The translations under genes were made by a program, and so were the position numbers. The notes under the pieces are model-generated. The model was not told the DNA's origin and did not search any database. It saw only the letters and a program-made list of their open reading frames with translations. A stretch of 64,000 bases of DNA from an uncultured Tropicimonas sp. Lineage in GTDB: Bacteria > Pseudomonadota > Alphaproteobacteria > Rhodobacterales > Rhodobacteraceae. Shown here one piece after another: positions 1-64,000 of this stretch. The stretch is from the NCBI GenBank assembly GCA_947495685.1, contig CANLZY010000004.1:155585-219584 (forward strand), given 5' to 3'. Within the stretch, counting starts at the first letter, position 1, and each line of letters opens with the position of its first letter.

Positions 1-798
1 ATGATCCGCGACGGCGTGATTGACGGTGGCTGGGTGATCCCTGGCTACCAGCCTGGACGTTTTCCGGAGGCCGAGGCGCTGGAACTGCCGTTCATGATGC
101 CGAAATCGGGCGAAGTGTCGTCCATCGCGGCCTGGAATTTCACCCAGAAGCATCTGCTCGACGATTTCGCCGATGTGCATCTGATTGCCGCCCACATGCA
201 TGGTCCGGGCATCGTGCACAAGAAAGGCGGCGCCATCGAACGGGTCGAGGATTTTGATGGACTCCGCCTGCGCGGACCGTCCCGCGCTGCCACGCTTCTG
301 CTGAAGAAACTGGGGGCCAACCCGGTTGGCATGCCGGTACCGGCCTTTCCCGAAGCCTTGGCCAAGGGAGTCCTGGATGGTGGCGTGATCACATGGGAAA
401 TGTCGCCGTCGCTGAAGCTGAACGAGCTGACCGACAGTCACACCGACGTGGCCGGCGACAAGGCGCTCTACAACCTGTTCTTCATCTGGGCGATGAACCA
501 GGACAAATACGACAGCCTGCCCGAGGATCTGCGGGCGGTGATCGACGCCAATTCGGGCCTGATGGCTTCGGCGTGGGCCGGCAAGGCGCACGACACCGGT
601 GACACGGTCGGCAAGGCGGCGATGGCGGCCGACGGCAACGCGCTTGCGGAGTTGAGCGCCGCAGAAACCGACCGGATCAAGGCACTCGGCGAGGAGGTCG
701 TGGTCGATTGGATTGCGGAGGTTTCGGGCAAGGGCCTGAATGGTGCCGCGCTGGTCGAGGATGCCCGCGCGATGGTGGCCGGGGCGATGCAGCAATAG
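1..798 (+). CDS. TRAP transporter substrate-binding protein, DctP-like (N-terminus outside window)
   Basis: ORF is open at the window edge; central and C-terminal portion resembles TRAP solute-binding proteins (LRLRGPSRAATLLLKKLGANPVGMPVPAFPEALAKGVLDGGVITWE). Confidence 0.8.
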   Translation: MIRDGVIDGGWVIPGYQPGRFPEAEALELPFMMPKSGEVSSIAAWNFTQKHLLDDFADVHLIAAHMHGPGIVHKKGGAIERVEDFDGLRLRGPSRAATLLLKKLGANPVGMPVPAFPEALAKGVLDGGVITWEMSPSLKLNELTDSHTDVAGDKALYNLFFIWAMNQDKYDSLPEDLRAVIDANSGLMASAWAGKAHDTGDTVGKAAMAADGNALAELSAAETDRIKALGEEVVVDWIAEVSGKGLNGAALVEDARAMVAGAMQQ

Positions 799-865
799 TC
801 ACGTCCGGCGGCGGCTGTGGTGGCTGGCCGCCGGAGCGGACGTTGCGCCACCGGGAGGGCCGGTG

Positions 866-1432
866 TCAGCTTGCCGGTGGCGCGCGCAAGATGGTGATGT
901 GGGTGCCACCGTATTCCCGCCGGTCCGTGACAATGAAGCCTTCCGGGGCTTCTTGCGGCGCGTTTTCTTCCCAGACCAGCAAGGCGTCGGGGGCAAGCCA
1001 GCCCCCCGCCAATGACGCCGCAATGGCCCGTTCGCCAAACCCCTTGCCGTAGGGCGGGTCAAGAAAGATCAGGTCGAAGGGATCGTCCAGGTTCACACCG
1101 ATGCGGGTCGCATCGCGGCGAAAGAACCTTGTGGCGTCCTGCGAGCGGGTCTTGTCGATGTTTTCGCGCAGCAACGCGCGGGCCTTGGCGCCGTCGTCGA
1201 CGAAGGTCACGTGGTTGGCCCCCCGCGACAGCGCCTCCAGCCCGAGCGCCCCGGTTCCGGCAAACAGGTCCAGCACCCGTGCATCCGGGGCCGGGTCATC
1301 GTGGCTGGACATCAGCAGGTTGAACAGGCTTTCGCGCACCCGGTCCGAGGTTGGTCGCAGATGCGCGGCCGTGTCGCCTTTGCCGACAGAGGCCAGCGTC
1401 AGGCCGCGATAGCGTCCGGAAATGATCCGCAT
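866..1432 (-). CDS. rsmD: 16S rRNA (guanine(966)-N(2))-methyltransferase RsmD
   Basis: MRIISGRYRGLTL N-terminus, DLFAGTGALGLEALSRGA SAM motif, DLIFLDPPYGKG catalytic motif. Confidence 0.93.
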   Translation of the reverse strand: MRIISGRYRGLTLASVGKGDTAAHLRPTSDRVRESLFNLLMSSHDDPAPDARVLDLFAGTGALGLEALSRGANHVTFVDDGAKARALLRENIDKTRSQDATRFFRRDATRIGVNLDDPFDLIFLDPPYGKGFGERAIAASLAGGWLAPDALLVWEENAPQEAPEGFIVTDRREYGGTHITILRAPPAS

Positions 1433-2640
1433 CAGCCCAGCAGTGCCTTGAGATCTGTCGCAGGGTCGGCAACTGCGGCGGGATCGACGGTTTTCCCGGC
1501 GTCGATCAACCGTTTGCCGACCATGTAGGCTCTTGGATCATTCATGGCATCGACGGCAAGCAGACGGTCGCCGGCGAAATACCAATGCGAGGCGACGCCT
1601 GCGCGAGCGCCGGTGCGGATCACGACACGATCGTAGCCCGTGTTCAGCCCGGCGATCTGCAATTTCACATCGTATTGATCGGACCAGAACCATACCTTGG
1701 GGTCGTAGTCCTGTCCGCCCCCCAGCATGTTGCGGGCCACCAGTTCCGCCTGATCTATGGCGTTCTGCACGCTTTCCAGACGAATGCGACTGTCCTGCCA
1801 GGGGAAGGACGCGCAGTCCCCTGCCGACCAGACATGCGGATCGGAGGTGCGGCCCTGGGCGTTCACCCAAATCCCGTTGTCCAGCGTCAGCCCAGCGGCC
1901 TCTGCCAAGGCGGTATCCGGCGTGATTCCGACCCCGACAATCACCAGATCGACCGGCAGTTCGGTGCCGTCGGTCAGCCGGGCGCCAGTGACCCGGGTGT
2001 CGCCGAGCAACCGGTCCAGGCCGACGCCTTCGCGCAGATCGACGCCGTGCTGCCTGTGCAGGTCGCGGAAATAGTCGGAGGTTTCAGGTGCCGCGACCCG
2101 TTGCAGAATGCGGTCGGCCATTTCGACCAGCATCACCGACAGGCCCAGCTTCGAGGCGACGGCAGCGGCTTCCAACCCGATGTAGCCACCGCCCACGATC
2201 AGCACGCGGGCGCCCGGGGTCACGTCAGCGGCCAGACCGTCGACATCGCTGAGGCTGCGCACGACATGCACGCCATCCAGGGTGCCGCCAATGGAGGCAG
2301 GCAACCGGCGCGGTATGGATCCGGTGGTCAGCGCCAGTTGGTCATAGGTCAGATTCCCGGTGGAGGTCGTCATTGTCCGGTTGGCGGTATCGATGGACTC
2401 GACTCGACATCCGGTGCGCAGGGTGATCGCGTTGTCGGCGTAAAACGACTCGGGCCGCAGGAACAGGCGTTCCAGGTCCATTTCACCCAAAAGGTATTTC
2501 TTGGAGAGCGGCGGGCGCTGATAGGGTGGCACCGGCTCTTCGCCGATCAGGGTCACCGCGCCATCATACCCTTCGGATCTGAGCTTGGCGACCAACGATG
2601 CGCCTGCCTGACCGGCCCCGATCACCACAATGCCTGACAT
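1432..2640 (-). CDS. NAD(P)/FAD-dependent oxidoreductase, ferredoxin/rubredoxin reductase type
   Basis: IVVIGAGQAGASLVAKLR and VLIVGGGYIGLEAAAVA Rossmann motifs, PPYQRPPLSKKYL, GVGITPDTALAEAAGL, WSAGDCASFP. Confidence 0.9.
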   Translation of the reverse strand: MSGIVVIGAGQAGASLVAKLRSEGYDGAVTLIGEEPVPPYQRPPLSKKYLLGEMDLERLFLRPESFYADNAITLRTGCRVESIDTANRTMTTSTGNLTYDQLALTTGSIPRRLPASIGGTLDGVHVVRSLSDVDGLAADVTPGARVLIVGGGYIGLEAAAVASKLGLSVMLVEMADRILQRVAAPETSDYFRDLHRQHGVDLREGVGLDRLLGDTRVTGARLTDGTELPVDLVIVGVGITPDTALAEAAGLTLDNGIWVNAQGRTSDPHVWSAGDCASFPWQDSRIRLESVQNAIDQAELVARNMLGGGQDYDPKVWFWSDQYDVKLQIAGLNTGYDRVVIRTGARAGVASHWYFAGDRLLAVDAMNDPRAYMVGKRLIDAGKTVDPAAVADPATDLKALLG

Positions 2641-2721
2641 GATTCCCTCCGACGGCTGGTCTGGTTGAGCGCGAAAGCTATATCTGGGAGAACACGCAAT
2701 GAAAACGGCCAGAGGAACGAC

Positions 2722-3210
2722 ATGAACATTTCAGTGGGTGACACGCTGCCGGACGCGCAGTTCATCGTCATGGGAGACACCGGTCCGGAGACTGTCCGGT
2801 TGCGGGACAGGTTGGCGGGACGGCGGGTGGTGATCTTCGGGCTGCCCGGGGCGTTCACACCGACCTGCTCGTCGGGTCACCTGCCCAGCTTCATCCGAAC
2901 AGCCGAGGCATTTCGTGCCAAGGACGTGTCCGATATCCTGTGCGTGTCGGTCAACGATCCGCACGTGATGCGGGTCTGGGGAGAGCAGACCGGGGCCGCA
3001 GAGGCCGGTGTCACCCTACTGGCTGACGCCGAATGCCAGTTCACGGAATCCATCGGCATGAGGTTCGACGCGCCGCCGGTCGGCCTGATCGCCCGGTCCA
3101 AACGCTATGCCATGCTGGTCGAGGATGGCGTGGTGCAGGTCTTGAACCTGGAAGTGACCCGGGGCACCTGCGAGATCTCGGGCGGCGAGGCATTGTTGGC
3201 GCAGACCTGA
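2722..3210 (+). CDS. Peroxiredoxin, Prx5-like
   Basis: GLPGAFTPTCSSGHLPSF peroxidatic Cys motif; probable ATG at 2722. Confidence 0.92.
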   Translation: MNISVGDTLPDAQFIVMGDTGPETVRLRDRLAGRRVVIFGLPGAFTPTCSSGHLPSFIRTAEAFRAKDVSDILCVSVNDPHVMRVWGEQTGAAEAGVTLLADAECQFTESIGMRFDAPPVGLIARSKRYAMLVEDGVVQVLNLEVTRGTCEISGGEALLAQT

Positions 3211-3234
3211 GGCGCTCCGGCGGTTCTGGGGCCC

Positions 3235-3375
3235 GTGTTGATCGGCATCTTGGTCGGGGCCGGGATGTCGCTCTCGTTATCGTCGAAGGTCTGCGATGCC
3301 TACGCCAAAAGGCTGACGCGCTCCGCGATGAACCCGTTCTACCACAGGCCGCCGATGGCGATCCCGCGCGCGTAG
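3235..3375 (+). CDS. Possible 46-aa single-TM small protein
   Basis: Frame from GTG 3235: VLIGILVGAGMSLSLSSKVCDAYAKRLTRSAMNPFYHRPPMAIPRA; hydrophobic N-terminus followed by a basic tail. Too short for the supplied ORF track. Confidence 0.3.
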   Translation: MLIGILVGAGMSLSLSSKVCDAYAKRLTRSAMNPFYHRPPMAIPRA

Positions 3376-3435
3376 CAGGACTCGCGACGCGGGTTCCTGT
3401 CTTCTACGGGTTCTTTCAGTAACGTCTGTGCGCGC

Positions 3436-3729
3436 TCAGGCCGACGATCCGCCGGCAAGGGTATCCATGGTGCGGGCCAGCGCGAGGTCCAGCTCGGTCA
3501 AGCCGCCGCTATCGTGCGTGGTCAGAGTCACATCGACGGTCCGGTAGACGTTTGCCCATTCCGGGTGATGGTTCATCTTTTCCGCGTGGATCGCCACTTG
3601 GGTCATCCAGCCGAACGCCTCGATGAAGTTCTTGAATTTGAATGCCTTGTGCAAGGCCGTGCCGTCATCGCTCAGCGACCAACCGGTCGCGATCAGGGCG
3701 GCGATCTCTGCCGGGTCGGGGTCGGTCAA
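3436..3729 (-). CDS. phhB: 4a-hydroxytetrahydrobiopterin dehydratase
   Basis: Short PCD family protein with [50 protein letters not shown]. Confidence 0.95.
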
Positions 3730-4919
3730 GTCTGCTCCTCCTGTGGTGACTTTCGAAACGGGCCGTAGCTGGTAAGGATCTCGATCTCTTCGTCAACGGC
3801 CTCGGATTCGGCCTGTAGAAACTCTCCGATGGCGCGGGCAAATCCGGGGTCGGCCACCCAGTGCAAGGAATGGGTCGTGACCGGAAGATAGCCGCGCGCG
3901 AGCTTGTGTTCGCCTTGTGCGCCAGCCTCGACTGTTTCCAGCCCGTGTTCAATGGCATAGTCGATGGCCTGATAGTAGCAGGCTTCGAAATGAAGGCAGG
4001 GGTGATGTTCGACCATCCCCCAGTAGCGGCCATAGAGCGACCGTCGCCCGATGAAGTTCAGCGCACCTGCCACGTTGAAGCCGTCGCGCTCTGCCAGCAC
4101 CAACAGGATATCGTCGCGCAACGTTTCCTGCGCGATGTCGAAAAACGCCCGCGTCAGATAAGGCGTGCCCCATTTGCGGCTGCCGGTGTTCTGGTAGAAA
4201 TGCCAGAAATCATCCCAGTGTTCCGGCTGGATCTGGTCGCCCGTCAGTTGGCGGATCGTGCCCCCGAACGCCTGCGCCGTCGCGCGCTCCTTGCGGATGT
4301 TCTTGCGCTTGCGGGATGACAGGGCGGCCAGGAAGCCGTCAAAGCTCTCGTAGCCGGCATTTTCCCAATGGAATTGCTGGCTGCGGCGATGCATCAGCCC
4401 CATCTGTCGTCCAGCCTCGGCCTCGTCCGGGGTGCAGAAGGTCACGTGCAGCGACGAAACCTCGTTGTCGACGGCCAGTTGCACCGCGCCCTGAGCCAGG
4501 GCGCCGACGCCGATGGCCTCGTACCCCGGGCGCGCCAGGAACCGTCGCCCGGTCGCAGGCGTGAAGGGCACGGCCATCTGCAGCTTGGGATAGTAGGCCC
4601 CGCCCGCGTTTTCATAGGCATGGGCCCAGGAATGGTCGAAGATGTATTCGCCTTGGCTGTGGTGCTTGGCATAGAGCGGCGCGACGGCGATGGCCTCGCC
4701 CGCCTGCCGGGCCACCAGATAGGATGGATGCCAGCCGGTGCCGCGACCCACCGATCCGCTGTCTTCCAGGGCCTTCAGGAACCGCCAGGTGGTAAACGGA
4801 TCCAGCGGGCGAAATCCGTCGGCGGCCTCGGGGCAGGCGCAGGCGTCCCACTCCGTTGCCGGGATGGCATCGAGGCTGGGGAGGACCTGGATTTCGATGG
4901 TGCTGTCGGTGTCGCTCAT
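3726..4919 (-). CDS. GNAT family N-acetyltransferase (peptidogalycan biosynthesis/DUF482-like)
   Basis: [46 protein letters not shown] motif of this family; start MSDTDST at 4919 preferred over the longer ORF. Confidence 0.85.
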
Positions 4920-4972
4920 GGGCATCCCGAATGTATCGCGTTGCCCTACACTTGGCCCTGTTGGCGCGGGGT

Positions 4973-5728
4973 TCAACCCGCCCTGTACCGCTCGAAGGTG
5001 ACATTGTCGGCAATCTGGCGTGCCAATGCCTCGGCTTCTGGCGATCGAATCGTCCAGCAGAGGATCGGCACCCCCTGCGCCTTGAGCTCTGCCACCCGCG
5101 GATGATCCAGTTCGCGGGCGAAATGGCTGATAAACTCCGCACCCGACGCGGCAATGTCCGGGATGTCCGACAGTCGTTCCAATCTGTCGACCGGGACATT
5201 GGGCCATTTTTCTTCAGTGAAATCGCCGGTGGTCAGACCCCGGGTGCGGTCGGGCATGATGTCCGCAAGGGCGACCATGGAATGCGGGTTGAACGACATG
5301 AAAGCAATCGGTCCCTTGTATCCGCTGGCGGCCCGAGCCGTTGCCTGCTCCAGCGGGCCGACATCGGGGCCGAGCGCGCCGTCCTGATCTTTCAGTTCGA
5401 CCAGCACCGGGACGCGGCCATCCACCAAGGTCAGGACCTCGGCGAGGGTCGGGATGCCCTCCGAACCGCCCAGCAGCGGGATTTCGGCCAATTCTGCCGC
5501 GGTGCGTCCGCGCACCGGCCCCGTTTGCCCGGTCAACCGCTTCAGGTCGTAGTCGTGAAACACCACGGCCTGCCCGTCAGCGGTCAATTGCAGATCTATT
5601 TCTATCCCATATCCGCCCGTGATCGCCGCAGCGATCGCCGCGCGGGAGTTTTCAGGGCGTCCGTCCGTCACATCGTGCAGGGCGCGGTGGGTGATCGGGC
5701 GGGCGAGGAAGTCCGGATGCAACGACAT
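4973..5728 (-). CDS. Glycerophosphodiester phosphodiesterase family protein
   Basis: ITHRALHD...RPENSRAAIAAAITGGYGIEIDLQLTADGQAVVFHDYDLKRLT, GDPD active-site pattern. Confidence 0.92.
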   Translation of the reverse strand: MSLHPDFLARPITHRALHDVTDGRPENSRAAIAAAITGGYGIEIDLQLTADGQAVVFHDYDLKRLTGQTGPVRGRTAAELAEIPLLGGSEGIPTLAEVLTLVDGRVPVLVELKDQDGALGPDVGPLEQATARAASGYKGPIAFMSFNPHSMVALADIMPDRTRGLTTGDFTEEKWPNVPVDRLERLSDIPDIAASGAEFISHFARELDHPRVAELKAQGVPILCWTIRSPEAEALARQIADNVTFERYRAG

Positions 5729-5745
5729 GGCACGACTTTCCCGGC

Positions 5746-6210
5746 TCAGGCGATCTGGAAAATCGCTTCGATTTCCACGGCGACGCCCATCGGCAGGGCG
5801 GCTGCGGAAACGGCCGAGCGGGAGTGACGACCGGCATCGCCGAGCGCTTCGACCAGGAAATCCGAGGCACCGTTGATCACCTGAGGCTGGGCGGTGAAAT
5901 CGGCGGTGGAATTCACGAAACCCGTCAGCTTGACCACCCGGACAAGCCTATCGATGTCGCCGCCGCACGCTGCCTTGAGCTGTGCGAGAAGGGCTATGGC
6001 ACAGGTGCGGGCGGCCGCAGCGCCGGCCTCGACCTCCATGTCGGCGCCCAGCTTGCCGGTGATGAACCCGTCCGGACCGTTGCTGATCTGACCCGATACA
6101 AACACCAGGTCGCCGGCCTGGACGAATGGTACATAGTTTGCGGCCGGGGCGGGCGCGTCGGGCAGGGTCACGCCCAGTTCTGCGAGGCGGGATTCGATGG
6201 TGCTGGACAT
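5746..6210 (-). CDS. RidA family protein
   Basis: YjgF/RidA-like: APAANYVPFVQAGDLVFVSGQISNGPDGFITGKLG... VEIEAIFQIA. Confidence 0.9.
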   Translation of the reverse strand: MSSTIESRLAELGVTLPDAPAPAANYVPFVQAGDLVFVSGQISNGPDGFITGKLGADMEVEAGAAAARTCAIALLAQLKAACGGDIDRLVRVVKLTGFVNSTADFTAQPQVINGASDFLVEALGDAGRHSRSAVSAAALPMGVAVEIEAIFQIA

Positions 6211-6237
6211 GGGGGGCTCCTTGCCGGGGTAGGGGCG

Positions 6238-7542
6238 TCAACCTTCGCGGAACGCCTTGTTGAAATAGTCGGTAAAGGGTTTGAGCAGGTAGGCCATTGG
6301 CGTACGCGCATTGGTGCGGATATAGGCCTCCACCGGCATGCCGGGGATGATGGCCTTGCCCTCCAGCTTGTCGATTTCACCCTCCAACAGCTCGATTTCG
6401 GCCCGGTAATAGGACACCATCGTGCGGTCATCGGTAAAGGCGTCTGCCGAGATCTGCACAAGGCGCCCGTCCATTTCCGGGGTCGTGCGAGAATCGAAAG
6501 CCGAGAAGCGCAGCACGACATCCTGCCCGACAAAGACCTGATCCACATGGATCGGTTCGATCCGGGCCGCGATCACCAACGGCCGGTCTTGTGGCACGAT
6601 GTAGGCGACGGGTTCGGCCGGGCGCACGACGGAGAATGGCGTGTTCACGGTCATCCCGTAGAGAATGCCGCTGACCGGGGCCTTGATATCCATGCGTTCC
6701 AGTCGCGAGCGCAGGCTCTGGCGGCGTTCGATCAGTTCGACCAGGTTGTACTGAAGGTCGCGCAGCCGGGTGATGGCCTCCTCGCGACGACTTGTTTCCA
6801 GCTTCAGGATCTCGATGTCGATCTCGGTCATGCGGCCGAGGGCCTCGGCGCGGCTGGCGGTCAGTTCGCCGATCGTGCCGGACAGGCGGGCCCGTTCCCG
6901 GCGCAGGGACAGAACGCGCGTCGCCTGGGCCAGCCCCTTGTCCAGCAGCGTCTGCTGGTCCTTCAGTTCTTCGTCGATCAGGGAAAGCTGTTCGTTCAGT
7001 GCATCGGTCTGGGCGTCGATCCCGGTGACCTGGCTCTCGATCTGTTCGCCGCGCCGGGCCAACTGGTCGGCTTCCTTTTCCAACGTTACCTTTCGGGCCT
7101 CGAACAGGCGTTCCTGGCCCTGGAGAAGGTCGGCGATCTCCTCGCGCTGTGCGGCGATTTTCAACAGCTCCGGGTGGAAGGCGATCTCCGGGGTGTTGTC
7201 CCGCTCGGCCACCATACGGCCTGCGCGGGCCATCAATTCGTAGAGCTGGCCTTCGACGATCGCCAGTTCCGAATCCAGCACGTTGCGGTCAAGCCGGATC
7301 AGGATTTGTCCGGCCTCGACCCGATCACCTTCTTCCGCCAGAACCTTGTCGACGATGCCGCCGTCCAGATGTTGTACAACCTGTCGGTTCCGTTCAACCT
7401 CGAGCTGTCCGCCGGCAATGATCGCGCCGGAAATGTTGGTTACCAGCGACCATGTGCCGAAACCGCCGACCAGAAGCAGCAGGGCGAAGGTCCCGAGCAC
7501 CATGTAGCTCCGGCCCGATGGCAATTTGCGTTGTTCGCTCAC
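6238..7542 (-). CDS. HlyD family type I secretion periplasmic adaptor
   Basis: Single N-terminal TM, long coiled coil, VSGILYGMTVNTPFSVVRPAEPVAYIVPQDRPLVIAARIEP. GTG 7542 overlaps the stop of the upstream ABC gene (GTGA). Confidence 0.92.
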   Translation of the reverse strand: MSEQRKLPSGRSYMVLGTFALLLLVGGFGTWSLVTNISGAIIAGGQLEVERNRQVVQHLDGGIVDKVLAEEGDRVEAGQILIRLDRNVLDSELAIVEGQLYELMARAGRMVAERDNTPEIAFHPELLKIAAQREEIADLLQGQERLFEARKVTLEKEADQLARRGEQIESQVTGIDAQTDALNEQLSLIDEELKDQQTLLDKGLAQATRVLSLRRERARLSGTIGELTASRAEALGRMTEIDIEILKLETSRREEAITRLRDLQYNLVELIERRQSLRSRLERMDIKAPVSGILYGMTVNTPFSVVRPAEPVAYIVPQDRPLVIAARIEPIHVDQVFVGQDVVLRFSAFDSRTTPEMDGRLVQISADAFTDDRTMVSYYRAEIELLEGEIDKLEGKAIIPGMPVEAYIRTNARTPMAYLLKPFTDYFNKAFREG

Positions 7543-9275
7543 GAAACGCCTCCCTGACCGCTGGTGTTCTGGATCTGTGCCGCGTTTTGTACCACGTCCT
7601 TCAATACCTCGTCGCGCGGACCGAAGGCCCGGCGGATGCCGCCATCGAGTACCAACAGCAATTCGCATTCCTGGATTGCGGCCGGGCGGTGGGCCATGAT
7701 GATGACGGAGCGTTGCTCGGATTTCATCTGGCGGATTGCCTTGTTCAGCGCCTCGGACCCCTCGTTGTCGAGGTTCGAGTTAGGCTCGTCCAGCACCAGG
7801 ATCTGTGGGTCGCCATACAGCGCGCGGGCCAGGCCGACGCGTTGGATCTGACCACCGGACAGGCGGCTGCTGGCTGCGGCCAGCGGTGTGTCGTAGCCAC
7901 GCGGCAGCTTCAGGATCATGTCGTGAGCGTCCGCTTTCTGGGCGGCTTCGACGACCAGCTTGGCATCGGGTTTGTTCGAGAGCCGGGCGATGTTCTCGGC
8001 AATGGTGCCGTCAAACAGGCTGATCCGCTGCGGCAGATAGCCGATGTGCTGCCCTAGAACGTCGGGGTCGTATTGATCGAGCGCAGCGCCATCGAGGCGG
8101 ATCTTGCCGCCCGCACACCGCCAGACACCGGTAATCGCGCGCGCCAGCGTGGTCTTGCCAGAACCCGACGGCCCGATGACCCCCATCGCCTGACCGGGCG
8201 GCAACAGAAAGCTGACCATACGAAGCGATGCCTGCGATTCGCCGGGCGGCAGCACGGTGACCTGTTGCCCCTCAAGCCGGGCGGCAGGTTTGGGCAACGG
8301 GGTGCGCGGAATTTCGGGCGGCACGTCTGACAGCAGCTTGGACAGGTTTTGCCAACCACGCGTGGCGCGCTGCAGCAGCTCCCACTGGCCAATGGCCATC
8401 TCGACCGGGGCAAGCGCGCGGCCCAGCAGGATCGAACCCGCGATCATCGCGCCAGCGCTGAGTTCGTTCTGAAGCACCAGATAGGCACCCAGGCCCAGCA
8501 TGGCCGACTGCAGGAACAGGCGCAGGGCCTTCGTCGCCGAGGTGAAGGCCCCGGCGCGATCGGTGGCCGCCAGGTTCAGGTCCATCGCGCGGCCGCGGGC
8601 CAATTGCCAGCGGTCGAACGTGGCTTCGCGCATCCCCAGGGCCTCGATCACCTCGGCCTCGTTGCGCATCTGGTCAGACATCCGTTCAGCACGCTGAGTC
8701 ATGCCGGCGGCTTCCAGCGCCGGTTGCCGGGTGCGCCACTGGTTCAACAGCGTCACACAGACCAGAAGTGTGCCGCCGGAAACTGCGAGCACTCCAAGCA
8801 TCGGATGAAAGATGAAGATCGCGAACAGGAAGATCGGCGTCCAGGGCATGTCGAAGAACGCCATCAAGGCTGGCGACGACAGGAACCGCTGTACGATTTC
8901 CAGATCCCGCAGCCCGGTTGCTGCAACCTCGGCACCGGGCTTTCCGGTTTCGCTGCGCAGGACCGCAGAAAAGACTCGTGCGTCAAGGATTGTCTGGAAC
9001 CGGGCGCCGACGCGTGCCATGACACGTCCACGGGAATAATCCAGCAAACCCATCATCAGGTATAGAAACGCCACGAGCACCGACAGCGCGATCAGCGTCG
9101 CTTCGGAGCGTGACCCCAGCACCCGGTCATAGATTTGCAGCATGTAAAGCGGACCGGTCAACATCAGCAGGTTGACGAAAATCGAGAAGACAAAGGCAGC
9201 AATCAGGAGGCTTCGGCTTTTCGCCCGGGCCTCCCGCAGTTCTCTTTGTCCAATGGCTGTCTCGGATGCGCGCAT
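7539..9275 (-). CDS. Type I secretion system permease/ATPase (PrtD family ABC exporter)
   Basis: GVIGPSGSGKTTLARAITGVW Walker A, RLSGGQIQRVGLARALYGDPQILVLDEPNSNLDNEG signature/Walker B; start MRASETAIG at 9275. Confidence 0.93.
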   Translation of the reverse strand: MRASETAIGQRELREARAKSRSLLIAAFVFSIFVNLLMLTGPLYMLQIYDRVLGSRSEATLIALSVLVAFLYLMMGLLDYSRGRVMARVGARFQTILDARVFSAVLRSETGKPGAEVAATGLRDLEIVQRFLSSPALMAFFDMPWTPIFLFAIFIFHPMLGVLAVSGGTLLVCVTLLNQWRTRQPALEAAGMTQRAERMSDQMRNEAEVIEALGMREATFDRWQLARGRAMDLNLAATDRAGAFTSATKALRLFLQSAMLGLGAYLVLQNELSAGAMIAGSILLGRALAPVEMAIGQWELLQRATRGWQNLSKLLSDVPPEIPRTPLPKPAARLEGQQVTVLPPGESQASLRMVSFLLPPGQAMGVIGPSGSGKTTLARAITGVWRCAGGKIRLDGAALDQYDPDVLGQHIGYLPQRISLFDGTIAENIARLSNKPDAKLVVEAAQKADAHDMILKLPRGYDTPLAAASSRLSGGQIQRVGLARALYGDPQILVLDEPNSNLDNEGSEALNKAIRQMKSEQRSVIIMAHRPAAIQECELLLVLDGGIRRAFGPRDEVLKDVVQNAAQIQNTSGQGGVS

Positions 9276-9428
9276 TGTCGCCGTTCTCCTGGCCCGAGGC
9301 CGGTTGTCTCCAATTCCACCCGACGTTACGTTGCCGCCCCATTGGGGCCGGTCAGGTCGCCTGTCTGGTCTGAGTGGCAAACTATGATGAAACAGTTGAT
9401 AATTCCAATGATCTTACAGGAGGAATAT

Positions 9429-10223
9429 GTGCCCAAACGCCTGTGCGCAATTGGATTGTTGGCGGTTGTCACCGGGCTGTCCGCTTGTGGCCCCGCTGCG
9501 ATCCCCACCGGGATCAATGATCCGAACGAAGCGCAGAATCGGCGAGTGCACGAATTCAACAAGGAACTCGACCGGCGCGTCGGGGGCGAATCCACGGTGA
9601 AGGCCGAGGCGCCGGACGGAGATGCGCTGCCGGATCCGGCAGATGCTGTGCCTGCGACGGATAACGCCAGCCCTTTGTTGATCGCTGTCAGCAACTTTGG
9701 CACCAATCTGGATACCCCTCGCAAGATCGTGAACTCGTTGTTGCAGGTGCGGCCCGGCGATGCGGCGCACAACACGATGCGGTTCGGAATCAACTCCACC
9801 ATCGGCCTGGGCGGCGTGTTCGACGTCGCGCGTGCGGCGGGCCTGCCCGATATCGACACCGATTTTGGCGAAACCCTTCATGTGTGGGGCGTTCCCGAGG
9901 GCAAATATCAGGAACTGCCGGTCATTGGCCCGTCGTTCCAGCGTGACACGGCGGGGCGCGTGGTCGATTTTGCGATGAACCCGCTGTGGTATGTCCTGCC
10001 CTGGCCCACCAACCTTGTCGCCAACGGATTTACCTGGGCAGGCGAGGCAACCGACCGGATTCGCTATTCCGACACGTTCGACTCGCTCCTATATGACTCG
10101 GTAGACAGCTATGCGCAGTCGCGCCTGATCTATTTGCAGAACCGCAGGTTCGACATGTCACGTGGCGAGTTGAGCGAAAACGACGAAAGCGTCGATCTTT
10201 ATGAGGAGCTTTACGGTGATTGA
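9429..10223 (+). CDS. mlaA: MlaA/VacJ family outer-membrane lipoprotein
   Basis: Lipobox LLAVVTGLSACG; VNSLLQVRPGDAAHNTMRFGINSTIGLGGVFDVA; SD AGGAGG upstream of GTG 9429. Confidence 0.9.
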   Translation: MPKRLCAIGLLAVVTGLSACGPAAIPTGINDPNEAQNRRVHEFNKELDRRVGGESTVKAEAPDGDALPDPADAVPATDNASPLLIAVSNFGTNLDTPRKIVNSLLQVRPGDAAHNTMRFGINSTIGLGGVFDVARAAGLPDIDTDFGETLHVWGVPEGKYQELPVIGPSFQRDTAGRVVDFAMNPLWYVLPWPTNLVANGFTWAGEATDRIRYSDTFDSLLYDSVDSYAQSRLIYLQNRRFDMSRGELSENDESVDLYEELYGD

Positions 10224-10821
10224 ATTTAGCAGGCGTTCATTTGTCAGAACTTTCGGACTGGGGGTTGCGGCCATCGCGACACTGCCGCGCAGCGCCTGGG
10301 CCCTGAGCACCAGTGCCGCTTCTGGTCTGGTCGACAAGCTGGTCAATGACATCAACAGGGTCATCAATTCGGGCAAGTCCGAATCCCAGATGTACCGGGA
10401 ATTCGAGAAGGTGTTCGTGAAATACGCCGATGTTCCGGCGATCGCTCTTCTCTCGTTGGGGGCGGACCGGCGTCGGGCCTCTGCTGCCCAGCAGAAGGCC
10501 TATATCAGTGCCTACCAGGGATATATCTCGCGCAAGTACGGCAAACGGTTCCGGGAGTTCATCGGAGGTCGGCTGGAGCCGCAAGGTGCCAAGTCGGTCA
10601 AGAACTACGTGGAGGTCAAGACAATCGCCTATCTGCGGGGTGAAGATCCGTTCGAGGTGTCTTTCCTCGTGTCCGATCGCTCCGGCTCGATGAAGTTCTT
10701 CAACATGTACATCGAAGGTGTGAACATGGTGCTGACCGAAAAGACCGAGATCGGCGCGATGTTGGATCGCCGCAAGGGCAACATCGACGCTCTGATCGCG
10801 GATCTGAAAAAGGCCGGCTGA
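10216..10821 (+). CDS. MlaC/Ttg2D family phospholipid-binding protein with Tat-like signal
   Basis: SRRSFVRTFGLGVAAIATLP twin-Arg-type signal; GKRFREFIGGRL, VKTIAYLRGEDPFEVSFLVSDRSG; GTG 10216 overlaps the end of mlaA. Confidence 0.88.
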   Translation: MIEFSRRSFVRTFGLGVAAIATLPRSAWALSTSAASGLVDKLVNDINRVINSGKSESQMYREFEKVFVKYADVPAIALLSLGADRRRASAAQQKAYISAYQGYISRKYGKRFREFIGGRLEPQGAKSVKNYVEVKTIAYLRGEDPFEVSFLVSDRSGSMKFFNMYIEGVNMVLTEKTEIGAMLDRRKGNIDALIADLKKAG

Positions 10822-10911
10822 TCCCGGACCATCCTCGAACTTGCCCACGTGTCGGCCGCCCAATCCGGGCGGTCGTTGCGTTTCAGGTCCTCTCCTGGCG
10901 GGCGGTGCGGG

Positions 10912-13173
10912 TCAGTTGCGGCGCCCGAACAGGTCCCCCAGGACTTCTTGCAGGACCCGCTCGGCCAGGTTGTCTATCCTTTGGGCAGGTTGCTTGGCAT
11001 TTGGGGCCGTGGGCTGTTGGGACGCGCTGCCGCCGCTCTGGGCGGTGCTGCTGGACCCTTGATATTGCGGTGCCGTCTGGGGGGAGTGTTGCGGTATCGC
11101 CATCGGCAGCGGCGAGACCGGGACACCTTCGTGGATGCGAAGCATTGCGTCTTTCCAGATCTCGGCTGGCAGACCGCCGCCGGTAACGCCGGTCAGCGGC
11201 GTGTTGTCGTCGTAGCCCATCCAGACGCCGGTGACATAGTCGGCGGTGAACCCGATGAACCATGCATCCCGCGCGGCCTGCGTCGTGCCGGTCTTGCCGG
11301 CTGCGGGGCGGTCGGCCAGCTTTGCGCGCTGTCCCGTGCCCGCCTCGATCACCTGATTCATCATGTAGACGAGGTTGCGGGCCGCGGGTTCCGAGATGAC
11401 CCGCTCGCCAAAGCCGCCGCCCTGACCCATCAGGGGCTCGTCCTCGCCTTGCAGGTGCAACTCGACCAACCCGTAGGGCATGACCGACCGACCGCCGTTC
11501 AGGATGCCGGCATAGGCCCCCGACATTTCCACCAGCGTGGATTCCGACACGCCGAGAGCCAGGGCCGGGCCCACGGCCAGCTTGTTGTCGATTCCGAAGT
11601 CCGTTGCGATCTTGCGAACGTTTTCGCGGCCCACGGCTTCTGAAACCTTCACTGCCGGGATGTTCAGGCTTTCGGCCAGCGCCTTGGCAAGCGTGACCTT
11701 CCCCTTGAATTCGCGGCTGTAGTTCTTCGGGCAGTATTGCCCCGACCCCGGCACCTCGATGCAGTAGGGTTCATCGACGACCGTTGCCAGCGGCGTGTAG
11801 CCAAGATCCATCGCGGCGGCATAGACGAACGGTTTGAACGACGATCCGGTTTGACGTTTGGCCATGGTCGCGCGGTTGAAGGCGCCCGATACCTTTGTCT
11901 CCCGGCCGCCCACCATTGCGCGCACCGCGCCGTCGGCCGACATCACCACGATGGCCGCCTGGGCCTTGGACCCTTCGCGCACCTTGGATTCGAAGGTATC
12001 GTAGATCGCGGCTTCTGCGGCGCGCTGAATGCCCTGATCCAGGGTCGTATGCAGAATTACGTCTTCGGTGGTGTCTCGGGTCAGGAAGTTCGGGCCGGTA
12101 TCCATTACCCAGTCAGCAAAATACCCGCCGATCTGGCTCTCGGCGGCCCTGCTGATCGTTGCCGGGTGAGCCCAGGCGTCGTCGCGTTCCGCCTCGGTCA
12201 GGTAGCCTTGTTCGTACATCAGTTTGATCACCGTGTCGGCCCGGTCCTGCGACCGCTTCAGGTCGTTGGTGGGGGCGTAACGGGTCGGGGCCTTCAGCAG
12301 CCCGGCCAGCATTGCTGATTGGCTGGGGTTCAACTGGGCGGCGGGAATACCAAAGTAGCGCTCTGCTGCGGCTTCGAACCCGCGCGCCGAGGCGCCCATG
12401 TAGGCCCGGTTGAAATAGATCACCAGAATCTCGTCCTTGGTGTATTTCAACTCCAACGCCATCGAGTAGATGGCTTCCTTGATCTTGCGCCAGACCGTCG
12501 TGCGGCGGCAGTCGTTCTCGTATTGCGCTTCGGTCATTCCGGCGCTGGCATCGAAGGGCACACCCAGGCACAACAGCTTGGCGGTCTGCTGCGTCAGGGT
12601 CGATCCGCCGTGGCCTGACAGCGCGCCGCGCCCTTCGCTGAGATTGATTCGGATCGCCGAGGCCACACCACGTGGGCTGACACCGATGTGGTAATAGAAT
12701 CGGCGGTCCTCGGTGGCGACAACGGCATTGCGGGTGTGTTTTGACACCTGGTTGATGTCGGTGATCGAATCGAACTGCTCTCCCCGCCAGGCAAAGACCT
12801 CTTCGTTGCGGTCCAGCAGTGTCACGGATCCCCGCACGCGCCCGTCGATCAGGTCAGTGAAGGGCGGCAACTGAGCGTAGAAAAACAGCACCGCGCCAAA
12901 CAGCGTCAGCCCCACGACCAGTGTCGTTCGCCAGGTCAGGCTCCAGATCAACCTGAAAACAAAGCGGAAGAGACCGCGAATCCAGCCGATCAGGCCCCGC
13001 TGCTGGCGGGGTTTGCGGGTCCGCGCGGCCTTGGTGGCCGGCTTTCGCCTGGCTGCTGTCTTGGTCGCGGACTTGGCCGGTTTCTTTGTCTTGGCCGGCT
13101 TTCCGGTCGCTTTCGGCTTCGAATACCGCTTGTCGGCCCGAAGCGTCGGGCGCTTGTCGCCTGTGGAGCTCAT
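10912..13173 (-). CDS. Penicillin-binding protein 1A-type transglycosylase/transpeptidase
   Basis: ATEDRRFYYHIGVSPRGVASAI, GGSTLTQQTAKLL GT51 motif, RQTGSSFKPFVYAAAMD (SxxK), KTGTTQAARDAWFIGFT (KTGT). Confidence 0.93.
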   Translation of the reverse strand: MSSTGDKRPTLRADKRYSKPKATGKPAKTKKPAKSATKTAARRKPATKAARTRKPRQQRGLIGWIRGLFRFVFRLIWSLTWRTTLVVGLTLFGAVLFFYAQLPPFTDLIDGRVRGSVTLLDRNEEVFAWRGEQFDSITDINQVSKHTRNAVVATEDRRFYYHIGVSPRGVASAIRINLSEGRGALSGHGGSTLTQQTAKLLCLGVPFDASAGMTEAQYENDCRRTTVWRKIKEAIYSMALELKYTKDEILVIYFNRAYMGASARGFEAAAERYFGIPAAQLNPSQSAMLAGLLKAPTRYAPTNDLKRSQDRADTVIKLMYEQGYLTEAERDDAWAHPATISRAAESQIGGYFADWVMDTGPNFLTRDTTEDVILHTTLDQGIQRAAEAAIYDTFESKVREGSKAQAAIVVMSADGAVRAMVGGRETKVSGAFNRATMAKRQTGSSFKPFVYAAAMDLGYTPLATVVDEPYCIEVPGSGQYCPKNYSREFKGKVTLAKALAESLNIPAVKVSEAVGRENVRKIATDFGIDNKLAVGPALALGVSESTLVEMSGAYAGILNGGRSVMPYGLVELHLQGEDEPLMGQGGGFGERVISEPAARNLVYMMNQVIEAGTGQRAKLADRPAAGKTGTTQAARDAWFIGFTADYVTGVWMGYDDNTPLTGVTGGGLPAEIWKDAMLRIHEGVPVSPLPMAIPQHSPQTAPQYQGSSSTAQSGGSASQQPTAPNAKQPAQRIDNLAERVLQEVLGDLFGRRN

Positions 13174-13439
13174 GGGCGCCTCTGGATCTGTTGACTGCTC
13201 TTGTTTTCAGCCTTGATAGCCCGGTTGTGACCAAATTGGGAGAGGTGAGGCCCATCATCCGGATTCTGTATGTGCTCAAAAAATGTGCGACGCGGGTGTT
13301 TTGTGCAAAAATTGTGCAACAAGGGGTGGTGTGACCTGCTTTCGGGCTGCGCGTTTCCTTGATCCCCGGCGCTTCCGGAGGCTGTGTGCCTGCCATAGGC
13401 CGCCGGGAAGACGACCCGGTCAATCGGAAGGGGAGCCAC

Positions 13440-13778
13440 GTGAAACTCATCGTTGCAGCAATCAAACCGTTCAAGCTGGAGGAGGTACGCGAGGCGCTCA
13501 CTTCCATCGGCGTTCGCGGCATGATGGTCACCGAGATCAAGGGCTTCGGCTCGCAGTCCGGTCACACCGAAATCTATCGCGGCGCAGAATATGCCGTGAA
13601 CTTCGTGCCCAAGGTCAAGCTGGAGATCGTCGTGGCGGCCTCCATGGCCGATCAGGTCGTCGAGACCATCCAGAAGACCGCCAAGACCGACAAGATCGGC
13701 GACGGCAAGATCTTCGTGCTCGACGTCAATCAGGCCGTGCGCGTTCGCACCGGTGAAACCAATGACGACGCGCTCTGA
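13440..13778 (+). CDS. glnK: P-II family nitrogen regulator GlnB/GlnK
   Basis: KLIVAAIKPFKLEEVREALTSIGVRGMMVTEIKGFG; T-loop YRGAEYAVNFVPK; GDGKIFVLDVNQAVRVRTGE; directly upstream of amtB. Confidence 0.95.
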   Translation: MKLIVAAIKPFKLEEVREALTSIGVRGMMVTEIKGFGSQSGHTEIYRGAEYAVNFVPKVKLEIVVAASMADQVVETIQKTAKTDKIGDGKIFVLDVNQAVRVRTGETNDDAL

Positions 13779-13809
13779 GCCCAGGTCCAAACAGGGAAAC
13801 AATGACGAC

Positions 13810-15162
13810 ATGAAACTGACCAAGTTCATTCCAGCCATTGCCGCGGCCGCTGTGCTGCCCGGGATGGCCATTGCCCAGGACGCCGCGCCTGTGGCGGGCA
13901 TCGATGCGTCCACGGACAGCATCTTCATTCTCAACTCGCTGTTGTTCCTCGTGGGCGGCTTCCTGGTGTTCTGGATGGCTGCGGGCTTCGCCATGCTCGA
14001 AGCCGGACTCGTGCGCTCCAAGAACGTCACCATGCAGCTGACCAAGAACGTCGCGCTGTTCTCGCTTGCAGCGATCTTCTACTACCTGATCGGCTACAAC
14101 CTGATGTACCCGCTGGGGTCCTGGTCGATCGGCTCCGACGAGACCGGCGGCTATCTCGGCGCCTTCGGCCCGGCCATCCTCGAAGCTGTCGGCATTGGCC
14201 GCGACGCTGCCGACGACTATGGCTACGCTTCCACCGGTTCGGACTTCTTCTTCCAGCTGATGTTCTGCGCCACCACCGCCTCGATCGTCTCCGGCACACT
14301 GGCCGAGCGCATCAAGCTGTGGCCCTTCCTGATCTTCACGATCATCCTCGTCGCGGTCATCTATCCGATCCAGGCCTCCTGGAAGTGGGGCGGCGGATTC
14401 CTCGATACCCAATACGGCTTCCTCGACTTCGCCGGTTCGACCGTCGTGCACTCGGTTGGTGGCTGGGCTGCTCTGGCTGGTGCCATCATCCTCGGCCCGC
14501 GTATCGGCAAGTACAAGGATGGCCGCGTCCATCCGTACCCCGGTTCGAACCTGGCCCTCGCCACCCTCGGCACGTTCATCCTGTGGCTCGGCTGGTTCGG
14601 CTTCAATGGTGGCTCGCAGCTTGCCATGGGAACCGTGGGTGACGTTTCCGACGTGTCGCGCATCTTTGCCAACACCAACACGGCTGCTGCCGGTGGCGCG
14701 CTCGCTGCGCTGATCCTGACGCAGGTTCTGTACGGAAAGGTCGACCTTACGATGGTTCTGAACGGCGCGCTTGCCGGTCTGGTCTCCATCACCGCCGAGC
14801 CGCTGACCCCCGGTCTGGGCATGGCAACCCTCATCGGTGCCATCGGTGGCGTGATCGTGGTCTTTGCGGTGCCGTTCCTCGACAAGCTCAAGATCGACGA
14901 CGTGGTCGGCGCCATCCCGGTGCACCTCTGCGCCGGCATCTGGGGCACGCTCGCCGTGCTGATCACCAACCCCGACGCGACGCTCATGGGTCAGCTGATC
15001 CCGATCATCATCGTGGGTGTGTTCGTCTTCGGCGTCAGCTTCGTGCTCTGGTACATCCTGAAGCTCACGATGGGCATCCGTGTTGACGCGGAAACGGAGA
15101 TCGTCGGTCTGGACGTCCACGAACTGGGTATCGAAGCATACCCCGAGTTCCACAAAGGCTGA
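13810..15162 (+). CDS. amtB: Ammonium transporter
   Basis: Signal peptide then AmtB family sequence (FAMLEAGLVRSKN, DFAGSTVVHSVGGWAALAGAIILGPR, VHLCAGIWGTLAV). Confidence 0.96.
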   Translation: MKLTKFIPAIAAAAVLPGMAIAQDAAPVAGIDASTDSIFILNSLLFLVGGFLVFWMAAGFAMLEAGLVRSKNVTMQLTKNVALFSLAAIFYYLIGYNLMYPLGSWSIGSDETGGYLGAFGPAILEAVGIGRDAADDYGYASTGSDFFFQLMFCATTASIVSGTLAERIKLWPFLIFTIILVAVIYPIQASWKWGGGFLDTQYGFLDFAGSTVVHSVGGWAALAGAIILGPRIGKYKDGRVHPYPGSNLALATLGTFILWLGWFGFNGGSQLAMGTVGDVSDVSRIFANTNTAAAGGALAALILTQVLYGKVDLTMVLNGALAGLVSITAEPLTPGLGMATLIGAIGGVIVVFAVPFLDKLKIDDVVGAIPVHLCAGIWGTLAVLITNPDATLMGQLIPIIIVGVFVFGVSFVLWYILKLTMGIRVDAETEIVGLDVHELGIEAYPEFHKG

Positions 15163-15185
15163 CCTCCCTTCCTGTCAGTCAGACT

Positions 15186-15217
15186 GGCCCCGGACGCCGA
15201 GCGTCCGGGGCCTTTTT
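15186..15217 (+). terminator. Rho-independent terminator after amtB
   Basis: Perfect 12-bp stem GGCCCCGGACGC-CGA-GCGTCCGGGGCC followed by TTTTT. Confidence 0.93.
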
Positions 15218-15287
15218 CATTGTTCGGGGGGCGTTGCGGCCATTGCCGCGATCCTCCGTCGGTCTTGTTCAGAGAAACGGGCGTGGG

Positions 15288-15674
15288 TCAGCCGTTCTTG
15301 CCGGGAACGCGGACGCTGTTGCCCGTCGCCATATCTGTGCCCATGTAGGCCTCTCCGGCGGCTTTCCACCCGGCAAACCCGCCCGCCATGTGCGCGACCG
15401 GACCAACACCGCCCGCCAGCGCAGCCCGCGCGGCCCGATCGGACCGAACACCTGACCCGCAATGAAAGACGAACCGCTTGCCCTCTTGCGACGGCAGACG
15501 CTCCGCCTCGAAGAATGGCAGCGGCAACAAGAGGGCGCCGCGAATGTGCTCGAAGGCGTATTCCTGGATCGTGCGCACGTCGATCAATGCGATTTCACCG
15601 GCCCGAAAGGCCTTCGCAACTTCTTCGACGGTCCAGGTTTCCAGATCTCCGTCGGGGGTTTTTTCGATTTCCAT
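15288..15674 (-). CDS. Rhodanese-like domain protein
   Basis: EIALIDVRTIQEYAFEHIRGALLLPL...KRFVFHCGSGVRSDRAARAAL; probable ATG at 15674. Confidence 0.9.
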   Translation of the reverse strand: MEIEKTPDGDLETWTVEEVAKAFRAGEIALIDVRTIQEYAFEHIRGALLLPLPFFEAERLPSQEGKRFVFHCGSGVRSDRAARAALAGGVGPVAHMAGGFAGWKAAGEAYMGTDMATGNSVRVPGKNG

Positions 15675-15808
15675 GACTGTCTCCTTGCTCGGCCGGATAG
15701 TGACACGATCATCGGACACTTGCGCCAAGGTTGGCGCAAGGTCAAGAAAAGGCGTATTGAGATTACCTTTTTTGGCGAAGCCCTGTGTGGGCCCGCCACG
15801 CTCGCCGG

Positions 15809-16999
15809 TCAGCCCAGAACGGATGCGATCGCACGGGCGGCAGGGGCGACCGTATCCGGCGTCAGTCCGGCCAGATTGATGCGGCCATCGTCGATCATGT
15901 AGACCGCGTGATCCCGACGCAGGGTCGCGACCTGGTCCGAGGTCGCGGGCAGCAGTGTGAACATACCGTTGTGCGCCTGCAGGAAGCTGAAGCGATCCGA
16001 CCCGGATTCTGCGCGAAGGGCGTCGGACAGGGCGAGGCGCATCGCGACCACCCGTTCGCGCATGCCGTCCAGTTCGGCCTCCCAATCGGCGCGAAGGGAT
16101 GCGTCGCCAAGGATCTCGGTCACCACGCGGGCGCCATGATCAGGCGGAAAGGCATAGGATTGACGGTTCAGCCAGGCGAGCGTGCCCTGCACTGCCGTGG
16201 CTGCACGGGCGGTGTCGCAGACCGTCAGAACCAGCCCGACCCTGTCCCGGTAGAGGCCGAAGTTCTTGGAGGCCGAGACTGTTATCAGAGCCTCCGGCAC
16301 GGCAGAGACCAATCGCCTCAAGCCTGCGACGTCGGTTTCAACACCCTGTCCGAACCCCTGATAGGCAAGATCGACCATCGGGACCGCACCACGGGCATTG
16401 AGGATCGTCGCGATCGCGTCCCAGTCGTCCAGCGTCAGATCCGCGCCGGTGGGGTTGTGGCAACAGCCATGCAAAAGCACCACGTCCCCGGTCTCTGTCC
16501 GTGACAGGTCTTCCAGCAGTCCGGCGCGGTCGATGCCGCCCGTTTCAGGGCAGTAGTACCGATAGGGCCGCCATGGCATGGCCAGCGTGTCGAGGATGGC
16601 TTCGTGGTTCGGCCAAGTGGGCGCCGAGGTCCAGACGCGCGCCGCGGGGCGGGCCAGTTTCACCAGTTCAAACGCCTGCCGTACCGCGCCGGTCCCGCCC
16701 GGGGTCGCCAGCGCCGCAATGCGTTCGGCTGGCACGGCGGGGCCCAGTACAAGGTCGCGCACCGCGGTGTGGAACGTCGGGTCTCCGGCCAGCCCGACGT
16801 ACCCCTTGGTGGTCTGGCCATCGATCAACCGCTGCTCGGCGGTCTTTACGGCCCGCAGGATCGGCGTTTTCCCGTCCGGCGTGCGATAGACGCCGACGCC
16901 AAGGTCGATCTTGTCGGGGCGTTCGTCCTCGCGAAAGGCCTGCATGACGCGCAGGATCTTGTCGGGTGTGGGCGCCTGGTGCGAGGCGAACAGGGGCAT
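15809..16999 (-). CDS. Aromatic amino acid aminotransferase (class I)
   Basis: MPLFASHQAPTPDKILRVMQAFREDERPDKIDLGVGVYRTPDGKTPILRAVK; LLHGCCHNPTGADLT; SASKNFGLYRDRVG PLP Lys motif. Confidence 0.94.
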   Translation of the reverse strand: MPLFASHQAPTPDKILRVMQAFREDERPDKIDLGVGVYRTPDGKTPILRAVKTAEQRLIDGQTTKGYVGLAGDPTFHTAVRDLVLGPAVPAERIAALATPGGTGAVRQAFELVKLARPAARVWTSAPTWPNHEAILDTLAMPWRPYRYYCPETGGIDRAGLLEDLSRTETGDVVLLHGCCHNPTGADLTLDDWDAIATILNARGAVPMVDLAYQGFGQGVETDVAGLRRLVSAVPEALITVSASKNFGLYRDRVGLVLTVCDTARAATAVQGTLAWLNRQSYAFPPDHGARVVTEILGDASLRADWEAELDGMRERVVAMRLALSDALRAESGSDRFSFLQAHNGMFTLLPATSDQVATLRRDHAVYMIDDGRINLAGLTPDTVAPAARAIASVLG

Positions 17000-17565
17000 C
17001 AGGTCGGAACGCGGCTGTGGTCGATCGGGCGTTTCAGCACCCGCGTGTGATCGGATCTGCGCACCGGAGAAAACCCGCAGCGCTGATAGGTGCCGAGTGC
17101 CCGGGGGTGATCCAGCGAATTGGTGTTCACCGTCATCTTTTCCACGCCGGGAATGCTCCACCCCATGTGCACTGCGCTTTCCAGCAGGAACCGGCCAAGG
17201 CCACGCCCGATGGCCTGCGGAACCAGCCCGAAATAGGCGATGTCGCAGATGCCGGGCTTGCGGTGGTCGAGCATGAAGAAACCGTGCGGCCAACCGCTGC
17301 GCATCAGCGTGAAGAGCGACGTGTCAGGATGGTGCAGCCAACGGGTCAGGTCGTCCTCGGTGCGATCGTACATGTCCTCCCAGGCATAGTCCCGCCCGAC
17401 GGCATCATAGAGCCCAAGGAAGAACCACGCCGGCGGGGAGTCGGCCTTCAGCAGCGAGGCAGGGGTGCCTGTCGGCTGCTGCGGCCAGGGGTAGGTCGGG
17501 CGCGCGGCCATCTCAAGCCAGGTGACAGTATAGGTGAGTTCGGTTCCGGCGGGGGTGAGGGTCAT
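16999..17565 (-). CDS. GNAT family N-acetyltransferase
   Basis: FGLVPQAIGRGLGRFLLESAVHMGWSIPGVEKMTVNTNSLDHPRALGTYQRCGF acetyl-CoA binding motif. Confidence 0.9.
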   Translation of the reverse strand: MTLTPAGTELTYTVTWLEMAARPTYPWPQQPTGTPASLLKADSPPAWFFLGLYDAVGRDYAWEDMYDRTEDDLTRWLHHPDTSLFTLMRSGWPHGFFMLDHRKPGICDIAYFGLVPQAIGRGLGRFLLESAVHMGWSIPGVEKMTVNTNSLDHPRALGTYQRCGFSPVRRSDHTRVLKRPIDHSRVPT

Positions 17566-18413
17566 CCGGTTTCGACTTTCAGATCTGGGTAGCTGCCCCA
17601 CTCGGTCCAGGAGCCGTCGTAGAGCGCGTTCTTGACGTGGCCGACGCGAGTCAGCGCCAGGGTGATGATGGCGGCCGTCACACCAGAGCCGCAGGAGGTG
17701 ATGGCGGGACTGGACAGATCGACACCGGCGGCGTCGAACACCGCGCGCAGATCGTCCGCCGGCTTCATCGTTCCGTCGGCCTGCAGCAGCGTTTCGTAGT
17801 GGACGTTGATCGAACCGGGGATGCGGCCGGGTCGAACGCCGGGGCGGGGCTCCACGCCCTGACCGCTGAACCTGTCCGGGCTGCGCGCGTCGAGGATCTG
17901 CCAGTCGCGCAGCTTTGCCGCTTGCGCCACCTGCGTGACGTCCTTGACCATGTGCGCCTGCCGCCGGACGGTGATGTGGCGGTCGCGCACGGTCGGCGGG
18001 ACGTCCTCGACCTCGCGGCCTTCGGCCACCCATTTGGGGAACCCACCGTCGAGCACCGCGATGTCCGAATGGCCCATCAGGCGAAACAGCCACCACACAC
18101 GCGGTGCCGAAAACAGGCCCATCCCGTCGTAGACGACGATCTGATGTCCGTCGCCGACGCCCATCTTGCGCATCCGGCTGATGAATTTCTCGGGCGGCGG
18201 CACCATGTGAGGCAGACCCGAGCGCAGGTCCGCAATCTCGTCGATGTCGAAAAAACGGGCGCCGGGGATGTGTCCGGCATCGTATTCCGCCTTGGGATTG
18301 CGGCCCATGTCGGGCAGGTACCACGAGGCGTCAAGGATCCGAAGGTCCGGGTTGCTCATGTGAGCTGCAAGCCAATCGGTGCTCACCAGCGTTCTTGGAT
18401 CGCTGTTGTCCAT
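17562..18413 (-). CDS. sseA: 3-mercaptopyruvate sulfurtransferase-like, two rhodanese domains
   Basis: LVSTDWLAAHMSNPDLRILDASWYLPDMGRN; SPAITSCGSGVTAAIITLAL active-site loop (CGSGVTA). Confidence 0.92.
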   Translation of the reverse strand: MDNSDPRTLVSTDWLAAHMSNPDLRILDASWYLPDMGRNPKAEYDAGHIPGARFFDIDEIADLRSGLPHMVPPPEKFISRMRKMGVGDGHQIVVYDGMGLFSAPRVWWLFRLMGHSDIAVLDGGFPKWVAEGREVEDVPPTVRDRHITVRRQAHMVKDVTQVAQAAKLRDWQILDARSPDRFSGQGVEPRPGVRPGRIPGSINVHYETLLQADGTMKPADDLRAVFDAAGVDLSSPAITSCGSGVTAAIITLALTRVGHVKNALYDGSWTEWGSYPDLKVETG

Positions 18414-18678
18414 CGTGCCCTCCCTCGGTGCGTGTCGTCTGGAATTGCTAGTGCCGGACGGCGTCTCGTGCAAGGCCAACTGCGGGGTGGCAGCAGGTTG
18501 ATGGGCCGGAATGGGCGCAATTTGACCGCGTTCGACGGGCAAGGACACCCCGAGGTCAATGTTGCGCCACATCTTTGCCATAGCCATTGGCGAACCATTT
18601 ACCGTAGGCACCCCGGCCCAACAGCGCGGGGCGAGACCTGTCGTAGCAGGACGAAGTCCTGTTCAGGAGAAACCAGAT

Positions 18679-18807
18679 ATGGCACGCTATGATCGTGCAG
18701 GATGGGCAAACGGGTGGTTGCGCACACCAGAAAAACGGGGTCTTTTCGGCTCCGGTCCGACCAGGAACCGCAGGGCACCCAAAGTTTCAGACACGGAGAG
18801 GCGATGA
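18679..18807 (+). CDS. Possible 42-aa basic leader ORF coupled to the VPLPA-CTERM protease
   Basis: MARYDRAGWANGWLRTPEKRGLFGSGPTRNRRAPKVSDTERR; AGGAG about 9 nt upstream of the ATG; its TGA overlaps the protease ATG (ATGA at 18804-18807). Confidence 0.35.
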   Translation: MARYDRAGWANGWLRTPEKRGLFGSGPTRNRRAPKVSDTERR

Positions 18808-19904
18808 CCTATTTCAATTCCAAGACATTCCACGCGCTCGCGGCGGGCGGCATGGCACTCGCAGCGGTCGGGGCGGACGGCACTCCGGTGAACGCGGCAA
18901 GTTACATCTTTGCCGGCGAGGCAAACGGTATCGACGTCGTGACCCACATGAAAGGGTATTCCGGTGTCGGCGGAAACGTCAACCTGACCGTCGGGATCGA
19001 CCCGACCAGCGTCAACGCAGCCGCCATGATGGTGTCCGTTGCCAATGCCGTGAACACCTGGAACGGGCTGGTGCCAACGGTCGGAAACGTCGTGCAGGAT
19101 TTCGTGACCATCCCGTCGGGCTGGTTCGATTTCGAATCGACATTCCTGCACGAGTTGGGCCATTCGCTTGGCCTGTCGCATATCAACGCGGCAAGCGAAT
19201 CCGGGCTGGCGGGCGCAAACCAGAATTACACCAAGGCGACGGACGGTGCGAACAACGTGCTCGACATCAACCCGGGTGCTGACGGTGTCATCGGGTCGGG
19301 CGACGATATCCGGGGCGATGACGTCAACCTGAACTACTTCCGCATTGCCGACAACGATCCCTTCGCGACCGGTCTGGGCGTGGTGGACAGCACCACCTAC
19401 AGCCGGGATGTCAGCGATCTACCCGGAAGCGATACCTTCTCGGCCAATGCGGATCGCGATGTTGGCACGCTGCTTGGGTATGCGAACACCGAAGCGGTCA
19501 TGCAGCAGGGAACGTTCAACAACGAGATCCAGCGCATGCTGGGGGCCGACGATGTTGCCGGGATCCTGTATGCGCAATCGGGTTTGGACGAGCTTGCCGG
19601 GACGGCCGATGATTACTCGATGACGATCGAATTCCTGGGCCAGACCGCCAGCGCAGACATCGTCATCGATTTCGACAATGCGCAAACCGGTTTCGCGGTG
19701 TCGCAATCAGGTGGTTCGTTCCTCTCCGCAGACCACGTCGTCGTCACCACGTCGAGCATCTATTTCAACGATAGCTTCAACTGGTACTTCAACGATGTGT
19801 CGAACGCGATCGCGGTGCCGTTGCCGGGCAGCCTCGTGCTGTTGGGGGCCGGTCTGGGTGGACTGGGCCTGTTCCGGCGTCGCAAGTCGGTCGCCCTCAC
19901 CTGA
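18804..19904 (+). CDS. VPLPA-CTERM (PEP-CTERM-like) metzincin-type metalloprotease
   Basis: HELGHSLGLSH zinc motif (HExxHxxGxxH); C-terminal VPLPGSLVLLGAGLGGLGLFRRRK sorting signal; N-terminal signal peptide; SD GGAGAGG. Confidence 0.85.
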   Translation: MTYFNSKTFHALAAGGMALAAVGADGTPVNAASYIFAGEANGIDVVTHMKGYSGVGGNVNLTVGIDPTSVNAAAMMVSVANAVNTWNGLVPTVGNVVQDFVTIPSGWFDFESTFLHELGHSLGLSHINAASESGLAGANQNYTKATDGANNVLDINPGADGVIGSGDDIRGDDVNLNYFRIADNDPFATGLGVVDSTTYSRDVSDLPGSDTFSANADRDVGTLLGYANTEAVMQQGTFNNEIQRMLGADDVAGILYAQSGLDELAGTADDYSMTIEFLGQTASADIVIDFDNAQTGFAVSQSGGSFLSADHVVVTTSSIYFNDSFNWYFNDVSNAIAVPLPGSLVLLGAGLGGLGLFRRRKSVALT

Positions 19905-19909
19905 GGGGT

Positions 19910-20383
19910 CTATTCACCGTGGCGAAGCAGGCGGGCCTTCTGACGGTTCCAGTCCCGTTTCGCTTCGGTGGCCCGCTTGTCCTGGTTCTGCTTGCCCTTG
20001 GCGATGCCGATCTTGATCTTGGCGATGCCCTTGTGGTTGAAATACAGCACGAGCGGCACGAGGGTCATGCCCTTGCGCTGGGTTTCGTTCCACAGGCGTG
20101 ACATCTCTTTCTTCGACACCAGAAGCTTGCGCCGACGGCGCTCTTCGTGGTCGAACATGGCGCGGTTGTAAGGGGCGATGTAGCTGTTCACCAGCCACAG
20201 CTCGCCCTGCTCCACGGCGGCATAGCTCTCGGCGATATTGGCCGAGGTCGTACGCAGGCTCTTCACCTCGGACCCGGTCAGCATGATTCCGCACTCGATG
20301 TCGTCCTCGATTGCAAAATCATAGCGGGCACGCCGGTTTTCGGCGATCACCTTGTAGTTTGGGTTGTCCTTGGGTTTTGCCAT
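19910..20383 (-). CDS. smpB: SsrA-binding protein SmpB
   Basis: [61 protein letters not shown]. Confidence 0.97.
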
Positions 20384-20489
20384 GGTTGCAGGATATAGGC
20401 GCTCTCTGGGCAAGTGCCAAGAGAGCGCGGTTCGTGTTGTGCAAACGCTTGCGACTTGTGGTGCCCGGCGCAGGTTGCTGTGGATCAGG

Positions 20490-21365
20490 TCAGTCGATCA
20501 GCCCGGCATGGACCATCGCGTCGCGGATCGCCGCCTTTGTCGTGTCGGTCAGCCCGATCAGCGGAAGCCGGACATCCGGTTGGCATTTTCCCAGCAGCGA
20601 AAGGCCGTACTTGGCGCCCACCAGCCCGGGCTCCAGGAAGATCGCGGTGTGCAGCGGCATCAGGCGATCCTGATAGTCCAGCGCGCTGGCATAGTCGCCC
20701 GCCAGCATCGCCGCCTGGAAGTCCGCGCACAGCTTGGGGGCAACGTTCGCCGTGACGCTGATGCAGCCGACGCCACCGTGGGCGTTGAAGCCAAGCGCCG
20801 AGGCATCTTCGCCCGACAGCTGGACAAAGTCCGCGCCACAGGTCTGGCGCTGGTACGACACGCGGGTGACGTCGCCGGTTGCATCCTTGACGCCGATGAT
20901 CCGAGGCAGCGCGGCGAGCCGGCCCATGGTCTCGGGCGACATGTCCACCACGGACCGGCCAGGAATGTTGTAGATGATGATCGGCAGGTCGCAGCAGTCG
21001 TGCAGGGCGGTGAAATGCGCGATCAGCCCCGCCTGGGTCGGCTTGTTGTAATAGGGGGTGACCACCAGCGCCGCGTCCGCGCCAACCTTGGCGGCGTGCC
21101 GGATCAGGTGGATGCCTTCTTTGGTGTTGTTGGAGCCCGCGCCGGCAATCACCGGGATACGCCCCGCGGCGGCCTTGACGACACGCTCGATGACCTCGCC
21201 ATGTTCGGCATGGGTCAAGGTCGGGCTTTCGCCTGTGGTGCCGACCGGCACCAGGCCGTTGCTGCCCTGCTGGACGTGCCATTCAACGAGCGCATCCAGT
21301 GCCGCGGCATCCAGTTTGTCGTCCTTGAACGGCGTTACCATCGCGGGAAGTGAGCCTTTAAACAT
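20490..21365 (-). CDS. dapA: 4-hydroxy-tetrahydrodipicolinate synthase
   Basis: [70 protein letters not shown]. Confidence 0.96.
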
Positions 21366-21498
21366 CGTTTTCCTCCGTTTCCCGCGCTGCTTGCGCGTCG
21401 TCGCCCCGGAATATCCCCGAGTCGCTCCTGTCAGAACGCGGCGGACCCTATCCGCAGTCACCGCGCTTGCCAAGTTTGTGAGTTGCACTGAGTGAGCG

Positions 21499-23493
21499 GT
21501 GCACTACTCTCTGTCAGGAAATTTCCCGACAGTCACGGTGCCGGAAAGTCCCTTGCGATTCCTTTTTGTCATATTCCTGGTGCTTTGCCTGCCGCGCATG
21601 GGTCTTGCGGCGCCAACGGTCGAGTCGGTGGCGCTGACCGAGGCTCTTGAGCAGATGCGCACCGGTAACTGGCGGGCCGCGGCACTGGCGGCCCGGCCGG
21701 CTGGCGACGTGGGCGTCGATGTCATCGAATGGCATCGCCTGCGTCAGGGCGGACAGGCTGATTTTGACGCCTATCGGGATTTCCTGTCGCGCCGGCCGGA
21801 CTGGCCGGGCCTGGATCTGTTGCGCACCCGCGGCGAAGGCTCCATCCCCACCGATGCCCCGCCCCAGGAGGTGCTCGACTATTTTGGCGGCGACCTTCCC
21901 GAAACCGGAACCGGTGTCGTGCGGCTGGTCGAAGCCCACCGCGCGCTCGGGCAGGACGGGGATGCGCAGGCGCTGGCGGTGATGGCCTGGCGCAGCCGCA
22001 CCCTGTCGCCCGACACCGAGGCAGCCCTGCTGGAGATGTATGCAACCACCCTGACCGAACATCATTTCGCCCGGCTGGACGATCTGGTGTGGCGTGGCCA
22101 GACAACAACGGCGCGCAAGAACATGCCGCGCGTGCCCGAAGGACAGCAGGCCCTGGCCGAAGCCCGGCTTGCGCTTGCCGCACAGGCGCCCGGGGTCGAT
22201 GTGCGGATCGAGGCCGTGCCCGAGGCTCTGTCTGGCGACGCTGGACTGGCCTTCGAACGGTTCAATTGGCGTGCCCGCAAGGGGCGCTCCGAAGAGGCGA
22301 TTGCCCTGTTGGCCGAACGCTCGACGTCGCCGGAAACGCTTGGGCGTCCGGAAAAATGGGCAAACTGGCGCAGGATCTATGCCAGGAAGCTTCTACGGGA
22401 CGGGCAGGTCGAGGAAGCCTATTCGCTCGCGAGCCGGCATTTCCTGGTGGAGGGGTCGCAATTTGCTGACCTTGAGTGGCTGTCCGGGTTTATCGCGTTA
22501 CGGTTCTTGCAGGATCCGGAATTGGCGCTTCTGCATTTCGACCGGTTCGAGACGGCGGTTCAGACGCCGATCAGCCTAGGTCGGGCCGGATATTGGCGCG
22601 GTCGCGCGTTGGATGCAGCCGGGGATGCCCCAGGGGCTGCGCTGGCTTATGCGCGGGGTGCGAAGCACCAGACCAGTTTCTATGGCCTGCTGGCCGCCGA
22701 AGCGGGCGGGATGCCAATGGATCCGACCCTCACCGGAACCGAGAGCTTTCCGGCGATTGAGGAGAGCCCGTTGCGCGACAACGCGGTCCTGATGGCCGGG
22801 TTGCTGTTGCTGGATGCCGGTGACCGGGCGCTGGCCGAACGGTTCCTGACCCACTTGGTGGAGACGCTCGATCGCGAACAGGCTGGAACCCTGGCGGCGC
22901 TGCTGCTGGAGCTGAACGAGACCAACATCGCCCTGATGGTCGGCAAACGCGCGGCGCGAAACGGGGTTGTGCTGCCGGCGGCATATTTTCCCCTGAGCCC
23001 GCTGATGGAGCGCGAGTTGCCGGTTCCCAGGGAACTGGCGCTGGCGATTGCCCGCCGCGAGAGCGAATTTGATCCGGTTGTTGTCAGCCCGGCTGGTGCG
23101 CGCGGTCTCATGCAGCTCATGCCCGGCACGGCAAAGGATGTCGCTGCGGACCTGCAGATCCCCTATGACCGGGACGGGCTGACGACCGACGCCGCCTACA
23201 ATGTGACGCTGGGGACAACATATCTGGCAGGCTTGACCGAGGTCTTTGGTCCGGCGCCGGTGCTGGTATCCGTGGGGTACAATGCTGGCCCGGGTCGGTC
23301 GCTGGACTGGGTTGGCGACCGCGGTGACCCGCGGTCCGAGGCCGTGGATGTGATCGACTGGATCGAGCTGATCCCGTTTCGGGAGACCCGCAACTATGTG
23401 ATGCGGGTGTCGGAATCGGTGATCGTCTATCGCGCGCGCCTCGGCCTGCCGGTTGGATCGGTCTCCATGATGGAATTCCTCAAGAACGGGTAG
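21499..23493 (+). CDS. slt: Soluble lytic murein transglycosylase
   Basis: C-terminal SLT domain: [37 protein letters not shown] ... [15 protein letters not shown]. True start may be GTG about 21538. Confidence 0.92.
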
Positions 23494-23644
23494 CGCGGGC
23501 AGGTCACGCTCCCCCCATGCGCCCTTGACGGGGCTGCTCGCGTATGGCGTGCCGGTGGGTCTCAGAACCCGCCTCGAAACTCGATCAGCTTCTGCAATTC
23601 CTTGCGGTACATCTGGCCATGAGGCGAATGTGCGAGGCCTCGAT

Positions 23645-23836
23645 TCATGCCTCGGCCGAGGCGATGGCTTTCTCCCAGTTTTTCCCCAACAGCAATTCCC
23701 CAACCTCAGCGTTTTTCCCCTGGTTGACGATCACGCTGGCGCTCGGCAGGGCATTTCGCTCGTCGAGGCGACGTGCCAGTGGGGCAAGGTCTAAACGGAT
23801 AGTTTTCCACGGATCACTATCCTGCCAATCGTGGAA
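23645..23836 (-). pseudogene. Start-less 63-codon coding remnant, family unidentified
   Basis: Minus-strand open frame without start: FHDWQDSDPWKTIRLDLAPLARRLDERNALPSASVIVNQGKNAEVGELLLGKNWEKAIASAEA*; protein-like composition inside a gene-free gap. Confidence 0.35.
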
Positions 23837-24089
23837 CTAGATCTGTGCCGCCGGCGGAGGGCATCCCTTCGGGAACTGTGTCTACCGACAAGGCCGCCCA
23901 GTGCGTATGTCAGGAGGCATGAAGGGCGGTCTCAACACAGAGCATTTGTGAGCCCGTTGGATCCAGAGAAGGTGCGGAAACACACCCCTCGATAGCCGCG
24001 CGGCAGGCGCGGCCCGGCCCAACCGCGGGTCAAGCGCGTCAGCGCGAGACGCCGTGGGCGGGAGCCCCTCGGAGCCGGTCCGGACCGGA

Positions 24090-24959
24090 TCAGCCGGAGC
24101 GGCGTTCGCGCAGGACCGTGAATAGGCCGGCCAGGATCACGATGGTGGCCCCGAGGACGACATTCGTTTTCAGGGTTTCTCCGAACACCAGAACCCCGAT
24201 CGTGGCGCCAAAGACCAGCTGGAGATAGGCAAAGGGTTGAACCGCGCTTGCCTCTGCCACGGCATAGCACTTGATCAGGAACCAGTGGCCAAGGGCGCCG
24301 AACACGCAGAGCAGGCCCATCCATGCCCAGTTGCCAGGGCTCATGGGCTGCCAGTGCCAGATGCCGATCGCCGTCATGGTCACGGCACCGACTGTGCCGG
24401 TCCAGAAAAAGCTGGTTGCAGCGCTGTCGAGTCGTGCGGCATAGCGGGTCAGAAGGCTGTAGAGCGCAAACAACGTTGCGGCCGTCAGCGCGATCAGGGC
24501 ATAGGGGGAAAAGACTGCGATCCCGGGTTGCAGGATGATCAGGATGCCGATGAACCCGACCCCGATGGCGATCCAGCGTTTCCAGCCGACGTGCTCGCCC
24601 AGAACCGGGCCGGACAGGGCGGCGATGATCAGCGGGTAGCTTGCGAATATGGCATGGCTTTCGACCAGTCCCAGCAGGACGAAAGCCGTCACCATGACAC
24701 AGATTTCCAGCGCCAGCAGGAAGCCTCGGAACGCCTGCAGCGCGGGTTGCCGTGTCGCCGCGGCGGCCCGCAGGCTGCCGGCTTGCCGGGCAGTGACCGT
24801 CATCACGAAGGCGGCAAAGAACCAGTAGCGGATCATGACCACCATGTAGACGTTGTACTCGCCCGCGAGATGGCGCGAGATGCCGTCCTGCAACGCAAAG
24901 ACCAGCGTCGTTGCCACCATCAGCAAGATGCCGAGCCGGGTATTCTGTTCGGTTGTCAT
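24090..24959 (-). CDS. EamA/DMT family transporter
   Basis: Ten hydrophobic segments; GILLMVATTLVFALQDGISRHLAGEY ... LVFGATIGVLVFGETLKTNVVLGATIVILAGLFTVLRER. Confidence 0.9.
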   Translation of the reverse strand: MTTEQNTRLGILLMVATTLVFALQDGISRHLAGEYNVYMVVMIRYWFFAAFVMTVTARQAGSLRAAAATRQPALQAFRGFLLALEICVMVTAFVLLGLVESHAIFASYPLIIAALSGPVLGEHVGWKRWIAIGVGFIGILIILQPGIAVFSPYALIALTAATLFALYSLLTRYAARLDSAATSFFWTGTVGAVTMTAIGIWHWQPMSPGNWAWMGLLCVFGALGHWFLIKCYAVAEASAVQPFAYLQLVFGATIGVLVFGETLKTNVVLGATIVILAGLFTVLRERRSG

Positions 24960-25636
24960 GGTTTGTGCCCAACGCTCATGTGCCGTTTTCGGCCAAACCC
25001 GGTGCGGCGTTCCACCTCGAAACCGCTGGCCTGTAGGGCGCGCCGGACGAACCCTGCCGCAGTGTAGGTCGCAAAGCTGCCGCCCGGGGCAGTGTGGCGG
25101 CCCACCTCGGCCATCAGGTCGTCCTGCCAGAGCTGCGGATTGCGGGCCGGGGCGAACCCATCCAGGAACCACGCGTCCGCCTGTTGGTCCCACCCGGGCA
25201 GGGTGTCACGGGCATCGCCCAGGATCATCCGGACAGTGACTGGACCGACCCGGCCATGAAACCCGTCCGGGGTCCAGATCGCCAACAACGCGTCGGCCAG
25301 ATCCTCCAACGACAGGAACGGCGCAAGGGCCCGGGCCAGGTCTTCGCGCTGCAGGGGATAGGCCTCGAACCCGGTGTAGAAAATGTCGGCGGTTCCGATG
25401 TCGGCGGCGCAGCGGGCCAGTGCCAGCAGGTTCAGCCCGGTTCCGACGCCCAGTTCAGCCACGTGAAACCCTGGCCTCAACCGCGCGGGCAGGTCGTTTC
25501 CCTCCAGAAAGACATGGCGGGTTTCGGCCAGCCCGTCCTCCAGCGAGTAATACGGGTCGTCGAACCGGGTCGAGACCGGCACATTGCCATCCCGCCAGGT
25601 CACGCTGCTGCGCTCGCTCTGGTGCGTCTTGTTCAC
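24956..25636 (-). CDS. mnmD: tRNA (5-methylaminomethyl-2-thiouridylate)-methyltransferase, stand-alone MnmD
   Basis: VTWRDGNVPVSTRFDDPYYSLEDGLAETRHVFLEGNDL; VAELGVGTGLNLLAL; ADAWFLDGFAPARNPQLWQDDLM. Confidence 0.93.
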   Translation of the reverse strand: MNKTHQSERSSVTWRDGNVPVSTRFDDPYYSLEDGLAETRHVFLEGNDLPARLRPGFHVAELGVGTGLNLLALARCAADIGTADIFYTGFEAYPLQREDLARALAPFLSLEDLADALLAIWTPDGFHGRVGPVTVRMILGDARDTLPGWDQQADAWFLDGFAPARNPQLWQDDLMAEVGRHTAPGGSFATYTAAGFVRRALQASGFEVERRTGFGRKRHMSVGHKP

Positions 25637-25687
25637 TTGCCATAGACCCTTGATGAAACGCGCGGAGCATGAGCGAGAGGTGAGGTC

Positions 25688-26731
25688 TTGGCAAGGATCG
25701 ACGTGACTGTGCGGGGGGCTGGTATTTTCGGGCTGGCCTGTGCCTGGGAGATGTGCCGACGCGGGGCAACCGTGCGGGTGATCGAGACCGCCGGCATCGG
25801 GGCCGGGTCATCGGGTGGGCTGGTCGGCGCGCTGGCGCCACATGTGCCGGAGCGCTGGAACGCCAAGAAGGACTTCCAGTTCGAGAGCCTGATCATGGCA
25901 GAGGATTTCTGGGGTCAGGTCGCCTCGGTGTCCGGCAAGGACCCGGGGTATCTGCGCAGTGGCCGGTTGCAGCCGATTCTGGATGCCGCCGGTTTGGAGC
26001 GCGCGCGGGAGCGGGGCCAGGAGGCAGAGACGCTCTGGCAGGGCAAGGCCGCTTGGAATGTCGTGCCGGTCGAGACCTTTGGCGACTGGGCGCCGCTCAG
26101 CCCGACAGGGTGGCTGATTCACGACACGTTGACAGCCCGCCTGCACCCGAGGCAAGCGGCAGCAGCATTGGTGGAGGCGATCCGTCTGTCCGGGGGCGAG
26201 GTCGTGATTGGCGATGCCGAGGAGATTGGCCCGGTACTCTGGGCAACCGGGCATGCCGGTCTTGCCGAGCTGGGGGAAGCTGTTGGCCGGGCGGTCGGGG
26301 CACCGATCAAGGGGCAGGCGGCCTTGCTGAAGCTCGACCGGCCCGATGCGCCACAATACCTTGCCGACTCGGTGCATGCGATCCCGCATGCGGACGGCAC
26401 GGTTGCAATCGGCTCCACCACCGAACGGGAGTTCGATGCGCCTGATACAACGGATGCCCAGATCGATGCGGTGGTCGAGCGCGCCCGCGCGGCCTGCCCG
26501 GCGCTGGCCGCTGCGCCAGTGATTGCCCGGTGGGCTGGCCTGCGCCCGCGCGCGCGCAGCCGGGCGCCGATGTTGGGAACATGGCCGGATCGACCGGGGC
26601 ATTTCGTGGCCAACGGCGGCTTCAAGATCGGCTTTGGAATGGCCCCCAAGGTGGCCCGGGTAATGGCCGACCTGATCCTGGACGCGCGGGACGGGATCCC
26701 CGATGGGTTCCGGGTCGAAGACAACCTTTGA
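25688..26731 (+). CDS. FAD-dependent oxidoreductase, DAO family (MnmC oxidase-domain-like)
   Basis: VTVRGAGIFGLACAWEMCRRGATVRVIE FAD motif; C-terminal RWAGLRPRARSRAPMLGTWPDRPGHFVANGGFKIGFGMAPKVARVMADLIL; divergent neighbour of mnmD. Confidence 0.85.
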   Translation: MARIDVTVRGAGIFGLACAWEMCRRGATVRVIETAGIGAGSSGGLVGALAPHVPERWNAKKDFQFESLIMAEDFWGQVASVSGKDPGYLRSGRLQPILDAAGLERARERGQEAETLWQGKAAWNVVPVETFGDWAPLSPTGWLIHDTLTARLHPRQAAAALVEAIRLSGGEVVIGDAEEIGPVLWATGHAGLAELGEAVGRAVGAPIKGQAALLKLDRPDAPQYLADSVHAIPHADGTVAIGSTTEREFDAPDTTDAQIDAVVERARAACPALAAAPVIARWAGLRPRARSRAPMLGTWPDRPGHFVANGGFKIGFGMAPKVARVMADLILDARDGIPDGFRVEDNL

Positions 26732-27666
26732 TCCTTGATCTCGCGGAGGTGGCGGATCGAGTCTGTGGCCGCTCTCGCGCCATTCTGCCGTCGAGGGGCA
26801 CGCCACGCTGGTTGATGGCGCTCCGGGAGGTTGGGGGAGAGGCTACGCCCGGACGCGCTGTTTCTCGCGGTCGCGCCGGTGCTCCTCTCCGTGACGGCAG
26901 GCGATGGGCTGAAGGCAGGCCGTCGTGATACGGTGATGCCGGCGAAGTTGCACCATGGGGCGTCGATGCTGTCGGGGGGGGGGCATGTCATCAACGCCGC
27001 GCGAGCGTGCCGCGAGAAATCCCGTCCTCGCAGGCATGGCGTCGGTGCACCAGCAGGTTTCCGTTCAGCCATTCGACCCAATGGAGAACGAGGATAGTCT
27101 TTTCGGGTTCAAGGCCCGCAAGCCTCTCTGACAGCCGTGGATGCCTGACGGTTTCGCGGTTCGGCCCGTCCACCAGAACATTGTTGGGGCAACCTTCAAG
27201 TGCCTCATGGCGCTTCGACCGACACAGTGGCCGTGTCATGACAACCTCCTTCGTCTGACGCTTCTGTTGGTGAGCGTTGCGAAGGCCATGATCGTCGCCA
27301 GGAGGATCGAACCGCTGACCAAACCGTGAGGCGGCGGAGACACTCCAAATGCGCCAAATGCCTGAGGAGGCGCAAAGACCGCCTCCATCGTCAGGATCTG
27401 CGCCGCTGTTCGGCCATCGTATCCCTGGTCTTGGATGGTCTCCTGTGCGGAGGCCGACGGTTTAGACCAAGAACTGCGACCAACCCGGTGCCCCGAACCA
27501 CTCGACAGACCCGCAATGCCGAGGTCGGCTTCAGGGACAAGAAGCGGTCCAACGCCACACATGCCTCGACCACCCATCCGGTCGTGCGCCTTTTGCGCGT
27601 GACGTCGTCTCCCGGTCGATCCTGTTGTTGGCAGACTCGACTCTGCGAGCGGGAAAATCTAAAATG

Positions 27667-27681
27667 GAACATAACATGAAC
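27667..27681 (+). promoter_or_regulatory. LexA (SOS) box, alphaproteobacterial GAAC-N7-GAAC
   Basis: GAAC-ATAACAT-GAAC read directly; lies 28 bp upstream of the imuB ATG at 27710. Confidence 0.85.
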
Positions 27682-27709
27682 ATTTTATTTGTGTGCCGGA
27701 AGCTGCCCA

Positions 27710-29389
27710 ATGTCTGCTCGACGGATTCTCTCGCTTTGGTTCCCCCGCCTTGCGGCCGAACGGGTGCTGCGCCAGGAGCGCGGCACCCTTGACGTGCCGT
27801 TCGCCGTCGTGCGGGACAATGGCAACATGCAGCTCCTGTGGTCGCTGTCGGTCGCGGCCTCGCAGGCCGGACTGGTTGTGGGGCAGCCGCTCAGGGATGC
27901 GCGGGCGATGTGCCCAGATCTGGTCACGCGACGGTTGAACGACCAGACCGAGGCGGCGTTTCTGACCGTGCTGCGACGTTGGGCGGGCAAGTTTTCGCCC
28001 TGGGTGTCGGAGGAGCTGCCGGCCTCGTTGTTGGTGGATCTGACGGGCTGCACGCACCTTTTTGGCGGCGAGGCGGCGTTGCTGGCACAGGTGGAAGCGG
28101 AGTGCAGTGACCTGGGGCTGAGCGTGCAGGCCGGGGTTGCCGACACTGTGGGGGCTGCCTGGGCGCTGGCGCGCTTTGCCGGGCAGGGCAGCGAGGCGGC
28201 GCGGTCCGGTGATGCCATCGATCAGGAGGCGCGGGCGACACGGTCGCGGGCGGCCAAACGCCGGCACTGGGAGCGCGGCGGCGCGGCGCCCAGGCAGGTA
28301 CAGGCCGCGGCACCGGTGTCTCGGATCGCGCCGTTGGGCCAGACCCGCAGCGCGTTGGGCCCGTTATCGGTGTCGGCGCTGCGCCTGTCGCAACCGGTTG
28401 TCACCCAGCTGACCCGGCTGGGCCTGCGGCGAATCGACGAACTGGCGGGGCAGCCCCGGGCGGCGCTGTCGCGGCGGTTCGGCCGGGAGCTTGTGTTGCG
28501 GCTGGATCAGGCGCTCGGGTTGGTGCCGGAACCGGTCTCGCCGGCAAGACCGCCCGCCCATTTTGCCGTTCGCCTGACGTTGCCCGAACCCATCGGGCTG
28601 GAGGAAGATCTGCGGGCCGGGCTGGACCGGTTGCTGCCGGCGCTCTCCGAACGGTTGCGGGACAAGGGCCGCGGCGCGCGCCGGGTTCGTCTGCAGGCAT
28701 TCCGCTGCGATCACACGATGCAGTCGGTCGAGGTTGGGCTGGCGCGCCCCTCGGCCGACCCGGACCGGCTGTGCCCGCTGTTGCTGATGAAGCTGCACGA
28801 GATCGACGCGGGGCCGGGGATCGACGTGCTGCGGCTGGAGGCGCATGTGACCGAACCGGTGCATGCCACCCAGCACCGTGGGCACTTGGGGGCGGCGGCT
28901 GATGGTGTGTCCCGGACCAATCGGCAAGGCCCTGCCGCAGCGCTGGACGACCTGATCGGGCGCCTGGGCGCGCGGGTGGGGTTGGAGGCGATCCTGCGCC
29001 TGCATCCGGCTGACAGTCACATCCCCGAAAAGACCACCAACGTGCTGGCGGCGGCCTGGTCGGAACCGGCCAACACTTGGCCCAGCCGTCCTGCCGCACC
29101 ACGGCCGCTGGTGTTGTTCCGACCCGAACCGGTGCATGTGAGCGAGCCGGTCCGGATGCCGCCCCGCCCGCCCGCCCGGTTTCGCTGGCGACGACGGGAC
29201 CTGGTGCTGAGCAGCGGTTCGGGGCCGGAACGGATCGCGCCGGAATGGTGGCTGGACGACCCCGAATGGCGCTCGGGCACACGCGATTACTGGCGCGTCG
29301 AGGTGGACACCGGCGAACGGCTCTGGCTGTTCTATGCCCACGGCGGGGCGATGTCGGCAGGCTGGTTCTGTCAGGGCAGCTTTGCGTGA
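27710..29389 (+). CDS. imuB: DNA polymerase Y family protein ImuB
   Basis: ARRILSLWFPRLAAERVLRQERGTLDVPFAVV; LLVDLTGCTHLFGGEAAL; LGLSVQAGVADTVGAAWALARF; C-terminal RDYWRVEVDTGERLWLFYAHG. Confidence 0.92.
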   Translation: MSARRILSLWFPRLAAERVLRQERGTLDVPFAVVRDNGNMQLLWSLSVAASQAGLVVGQPLRDARAMCPDLVTRRLNDQTEAAFLTVLRRWAGKFSPWVSEELPASLLVDLTGCTHLFGGEAALLAQVEAECSDLGLSVQAGVADTVGAAWALARFAGQGSEAARSGDAIDQEARATRSRAAKRRHWERGGAAPRQVQAAAPVSRIAPLGQTRSALGPLSVSALRLSQPVVTQLTRLGLRRIDELAGQPRAALSRRFGRELVLRLDQALGLVPEPVSPARPPAHFAVRLTLPEPIGLEEDLRAGLDRLLPALSERLRDKGRGARRVRLQAFRCDHTMQSVEVGLARPSADPDRLCPLLLMKLHEIDAGPGIDVLRLEAHVTEPVHATQHRGHLGAAADGVSRTNRQGPAAALDDLIGRLGARVGLEAILRLHPADSHIPEKTTNVLAAAWSEPANTWPSRPAAPRPLVLFRPEPVHVSEPVRMPPRPPARFRWRRRDLVLSSGSGPERIAPEWWLDDPEWRSGTRDYWRVEVDTGERLWLFYAHGGAMSAGWFCQGSFA

Positions 29390-29459
29390 GACCTCGTCGG
29401 GCCGCGAGACGGGGCGCTGTTCCCGTTTCCGCCAGCGCGCATCTTGCGACGGGCGCCCC

Positions 29460-30485
29460 TCAGTCGAGATACGAGCGTTGAAAGATCTTCATGATATGAT
29501 CGACCGTAACCCATTTGACATGCAACTGGTCTTCTTCCCAGCACCGGTCCCGCGGTGAATTGATCGCAATCTCGTACGAGGGGAAGTAGTCGACAAAGTC
29601 ATAGGTACGCTTCAGCTCTTCAGCCACCGTGCGAAGTGTTGATTTGCTGCCGCTGTTGGCCACCACGATATCTTCCAACCGCCAGGTACCACCCAAGGGC
29701 ACAGGTGACACTGTCACGATGAACTTCATCTCCGGATTGCATTTCTCCCGGATGAGTTCGATGCAATACTTCATTTCATCAAGAATCGACTGGAACCCCG
29801 AGTCGACAAAGGCGTACCGCTCCCGATTCTTGCGGAGGGCTGCAACCCCGGGATGCCGATTCATCGCCAAACCTGTCTTGAGATCAATCCACCCCTCGGT
29901 CAGCCCGAGCGTGAAAAACACGACATCAGCCTTCTTGATGGTGGTCGCCGCAGCTTCGAGCTTCTTGCGGTTTCTCAACGCAACATCCAGCGGCAGATGC
30001 ACCAAGCCGCTTGCGTGAGGGTCGAACCACTGATCCGGGCCAATCTCGATCAATCCCTCATTCTCGATACGTTCATCGAGAATGACACGGCGCAATTCAT
30101 GGCTGAAGCTGTGGGCCGTGTATTTGTTCAGCGCTGCGCGACTGACAGCAACCGAACCATCCTTGGTCTTGTCCGAAACCCCGCCACCGATGCCGGTGTC
30201 CGGGTCATAGCTTTCGTAGTACTTTGGCTCAATTCCATGCCCGGCCAGAAGCAGGTTCATCTTGCGGGCCGACAAGACAATCTCGACATTGCGGGCAAAG
30301 CAGGAGCCCATTGTGAAAATTGCGGCATCCGGAGAAATCTTGAACTTCGGCGTATGTTCGATGTCCATAAGATCACCGGATAAAAATCTCGAGCGCGCGG
30401 ATACCGGAGCCGCTCCGTACCAAGTCCGCCGTTTGTTTTTAGACGTTATTTGAAGCCCTTCCGACAGTCCAAAACTCAAGTCCAT
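29460..30485 (-). CDS. GSCFA domain-containing protein (SGNH-like)
   Basis: AIFTMGSCFARNVEIVL (GSCFA motif), PKYYESYDPDTGIGGG, VVFFTLGLTEGWID, MKFIVTVSPVPLGGTW; C-terminal WEEDQLHVKWVTVDHIM. Confidence 0.88.
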   Translation of the reverse strand: MDLSFGLSEGLQITSKNKRRTWYGAAPVSARSRFLSGDLMDIEHTPKFKISPDAAIFTMGSCFARNVEIVLSARKMNLLLAGHGIEPKYYESYDPDTGIGGGVSDKTKDGSVAVSRAALNKYTAHSFSHELRRVILDERIENEGLIEIGPDQWFDPHASGLVHLPLDVALRNRKKLEAAATTIKKADVVFFTLGLTEGWIDLKTGLAMNRHPGVAALRKNRERYAFVDSGFQSILDEMKYCIELIREKCNPEMKFIVTVSPVPLGGTWRLEDIVVANSGSKSTLRTVAEELKRTYDFVDYFPSYEIAINSPRDRCWEEDQLHVKWVTVDHIMKIFQRSYLD

Positions 30486-30577
30486 TGGTGAATCTCACAT
30501 ATATCTTTTTGCAACTGAGATTATGAACTCACGAAGTTGATTTTGTTTCAAGCTGGCGATTTACCGCAGGTCGGTCG

Positions 30578-31342
30578 TTACTCAGAACCTGCCGGAGCAG
30601 TCGCGCCAACGATCGGGCCCAGCGGGAAACCGCTGTCCGAACGACCCAGAGATGGTGCGTGCAACCGCGAGACCTTGCCGTCGAAATAGAGCGCGTTCGG
30701 CGTGTTCAGCGCATCGCGGAACAACCGGCCAAAGCTGTGGAAGTTGACCCGGTTGTCGGAAATCGCGAAATGCACCGTGACACCGTCGGTCTCGACCCCA
30801 ACACCGTTGCGGATGTAGCGGCTGTCGCTGTCGACCAGGAACCTTGGGTGCAGGGCGCCGTCGATGACCAGCATAGGTCCGGACTGGCTGGCGAAATCAC
30901 AGCGAGGCGGGTTGGCGGCATAGGTCCGGCTCTCGATCACCTCGGCGCTGTCATCCCGGATACAGAAAATCCCGTTGGGCAGCAGGCCGAAGTTGCCCGG
31001 TCCTTCGCGGGTGACCAGCGGGCCGCTCTGGGTGCCGTTTTCCAGATACAGGCCAACCGGGCTGCGGTCATCGTGGTACATGCCGCCATTCATCGCAAAG
31101 GCCAGCTGCTTGCCCTCGGACTGCAGGCTGCGGTCGATGGTGCTGAAGCTGCCATAGAGATTGCCGTCGGCATCGTTGTGCCAAAGGCGAATTTCGTCCT
31201 GATCGGCGCGCAGCGTGCAGACGGTGAAACGGTTCCCGTCATGGGCCAGTTTGCGGCAGTCCGGGGCGGCATCGGCCATCCCGGGCAACAGGAGCAGCAG
31301 GGCAACCCAGGCCGCCCGGCGGGCTTCAGGTCTCATCGTCAT
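30578..31342 (-). CDS. Phosphodiester glycosidase family protein (DUF2233/NAGPA-like)
   Basis: LAFAMNGGMYHDDRSPVGLYLENG; SGPMLVIDGALHPRF; FHSFGRLFRDALNTPNALYFDGKVSRLHAP. Confidence 0.88.
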   Translation of the reverse strand: MTMRPEARRAAWVALLLLLPGMADAAPDCRKLAHDGNRFTVCTLRADQDEIRLWHNDADGNLYGSFSTIDRSLQSEGKQLAFAMNGGMYHDDRSPVGLYLENGTQSGPLVTREGPGNFGLLPNGIFCIRDDSAEVIESRTYAANPPRCDFASQSGPMLVIDGALHPRFLVDSDSRYIRNGVGVETDGVTVHFAISDNRVNFHSFGRLFRDALNTPNALYFDGKVSRLHAPSLGRSDSGFPLGPIVGATAPAGSE

Positions 31343-31748
31343 CCTCGTTGGTGGCGGCGATGTCGCGCTGCACGTCCTCCTGCGAAAACAGGCGCCGGGT
31401 CTCGTCCATCCGGTCGAACGTGTCGTCCAAGATGAAACGCAGCTGCGGCGTGTGTTTCAGCGACATGCCCTTGGACAACGCATGGCGCAATTCCCCGCGA
31501 TTGCGGTTCAACGCCTCCAACGCCTCGGGAGCGTTCAACCCTCCCAGTGGCATCACGAAAGCGATAGCGTTCTTGAGATCGGGCGATGCCCGAACCTCTG
31601 CAACGGTGATCGAGATGCGATTCAGCTCGGGGTCGTGGATTTCGCCCTGCGCCAAGACCTCCGACAGCCGCCGGCGGATCAACTCACCGACACGAAGTTG
31701 GCGTTGAGACGGGCCGGAGCCGGTATTTTGAAACTTCTTCTTTGCCAT
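31326..31748 (-). CDS. rbfA: 30S ribosome-binding factor RbfA
   Basis: [87 protein letters not shown]. Confidence 0.95.
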
Positions 31749-31845
31749 TCTCTCCAACTATGGCGGCTGGGCGCGCGGTGCAAGCGGGGCTTTGCGTCTT
31801 CGGGTGGCTCGGCTAAAGGAAGCTCGAGAGCAAGGAGACAGCCAA

Positions 31846-32655
31846 ATGAGCAATACACCGGGAATCGTGGTCATGGGAGCATCTGGCCGCATGGGGCAGA
31901 TGCTGGTCCGCGAAGTTCAGGCGCACCCCGGCATGCGGCTTGTCGGCGCGGTCGAACGTGAAGGCCACGAATGGGTCGGGCAGGACATCGGCGTGGCCAT
32001 GGGTGGAACCGCGAGCGGTCTGCATGTGACCGACGACCCGCTGGAGGCGATGGCCGGTGCGCAGGGGGTGATCGATTTCACCACCCCTCAGGTGACGATC
32101 GACCTGTCGGTGATCGCGGCGCAGGCCCGCGCGGTGCACGTGATCGGCACAACCGGCATGAGTGACGAGGACCTGGCAAAGCTGGACGGCGCTGCCCGGC
32201 ACGCCGTGATCGTGCGGGCGGGCAACATGAGCCTGGGTGTCAATCTGCTGACTCAACTGACCCGTCAGGTGGCCGCGGCGTTGGACGAGGATTTCGATAT
32301 CGAGGTTGTCGAGGCTCACCACCGGCACAAGGTCGATGCGCCTTCTGGCACGGCGCTGATGCTGGGTGAGGCCGCCGCCGAGGGGCGTGGGCTGGACTTT
32401 AGCGATGCCTATGTTGCCGCGCGTGATGGTATTACCGGGGCGCGGGCGCCTGGGACCATCGGGTTCTCGGCCATTCGGGGCGGCGACATCATCGGCGAAC
32501 ACGACGTGATCTTTGCCGGGGCCGGCGAGCGGATCGTCCTTCGCCATGTCGCCAGCGACAGGGCGCTGTTCGCCCGCGGCGCATTGAAGGCCGTTCTTTG
32601 GGGGCAGGACAAATCCCCGGGCCATTACTCGATGCTGGATGTGCTTGGCCTTTAG
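31846..32655 (+). CDS. dapB: 4-hydroxy-tetrahydrodipicolinate reductase
   Basis: [70 protein letters not shown]. Confidence 0.97.
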
Positions 32656-32775
32656 CGGAGGCCGACACGCCATCGAGTGGCGTCGTTGGCGGGGGCAGAG
32701 TCCGCACCCCCGCCTGCTGCCGCCATCATCGGGCTGACATTGTGAACATCGCGGATCGTGCGGGGCAATGCCGCG

Positions 32776-32848
32776 CGCGTCGGATCACACAGGTCCGACG
32801 CGGGCTCAGGCCCTTTGGGCCGAGACCAATCGACCCGGCCCAAAGGGC
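32776..32848. terminator. Two tandem stem-loops between convergent dapB and the DUF1674 gene
   Basis: CGCGTCGGA...TCCGACGCG (9-bp arms, 32776-32802) and GCCCTTTGGGCC...GGCCCAAAGGGC (12-bp arms, 32810-32848). Confidence 0.6.
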
Positions 32849-32854
32849 GAGCGA

Positions 32855-33052
32855 TCAGAAATCGATCGCGATGCCTTTCTTTTCCCAATCGCCGTAGCGT
32901 ACGGGTTCAAGGCCCTTGATGCGGCCGCCGTATTCGGTGGGCATGTCGGACGCCTCGGCTTCTGCCTGGGCGCGACGTTCTTCGGCTTCGGCCAGGGCGC
33001 GTTGTGCCGCTGGCGGAAGCTCCGTGCGGGGCTGTTCTGGTGCGTCTGACAT
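32855..33052 (-). CDS. DUF1674 / SDHAF4-like succinate dehydrogenase assembly factor
   Basis: C-terminal EYGGRIKGLEPVRYGDWEKKGIAIDF (GLEPTRYGDWExKGxxxDF signature). Confidence 0.9.
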   Translation of the reverse strand: MSDAPEQPRTELPPAAQRALAEAEERRAQAEAEASDMPTEYGGRIKGLEPVRYGDWEKKGIAIDF

Positions 33053-33128
33053 CGTCCCATCCTTGTCGTTGACCCGGGTGTGATATACGCCGCGCAGGTC
33101 AAAGAGCAATGGGAAGGGCCGTCGCATC

Positions 33129-34436
33129 ATGGACGAGCAAGGCGGGAAGGGCACCAAACGGCAACCGGCGAGCGGGATTCCCCCCCGGCAACTGGCACTG
33201 GATATGCTGCAGGGCGTCTGGGAAGACGGCATGCTGCTGGCCGAGATGGAGGCGCATCCGCATTTCGCCGACGCCCCCCCGGACGTCCGCGCGCGCGCCG
33301 GACGACTGGCGCGCACAACCCTGCGGAACGCCGGACGAGCCGATGCGGCAATGAACCCTTACCTCAAGCACAATCCGCGACCGGGCATCCGGGCGGTCCT
33401 GAGGCTGGCAACCGTCGAGATCCTGCTGGAGGGCGAGGCCGCGCATGGGGTCGTCAACGCCGCCGTCACCATGGCTCGGCGCGAAGAGCCAAGGGCCGCA
33501 CCGATGGTCAATGCCGTCCTGCGCCGCGTCGCCGAAGCAGGTCAGGCGGCCTGGCAATCCGCACCGCCGCAGCGGCTGCCCAACTGGCTGCGCGGACGGT
33601 TGGGGTCTGCGTATGGCAACGCTCGCGTTGCGCTGATGGAGGCGGTGTTCGAACAGGCGCCGCCGCTGGATCTGACCCTGCGCGTGTCGTCGGAGACGCT
33701 GGCGGAGGCAGTCGGCGGAACGGCCTTGGCCACCGGGTCGATCCGGGTGGAGAAACCCAGGCAGGTCTCGACGATGCCGGGGTTCGACACTGGCGACTGG
33801 TGGGTGCAGGACGCAGCCGCGGCCTTGCCGGCGCGGTTGCTGGACGCGAAGGCGGGCGAACGGGTGCTCGACCTGTGTGCGGCCCCCGGTGGCAAGACCT
33901 TGCAACTGGCGGCCACCGGCGCCGATGTCACTGCGCTGGACGTGTCCGAGGACCGGTTGGTGCGGCTGTACCAGAACCTGGAGCGGACAGGGCTGGCGGC
34001 CAATGTCGTGGCGGCGGATGCACTGGACTGGCAGCCCGATGCGCCGTTTGACGCGATCCTGCTGGACGCGCCCTGTTCCGCGACCGGCACGATTCGCCGT
34101 CACCCCGATCTTCCCTTCGTCAAGGACACCGCCGGCATCAAGCCGCTCTTTGCACTGCAGGCGGCGTTGATCGACCGGGCGGTGGACATGCTGGCACCCG
34201 GCGGGCGGCTGGTCTTTTGCACCTGCTCGCTGTTGCCCGAAGAGGGCGAAGCACAGTTGGAGGCGATGTTGGCGCGCCACGTCGACCTGTCTGTCGATGG
34301 GGGTGCGGTCGAGCGGCTGGCCGGGCTCGACCCGGAGTGGAACATGGCCCCCGGCGCGCTTCGGACAACGCCCGACATGTGGCCAGAACGCGGCGGTCTG
34401 GATGGGTTTTTCATTGCTGCGCTGCGGAAGGCCTGA
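33129..34436 (+). CDS. rsmB: 16S rRNA (cytosine(967)-C(5))-methyltransferase RsmB-like, NusB + SAM domain
   Basis: NusB-like N-terminus; VLDLCAAPGGKTLQLA; ILLDAPCSATGTIRRHPDLPFVK; GGRLVFCTCSLLPEEGE. Confidence 0.93.
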   Translation: MDEQGGKGTKRQPASGIPPRQLALDMLQGVWEDGMLLAEMEAHPHFADAPPDVRARAGRLARTTLRNAGRADAAMNPYLKHNPRPGIRAVLRLATVEILLEGEAAHGVVNAAVTMARREEPRAAPMVNAVLRRVAEAGQAAWQSAPPQRLPNWLRGRLGSAYGNARVALMEAVFEQAPPLDLTLRVSSETLAEAVGGTALATGSIRVEKPRQVSTMPGFDTGDWWVQDAAAALPARLLDAKAGERVLDLCAAPGGKTLQLAATGADVTALDVSEDRLVRLYQNLERTGLAANVVAADALDWQPDAPFDAILLDAPCSATGTIRRHPDLPFVKDTAGIKPLFALQAALIDRAVDMLAPGGRLVFCTCSLLPEEGEAQLEAMLARHVDLSVDGGAVERLAGLDPEWNMAPGALRTTPDMWPERGGLDGFFIAALRKA

Positions 34437-34508
34437 CAGCGCCCCTGTCTGGGCGTAGGCTTTGACGAGGTAGAGACCCACAGGATCAAGGGGGAGCGTT
34501 CCGCTGCC

Positions 34509-36272
34509 ATGGAACATGTTGAGGGTAAACCCAACTGGCGAGAGCGTCGAACGCGCCTGATGAACCGTGTGCATGCGCGGCGTGCCGTGCGTGCGCGCCC
34601 CGCAACCGGCTTCGTGTCGCAACCAGAGCCGCGCACCATTGGCTCGTTCGCGCGGGGCCGACAGTTGATTGCAGGAAACTTCCTGTTTGCAGGCTACCTG
34701 ATCGAGGCACCGAAGACGTCGATGTGGGATCTGACGATGCCCGCCCCCCGGTTTGAACAGGCGTTGCACGGATTTCAATGGATGGACGACCTTGCCGCCG
34801 TGGGTGACATGGCGGCGCGCAGGCGGGCGCAAGACTGGACCTGGGACTGGATCGACCGGTTCGGGCGCGGCACCGGGTCGGGCTGGACGCCGGATCTGGC
34901 CGGGCGGCGCGTCATCCGCTGGATCAACCACGCGATCTTTCTGCTGCATGGACAGGATTCGGCGCATTCGAGGAAATTCTTTGCGACGCTGGGTGCGCAG
35001 ACGATCTTTCTCAGCCGCCGCTGGCAGTGTACCGAGCCCGGCCTGCCACGGTTCGAGGCGCTGGCCGGGCTGATTTATGCCGGCCTGTCCCTGTCGGGGC
35101 AGGCGCAATACGTGGCACCTGCCGTCAAGGCGTTGTCACGGGAGTGCCGGACCCGGATCGACGCGCAGGGCGGCCTGCCGACGCGCAATCCCGAGGAGCT
35201 GCTTGAAGCCTTCACGCTGTTGATCTGGGCCGCGCAGGCGTTGATCGAATCCGGGCAGCGGCCAGAAAAGGCGCATGAGGAAGCCATTGTCCGCATTGCT
35301 CCAACGCTGCGCGCATTGCGTCATGCCGATGGCGCGCTGGCCCGGTTTCATGGCGGCAGCCGCGGGGCCGAGGGGCGTCTGGACCACGCTCTGGCGGCCG
35401 CGGGAATCCGCCCGGAACCCCACGATGGGCTGGCAATGGGGTATCTGCGGCTGGCGGGGGGGCGCACGACGCTGATCGTCGATGCGGCGCCGCCACCCGC
35501 CGGCGCGGCATCGGTCAATGCGCATGCCTCGACCTTGGCGTTTGAGCTGACCTCCGGGCGGCGACCGGTGATCGTCAATTGCGGCCCCGGCGCGACGTTT
35601 GGGGAAACCTGGCGGCGGGCCGGCCGGGCGACGCCCAGCCACTCGACCCTGGGCATTGACGGGCTCTCGTCGTCGCGGCTGGGGGTCGTCGGGCTGGGGC
35701 GCGGTTTGCGAGGAGAGATCCTGCATGATCTGCCGAACGATGTCCGGATTCAGAGGTCGTCCGACGACGATGAATTGAACCTGCTGCTGGGCCACGATGG
35801 CTATGTCGAGAGCCACGGATTGACCCATGTTCGCCAACTCACGCTGAGCCGCGACGGACGCACGCTGGAAGGCGAAGACACGCTGGGCGCCCTGACCGAA
35901 GCCGATCAGGCGGTGTTCGACCGCCACATGACCCAGACCCAGTTGCAAGGCGTGCCGTTTTCGATCCGGTTCCATCTGCATCCCGATGTCGATGGTACGC
36001 TGGACATGGGCGGACACGCCGTTTCGTTGGGGTTGAAGAGTGGCGAGATCTGGGTGTTCCGATACTCCGGTGACGGAGAGTTGACGTTGGAGCCGAGCGT
36101 CTACCTCGAAGCCGGGCGGCTGAAACCACGTGCGACAAAACAGATCGTACTTTCGGGCCGTGTTGTCGAATCTGCGTCGCAGATGAACTGGACCTTGGCC
36201 AAGGCACAGGATACGCCGCAGGCGATCCGCGACATCGTCAGGGATGACGATGACCACCTGACCCTAGACTGA
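34509..36272 (+). CDS. Heparinase II/III family protein
   Basis: FHGGSRGAEGRLDHALAAAG; GMGYLRLAGGRTTLIVDAAPPP; HASTLAFELTSGRRPVIVNCGPG; RAGRATPSHSTLGIDGLSSS. Confidence 0.9.
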   Translation: MEHVEGKPNWRERRTRLMNRVHARRAVRARPATGFVSQPEPRTIGSFARGRQLIAGNFLFAGYLIEAPKTSMWDLTMPAPRFEQALHGFQWMDDLAAVGDMAARRRAQDWTWDWIDRFGRGTGSGWTPDLAGRRVIRWINHAIFLLHGQDSAHSRKFFATLGAQTIFLSRRWQCTEPGLPRFEALAGLIYAGLSLSGQAQYVAPAVKALSRECRTRIDAQGGLPTRNPEELLEAFTLLIWAAQALIESGQRPEKAHEEAIVRIAPTLRALRHADGALARFHGGSRGAEGRLDHALAAAGIRPEPHDGLAMGYLRLAGGRTTLIVDAAPPPAGAASVNAHASTLAFELTSGRRPVIVNCGPGATFGETWRRAGRATPSHSTLGIDGLSSSRLGVVGLGRGLRGEILHDLPNDVRIQRSSDDDELNLLLGHDGYVESHGLTHVRQLTLSRDGRTLEGEDTLGALTEADQAVFDRHMTQTQLQGVPFSIRFHLHPDVDGTLDMGGHAVSLGLKSGEIWVFRYSGDGELTLEPSVYLEAGRLKPRATKQIVLSGRVVESASQMNWTLAKAQDTPQAIRDIVRDDDDHLTLD

Positions 36273-36287
36273 CCGAGGAATGCTGCC

Positions 36288-37877
36288 ATGACCGAGTTCC
36301 GCCCTATCCGCCGTGCCCTGTTGTCTGTGTCTGACAAGGAGGGGCTGGTCGATCTGGGCCGCGGACTGGCGTCCCGTGGTGTCGAGCTGCTGTCCACCGG
36401 CGGCACCGCCCACACCCTGCGTCAGGCCGGGCTCGAGGTGATCGACGTGTCCGAGGTGACCGGCTTTCCCGAGATGATGGATGGCCGCGTTAAGACCTTG
36501 CACCCCAAGGTGCACGGCGGCCTTCTGGCGCTGCGCGACAATGACGAACACGTCGCCGCCATGACCGAACACGGCATTGTCGAGATCGACCTGCTTGTGG
36601 TGAACCTCTACCCGTTCGAGGCCACTGTCGCGAAAGGCGCCGACTACGACACCTGCATCGAGAACATCGACATTGGCGGCCCGGCGATGATCCGCGCGGC
36701 GGCCAAGAACCATGCCTTCGTCACCGTTGTGGTGGATGTGCAGGACTACGAAAAGCTGCTCGGCGACATGGATCAGCACGACGGTGCGACCTGCCCGAAG
36801 TTCCGCCGCAAACTGGCGCAGATCGCCTATGCTCGCACCGCCGCGTATGATGCCGCCGTGTCGACCTGGATGGCGCAAGCCATCGGGGTGGAGACCCCGC
36901 GCCGTCGGGCCGTGGCCGGCACGCTGGCCCAGACCATGCGCTATGGCGAGAACCCGCACCAGAAGGCGGCGTTCTACAAGGATGGCTCCAGCCGCCCCGG
37001 GGTGGCAACGGCCCAACAGCTTCAGGGCAAGGAACTGAGCTACAATAATATCAACGACACCGATGCCGCCTTTGAACTTGTGGCGGAGTTCGACCCGGCC
37101 GACGGGCCGGCGGTTGCCATCATCAAGCACGCCAACCCTTGTGGCGTGGCCCGTGGCGCGACCCTGGCCGAAGCCTATTCCCGTGCATTCGACTGCGACC
37201 GGACCTCGGCCTTTGGCGGAATCATCGCGCTGAACCAGACGCTGGACGTCGAGACCGCCAGGGAAATCGCGGAGATCTTCACCGAAGTGGTGATCGCCCC
37301 GCAGATTGACCCGGATGCCGCCGCGGTATTTGCAAAGAAAAAGAACCTGCGTCTGCTGTCGACCGGTGGGCTGCCGGATCCACGGGCCGTTGCCACGACC
37401 ATTCGCCAGGTGTCTGGCGGGTACCTGGTGCAGGACAAGGACACGGGTCATATCTCGCTGGACGACCTGAAGGTCGTGACCAAACGCGCGCCGACCGACG
37501 AAGAACTGAGGGATCTGCTGTTTGCCTGGAAAGTCGCCAAGCACGTGAAATCCAACGCCATCGTCTATGTGAAGGACGCCGCGACCGTGGGCGTCGGGGC
37601 TGGCCAGATGAGCCGTGTCGATTCTACCCGCATCGCTGCCCGCAAGTCGCAGGACATGGCAGAGGCGCTTGGGTTGGCCACACCGCTGACCCATGGCTCC
37701 GTCGTGGCGTCGGATGCGTTCTTCCCGTTCCCGGACGGGTTGCTGACAGCAGCCGAAGCCGGCGCGACGGCGGTGATCCAACCCGGCGGCTCGATGCGGG
37801 ACGACACGGTGATCGCCGCGGCCGACGAGGCCGGCATTGCCATGGTCTTCACCGGCATGCGGCACTTCCGGCATTGA
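36288..37877 (+). CDS. purH: Bifunctional AICAR formyltransferase/IMP cyclohydrolase
   Basis: [64 protein letters not shown]-terminal [33 protein letters not shown]. Confidence 0.98.
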
Positions 37878-37881
37878 TCGC

Positions 37882-38364
37882 ATGTGGTTGTTCTGGACCT
37901 CGGCCGTTCTGGCGTTCGTGCTGGATCAAGGCTCGAAGCTGTATGTCTTCAAGGCGCTTGACCTGGTGACCCTGGAACGGATCGAGGTCTTTCCGCCCTT
38001 GCTGGAGTTCCGCAAGGGTCTGAACACCGGCGTGAATTTCGGTCTGTTCGCAGACAGTTCGTCCGCCCAGCGGTGGGTGCTGATCGCGCTGTCGCTCGGG
38101 CTGTGCCTGATGCTGATGCTCTGGGCGCGGCGCAGTTTCTGCCGGCCGATCGAATACCTGTCGGCCGGGTTCGTCGTGGGCGGCGCGCTGGGCAATGCCT
38201 TTGACCGGCTGATTCACCCCGGCGTGCTGGATTTTCTGAACATGTCCTGTTGCGGTCTGAACAACCCTTACGTGTTCAACGTGGCGGATGTCTTTATCTT
38301 TGCCGGGGCCATCGGACTGGTCCTGTTCGGCGGAGACGGGCACAAACGGAAAAAGCCCTCGTGA
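37882..38364 (+). CDS. lspA: Lipoprotein signal peptidase
   Basis: [50 protein letters not shown] catalytic Asp motif. Confidence 0.95.
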
Positions 38365-38417
38365 CCTATGGTGCAAGCTGCGCTAAACAAGCGCAAAGAA
38401 TGCGCAGGAGACGGCAA

Positions 38418-38954
38418 ATGCGGGTAGGAACGGTAACACGGGCAGGTGTTGTGCTTGCGCTGTTGGTCTCCGTGTCTGCGTGCACGCCCAAACCGCCCAG
38501 CATCATGCAGATCGAGCGTGGCCAGGTGACGCCGGACGAGTTCGCCATCCTGCCAAGCAAGCCGATCGAGATTCCGCAGGATATGTCTGCGCTGCCGCCA
38601 CCCAACCCGCTGGGGGCCAATCGGACCGATGCAACACCGAGGGCCGATGCGGTTGCCGCTCTGGGTGGAAACCCGGCGCGAATGCAGCTGGATGGCAAGC
38701 TGGGGGCAGACGGGGCGCTGATACGGCAAGGCACCCGCTATGGCATCACGCCCGAGATCCGGACCGAACTGGCCACGGATGATCTGGAATTCCGCAGCCG
38801 CAAGCGTGGCCGCTTGCTGGAACGTTTGTTCCAGGTGCCAACTTACTACCGCGCCTACGAGAAAGACTCGCTGAACCAGCATGGAACGCTGGAATTGTAT
38901 CGGCTCAATGGTCTTCCGACACCTGCGGCTCCACCGGACCCCGAGGCCAACTGA
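38418..38954 (+). CDS. DUF3035 domain-containing lipoprotein
   Basis: Lipobox LLVSVSAC; PDEFAILPSKPIEIPQDMSALPPPNPLGANRTDATPRADAVAALGG. Confidence 0.85.
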   Translation: MRVGTVTRAGVVLALLVSVSACTPKPPSIMQIERGQVTPDEFAILPSKPIEIPQDMSALPPPNPLGANRTDATPRADAVAALGGNPARMQLDGKLGADGALIRQGTRYGITPEIRTELATDDLEFRSRKRGRLLERLFQVPTYYRAYEKDSLNQHGTLELYRLNGLPTPAAPPDPEAN

Positions 38955-39049
38955 ATCGGGCACGCCCCGGTCACATCCTCGTAGGGGCGCTTGATTGACC
39001 GCCCGGTCGCCGTATGTTTACCCGACATGCCTGACACGAAGGAGGTCTC

Positions 39050-40396
39050 ATGTATCGATTTATCGGCTCTGCGCTTGCCTTGACCTGCGCCTGCGCCCTT
39101 CCGGGTGCGGCCGAAGAGGTCAGTGCCTTCACCCTGGACAACGGCATGGATGTCGTTGTGATCGAGGACCATCGCGCCCCGGTGGCGGTCAACATGGTCT
39201 GGTACAAGGTGGGCGCCGCGGACGAGCCGGCGGGCCATTCGGGCATCGCCCATTTCCTGGAACACCTGATGTTCAAGGGCACCGACGACCTGGATCCGGG
39301 AGAGTTCTCCGGCACGGTCGAGCTGAACGGCGGGTCCGACAACGCCTTCACCAGCTATGATTTCACCGGGTATTTCCAACGGGTGGCGGCCGATCGGCTG
39401 GGCCTGATGATGAAGATGGAAGCCGACCGGATGACCGATCTGGTGTTGACCGAAGAGGTCGTCCTGCCGGAACGCGATGTGATCCTGGAAGAGCGCAACC
39501 AGCGGATCGAAAACAGCGCCGGTGCCTTGTTTGGCGAACAACGCAGAGCCGTGCAGTACCTGAACCATCCCTATGGCATCCCGATCATCGGCTGGAAGCA
39601 CGAGATGGAACAGCTGTCGCAGGCCGACGCGCTTGCGTTCTACGACCAGTACTATGCGCCGAACAACGCGATCCTGATTGTGGCGGGCGACGTGGAGCCT
39701 GACGCGGTGCGCGCCTTTGCCGAAGAGCATTTTGGCCCGATTCCACCCAACCCGGATCTGCCGGAGCGGGTGCGCCCGGGCGAGCCGCCGCAACTGGCTG
39801 CGCGCAATGTCACGTTTTCCGACCCGCGGGTGTCGCAGCCCTATGTGGTTCGGACCTACCTGGCCCCGCAGCGCAAGGCAGAGGCACAGCAATCGGCGGC
39901 GGCACTAACCTATCTTGCCGAGCTTCTGGGCGGCTCCGGTCCGACCTCGCTGATGGGGCGCGTGCTGCAATTCGAGGAAAAGACAGCATTGTATTCCTCG
40001 GCGTTCTACGACGGCATGTCGCTTGATCCGACGACCTTCGGGTTGATCGTGATGCCGGTCCCCGGCCGCACGCTCGCGGAGGCCGAGGCAGACATGGACC
40101 GCATGATCGCGCGGTTCCTGGAGGAGGGCGTTGATGAAGCGGCCTTCGAGCGTCTGAAGGTGCAGCTGCGCGCCGGTGAAATCTACAAGAGGGACCGCCT
40201 GCAAGGGCTCGCCCGGACCTATGGCGAGGCACTGACCAGCGGCCTAACGGTTGCAGATGTGCAGGCGTGGCCCGACGTTCTGCAAGCGGTGACCCCCGAA
40301 GACGTCATGGCCGCGGCACAGACGATTTTTGACCAGCGCAAATCCGTCACCGGCTACCTGATGCAATCTGACAGCCCGGTCGAGGTGACCCAATGA
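39050..40396 (+). CDS. M16 family metallopeptidase (active-type subunit)
   Basis: GIAHFLEHLMFKGTDDLDPGEFS (HxxEH zinc motif, 74-aa downstream E), signal peptide. Confidence 0.95.
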   Translation: MYRFIGSALALTCACALPGAAEEVSAFTLDNGMDVVVIEDHRAPVAVNMVWYKVGAADEPAGHSGIAHFLEHLMFKGTDDLDPGEFSGTVELNGGSDNAFTSYDFTGYFQRVAADRLGLMMKMEADRMTDLVLTEEVVLPERDVILEERNQRIENSAGALFGEQRRAVQYLNHPYGIPIIGWKHEMEQLSQADALAFYDQYYAPNNAILIVAGDVEPDAVRAFAEEHFGPIPPNPDLPERVRPGEPPQLAARNVTFSDPRVSQPYVVRTYLAPQRKAEAQQSAAALTYLAELLGGSGPTSLMGRVLQFEEKTALYSSAFYDGMSLDPTTFGLIVMPVPGRTLAEAEADMDRMIARFLEEGVDEAAFERLKVQLRAGEIYKRDRLQGLARTYGEALTSGLTVADVQAWPDVLQAVTPEDVMAAAQTIFDQRKSVTGYLMQSDSPVEVTQ

Positions 40397-41706
40397 TCCG
40401 CCTGATTCTTGCGGCCTCGATGGCCGTTGTCCTGTCGCTGCCCGCACGGGCCGAGATCAACATCCAGGAGGTGACCTCGCCCAGTGGGCTGGAGGCCTGG
40501 CTGGTCGAGGAACAATCCATTCCGTTCCTGGCGCTGGAGTTGCGGTTCCAGGGCGGTGCGGGTCTGGATGCGCCGGGCAAGCGCGGTGCGATCAACCTGA
40601 TGACGGCCCTTCTGGAGGAGGGCGCGGGCGAGATGTCATCGCAGGACTTTGCCATTGCGGTCGAGAGCCTGGCGGCCGAGTTCCGTTTTTCGGTAAATGA
40701 CGATTCCTTGTCTATCTCGGCCAAGATGCTGACCGAGAATCGCGATGCCGCGGTGGCCCTGCTGCGCGAGGCGCTGGTCGCACCGCGATTCGATCAGGAA
40801 GCGATTGACCGGGTGCGCGCTCAGGTGGTGTCCAGCATTCAGTCGGATGCCAAGGACCCGGATGCCATTGCCTCGCAGACATTCCAGGCACTGGCCTTTG
40901 GCGAGCACCCCTACGGGACGGTCAAGGATGGTACGGTCGAAAGTGTAACCGCACTGACCCGGGACGATCTGGTCGAGGCCAAGGGGCGCGTGCTGGCCCG
41001 CGACCGTCTGTTCGTGTCTGCCGTTGGCGACATCTCTGCTGATGATCTTGCGGCCTTGCTGGACACTCTGCTGACCGATCTGCCGGCCGAGGGCGCGCCG
41101 ATGCCGCCGCATGTCGAGTATGCGCTCGACGGTGGAATCACGGTTGTCGATTTCGACACGCCGCAATCGGTCATCTCGTTCGGACAGTCCGGAATGACCC
41201 GCGACGATCCCGATTTCTTTCCCGCCTACGTAATGATGCAGATCCTTGGCGGCGGCGGGTTCTCGTCGCGTCTCATGGAAGAAGTGCGCGAGAAACGTGG
41301 CCTGACCTATGGGATCGGTGCCTACCTGTACCCCATGGATCTGGCCGAGATGATTGTCGGCAGCGTCTCTACCGTGAACAGCCGCGTTGGCGAGACGGTG
41401 CAGGTTGTTCAGGCAGAATGGGAGCGGCTTGCCGCCGACGGTGTCACGGCCGAGGAACTCGATCGGGCGCAGACCTATCTGACTGGCGCCTACCCGCTCC
41501 GGTTCGATGGAAACGGGCGGATCGCGAACATCCTTGTGGGGATGCAGATGGACGGTCTGTCGACCGATTACATCCTGACCCGCAACGACAAGATCCGCGC
41601 GGTCACGGTCGATGATATAAAGCGCGTGGCCTCTGAAAGGATCTTGCCCGAGCAGCTTCATTTTGTCGTCGTTGGACAACCAGAAGGCCTGAATCCGACC
41701 AACTAA
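40393..41706 (+). CDS. M16 family peptidase-like partner (no HxxEH)
   Basis: Paralogous insulinase fold ([27 protein letters not shown]); overlaps the preceding gene by ATGA; zinc motif absent. Confidence 0.92.
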
Positions 41707-41746
41707 CGAGTGGTCGAATCCGGGCGGACGTGCTAGCCATTGTGGC

Positions 41747-43630
41747 ATGTCCGCCCTGCACCCCTACATAGGCTCGAATACGAGCGAACCTCCGGTCATT
41801 CGTCAACTGGACGAGACGGCAATCAACCGCATCGCCGCCGGCGAGGTGGTGGAGCGTCCTGCCTCGGCGGTGAAAGAACTGGTCGAGAACGCGCTGGACG
41901 CCGGCGCCACCCGCATCGAGATCGCAATATCGGACGGCGGCAAGGGGCTGATCCGCATCACGGATGACGGCTGCGGTATCCCGGCCTCGGATTTGCCGCT
42001 TGCCCTTGCCCGCCACGCGACCTCCAAGATCGACGGTTCCGACCTGCTGGATATCCGGTCGTTCGGCTTCCGGGGCGAGGCGCTGGCCTCGCTTGGCGCG
42101 GTCGGGCGGTTGAGCGTGACAAGCCGGCCCACGGGGCACGCCGAGGCCGCCCGGATCACGGTGACCGGCGGCAAGGTCAGCCCGGTTGTTCCGGCCGCTC
42201 TGAGTCGCGGCACGGTGGTCGAACTGCGCGACCTGTTCTACGCCACGCCTGCGCGTCTGAAGTTCATGCGCACCGACCGGGCCGAATCGCAGGCGATCAC
42301 CGATATCGTGAAGCGTCTGGCAATGGCGGAGCCATCGGTCGCCTTTACCCTGCGCGATGTTTCCGGAGACGGGGATGGGCGCCTTGTGTTCCGGGCAGAT
42401 GCTGAAACCGGCGACCTGTTCGATGCGCTGCGGGGGCGATTGTCGCGCATTCTGGGGTCCGAGTTCACGGAAAACGCGATCGCGATCGACACCGAACGCG
42501 AGGGCCTGCGGCTGACCGGATTTGCGGCGCTGCCGACCTATTCACGCGGCTCTGCCGTGGCCCAGTACCTGTTCGTCAACGGGCGCCCGGTGCGGGACAA
42601 GCTCTTGATTGGTGCCTTGCGCGCCGCCTACATGGACTTTCTCAGCCGCGACCGGCACCCTGCGGCGGTTCTGTTCATCGACTGCGACCCGCAGCAGGTC
42701 GACGTCAACGTTCACCCCGCCAAGGCCGAAGTCCGGTTTCGCGACCCCGGTATGGCACGCGGGCTGATCGTATCGGGGCTGCGCCATGCGCTGGCCGATG
42801 CCGGGCATCGGGCCTCGACAACCGTCGCGGGGGCAACGCTGGGTGTAATGCGCCCCGAGGCCGGCGCACCGGGCCGCGTCTATCAGATGGATCGGCCCAG
42901 TCGCGGGGCACTTGGCGCGGCCCACCTCGGGCAAGCCCCGCACCCGATGTCGCAGGGGTTCCCGCCCGGGTTCGCCGAGGCCGCCACCCCGTCGGGCCGG
43001 ATCGAACCCCTTGGCACCGATGCGCCTGTCGCCACACCTACGGCCACGGACCTGCCGTTGGGGGCCGCACGGGCGCAGGTGCATGAAAACTATATCATCG
43101 CGCAAACCACCGATGGCATCGTCATCGTCGATCAGCACGCCGCGCACGAACGGCTGGTCTACGAAAAGCTCAAACGCCAGATGGCCGAAAACGGCGTGGC
43201 CGCGCAGGCGTTGTTGATTCCCGAGATCGTGGACCTGTCGGAAGGGGACGCGGCGCGCCTGCTGTCGGTTGCCCCGGACCTGTACCGGATGGGGCTGGCG
43301 ATCGAACCCTTCGGTGGCGGCGCCGTTGCGGTGCGCGAGACACCGGCCATTCTGGGCGAGATCAACGCCCGCGCGCTGCTGCTGGATATCCTGGATGAGA
43401 TCGCGGACCTAGGCGACAGCACGACGCTGGGGGCCCGGATCGAGGCCGTTCTCAGCCGGGTGGCCTGTCATGGATCGATCCGATCAGGGCGCTGGATGCG
43501 GGGCGAGGAAATGAACGCGCTGCTGCGCGAGATGGAGGCAACGCCGCATTCCGGCCAGTGCAACCATGGCCGCCCGACCTATGTGGAGCTGAAACTGGCC
43601 GATATCGAGCGGCTGTTCGGGCGCACATGA
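41747..43630 (+). CDS. mutL: DNA mismatch repair endonuclease MutL
   Basis: [102 protein letters not shown]. Confidence 0.98.
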
Positions 43631-44820
43631 TCCAGTTTGGCGACGTGACGCTTGACCTGTCCGATCCGCTGACCCAGGCGGCGCTTTTGGGTGGTGTGCT
43701 GGCGGTCCTGCTGTTTGTGCTGCTGATCATGGCGGTTCGACGGGCCGGGGCCGCAGCGCGACTGGGTGCACCGCTGGCGCAGCAGATCGTAGCCCTTGGC
43801 CAGCGGGTGCAGACGCTGTCGGACGGACAACAGCAACTGTCTGGGGGGCTGACCCATGTTTCTGACGCGCAGGCCCAGTCGCAGGCGCAGGTCCTGCACC
43901 TGATGGAAAGCCGACTGGCCGAGGTGACCGCGCGGATGGGGGAAAGCCTCCAGGGCAGTTCGATGCGCACCGCGCGCAGCCTTGGCGACCTTCAGCAGCG
44001 ATTGGAGACAATCGACCGCGCACAGGCCAACATCGAAAAGCTGTCGGGCAATGTGCTGTCCTTGCAGGACATCCTGTCCAACAAGCAGACCCGGGGCGCC
44101 TTTGGCGAGATCCAGCTGAAGGATATCGTCAGCAAGGCAATGCCGGCGGACAGCTTCACCTGGCAGGCAACGCTGTCGAACGGCAAGCGGGCCGATTGCC
44201 TGATCCACCTGCCGTACCCGCCCGGACCGATCGTGATCGACAGCAAGTTCCCGCTGGAGGCCTACGAAGCGTTGCGCAACGCGAACACCGCCTGGGAGCA
44301 GAACGAAGCGGTCAAGGCGATGCGGATCGCGGTCAAGGCGCATATAAGGGCAATTTCGGAGAAGTATATCCTTCAGGGTGAGACTGCCGACGGGGCCTTG
44401 ATGTTCCTGCCGTCCGAAGCGGTCTATGCGGAGCTGCACGCGAATTTCCCGGACCTAGTGCGTGACGGGTTCGCGGCGCGGGTCTGGATCGTGTCGCCGA
44501 CCACCTGCATGGCGACGCTCAACACCCTGCGGGCGGTGTTGAAAGACTCGCGCATGCGGGAACAAGCCGGTGCAATCCGCAAGGAACTGGGCCTGTTGTA
44601 CGGCGATGTTGAGCGTTTGCAGACCCGGGTTGGCAACCTTGATCGGCATTTCGCACAGGCCTCTAAGGATCTGGGAGAAATCCGCATCAGCGCCGAAAGG
44701 GCCGGGAACCGGGCGCGGCGGCTGGAGAGCTTCGATTTCGACGACCTGTCGCCCGACGCGTCTCCACCGCAGGCCTCGGACATCCGCCCGCCGGTCAAGG
44801 TCATCCGTTCCGATTCCTGA
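43627..44820 (+). CDS. rmuC: DNA recombination protein RmuC
   Basis: N-terminal TM, coiled coil, [58 protein letters not shown]. Confidence 0.94.
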
Positions 44821-45063
44821 AAGCACGAGGACGACAGGCTACGCAGACGGTACTTCGGTTCGATCCGCATAGGCGCAATCAAAGCGGCGCCTCCGCTGTG
44901 CGTTGGCCTATCACCAACCTTCGAACAGCCCATATCATCGAAGCCAACGTGCCCGTCCGATGCCTGTCTGCCGTGTGCGGAGCACACGGCGTGGCCCAAA
45001 CGGGAATGTCACATCCATGATGTGGACATCCCGGACGGGAGACCCCACGCCCTGCCGCTCCGC

Positions 45064-45723
45064 TCAGATTTTCAGGAACGGTTGCGCCAACCGCGGCATC
45101 AGGCCGGAAAACTTGAGCGGTGCATCGGTCGCGGCAAGGCAGATGCAATCCTCACCCAGATCGGCGACTGGGGTATGGGTAAGATCAGCATCCGCCACCT
45201 CGATGTCACCGCGCGCAAACCGATCATCGCCATCCAGAAATGCGCCTTGCAGCACCAACGTCATTTCGACCCCGCGGTGCCCGTGGTCAGGCATCTTGCA
45301 GCCCGCCGGAATATAGAGCAACCGCACGCTTGCCTCGGGCGAGGTTGGCAGGATCGCCTGCTTCACACCCATGCCGACCGGCCGCCAGGCAACCTCGTCG
45401 ATGCACCCGCCAACATAATCCTGCAACGGCGCCGGCAGAACCGAGCAGCGCCGCGACGGCGCGACACTTGTTTCTTCCGGTTGAGGGCTGGCGATCAGCG
45501 CCAACGTCGCCTCAAGACTCCCCGGAGCCATCGCAAATCCGTGGCCCTGGTCCAGAATTGCACCGCCCACGGCTTCGATCTGTTCAAGACGATGCCGTGC
45601 ATCCCGACACAGCGATACATGGCTGGCTACAACCAGATTGAAAGCTTCGGCAAGGTTTCCTGCCGCATAGTCCGTCAGGATCTCGTCCCCGACTTGATGA
45701 TGTACCTGGGTCATTGAATTCAT
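45064..45723 (-). CDS. chrR: ChrR-type anti-sigma factor (ZAS domain + cupin)
   Basis: N-terminal HHQVGDEILTDYAAGNLAEAFNLVVASHVSLCRDARHRL; cupin PDHGHRGVEMTLVLQGAFLDGDDRFARGDIEVADADLTHTPVADLGEDCICLAATDAPLKF; overlaps rpoE (ATGA). Confidence 0.92.
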   Translation of the reverse strand: MNSMTQVHHQVGDEILTDYAAGNLAEAFNLVVASHVSLCRDARHRLEQIEAVGGAILDQGHGFAMAPGSLEATLALIASPQPEETSVAPSRRCSVLPAPLQDYVGGCIDEVAWRPVGMGVKQAILPTSPEASVRLLYIPAGCKMPDHGHRGVEMTLVLQGAFLDGDDRFARGDIEVADADLTHTPVADLGEDCICLAATDAPLKFSGLMPRLAQPFLKI

Positions 45724-46268
45724 ACCATTGCATGGCGCAGCTTTTCCAGCGCCAGCCTCAATCTAGATTTAATCGTTCCCAGCGGCAGTCCGGTCTTCTG
45801 GACAATCTCGCTGTGGCTGAGATCTCCGAAATAGGCGGCTTCCACCAACTCTCTTTGTGATGCGGGCAGGGTGGCCAGGGCCTCCCTGAGCTTGCTGGAT
45901 TCCTGCTTGCGGCTGATCACGTCGGCCTGCTCCGGTTCGGGTTCCGGACCCCACGGCAGGTCTTCGGGTTCCGGACGCCGCTGCTTGCGCAACATGTCCA
46001 CCTTTCGGTTCCGGGCAATGGTGAAGATCCACGTCGCGACACTGGCGCGGTCCGGATCAAAAAGGTGCGCCTTGTGCCACAAGGTGACCATCACCTCTTG
46101 CGCGCACTCTTCCGCCATTGGCTCGCTTGCACCAGACTTGATCAGGAACAGTTTCACGCGAGGCGCAAAATGCTGAAACATCTCGGCAAACGCCTTTTGG
46201 TCACGATCCTGCGCGATTTGCAGCAGGACTGCAGCCCAATCGTCCCGTTTTCGGTCTCTGGCCGGCAC
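45720..46268 (-). CDS. rpoE: ECF sigma factor RpoE (ECF11-type, ChrR-controlled)
   Basis: DQKAFAEMFQHFAPRVKLFLIKSGASEPMAEECAQEVMVTLWHKAHLFDPDRASVATWIFTIARNRKVDMLR; LPASQRELVEAAYFGDLSHSEIVQKTGLPLGTIKSRLRLALEKLR. GTG 46268 with AGGGAGG SD preferred. Confidence 0.93.
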   Translation of the reverse strand: MPARDRKRDDWAAVLLQIAQDRDQKAFAEMFQHFAPRVKLFLIKSGASEPMAEECAQEVMVTLWHKAHLFDPDRASVATWIFTIARNRKVDMLRKQRRPEPEDLPWGPEPEPEQADVISRKQESSKLREALATLPASQRELVEAAYFGDLSHSEIVQKTGLPLGTIKSRLRLALEKLRHAMV

Positions 46269-46371
46269 GCGACGCCTCCCTAAGCGAGTGGTTCTACCCA
46301 CCCGACTATAGGGGAACGCTTGCTGGATAAAACCGCTCTCTTCCCGAAAGGCTGTGTCTTGTAACATGATC

Positions 46372-46401
46372 GGTATACGCCGGGTATCTTCGACTGGATC
46401 A
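46372..46401 (-). promoter_or_regulatory. Putative RpoE (ECF11) promoter for rpoE-chrR
   Basis: Minus strand TGATCC (46401-46396) - N18 - TATACC (46377-46372). Confidence 0.7.
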
Positions 46402-46415
46402 GTTTATTTCGCAAT

Positions 46416-46445
46416 TGATCCACGCAGCCATTTGCAGCGTATGGT
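46416..46445 (+). promoter_or_regulatory. Putative RpoE (ECF11) promoter for the flavoprotein-DUF1365-SDR operon
   Basis: Plus strand TGATCC (46416-46421) - N18 - TATGGT (46440-46445). Confidence 0.7.
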
Positions 46446-46474
46446 ATTCAACAGAATTGAAAAGGATAGCGCGG

Positions 46475-47773
46475 ATGCCATTCGACACGACTGATCGTCA
46501 TTTGCCTCGGATTGCCGTTATCGGGTCCGGCATTTCCGGGCTCGGCGCGGCGCATCTGTTGGCAGACCGGCGCAGTGTTGTGCTGTTTGAATCCGCTGCC
46601 CGGCTTGGCGGCCACGCGCGCACCAAAATCGCCGGAAAACACGGCACCCAGCCGGTCGATACCGGTTTCATCGTTTTCAACCATGCTACCTATCCGCAGC
46701 TCACGGCATTGTTTGACAAGCTCAACGTTCCAACCGCGCCGTCGGAGATGACCTTTGGCGCCTCCATCGACGGCGGCCGGATCGAGTACGGATTGCGGGA
46801 CCTTTCCTCTCTGTTTGCGCAGCGGCGCAACCTTGGGCGGCCGGCATTCCTGCGAATGGTTTCCGACCTGATTCGCTTCAACCGCAACGCTGACGCGGCG
46901 GCCTCCAACCCGGAGGCCAGCGTTTCGGACCTGTTGGAGACTCTGGGCACCGGCACATGGTTCCGCGACTATTACCTTGCCCCGATTTCCGGCGCGATCT
47001 GGTCCACCCCGGTCGAAAAGGTCCTGGATTTTCCCGCTCGTGCGATGATCGACTTCTTTCGCAACCACGCACTGCTGCATCACAGCGGCCAGCACCAATG
47101 GCACACTGTGCGCGGCGGGTCGGTGGAATACGTTTCGCGTCTGGAAACGGCGTTGCGACGCCAGCAGGTCGAGATCCGGCTTTCGGCTGCGGTGGTTGCG
47201 GTGCGGCGGTTGGCTGACAGAGTGGAGGTGCGCTGCGGGGGCGGCGAATGGGAGGCCTTTGACGAGGTCGTCTTTGCCACGCATTCCGATGACACCCTGC
47301 GTCTGCTCGCCGATGCCGACCCGACCGAACGCGACTCGCTTGGCGCAATCGCCTATCAACCCAACCAGGTGACGCTGCACGCGGATACGTCGGTCATGCC
47401 GATCCGCCGGGCCTGCTGGTCGGCGTGGAACTATACCGAACTGCGCGACAGGCCCCCTGGGCCGATCGACCTGACCTACTGGATGAATGCACTGCAGCCG
47501 ATCCCAGAGGACGACCCGCTGTTCGTGACGTTGAACGCGGCCCGCCCGATCCGCGAAGACCTGATTCACGATCAGACAACCTTGCGCCACCCGGTCTATG
47601 ACCTCGGCGCGTTTCGGGCTCAGAAGGCCCTGCGCGAACGCAATGGACACAACCGGACGTGGTTCTGTGGCGCCTGGATGGGCAACGGCTTTCACGAGGA
47701 CGGCCTGGCCAGCGCGACGGATGTATCGCAGGGGTTCGACGCGCGTGATCTCGCGTTGGCCGGCGACGGATGA
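46475..47773 (+). CDS. NAD(P)/FAD-dependent oxidoreductase, amine-oxidase-like (RpoE-linked)
   Basis: RIAVIGSGISGLGAAHLLADRRSVVLFESAARLGGHARTK; DTGFIVFNHATYPQL; C-terminal WFCGAWMGNGFHEDGLASATDVS. Confidence 0.93.
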   Translation: MPFDTTDRHLPRIAVIGSGISGLGAAHLLADRRSVVLFESAARLGGHARTKIAGKHGTQPVDTGFIVFNHATYPQLTALFDKLNVPTAPSEMTFGASIDGGRIEYGLRDLSSLFAQRRNLGRPAFLRMVSDLIRFNRNADAAASNPEASVSDLLETLGTGTWFRDYYLAPISGAIWSTPVEKVLDFPARAMIDFFRNHALLHHSGQHQWHTVRGGSVEYVSRLETALRRQQVEIRLSAAVVAVRRLADRVEVRCGGGEWEAFDEVVFATHSDDTLRLLADADPTERDSLGAIAYQPNQVTLHADTSVMPIRRACWSAWNYTELRDRPPGPIDLTYWMNALQPIPEDDPLFVTLNAARPIREDLIHDQTTLRHPVYDLGAFRAQKALRERNGHNRTWFCGAWMGNGFHEDGLASATDVSQGFDARDLALAGDG

Positions 47774-48528
47774 GCTCCATCCGGCACCTGGCCGGCCACA
47801 CCTGGCACGGTCGACGCGGCGCGGTTTCGAACGCGTTCCGCTATGGCGTCGATTTCATCCTGATCGACCCGGATGCCAGCGCCCTCGCGCCCGGTCTGTT
47901 TTCCCGCAATTCGTCAAATCTGGCGAGCCTTCATGACGCCGATGCCGGTGGCCCACCGGGCAAGGGGACGGGCATCCAGTGGCTGCGCTCGGTCCTGCGC
48001 GAGGGCGGTGTGACGGTGGCGGATGGTCGGGTTCTGCTGCTGACTCAACCACGCCTGATGGGGCTGGGGTTCAACCCGGTGAGTTTCTGGCTGTGCCACG
48101 ATTCCGAGGATCGCCTGCGCGTGGTGGTTTCGGAAGTGACCAACACCTTTGGCGATCGGCATTCCTATCTGTGCCACCGCGACGATTTGGGCCCGATCAC
48201 CGCTGCGGACCATCTTGAGGCGACCAAGGTCTTCCATGTCTCGCCATTCCAGCCGATTTCAGGCGGGTACCGGTTCGTGTTCGATATCCGTCCCGACAAG
48301 ATTTCGATCCGGATCGACCTGACGACCAATGGCGAAGGGCTGGTCGCAACGCTGGCCGGGCCGCTTCGACCGTTGACCAATCGGGGGATCCTGTCGGCCT
48401 GCCTGCGTCGTCCCTTGGGGGCCGCTCGGGTTCTCGGGTTGATCTACTATCAGGCCATAAAACTGAAGCTTAAGGGCGCGCCCTATCGAATCCGCCCCGA
48501 ACCTCCCACCAGCGATGTGAGCCGTTAG
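47770..48528 (+). CDS. DUF1365 domain-containing protein
   Basis: FRYGVDFILIDPD; LLTQPRLMGLGFNPVSFWLCHD; VVSEVTNTFGDRHSYL; FHVSPFQPISGGYRFVFDI. Confidence 0.93.
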   Translation: MSSIRHLAGHTWHGRRGAVSNAFRYGVDFILIDPDASALAPGLFSRNSSNLASLHDADAGGPPGKGTGIQWLRSVLREGGVTVADGRVLLLTQPRLMGLGFNPVSFWLCHDSEDRLRVVVSEVTNTFGDRHSYLCHRDDLGPITAADHLEATKVFHVSPFQPISGGYRFVFDIRPDKISIRIDLTTNGEGLVATLAGPLRPLTNRGILSACLRRPLGAARVLGLIYYQAIKLKLKGAPYRIRPEPPTSDVSR

Positions 48529-48531
48529 CCG

Positions 48532-49266
48532 ATGCGAACGCTTGATGGAAAACGTTATTGGCTTGTTGGTGCGAGCGAGGGGCTTGGCCGGGCCTTGGCG
48601 ATGCAGATGAGCGACGCTGGTGCATCGCTTGTGCTGAGCGCCCGAAATGGCGATCGGCTGGATGCGCTTGCCCGGACGTTGTCCGGTCCGACGGACGTTG
48701 TGCCGCTGGATGTGACCGACACCGAGGCGTGTCAACGCGCAGCGGACGATGTCGGCGCGGTCGACGGTATCGTTTACCTGGCTGCGGTCTATTGGCCGAT
48801 GTCCGCGACGGCGCTCGACACGGCGCGTGCGGTTCAGATGTGCGACGTCAACCTGACCGGTGCGATGCGGGTCGTGTTGCCGGTGGTGGACCAGATGGTG
48901 CAGCGCGACACCGGGCACGTTGTTCTGGTCGGAAGTCTGTCCGGATACCGCGGGTTGCCCGGAGCGGTCGGCTACGGCGCGTCAAAGGCCGGCCTCATGT
49001 CGCTGGCCGAGACGCTGCACGCCGATTTGCGCAAGACGGGAGTGGCGATCCAGTGGGCATCGCCGGGGTTCATCCGCACCCGGTTGACCGACCAGAACGA
49101 TTTTTCCATGCCGTTCCTGATGGAACCTGACGCCGCCGCCGGCCGGATTGTCGCGCACATGCGATCCGGCAGCGCGTCCTGCAGTTTCCCACGGCCATTC
49201 TCGTGGGTGTTCCGCCTGAGCCAGTTCCTGCCCGACTGTGTCTATTATCGACTTTTTGCACCCTGA
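48532..49266 (+). CDS. SDR family NAD(P)-dependent oxidoreductase
   Basis: YWLVGASEGLGRALAMQMSDAGASLVLSARN; VLVGSLSGYRGLPGAVGYGASKAGLMSLAE (YxxxK). Confidence 0.93.
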   Translation: MRTLDGKRYWLVGASEGLGRALAMQMSDAGASLVLSARNGDRLDALARTLSGPTDVVPLDVTDTEACQRAADDVGAVDGIVYLAAVYWPMSATALDTARAVQMCDVNLTGAMRVVLPVVDQMVQRDTGHVVLVGSLSGYRGLPGAVGYGASKAGLMSLAETLHADLRKTGVAIQWASPGFIRTRLTDQNDFSMPFLMEPDAAAGRIVAHMRSGSASCSFPRPFSWVFRLSQFLPDCVYYRLFAP

Positions 49267-49360
49267 TCGGGCCTTGTTTGCTTTCGCGTCAACGGACCCC
49301 CTTGCCACGGACGCCGCAGCACGTGAAAAAGGTTTGCAAGTTGAAGTGAAGGGGAGGGCC

Positions 49361-49687
49361 ATGCTCGAAATCAGCACTGGAAAGATCGTGAGGGTGATCG
49401 CTCTGTCGCGCGAGTTCGGTCCGGACAGCGGCCATTTGCGCAACTACATTTCCGGCTTGAACGAAGATGAACAGGTCAGCCTTGTCGCGCTGATGTGGGT
49501 CGGACGGGACAGCTTTGATGCCGAAGAGCTGGATGAGGCGCTCAGAACCGCGCGCCGCGAGCGGTCAGCTCCGACCGAGGATTACCTGAGCGGGATGCCT
49601 GAACTGCCCGACTTTCTGGAAGACGGAATGGAAGCCATCGGGATCGACGTTGCGCATGAGGAAGACCACCTGCGCGAACGCGACTGA
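49361..49687 (+). CDS. DUF3775 domain-containing protein
   Basis: MLEISTGKIVRVIALSREF...LNEDEQVSLVALMWVGRDSFDAEELDEALRTARRER...TEDYLSGMPELPDFLEDGMEAIGI. Confidence 0.85.
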   Translation: MLEISTGKIVRVIALSREFGPDSGHLRNYISGLNEDEQVSLVALMWVGRDSFDAEELDEALRTARRERSAPTEDYLSGMPELPDFLEDGMEAIGIDVAHEEDHLRERD

Positions 49688-49758
49688 CGCCACGGCCAAC
49701 TTTTGAACGGCCATGACGCGGCCGTTCCGGTAATCCCTTCGTCAAGTCGCCTATGCGG

Positions 49759-50901
49759 TCAGGCGAGGTGATCAACGACCATCAGGCGCTGTGCCTGAAC
49801 GTCCACCGCCTCCAGCCATGTCTTTACCAGCCGCGGGTCGCTTGGGGCAGCGGTGACGCCGGGCGCGATGGCCCGCGCGGCGACCGCATCGACTGCCAAT
49901 CCGACGGTTTGCGATACCAGCCGCGCCATGGCACTGCCGCGCGCATCCCCCCAGGCATCCATAACGTAGGTCTTGTGATAGGCCGCAACGCCGCCCTTGC
50001 TGACCTTCAGGCCGACACAGAGCACGACCCGGTCAGGCTCGTCGGTTTCATATGCGTGTTCGGCCCAGAACTGGTCCGACATCTCTTTCAGGCGGGCATC
50101 GCCGCCGGGGCCGGACAGCGTTTCGATCTCGGAAAAAACCGGCGCCCAGGCATCCTGCCAGCCGTTGAGCCGCAACGTGCCGCGCACGAATTCCTTCACC
50201 CGCCAGCCGTCTTCGAACCCGTATTCCTTCATGAACGGCAGGGAATCGCGGTTGGGATAGACCTCGAAGGTCTCCGGCGTGGGCAGCGGCGCATCGTAGT
50301 GCCGGATCGCGTCCCAGGGCCGCGCCACGTCGAGCGTGGTGTAGTCCCGGATCGACCGTGACGGCGAACGCAGGGCCTTCAGCACCCCGAGCGGCGACCA
50401 GCTGAACTTGTAGCGGAAGGCGTTGGGGATCTTGGGAACCCCACCGCAATAGGAGATGAATTCGTATTCCGCGTCCGGGGTCACGTGGCCGCCCGCCCGC
50501 ATGTCGGCGACCAACCAGTGCGCCATCAGGTGGTCGATGCCGGGGTCCAGCCCGACCTCGTTGACCAGGCAGACGCCAGCGGCCTTGGCTGCCCCATCAA
50601 GGGCGGCCATTTCAGGCGAGACGTAGGAGGACGAAACGAAATGCGCCCGTTCTTCGATGCAGGCCTGCGCCAATTGCACATGGAAGTCGCCCGGCAGCAT
50701 CGACACCACGATGTCGCCGGGGGTCAGCGCCTCGGTAAGGGTTGGCAGATCAAACGGTTCGATCCAGTCGGTCAGGTCGCCCACCGCCTCGTGGGCCTTG
50801 GCCACCGTCCGGTTCCAGACACACACCTCGTTGTTGAATTCCAGCAACCGTCGCAGGCCGGGGATGGCGCTCAACCCGGTGCCGCACCAATGAATGATCA
50901 T
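49759..50901 (-). CDS. Saccharopine dehydrogenase/reductase family protein
   Basis: MIIHWCGTGLSAIPGLRRLLEFNNEVCVWNRTVAKA; AAKAAGVCLVNEVGLDPGIDHLMAH; ISYCGGVPKIPNAFRYKFSWSPLGVLKALRSPS. Confidence 0.9.
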   Translation of the reverse strand: MIIHWCGTGLSAIPGLRRLLEFNNEVCVWNRTVAKAHEAVGDLTDWIEPFDLPTLTEALTPGDIVVSMLPGDFHVQLAQACIEERAHFVSSSYVSPEMAALDGAAKAAGVCLVNEVGLDPGIDHLMAHWLVADMRAGGHVTPDAEYEFISYCGGVPKIPNAFRYKFSWSPLGVLKALRSPSRSIRDYTTLDVARPWDAIRHYDAPLPTPETFEVYPNRDSLPFMKEYGFEDGWRVKEFVRGTLRLNGWQDAWAPVFSEIETLSGPGGDARLKEMSDQFWAEHAYETDEPDRVVLCVGLKVSKGGVAAYHKTYVMDAWGDARGSAMARLVSQTVGLAVDAVAARAIAPGVTAAPSDPRLVKTWLEAVDVQAQRLMVVDHLA

Positions 50902-50912
50902 GTCGTTCTCCC

Positions 50913-51968
50913 TCAGACTTTGGCGACGTGGAGGTCGAAGTCTGCCTTGGCCCGACCCCAGACGCCAGTGTCGAGACTGTCGAGACTGCGCAGCGAGGGC
51001 AAGAGCTGAGTGGCAAAATCTTCCGAGCTTTCCACCGGCAGCATCGAGGGCAGGTTGTCGATGGCGGTGACATCCAGCACCGGATCGTCGCAGACCCGCA
51101 ACGCCGGCAACGCCCAGTCCGTCACCCGGTCATAGACCTTGATCGGAGAGAAGTCGCTGGACGGGTCACAGGAGATATCGCCGATGGCCGACAACCGGCG
51201 CGGCGCGGTGAGTGCCGAGGCGGGGACAAAAACCGGCGTTCCGGGGCGGGCGAGGATGCAGTTCAGGAACAGATCGTGCTGCAGGACTTCGGGGAAGGGG
51301 CCGCCATGGGCGGTTTCCTCCATGTCCCACAGGGTCGTGGCGACACCCATCGCGGCACACAGGTCGGCGGCGCCGGTACCGACGCGGCCCTTGGCGCCTA
51401 TAACGAGCGCAGTCGGCCGCGCCGGGCCGGTCGCGTCGATCTCCGCGCCCAGGTCGTCGAGCAATGCCTGCCGGCCCGGGTAGACCCCGACTGGTCCGCA
51501 GATCTCGCCGCGTTGTTGGGCGGCCCAGCATTTCAGCGCAACGGCCGCACCAGCGTACCCAGCCCAATAGCCAAAGGCCGCAACGCGGCGGCCGGTCTCG
51601 TCCACGAGATATTCCAGATCGTACAACGTGCCGCCGCCGGCCTTGAACCGTTGCAGCAGCAGGCGCCCATCGTCCTGCCCCTTGTAGGCGTGGCCAAACA
51701 TGATGTGGCGGTGTGGCAGTGGTGTGCCGTCCTGTGGCAGCTCCTTGAGGCCAAAGATGATCGCGTCCCTGGGCGCCTGCCGCCAGCTGCCGGGGGCGGC
51801 GATCTCGGCGCCCAATGCGCGGTAGGGATCGATGGGAAGTGCGCGGACCGGGCTCTGCTCGACAGTGACGCGCATACCCGCATCCAGCAGCGCCTTCACC
51901 CCTTCGGCCAGAATGCCCACACGTTCTTCGTTCGGCCGTTCCTCGGCCCGCACCCACAAATGTGTCAT
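50913..51968 (-). CDS. Saccharopine dehydrogenase, LYS1-like (L-lysine forming)
   Basis: THLWVRAEERPNEERVGILAEGVKALLDAGMRVTVEQSPVRALP; IMFGHAYKGQ; FGYWAGYAGAAVAL; ISCDPSSDFSPI. Confidence 0.9.
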   Translation of the reverse strand: MTHLWVRAEERPNEERVGILAEGVKALLDAGMRVTVEQSPVRALPIDPYRALGAEIAAPGSWRQAPRDAIIFGLKELPQDGTPLPHRHIMFGHAYKGQDDGRLLLQRFKAGGGTLYDLEYLVDETGRRVAAFGYWAGYAGAAVALKCWAAQQRGEICGPVGVYPGRQALLDDLGAEIDATGPARPTALVIGAKGRVGTGAADLCAAMGVATTLWDMEETAHGGPFPEVLQHDLFLNCILARPGTPVFVPASALTAPRRLSAIGDISCDPSSDFSPIKVYDRVTDWALPALRVCDDPVLDVTAIDNLPSMLPVESSEDFATQLLPSLRSLDSLDTGVWGRAKADFDLHVAKV

Positions 51969-52132
51969 GTGATCCCTGTCTTGCTGTTTCTTCCGTCCTA
52001 GCGCGACGACCGTGGCAGGTCCATCGACCTTGCGCGCAGCGCGACCCCCTTGCCTGCGGCTTCAACGGAAAACGGGCGGTGATGCTTTGCACCACCGCCC
52101 GCCAGATCATTGCATGTCAGAAAACGAGGTGT

Positions 52133-54268
52133 TTACTCGGTCTCTTCCGTGTTCTTTGCTTCTTCGCCGGTTTCCTGGTCGACAACTTTCATCGACAGGC
52201 GAACCTTGCCGCGATCGTCAAAGCCCAGCAGCTTGACCCAGACTTCCTGGCCCTCTTTCAGGACGTCGGACGGATGGTTCAGGCGGCGATTCTCGATTTG
52301 CGAGACGTGCACGAGGCCGTCACGCTTGCCGAAGAAGTTCACGAAGGCGCCGAAATCGACGATCTTCACGACCTTGCCCTTGTAGACCTTGCCTTCTTCG
52401 GGCTCTGCCACGATCGAATAGATCATGTCATAGGCCCGCTGGATGGCTTCGGCGTTCGGCGAGGCGATCTTGATCACGCCATCGTCGTTGATGTCGACCT
52501 TGGCGCCCGACATTTCGACGATCTCGCGGATGACCTTGCCGCCCGAGCCGATCACTTCACGGATCTTGTCGGTCGGGATGTTCATCGTCTCGATGCGCGG
52601 GGCGTGGGCCGAGAACTCGGTCCGGCCGGAGGTCAGGGCCTTGGACATTTCGCCGAGGATGTGCAGACGGCCTTCCTTGGCTTGCGCCAGGGCCTGCTTC
52701 ATGATGTCGGGCGTGATGCCGGCAACCTTGATGTCCATCTGCAGTGACGTGATGCCTGCTTCGGTACCGGCAACCTTGAAGTCCATGTCGCCGAGGTGAT
52801 CCTCGTCGCCCAGGATGTCGGTCAGAACGGCATAGGAGCCGTCATCTTCCAGCACCAGACCCATCGCAACACCTGCAACCGGTGCCTTCAGCGGAACGCC
52901 CGCATCCATCATCGACAGCGAGGAGCCGCAGACGGTGGCCATGGAGGACGAGCCGTTGGACTCGGTGATCTCGGAGACCAGGCGGATGGTGTAAGGGAAA
53001 TCGGTGGGAGCGGGCAGGACGGCCTGAAGGGCGCGCCAGGCAAGCTTGCCGTGACCGATTTCGCGACGGCCCGGAGGTCCGAAGCGACCGACTTCGCCAA
53101 CCGAATACGGCGGGAAGTTGTAGTGCAGCATGAAGTTGCTGCGGTAGTTGCCGTGCAGCGCGTCGATGATCTGCTCGTCTTCGCCGGTACCCAGCGTGGT
53201 GATGACCAGGCCCTGGGTCTCGCCACGGGTGAACAGGGCAGAGCCGTGCGTGCGCGGCAGCAATCCGACTTCGGACGCGATCGAGCGCACGGTGGTCGTG
53301 TTGCGACCGTCGATACGCTTGCCGTTCTTGACGACATCGCCGCGCAGGATCGAGCTTTCCAGCTTTTTCAGGGCAGAGCCAAGGTTGGCGTCGGCCAGCT
53401 GCTCTTCGGTCAGGGCGCCGGTGATCTTGGCACGAACCGCAGACACCGCGTTGGTGCGTTCCTGCTTGTCGAGAATCGCGTAGGCGGCGCGCATCTCTTC
53501 TTCACCGGCAGCCTTTACGGCAGCGAACAGGTCGGAATAGTTGGGCGGCTGGTAGTCGAAGGGCTCCTTGGCGCAGTCTTCGGCCAGATCGATGATCAGG
53601 TCGATGACCGGCTGGATCTGCTCGTGGGCAAAGACCACGGCGCCGAGCATCTCGTCTTCGCTCAGCTCGTAGGCTTCCGACTCGACCATCATCACGGCGT
53701 CCTTGGTGCCGGCGACAACCAGGTCCAGGCGCTGCTCGGGGTTGAGGCGCAGCTGGTCCATATCGGACACTTCGGGGTTCAGAACGTATTCGCCATCGGA
53801 GAAACCGACGCGGCAGGCGGCGATCGGGCCCATGAACGGAACGCCCGAGATCGTCAGCGCAGCCGAGGCGGCGATCATGGCAACCATGTCGGGATCGTTG
53901 ACCAGATCGTGGCTCAGCACGGTGCAGATCACCAGCACTTCATGTTTGAAGCCGGGAACGAACAACGGGCGGATCGGACGGTCGATCAGACGCGAGGTCA
54001 GCGTTTCCTTTTCGGTGGGGCGGCCTTCACGCTTGAAGAAGCCACCCGGCACCTTGCCGGCTGCGTAATACTTTTCCTGGTAGTGAACGGTCAGCGGGAA
54101 GAAGTCCTGGCCCGGTTTGGGGGCCTTGGCAAAGGTCACGTTGGCCATGACCGCAGTCTCGCCCAATGTGGCGATGACGGAGCCGTCGGCCTGACGGGCA
54201 ACCTTGCCGGTTTCCAGTGTAAGCGTCTCTTCGCCCCACTGCATGGATTTCTTGGTTTCGGTAAACAT
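52133..54268 (-). CDS. pnp: Polyribonucleotide nucleotidyltransferase
   Basis: RNase PH repeats, KH ([29 protein letters not shown]) and S1 ([28 protein letters not shown]) domains. Confidence 0.98.
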
Positions 54269-54446
54269 CATATTATCCTGTTGGGGAGCGCTCCCGGGCC
54301 CATCCCGGGTCTCCCGTTTGAATGGCGGCCCCATTGCCGCCGACCCCTATCCTGTAGCACGCGCCCGGGGTCCGAGGCGTCACGTCTCAGATGGGCGGCG
54401 CATACAGGAGAATGCGGGGTTTGGGAAGTAGCGGATTTTTTTGCAC

Positions 54447-55085
54447 TCACTCCGGCGCAGTGCCGCCGAAGCTGTTCATGGCGTTCACCGTCTCTGCCAG
54501 TGAACGCCGCGCGCCGGTCTGAAGGTACTCCATCGCGTTCAACGCGGCCTCGTGCGCCGGGATGCTGGAACCGCCGACACACTCCTCGATGACCCGGCAG
54601 AAATAGTCCGACTGATGGCCGTCGACAAAGGTGTAGTGCACACAGACATCTGTCAGCCCGCCCACCAGCAGCAATGTCTCGACCTTGAGGCCGCGCAGAA
54701 GGATCTCGAAATCGGTGCCGAAAAAGGCCGAGTACCGGCGTTTGGGTACGACGTAGTCGTCTTGCCGGACATCCATCTGTTGGATCGCAAGTGCGGTGCC
54801 CAGAGCGTTTTCCAGGCAATGCGCATCCTCGGCACCATCCAGTTCGCGGCCAAAATCGATGCCGTCGGGGCGGTGAACCTCCTGAACGAAGATGACGGGA
54901 ATGTCATTCGCGCGGGCGGCGTCGATGGCGGTGCGCGCTGCCAGCATGCGCTCCTTGTAGCCGGGCATGTTGTCGATGGCGCGAACCGCGCTGTCGTCGA
55001 TGAAGGTGCTGGCCTGGATGTCGATCACGATCAGGGCCGGTCGCCCCTCGATCAGTTCGCGGGGCAGGGTGGACTGGTTTGCCAT
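54447..55085 (-). CDS. Cysteine hydrolase, isochorismatase family
   Basis: IVIDIQAST (Asp), VPKRRYSAFFGTDFEILLRGL (Lys), LLLVGGLTDVCVHYTFVDGHQSDYF (Cys) catalytic triad pattern. Confidence 0.92.
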   Translation of the reverse strand: MANQSTLPRELIEGRPALIVIDIQASTFIDDSAVRAIDNMPGYKERMLAARTAIDAARANDIPVIFVQEVHRPDGIDFGRELDGAEDAHCLENALGTALAIQQMDVRQDDYVVPKRRYSAFFGTDFEILLRGLKVETLLLVGGLTDVCVHYTFVDGHQSDYFCRVIEECVGGSSIPAHEAALNAMEYLQTGARRSLAETVNAMNSFGGTAPE

Positions 55086-55199
55086 GGTGACGGTCTTTCT
55101 GGTGGTAACTCTGGTGCGGATTCACGGTGGGCCGTTGCCGCATGCTTGCCCAACAAGATCCGGATTGCTAGAGCCTGCCGCGGGCTGCGTGACCGCAGC

Positions 55200-55246
55200 G
55201 GAGGACGACCTCCCCCATCGTGGGTATCATTCCGGGACGACCCGGA
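55200..55246 (+). ncRNA. Candidate guanidine-II (mini-ykkC) riboswitch
   Basis: Hairpin 1 GGAGG-ACGA-CCTCC (55200-55213) and hairpin 2 TCCGGG-ACGA-CCCGGA (55231-55246), 17-nt linker, then SD GGGAGAGG (55249-55256) and sugE ATG 55265. Confidence 0.88.
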
Positions 55247-55264
55247 CAGGGAGAGGAATGTACC

Positions 55265-55579
55265 ATGCCCTGGATCATCCTGATCGTTGCGGGCCTGTTC
55301 GAAGTCGTCTGGGCCTATTGCATGAAACAGTCGGACGGTTTCACCCGGCTGGGACCGACGGCACTGATGCTGGTGACGATGTTTGTTTCGATCTGGTTGT
55401 TGGCGCTCGCGATGCGCAGCCTGCCGCTGGGCACATCCTACATGGTCTGGACCGGGATCGGCGCCGTCGGCAGCTTTGTCGCCGGGATCGTGATGCTGGG
55501 CGAAGTGGCGAGCCCGATGCGGCTGGTGGCGGCGGCTTTGATCGTGGCCGGCATCGCGGTGATGAAGCTGGCCTCCTGA
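55265..55579 (+). CDS. sugE: SMR family exporter SugE/Gdx (guanidinium exporter type)
   Basis: MPWIILIVAGLFEVVWAYCMKQSDGFTRLGPT (E13-equivalent GLFEVVWA), SLPLGTSYMVWTGIGAVGSFVAGIVMLGE. Confidence 0.94.
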   Translation: MPWIILIVAGLFEVVWAYCMKQSDGFTRLGPTALMLVTMFVSIWLLALAMRSLPLGTSYMVWTGIGAVGSFVAGIVMLGEVASPMRLVAAALIVAGIAVMKLAS

Positions 55580-55586
55580 AACGACA

Positions 55587-55612
55587 AACGCCCGCTCGTT
55601 GGAGCGGGCGTT
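55587..55612. terminator. Bidirectional-type hairpin between convergent sugE and rpsO
   Basis: AACGCCCGCTC-GTTG-GAGCGGGCGTT, 11-bp stem in a 53-bp convergent gap. Confidence 0.75.
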
Positions 55613-55632
55613 GCCAGTGAATTCCGCAGGAG

Positions 55633-55902
55633 TTAGCGACGGATGCCGAGGCGCTTGATGAGGTCCTGATAACGGGCCTCTTCCTTGCCTCTGAGGTAGT
55701 CCAGCAGTTTCCGGCGCGTGGCGACGAGCTTCAGAAGACCACGACGGGAGTGGTTGTCCTTCTTGTGGGTCTTGAAGTGCTCGGTCAGGGTGTTGATGCG
55801 CGAGGTCAGAATGGCAACCTGGACTTCGGGCGAACCGGTGTCGCCTTCCTTGGTTGCGTATTCCTTCATGACGACGCTTTTCGCTTCGACGGTAATCGAC
55901 AT
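55633..55902 (-). CDS. rpsO: 30S ribosomal protein S15
   Basis: [52 protein letters not shown]. Confidence 0.98.
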
Positions 55903-56414
55903 CGGGGTCTCCTTTGCAAGGTTCAGGGTTCATGGCGCAAGCCGGGATGTCGTCCAGCAGGGCCCGTGGAGAGATATCCGCGACTCGGTAAGGACCGCAG
56001 ATGGGGGCTGATAGAGGAAACCGGACGCAAACGGAAGAGGTTTTGTGAATCCTGTCTGGTCCAGCCGGGGAACTGAGGATCCGTTGGCGACAATCCCCGG
56101 TCCGGCGGGGGCTGACCTTCCCGAGTTGGAACGAGCAGATGCCCGGGTTTGACAGGGTTTCGCTCGGACGCCAGCGGAGTTGTTCGAGAGACAGGTCTTG
56201 GTCGGGCAAGCGGCCATGGATCATCGATGGCGGGTGGTATGGCCGGGATCACTGGCTTGTCCTCCGAAGAGGATCAGATCGTCGCGCCCCATGACGGCAT
56301 TGCGAGGTCGGATGCGTAGGTCATGCTGCCTTGGAACGGGGTGGGGCATCGATCCGAATGAATGCTTCCGAAGGGCGCAGGTCCTTGCGGGACGCAGGCT
56401 CGCGATGTCGCATG

Positions 56415-56945
56415 TCAGGCCAAGGTTCGGGCCAGATCGGGCTGCCAGGACTCGGGCTGGGTGTCATAGCTGATGTAGAGCGGATGACGTGGCTGGCCGG
56501 TCCGGGTCTGCCCGAGGCAGAGCAACGGGCGACCGGTGCCGTGCAGCAGGCGCGCGACCTCGGTCCCGCGGTTCTGGTGCACTCCGTGCGCTCCCCAGGC
56601 GCAGAGGATGTCGGTGGCCCAGAGGCAACCTTCCAGCAAGACACGGTCATTGTCCGGTCCGACCGGGGCAGACGCCTTGCGCATGATGGTCGGGTCGGTT
56701 TCGCGCCAGGCAAAGATGTTGCAGGCCCGAAACCCGCCATAGCCAAGCGCACGGGCCCGGCGTTCGCAACGTTCGATCGTGGGGTCGTTGGCCTGTTCTG
56801 TCGCTTTCGACGGGTTCAGCATGATGTAGAGCAGCCGGCGCCCCGTCTTGTCCCAGGTGCGGGTCAAGGCGTAGCGATAGCCTTCGCAGTCGGAATATAC
56901 CGCTGAAGACGGCGCGTCGCCCTTTTGAAAGGTGCGGGTGATCAT
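56415..56945 (-). CDS. DUF1643 domain-containing protein
   Basis: [63 protein letters not shown]; overlaps truB by 4 nt. Confidence 0.9.
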
Positions 56946-57862
56946 GTGCCTTCGGGCAGGTTGAACACACGAACCGGGTGCAGCTCGCCACTGCGATAGA
57001 TACCGATGGCGACCGGCTTGCCCTGGTAGGCGGCCCAGGCCGTGTCACCATACTCGACACCCGGCGCGGCGATCACCATTCCTGGGTTGCCGTTGCGCAT
57101 CCGCGTGGCGCCTTCGGGGGTGCAGGGCAGCATTTGCAGGTCGACCAACCCGTCCTGCAAGGGGCGCAGATAGGCGTCGAGCTCCGGGGTGCGCGCAAGG
57201 GTCTCCAACGTTTCCCAGTCCAGTGCGCCGTCGGTGTCGAAGGCACCCGACCAGGTGCGCCGCAGGGATTCGACATGGGCGTTACAGCCAAGAACGGCGC
57301 CAAGATCGCGGGCAATCGATCGCACGTACCCACCCTTGCCACAGACCATTTCCAGAACAGCGTGGTCGGCGTCCGGCCGCTCGATCAGGGTCAGGCTGTC
57401 AACGTACAGCGGGCGGGCGGCGATCTCGAAATCTTCTTCGTCCCGGGCCAAGGCATAGGCACGTTCGCCGTCGATCTTGACGGCAGAGAACTTGGGCGGG
57501 ACCTGCGTGATATCGCCGACAAAGGCAGGCAGGGCAGCGGAGATATCTTCGTCTGCCGGGCGCTGCTCGCTGGTTGCGATGACTTCGCCTTCGGCGTCGT
57601 CGGTGTTGGTCGCCTGCCCGAAGCGGACGGTGAATTCATAGGCCTTGAGCGCATCGGTGACGTAGGGAACGGTCTTGGTTGCCTCGCCAAGAGCAATGGC
57701 CAGCACGCCCGTGGCAGCAGGATCCAGCGTGCCGGCATGCCCGGCCTTGCGGGCGTCCAGCGCCCAGCGGACCTTGTTGACCACGGCGGTCGACGTTGGG
57801 CCAGCGGGTTTGTCGACGATCACCCACCCGGAAATATCGCGTCCCTTGCGTCTGCGTGCCAT
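56942..57862 (-). CDS. truB: tRNA pseudouridine(55) synthase TruB
   Basis: [61 protein letters not shown]. Confidence 0.96.
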
Positions 57863-58261
57863 GGTGCCCTCTGCCCTGTTGAGGGCGGCGCAGTACCGCG
57901 CCCGGACGAGTGCGTCAATGGGTTGGCGCTGGGAAAGCAAGGGCTCCCGCCGCTTTCGCCTGCCCGGAACGGGCCGTCAAAAGCGTTGGGCCGGGCGCCC
58001 TGCGGGCGCACGCACTTCCACCGACGGGACGGTTCGCGGCAAAGCGCAGGCGATATCGAGGAGATCTGTAGACTCGGTGCCGCGGGCTGGGTGGGGGCTG
58101 TTGGTCCGCGGCACCGAGATGAGCTTTCGCTCTCTACATAGGTCTCTTTTGACGACGCTGGATGGCGCGCTTGCGGGCTTTTCTGGGAAATCCGGGGGTG
58201 ATTTTGCGGCCGAAATGCGGCGAGACTTGATTTGCCGCGCACTGCGACCCAAACTCAATGC

Positions 58262-58606
58262 ATGAATATGCAGACTCCGAACCCGCCCTCCACTGTGCGT
58301 CTACCGGAGCAGGTGGCCTTTGATCGAGCCGAGTTGAACGTGATCCTGACGCTGTACGGGCGCATGGTCGCTGCCGGGGATTGGCGCGATTACGGTATCT
58401 CCTGTCTTCGGGAGGTCGCGGTTTTCTCGATTTTTCGGCGTACGGCCGAGACGCCGCTCTACCGGATCGAAAAACGACCAAAGCTGCGACACCGACAGGG
58501 GCTTTATGCTGTGATCGGCATGGACGGGCAGATTCTGAAGCGCGGGCAGGACTTGAAGGTCGTGCTGCGTGTGCTGGAGCGCAAATTGATCCGCGCGGTC
58601 GACTAG
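58262..58606 (+). CDS. DUF2794 domain-containing protein
   Basis: VAFDRAELNVILTLYGRMVAAGDWRDYGISCLREVAVFSIFRRTAETPLYRIEKRPKLRHRQGLYAVIGMDGQILKRG. Confidence 0.88.
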   Translation: MNMQTPNPPSTVRLPEQVAFDRAELNVILTLYGRMVAAGDWRDYGISCLREVAVFSIFRRTAETPLYRIEKRPKLRHRQGLYAVIGMDGQILKRGQDLKVVLRVLERKLIRAVD

Positions 58607-58615
58607 GGCTGCGTA

Positions 58616-59449
58616 TCAGAGCGCCACGCGCCGCCGGGCCGTGACTGGTCCGGTGTCTGTTGATGCGATGCGGGCCAGCGCGGGTGCGAGCGGTTCCTGC
58701 GCCACGGCCATGTGATGCGCATTGGCGTGGATCAGTGTCTGCTCGTCAACTGCCATTGCAACGTGGCCTTTCCAGAAGAAAAGGTCGCCGCGCAGGATTG
58801 GCGCCGTTTCAGGGATTTTGCTACCCAAGGCGTCCTGCTGAAGATCAGAATCTCCGGGGCAGGGGTGCCCGCAAGCCAGGAATGCGGCCTGTACCAGCCC
58901 GGAGCAATCTATCCCCAACCGCGAGTTTCCACCCCATAGATACGGGGTTCCGAGGAACAGACTGGCGACCTTGATCGGTTCATCGGCGGGATGTTCGATC
59001 GGGGCAATGTGCTGTGCTGGAACGAAATGGCCGCTATCGGTCTGGGCGTAGTCTGCGGACGCGCCGGAAATAGTCAGACGCGAGCCGTGGCTCAGCCAGG
59101 TTGTTTCGTGCTGCTTGAGGTCCGCTGCCGGATAAAGGTGGGTCGAGGGGACGACCACTTGATGGGTTGGCGTCGCGTCATCGCCCAGAGTTGCCGCCGC
59201 GACGTAGCCGACATAGCCGTCACGTTCGGATTGCACAAAGGCCATGTCGTCGCTGCTGTCGAACACCCGGACGCGCTGGCCATACACCACTTGCCGATCA
59301 CGTGCCCCATGCGGGGCCCGCAGCAAATCGGTGACCGGCACGGTGATCCGGTGCCACGTGCCATCAACGAACCGTGGAGCGTCGATGACGCCTCGCAGTT
59401 CGCTGGCGGCAACGGAAGCGTTGGCCGCCAGAAGTCGCCGGTCGGTCAC
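58616..59449 (-). CDS. NlpC/P60 family cell-wall peptidase with SH3-like N-terminus
   Basis: GTPYLWGGNSRLGIDCSGLVQAAFLACGHPCPGDSDLQ; HVAMAVDEQTLIHANAHHMAV. Confidence 0.92.
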   Translation of the reverse strand: MTDRRLLAANASVAASELRGVIDAPRFVDGTWHRITVPVTDLLRAPHGARDRQVVYGQRVRVFDSSDDMAFVQSERDGYVGYVAAATLGDDATPTHQVVVPSTHLYPAADLKQHETTWLSHGSRLTISGASADYAQTDSGHFVPAQHIAPIEHPADEPIKVASLFLGTPYLWGGNSRLGIDCSGLVQAAFLACGHPCPGDSDLQQDALGSKIPETAPILRGDLFFWKGHVAMAVDEQTLIHANAHHMAVAQEPLAPALARIASTDTGPVTARRRVAL

Positions 59450-60822
59450 AGCCCCAACTGTTCGGGCAACGCTTCGAGGATGGCGCGAACGCCCTGTCCA
59501 ACCCCGCCGACAGGGCGGGCCGGCGCAGCCGTGGGTTGCCAGCCGTAGATGTCGAAATGGGTATAGCTGCGAGCCCCTTCGGCAAACCGGCGCAGGAACA
59601 GGGCCGCCGTGATGGCACCGGCCATGCCGCCCTTCGGGGCATTGTCCAGATTCGCGATCGCGGGTTCGATCATGGTCTCGTAGGGCTCGTGGAACGGCAA
59701 GCGCCAGACAGGATCCGCGACCCGGTCCGCAGCGGTTTCGAGCCGTGCAGCCATCTGAGCGTCCGTGGTGAAGAACGGCGCGATGTCGGGGCCCACGGCC
59801 ACCCGGGCGGCTCCTGTCAGGGTGGCCATGGAGATCAGGACATCAGGCTCTTCCTCGACTGCAAGAGTCAGCGCGTCGGCCATAACAAGACGGCCCTCGG
59901 CATCGGTGTTGTTGATCTCTACGGTCAAGCCCTTGCGGGAGCGAAGGACATCCTGCGGGCGGAATGCATTGCCGGCGATGCTGTTCTCGACTGCGGGAAT
60001 GAGAACCCGCAACTGAATCGGCAAGCCAAGCCCCATGATCATTCGGGCCAGCCCCAGAACCGCGGCGGCACCGCCCATGTCTTTTTTCATCAGACCCATC
60101 GAGGCCCCGGGCTTGATGTTCAGCCCGCCCGTGTCAAAGCAGACCCCCTTGCCGACCAAGGTCAGCTTCGGCCCTTCGGACCCCCACCGCATATCCATCA
60201 ACCGGGGCGCTCGGTTCGAGGCGCGCCCGACGGCCTGGATCAAGGGAAAACCCTGGACCAGTTCGGCATCCCGCGAGATATAGCGCGATGCGCCGAAAGC
60301 ATCGGAAAGGTCGCAAAGGGCCTGTTCCAGCTGATCGGGGCCCATGTCGTTGGCGGGTGTGTTGATCAGGTCGCGGGTGAGCGCCTCGCCAGCGGCGATG
60401 ATCTCGATACGATTTGCGTCAATCCCCCCGGGTGCCTTCAGATAGGCTGTTTGAGGGCTTCCGGCCTTGTAGCGGTCGAACCGGTATCCGGCCAGAAGCC
60501 AGCCGAGGGCCGCTTCGGCGGCCTCTGTCTCCGAGAGGTCGGCCTCGAGGTGGTAGGTCCCGGCTGGCAGGCTCGTCGCTGCGGTGGCAAGGTGGTACCG
60601 GGTTCGCGCTCGCGACGACGGTGTTCCGAAACCGGCGACCGCGATGGCGTCACCCTCGGCGGGGATCAGGGCAACCTGTCCGAGCTTGCCGGTGAAGCCG
60701 ATCCTGTCCAGCCAGAGGTTGATCTCTGCGGTTTGTCCCGCGCGCCACTCAGGAAATGCCTCTTCGCTCAGGACGAACAGCGGAGTTGAGGCAGATTCGG
60801 GCGAAGCAAAAGTCAGGGGCAT
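59446..60822 (-). CDS. Leucyl aminopeptidase (M17) family protein
   Basis: LVGKGVCFDTGGLNIKPGASMGLMKKDMGGAAAVLGLA; NTDAEGRLVMADAL; MATLTGAARVAVG. Confidence 0.95.
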   Translation of the reverse strand: MPLTFASPESASTPLFVLSEEAFPEWRAGQTAEINLWLDRIGFTGKLGQVALIPAEGDAIAVAGFGTPSSRARTRYHLATAATSLPAGTYHLEADLSETEAAEAALGWLLAGYRFDRYKAGSPQTAYLKAPGGIDANRIEIIAAGEALTRDLINTPANDMGPDQLEQALCDLSDAFGASRYISRDAELVQGFPLIQAVGRASNRAPRLMDMRWGSEGPKLTLVGKGVCFDTGGLNIKPGASMGLMKKDMGGAAAVLGLARMIMGLGLPIQLRVLIPAVENSIAGNAFRPQDVLRSRKGLTVEINNTDAEGRLVMADALTLAVEEEPDVLISMATLTGAARVAVGPDIAPFFTTDAQMAARLETAADRVADPVWRLPFHEPYETMIEPAIANLDNAPKGGMAGAITAALFLRRFAEGARSYTHFDIYGWQPTAAPARPVGGVGQGVRAILEALPEQLGL

Positions 60823-60894
60823 GTTATTGCTCTCATTGAGGGTGCGTCGTTCCGAGAACGATCCTAGCGTACATGCAAAACGCCGCAAGTGATA

Positions 60895-61293
60895 TCAGAC
60901 GCTGAGATCCTGCATGTCCCAGACGGCTGTCAATGAGCGGTCACCAATGCGTTCGAGTCGGCAGAGTGTGGCGCCAAGGGCCACCTGGTCGGCGATACCG
61001 GCACAATGGGAGACGTCCCGCGCGACCCGGGCGAGGGTTGGAAGGCCGACCTGATCCGCTATCCCGATGAGGCTGTGGGCCAGCTTGGCCAGATCGGTCA
61101 ACCGGCCGGTCCGATGAAGGGCGGCCATGTCCGCCAGGCGAACCGCCAGTTCTTCCATCGCGCGACACACGACGTTTTCGGCTCCTGTCTCGCCCAACTG
61201 GCAATACAGGGTTTCCAGGCTGACGCGATCAAACCGAACCGGTTCGTCATGAATTAGTAAAGCGAGTTGGGCCACCGGGTACCTCTTGTTCAA
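60895..61293 (-). CDS. HPt-like hypothetical protein
   Basis: Four-helix-like composition with KLAHSLIGIADQVGLPTLARVARDV resembling the AHxLKGxAxxxG HPt phospho-His motif. Confidence 0.5.
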   Translation of the reverse strand: MNKRYPVAQLALLIHDEPVRFDRVSLETLYCQLGETGAENVVCRAMEELAVRLADMAALHRTGRLTDLAKLAHSLIGIADQVGLPTLARVARDVSHCAGIADQVALGATLCRLERIGDRSLTAVWDMQDLSV

Positions 61294-61426
61294 CCACCGC
61301 CCCCACGGGTGTGGCCATCATCCTGAGCGGGTTTGAACAAAGGGTTAGGGCGAAAGCAAAGATTGCGCTCGAATTTCGACAACTTCCATCCTACCTAACG
61401 GAAGAGATCAATGCAGGAGACCAGCC

Positions 61427-62110
61427 ATGTCCGACGATGACAAGACCGCCTCCGAGGCCGACATCAAGGCCTTGCCGCTACCACCGTACCTGGCGACGCG
61501 CTATCGCGGGTGGAAGGCCACGACCTATACCGACAACAAGATCTGGTATCGCCGCCTAGCGGAAGACGGGCAGCGCCCGAGAATCATGGCCATCGCCTGC
61601 TGTGACAGCCGTGTGAACGTGAATGATGTGTTCAGTGCCGAGACGGGCGACATCTTCCTTCATCGCAATATCGCGAACCTGGTCCCGCCCTATCTGCCGG
61701 ATGGTGATCCGCACGGGACGTCGGCCGCGCTGGAATATGCCGTGACGGTGCTGAAAGTCGCGCATGTGATTGTTGTCGGGCATTCCGATTGCGGTGGTGT
61801 GCAAGGATGCCTCAGCATGTGTTCCGGGCATTCACCGGAGATGGAGGAGAAGAGCAGCTTTGTCGGTCGCTGGCTGGAAATCCTGCGGCCGGGATACGAT
61901 CGTGTTGCCGGCATCGAGGGTGAAAAGGAGCAGATACGGGCGCTGGAAAAACAGGCCGTCGTGATCTCGCTTGAAAACATGTCCGGGTTCCCGTTCGTTC
62001 GCGATGCCATTGCCGCAGGCCGGCTGTCGCTGCACGGGCTCTGGTTTGACATCGGCGAAGGTACTCTGGAGCACTACCTGCAAGATCAGGAACAGTTTGC
62101 GACCGTCTGA
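61427..62110 (+). CDS. Beta-class carbonic anhydrase
   Basis: AIACCDSRVNVNDVFSAETGDIFLHRNIANLVPPY; IVVGHSDCGGVQGCL. Confidence 0.95.
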   Translation: MSDDDKTASEADIKALPLPPYLATRYRGWKATTYTDNKIWYRRLAEDGQRPRIMAIACCDSRVNVNDVFSAETGDIFLHRNIANLVPPYLPDGDPHGTSAALEYAVTVLKVAHVIVVGHSDCGGVQGCLSMCSGHSPEMEEKSSFVGRWLEILRPGYDRVAGIEGEKEQIRALEKQAVVISLENMSGFPFVRDAIAAGRLSLHGLWFDIGEGTLEHYLQDQEQFATV

Positions 62111-62139
62111 TCTGCACGCGGGCCGACCCAAACGATAAC

Positions 62140-62165
62140 CGCCGCGCCGGATCGGCGCGGCGTTT
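62140..62165 (+). terminator. Terminator-like hairpin after the carbonic anhydrase gene
   Basis: CGCCGCGCCG-GAT-CGGCGCGGCG followed by TTTC. Confidence 0.55.
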
Positions 62166-62218
62166 CAGGTTTCGGGATAGGTCGACGGAGCGGCGGCCGC
62201 ACCGTCAAACCAGTTGGA

Positions 62219-63241
62219 TCAACCCTTTTTCAGGACCCGGTTGCCGAGCAGTTCGGCGATCTGCACAGCGTTGAGGGCGGCACCCTTGCGCAGGTTGTCC
62301 GAGACGCACCACAGGTTCAGACCGTTCTCGATCGTCGAGTCCTGCCGGATGCGGCTGATATAGGTCGCGTATTCGCCAACGGATTCGATCGGGGTCACGT
62401 AACCACGGTCTTCGCGCTTGTCGATCACGATGATACCGGGGGCCTCGCGCAGGATATCCCGCGCTTCGTCTTCGTCGAGGAAATCCTCGAATTCGATGTT
62501 GATCGCCTCGGAGTGGCCCACAAAGACGGGGACCCGCACGCAGGTTGCAGTGACCTTGATCGATGTATCGATGATCTTCTTGGTTTCGGCGACCATCTTC
62601 CACTCTTCCTTGGTCGTGCCGTCTTCCATGAAGACGTCGATATGGGGAATGACATTGAAGGCGATCTGCTTGGTGAACTTGGAGGGATCGACCTCCTGAC
62701 CCGGAACGTACATGCCCTTGGTCTGGTTCCAAAGCTCGTCAATGCCCTCCTTGCCGGCACCAGAGACGGACTGGTAGGTCGATACAACCACCCGCTTGAT
62801 CCGCGCGCGGTCATGCAGTGGCTTCAGTGCCACGACCATCTGAGCGGTGGAGCAGTTGGGGTTCGCGATGATGTTCTTGTTGCTGTAGCCCGTGATCGCG
62901 TCGGGGTTCACCTCCGGAACGATCAGCGGGATGTTGGGGTCGTAGCGATACAGAGAGCTGTTGTCGATCACGACACAGCCGGCCGCCGCAGCCTTGGGGG
63001 CATAGATCTTGGTGGCGTCCGAGCCCACGGCGAACAGCGCCATGTCCCAGCCAGAAAAGTCGAAGGTATCCAAGTCCTTTGTCTTGAGAGTCTTCTCGCC
63101 AAAGCTCACGTCGGTACCCAGCGATTTTCGGCTGGCCAGCGCCGCAATTTCATCGACCGGGAACTGGCGCTCGGCCAGAATGTTCAGCATTTCGCGGCCC
63201 ACGTTCCCCGTGGCGCCAACGACAACGACGCGATAACCCAT
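62219..63241 (-). CDS. asd: Aspartate-semialdehyde dehydrogenase
   Basis: YRVVVVGATGNVGREMLNILAERQFPVDEIAALASRKSLG; NPNCSTAQMVVALKPLHD; VVVSTYQSVSGAGKEGIDEL; RVPVFVGHSEAINIEF. Confidence 0.97.
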   Translation of the reverse strand: MGYRVVVVGATGNVGREMLNILAERQFPVDEIAALASRKSLGTDVSFGEKTLKTKDLDTFDFSGWDMALFAVGSDATKIYAPKAAAAGCVVIDNSSLYRYDPNIPLIVPEVNPDAITGYSNKNIIANPNCSTAQMVVALKPLHDRARIKRVVVSTYQSVSGAGKEGIDELWNQTKGMYVPGQEVDPSKFTKQIAFNVIPHIDVFMEDGTTKEEWKMVAETKKIIDTSIKVTATCVRVPVFVGHSEAINIEFEDFLDEDEARDILREAPGIIVIDKREDRGYVTPIESVGEYATYISRIRQDSTIENGLNLWCVSDNLRKGAALNAVQIAELLGNRVLKKG

Positions 63242-64000
63242 CGGTCCTTCTCCTACTAAGTGCGCCGGCCTCATATCAGTGCGATGTACGGCAGGAAAGG
63301 CGAATCTCCGCTGGGCCCCGCAGGGCCGGTAGACTGAATGCAGCAATGCAACGCGTGATTCATCCCACGTTGAGAGGCGGCAAAACAACGATTGCGCAGT
63401 GAAGTGCCCCGCAAAGGGATGGGTGGAGCCGAACTTGGTCGTACCTTTGTATGAAACGACCTTCCTGAACTGGCGCGGGAAGCAGTGTTTCTGTGATGCG
63501 CCAACATTCGGACTGCAGCGTTTCTCGCTGGTGATCGACCTGCGTGCGTGCAGGTGCGTATATAAGTAGTATGCCGGCACGCGAACTTCGCCAGGATCGA
63601 ATGCATTGCTGAGGGGCATAGGCCGAGCTGCTCGAGTTGCGTCACCAACCGGCCGTCGACAGGGTTGGGCACATAGGGTGTCGGGCCCTGCAGTTGGGTG
63701 GATCGAAGATCTATTTTAGGCGCGTTCTCTGTCTTGATCTGAGTCGATGCGTTGTTTGGATTGGGTGAGTCTGTGGTTTGGGTGGGTATTGGGGTGTGAT
63801 TCTGGCTGATTCCGGGTGCTGCCGTAGGGGCAGCGTCAGTTGATTTGAGGTCGTGCGAAGTTTTTGTTCTGGTTTATCTATCTGAAAGTTATTGGTAAAT
63901 TGTGGGTTTGGTGTTTTGCGGGGCGGAAACCCAAAAAAGGTCTTGCGGCTGTCGGGTAGTAACCTTAGAACCCCCTTCACCGGCGGCGCTGAGGCGCACG

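Follow-up and report, generated by a model that had tools for sequence, protein, structure and literature searches.

The sugE leader and its gene neighbourhood

The leader lies directly upstream of a sugE/gdx-like SMR exporter gene (55265-55579, plus strand, 104 aa, ATG at 55265-55267) in the 64-kb stretch of DNA that was analysed as a whole, hereafter called the window. Two plus-strand hairpins are found here; P1, GGAGG-ACGA-CCTCC (55200-55213), has 5 bp and P2, TCCGGG-ACGA-CCCGGA (55231-55246), has 6 bp, each closed by an ACGA tetraloop and each defined by the sequence, the RF01068 alignment and the covariation of helix 1 and helix 2, respectively. Both hairpins carry GG-ACGA-CC cores on GC-rich stems. 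They are separated by a linker of 17 nt read from the sequence (55214-55230, plus strand), in which the bases CCCA-TCG-TGGG (55214-55224) are able to form a small hairpin, and the CCC...GGG block pair of the linker is found again in most relatives. The dinucleotide CA separates P2 from the purine-rich, Shine-Dalgarno-like GGGAGAGG (55249-55256, plus strand), placing the end of P2 2 nt from GGGAGAGG and 18 nt from the sugE start codon, with a spacer of 8 nt between the GAGG within GGGAGAGG and the ATG. The layout of hairpins, linker and spacings given in a first-pass annotation of this DNA proved exact in every detail on direct reading of the sequence.

A further perfect hairpin of 6 bp, GCTGCG-TGAC-CGCAGC (55184-55199, plus strand), adjoins P1 on its 5' side, and in the predicted fold this hairpin, positions 55178-55183 and the linker form a possible three-way junction. 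No such hairpin was seen in the upstream sequences of the relatives inspected. A search for a sigma-70 consensus promoter found none; by eye only, TTGCTAGAG near 55165 is a possible -10-like element.

The usual gene order in this region is truB-rpsO-pnp. In the window, rpsO (55633-55902) and pnp (52133-54334) are separated by sugE and a divergent gene of the isochorismatase family (54447-55085, minus strand); rpsO, pnp and truB (56942-57940) are all on the minus strand, and the whole region spans 52133-57940. The intervening pair looks like an insertion into the truB-rpsO-pnp order.

By far the best family for the SugE protein was the SugE equivalog NF008512 (1.6e-36, 124.7 bits, just below the curated cut-off of 126), and it also matched PF00893 (SMR) at 9.5e-27. 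The closest solved structures were 8vxu and 6wk5, the latter being the guanidinium exporter Gdx-Clo with guanidinium (PMC9574504), to which the protein aligns over 102 residues (5.4e-27). The SMR and SugE family matches, together with Gdx-Clo among the best solved relatives, support the earlier reading in that the target gene is SugE/Gdx-like.

Identification of the RNA family

Scanning of the whole window with cmscan against 4227 Rfam families gave RF01068 (Guanidine-II) at 55197-55245 on the plus strand, covering model positions 1-48 of 48, with 38.0 bits (E = 5.3e-4) as compared to a gathering score of 32 bits. This was the sole gathering-level Rfam match within the window, and the only RF01068 match in the 5.6-Mb genome (E = 1.1e-5). 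The covariance model thus upholds the candidate guanidine-II call of the first-pass annotation. Its remark that the element would be absent from an ORF-only annotation is overstated in general, as any pipeline running Rfam would report a match of 38 bits.

Two GC-rich hairpins arisen by chance, or terminator-like hairpins of another kind, might be imagined in a GC-rich genome when the stems are short. The paired motif GGACGACC-N5-35-GGACGACC had a single occurrence in the window and none in 100 shuffles, and this result, the RF01068 match and the covariation described below rule out chance hairpins, an explanation to which we give practically no weight. We also looked for the other guanidine riboswitch classes; guanidine-I, guanidine-III and guanidine-IV gave no gathering-score match in the window, where cmscan found RF01068 only, and RF00442 (guanidine-I) was absent from the genome, so that these classes were ruled out. 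The element is almost certainly a riboswitch of the guanidine-II class, placed in the 5' leader of a gene for a guanidinium exporter.

Conservation in relatives

Searching public genomes with the SugE protein as query gave 80 relatives, at least 29 of which carry a pair of ACGR hairpins upstream of the start codon. Across 30 sugE leaders of the tetraloop form, the window included, the distance from P2 to the ATG is 13-23 nt. Stem covariation was assessed in an alignment of 22 sugE leaders, in which neither hairpin shows any change in the ACG of its loop. Here 89.6% of the stem cells are paired, as compared to 25-60% when the partners are slid, and 5 of the 11 stem pairs change on both sides. 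Such double-sided changes amount to 14 cells against 5.6 in shuffles, and in 500 shuffles neither the number of paired cells, nor that of double-changed cells, nor the covariation score of the real alignment was ever attained. ACGR loops with compensatory stem changes are hence present in the relatives, in agreement with the initial call.

RF01068 matches were found in 52 of 298 genomes of the window's family and in 39 of 385 genomes of its class. The nearest relative, locus L151 (genome G684, same genus), has the riboswitch-sugE unit in common with the window, and its leader is identical to that of L031, from an uncultured Tropicimonas, which makes Tropicimonas, or a genus near it, the probable genus of the window. 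The L151 riboswitch (1438-1485), with ACGG in both loops, scores 31.2 bits, just below the gathering score of 32, and gathering-level scans therefore undercount guanidine-II in alphaproteobacteria.

The cassette is patchy, and among the sampled genomes of the same genus L151 alone has a close canonical riboswitch-sugE unit, as might be expected if the copy in the window were degenerate or non-functional. However, neither the two loops nor the invariant GG-ACGA-CC cores show any defect, the match exceeds the gathering score and the sugE gene is intact, and we regard a decayed copy as very improbable.

Proposed switching mechanism

Published work describes guanidine-II as an ON switch of translation: two ACGR hairpins kiss, and two guanidinium ions are bound as their loops do so (PMC5486947, PMC7544219, PMC12186494). 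By analogy with the class, the riboswitch most likely activates the exporter gene upon accumulation of toxic guanidinium. As guanidinium rises, each ACGA loop would bind one ion and the two loops would kiss, their C-G steps pairing across, whereby P1 and P2 would be locked. The ribosome site GGGAGAGG would then be free and SugE would be made, which in turn would export guanidinium in exchange for protons. The ending of P2 2 nt from the ribosome site fits the anatomy of a translational switch, and from the class behaviour we infer ON switching via the freed ribosome site.

The state without ligand is a less certain step. We infer an OFF state in which the 3' arm of P1 and the start of the linker (CCTCCCCC, 55209-55216) would cover GGGAGAGG. 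CCTCCCCC resembles the anti-Shine-Dalgarno end of 16S rRNA and is complementary to GGGAGAGG over 4 bp, one mismatch and 3 bp; in the window the duplex of the P1 arm and the Shine-Dalgarno region has an energy of -12.6 kcal/mol. In the energy model the fold with both P1 and P2 formed is favoured over the covered state by about 7 kcal/mol (-34.2 versus -27.3 kcal/mol). Across leaders the Shine-Dalgarno-region duplex is hardly better for own pairs (-9.6) than for swapped pairs (-9.4), and the OFF structure is for this reason without support from co-evolution. Although the complementarity is present, the energies and the comparison of own with swapped pairs lend no support to a thermodynamic switch in which P1 simply alternates with a helix covering the Shine-Dalgarno sequence, and this model was set aside. 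Co-transcriptional folding or competition with the ribosome could be relevant to the OFF state. The predicted fold further has the ribosome site partly paired with codons 2-3 (CAGGG/CCCTG), even with P1 and P2 formed.

The energy model without a stable alternative covering the ribosome site would also suit an RNA that senses guanidinium but acts mainly via mRNA stability or early termination. There is, however, no terminator-like site between P2 and the ATG, P2 is only 2 nt from the Shine-Dalgarno sequence and translational control is what has been described for the class (PMC12186494). We consider such a mode of action unlikely here, and translational control remains the preferred reading.

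A hexaloop form of P1 in other sugE leaders

A canonical P2 (CCGGGACGRCCCGG) without an ACGR P1 is found in 28 of the 80 sugE leaders (L032, L052, L061, L064, L066, L078, L085, L095, L102, L106, L107 and 17 others). The P1 loop of these leaders is a hexaloop, CMACGY, which reads CCACGT, CAACGT or CCACGC, and CGACGT once; an example of the hairpin is GAGG-CCACGT-CCTC. Further hexaloop (CMACGN) sugE leaders are L152, from another species of the window's genus, L112 and L114. Since the intermediate loops CCACGA (L152) and CAACGA (L114) exist, two bases have apparently been inserted before ACGN in the hexaloop, where the R of ACGR is often replaced by Y. The ACG is invariant in the hexaloops, and AAG is frequent directly 5' of P2.

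The stem that closes the hexaloop co-varies: its innermost pair is GC in 18 sequences and AU in 8, and outside this pair two and one more double changes occur. One base is bulged from the P1 stem in a Novosphingobium-like subset, in which the outer helix is retained despite differing sequence (GGCGG/CCGCC, ACGG/CCGT, GCAG/CTGC). On the SugE tree, the deep branches of which are weak, the loop types cluster and about six changes are needed; one or several origins of the hexaloop form are possible.

When scanned with the Rfam Guanidine-II model, the tested hexaloop loci gave no match up to E = 1, and the L152 locus none up to E = 0.5. A covariance model of the hexaloop form (R1) and a pattern were each searched over the 385 class genomes. 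The R1 model gave 5 matches, 4 of them directly before sugE, these matches being not fully independent as L111 resembles the training sequences; the pattern likewise gave 5 matches, at least two of which (L145, L146) look like chance. No description of the hexaloop variant was found in the literature searched, a scope outside which lies Sherlock et al. 2017, reportedly the study that defined the guanidine-II class. To us the case is evenly balanced that the alphaproteobacterial hexaloop form is an undescribed guanidine-II subtype with altered loop docking or ligand choice. If so, it would show the smallest guanidine aptamer tolerating a remodelled loop, and the class would extend to leaders that Rfam now misses.

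Other target genes of guanidine-II RNAs

Target genes were read at 29 further RF01068 loci (L002-L030), the best-scoring of the family sample. PF05232 (BTP, PACE-type transporter, chlorhexidine efflux) was the commonest target among these best-scoring riboswitches with 16 of 29 (L003, L004, L005, L007, L009, L011, L013, L014, L016, L018, L019, L024-L026, L028 and L029), followed by sugE with 11 and DUF1989 with 2. The class sample added three more PF05232 targets (L132, L134, L141). The arrangement would put PACE-type proteins forward as candidates for guanidinium export, and PACE/BTP genes under guanidine-II control would point to guanidinium exporters within this efflux family. Among titles and abstracts from full-text literature searches, whose scope leaves out Sherlock et al. 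2017, nothing relevant appeared on a link between guanidine riboswitches and PACE or chlorhexidine efflux. In L127, near 1561-1980, a guanidine-II match precedes an unusual target, a gene for an ACT-domain protein (PF10000, PF13840).

Comparison with known systems

The main interest lies in the relatives, with their hexaloop form and PACE/BTP targets, and not in the window copy, which is the genome's only detected guanidine-II sensor and matters little beyond annotation. For annotation, the riboswitch identifies the adjoining SMR gene as one for a guanidinium exporter (Gdx) and not for a general drug pump. The residues E13, W16, S42, Y59 and W62, which make up the guanidinium binding-site network of Gdx-Clo (PMC9574504), are also found in the SugE protein of the window.

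Guanidine-I (RF00442), guanidine-III (ykkC-III) and guanidine-IV share the ligand, and their target genes overlap. With guanidine-II (mini-ykkC, RF01068) the leader has in common the two GC-rich ACGA hairpins directly before the sugE ribosome site, and its linker of 17 nt falls within the described range, 7-40 nt and in most cases at least 13 nt (PMC7544219, PMC5486947). There is no class-breaking difference from guanidine-II; the possible linker hairpin and the extra hairpin 5' of P1 are details of the lineage, and the copy is an ordinary and clear-cut new instance of a well-known switch before its classical target.
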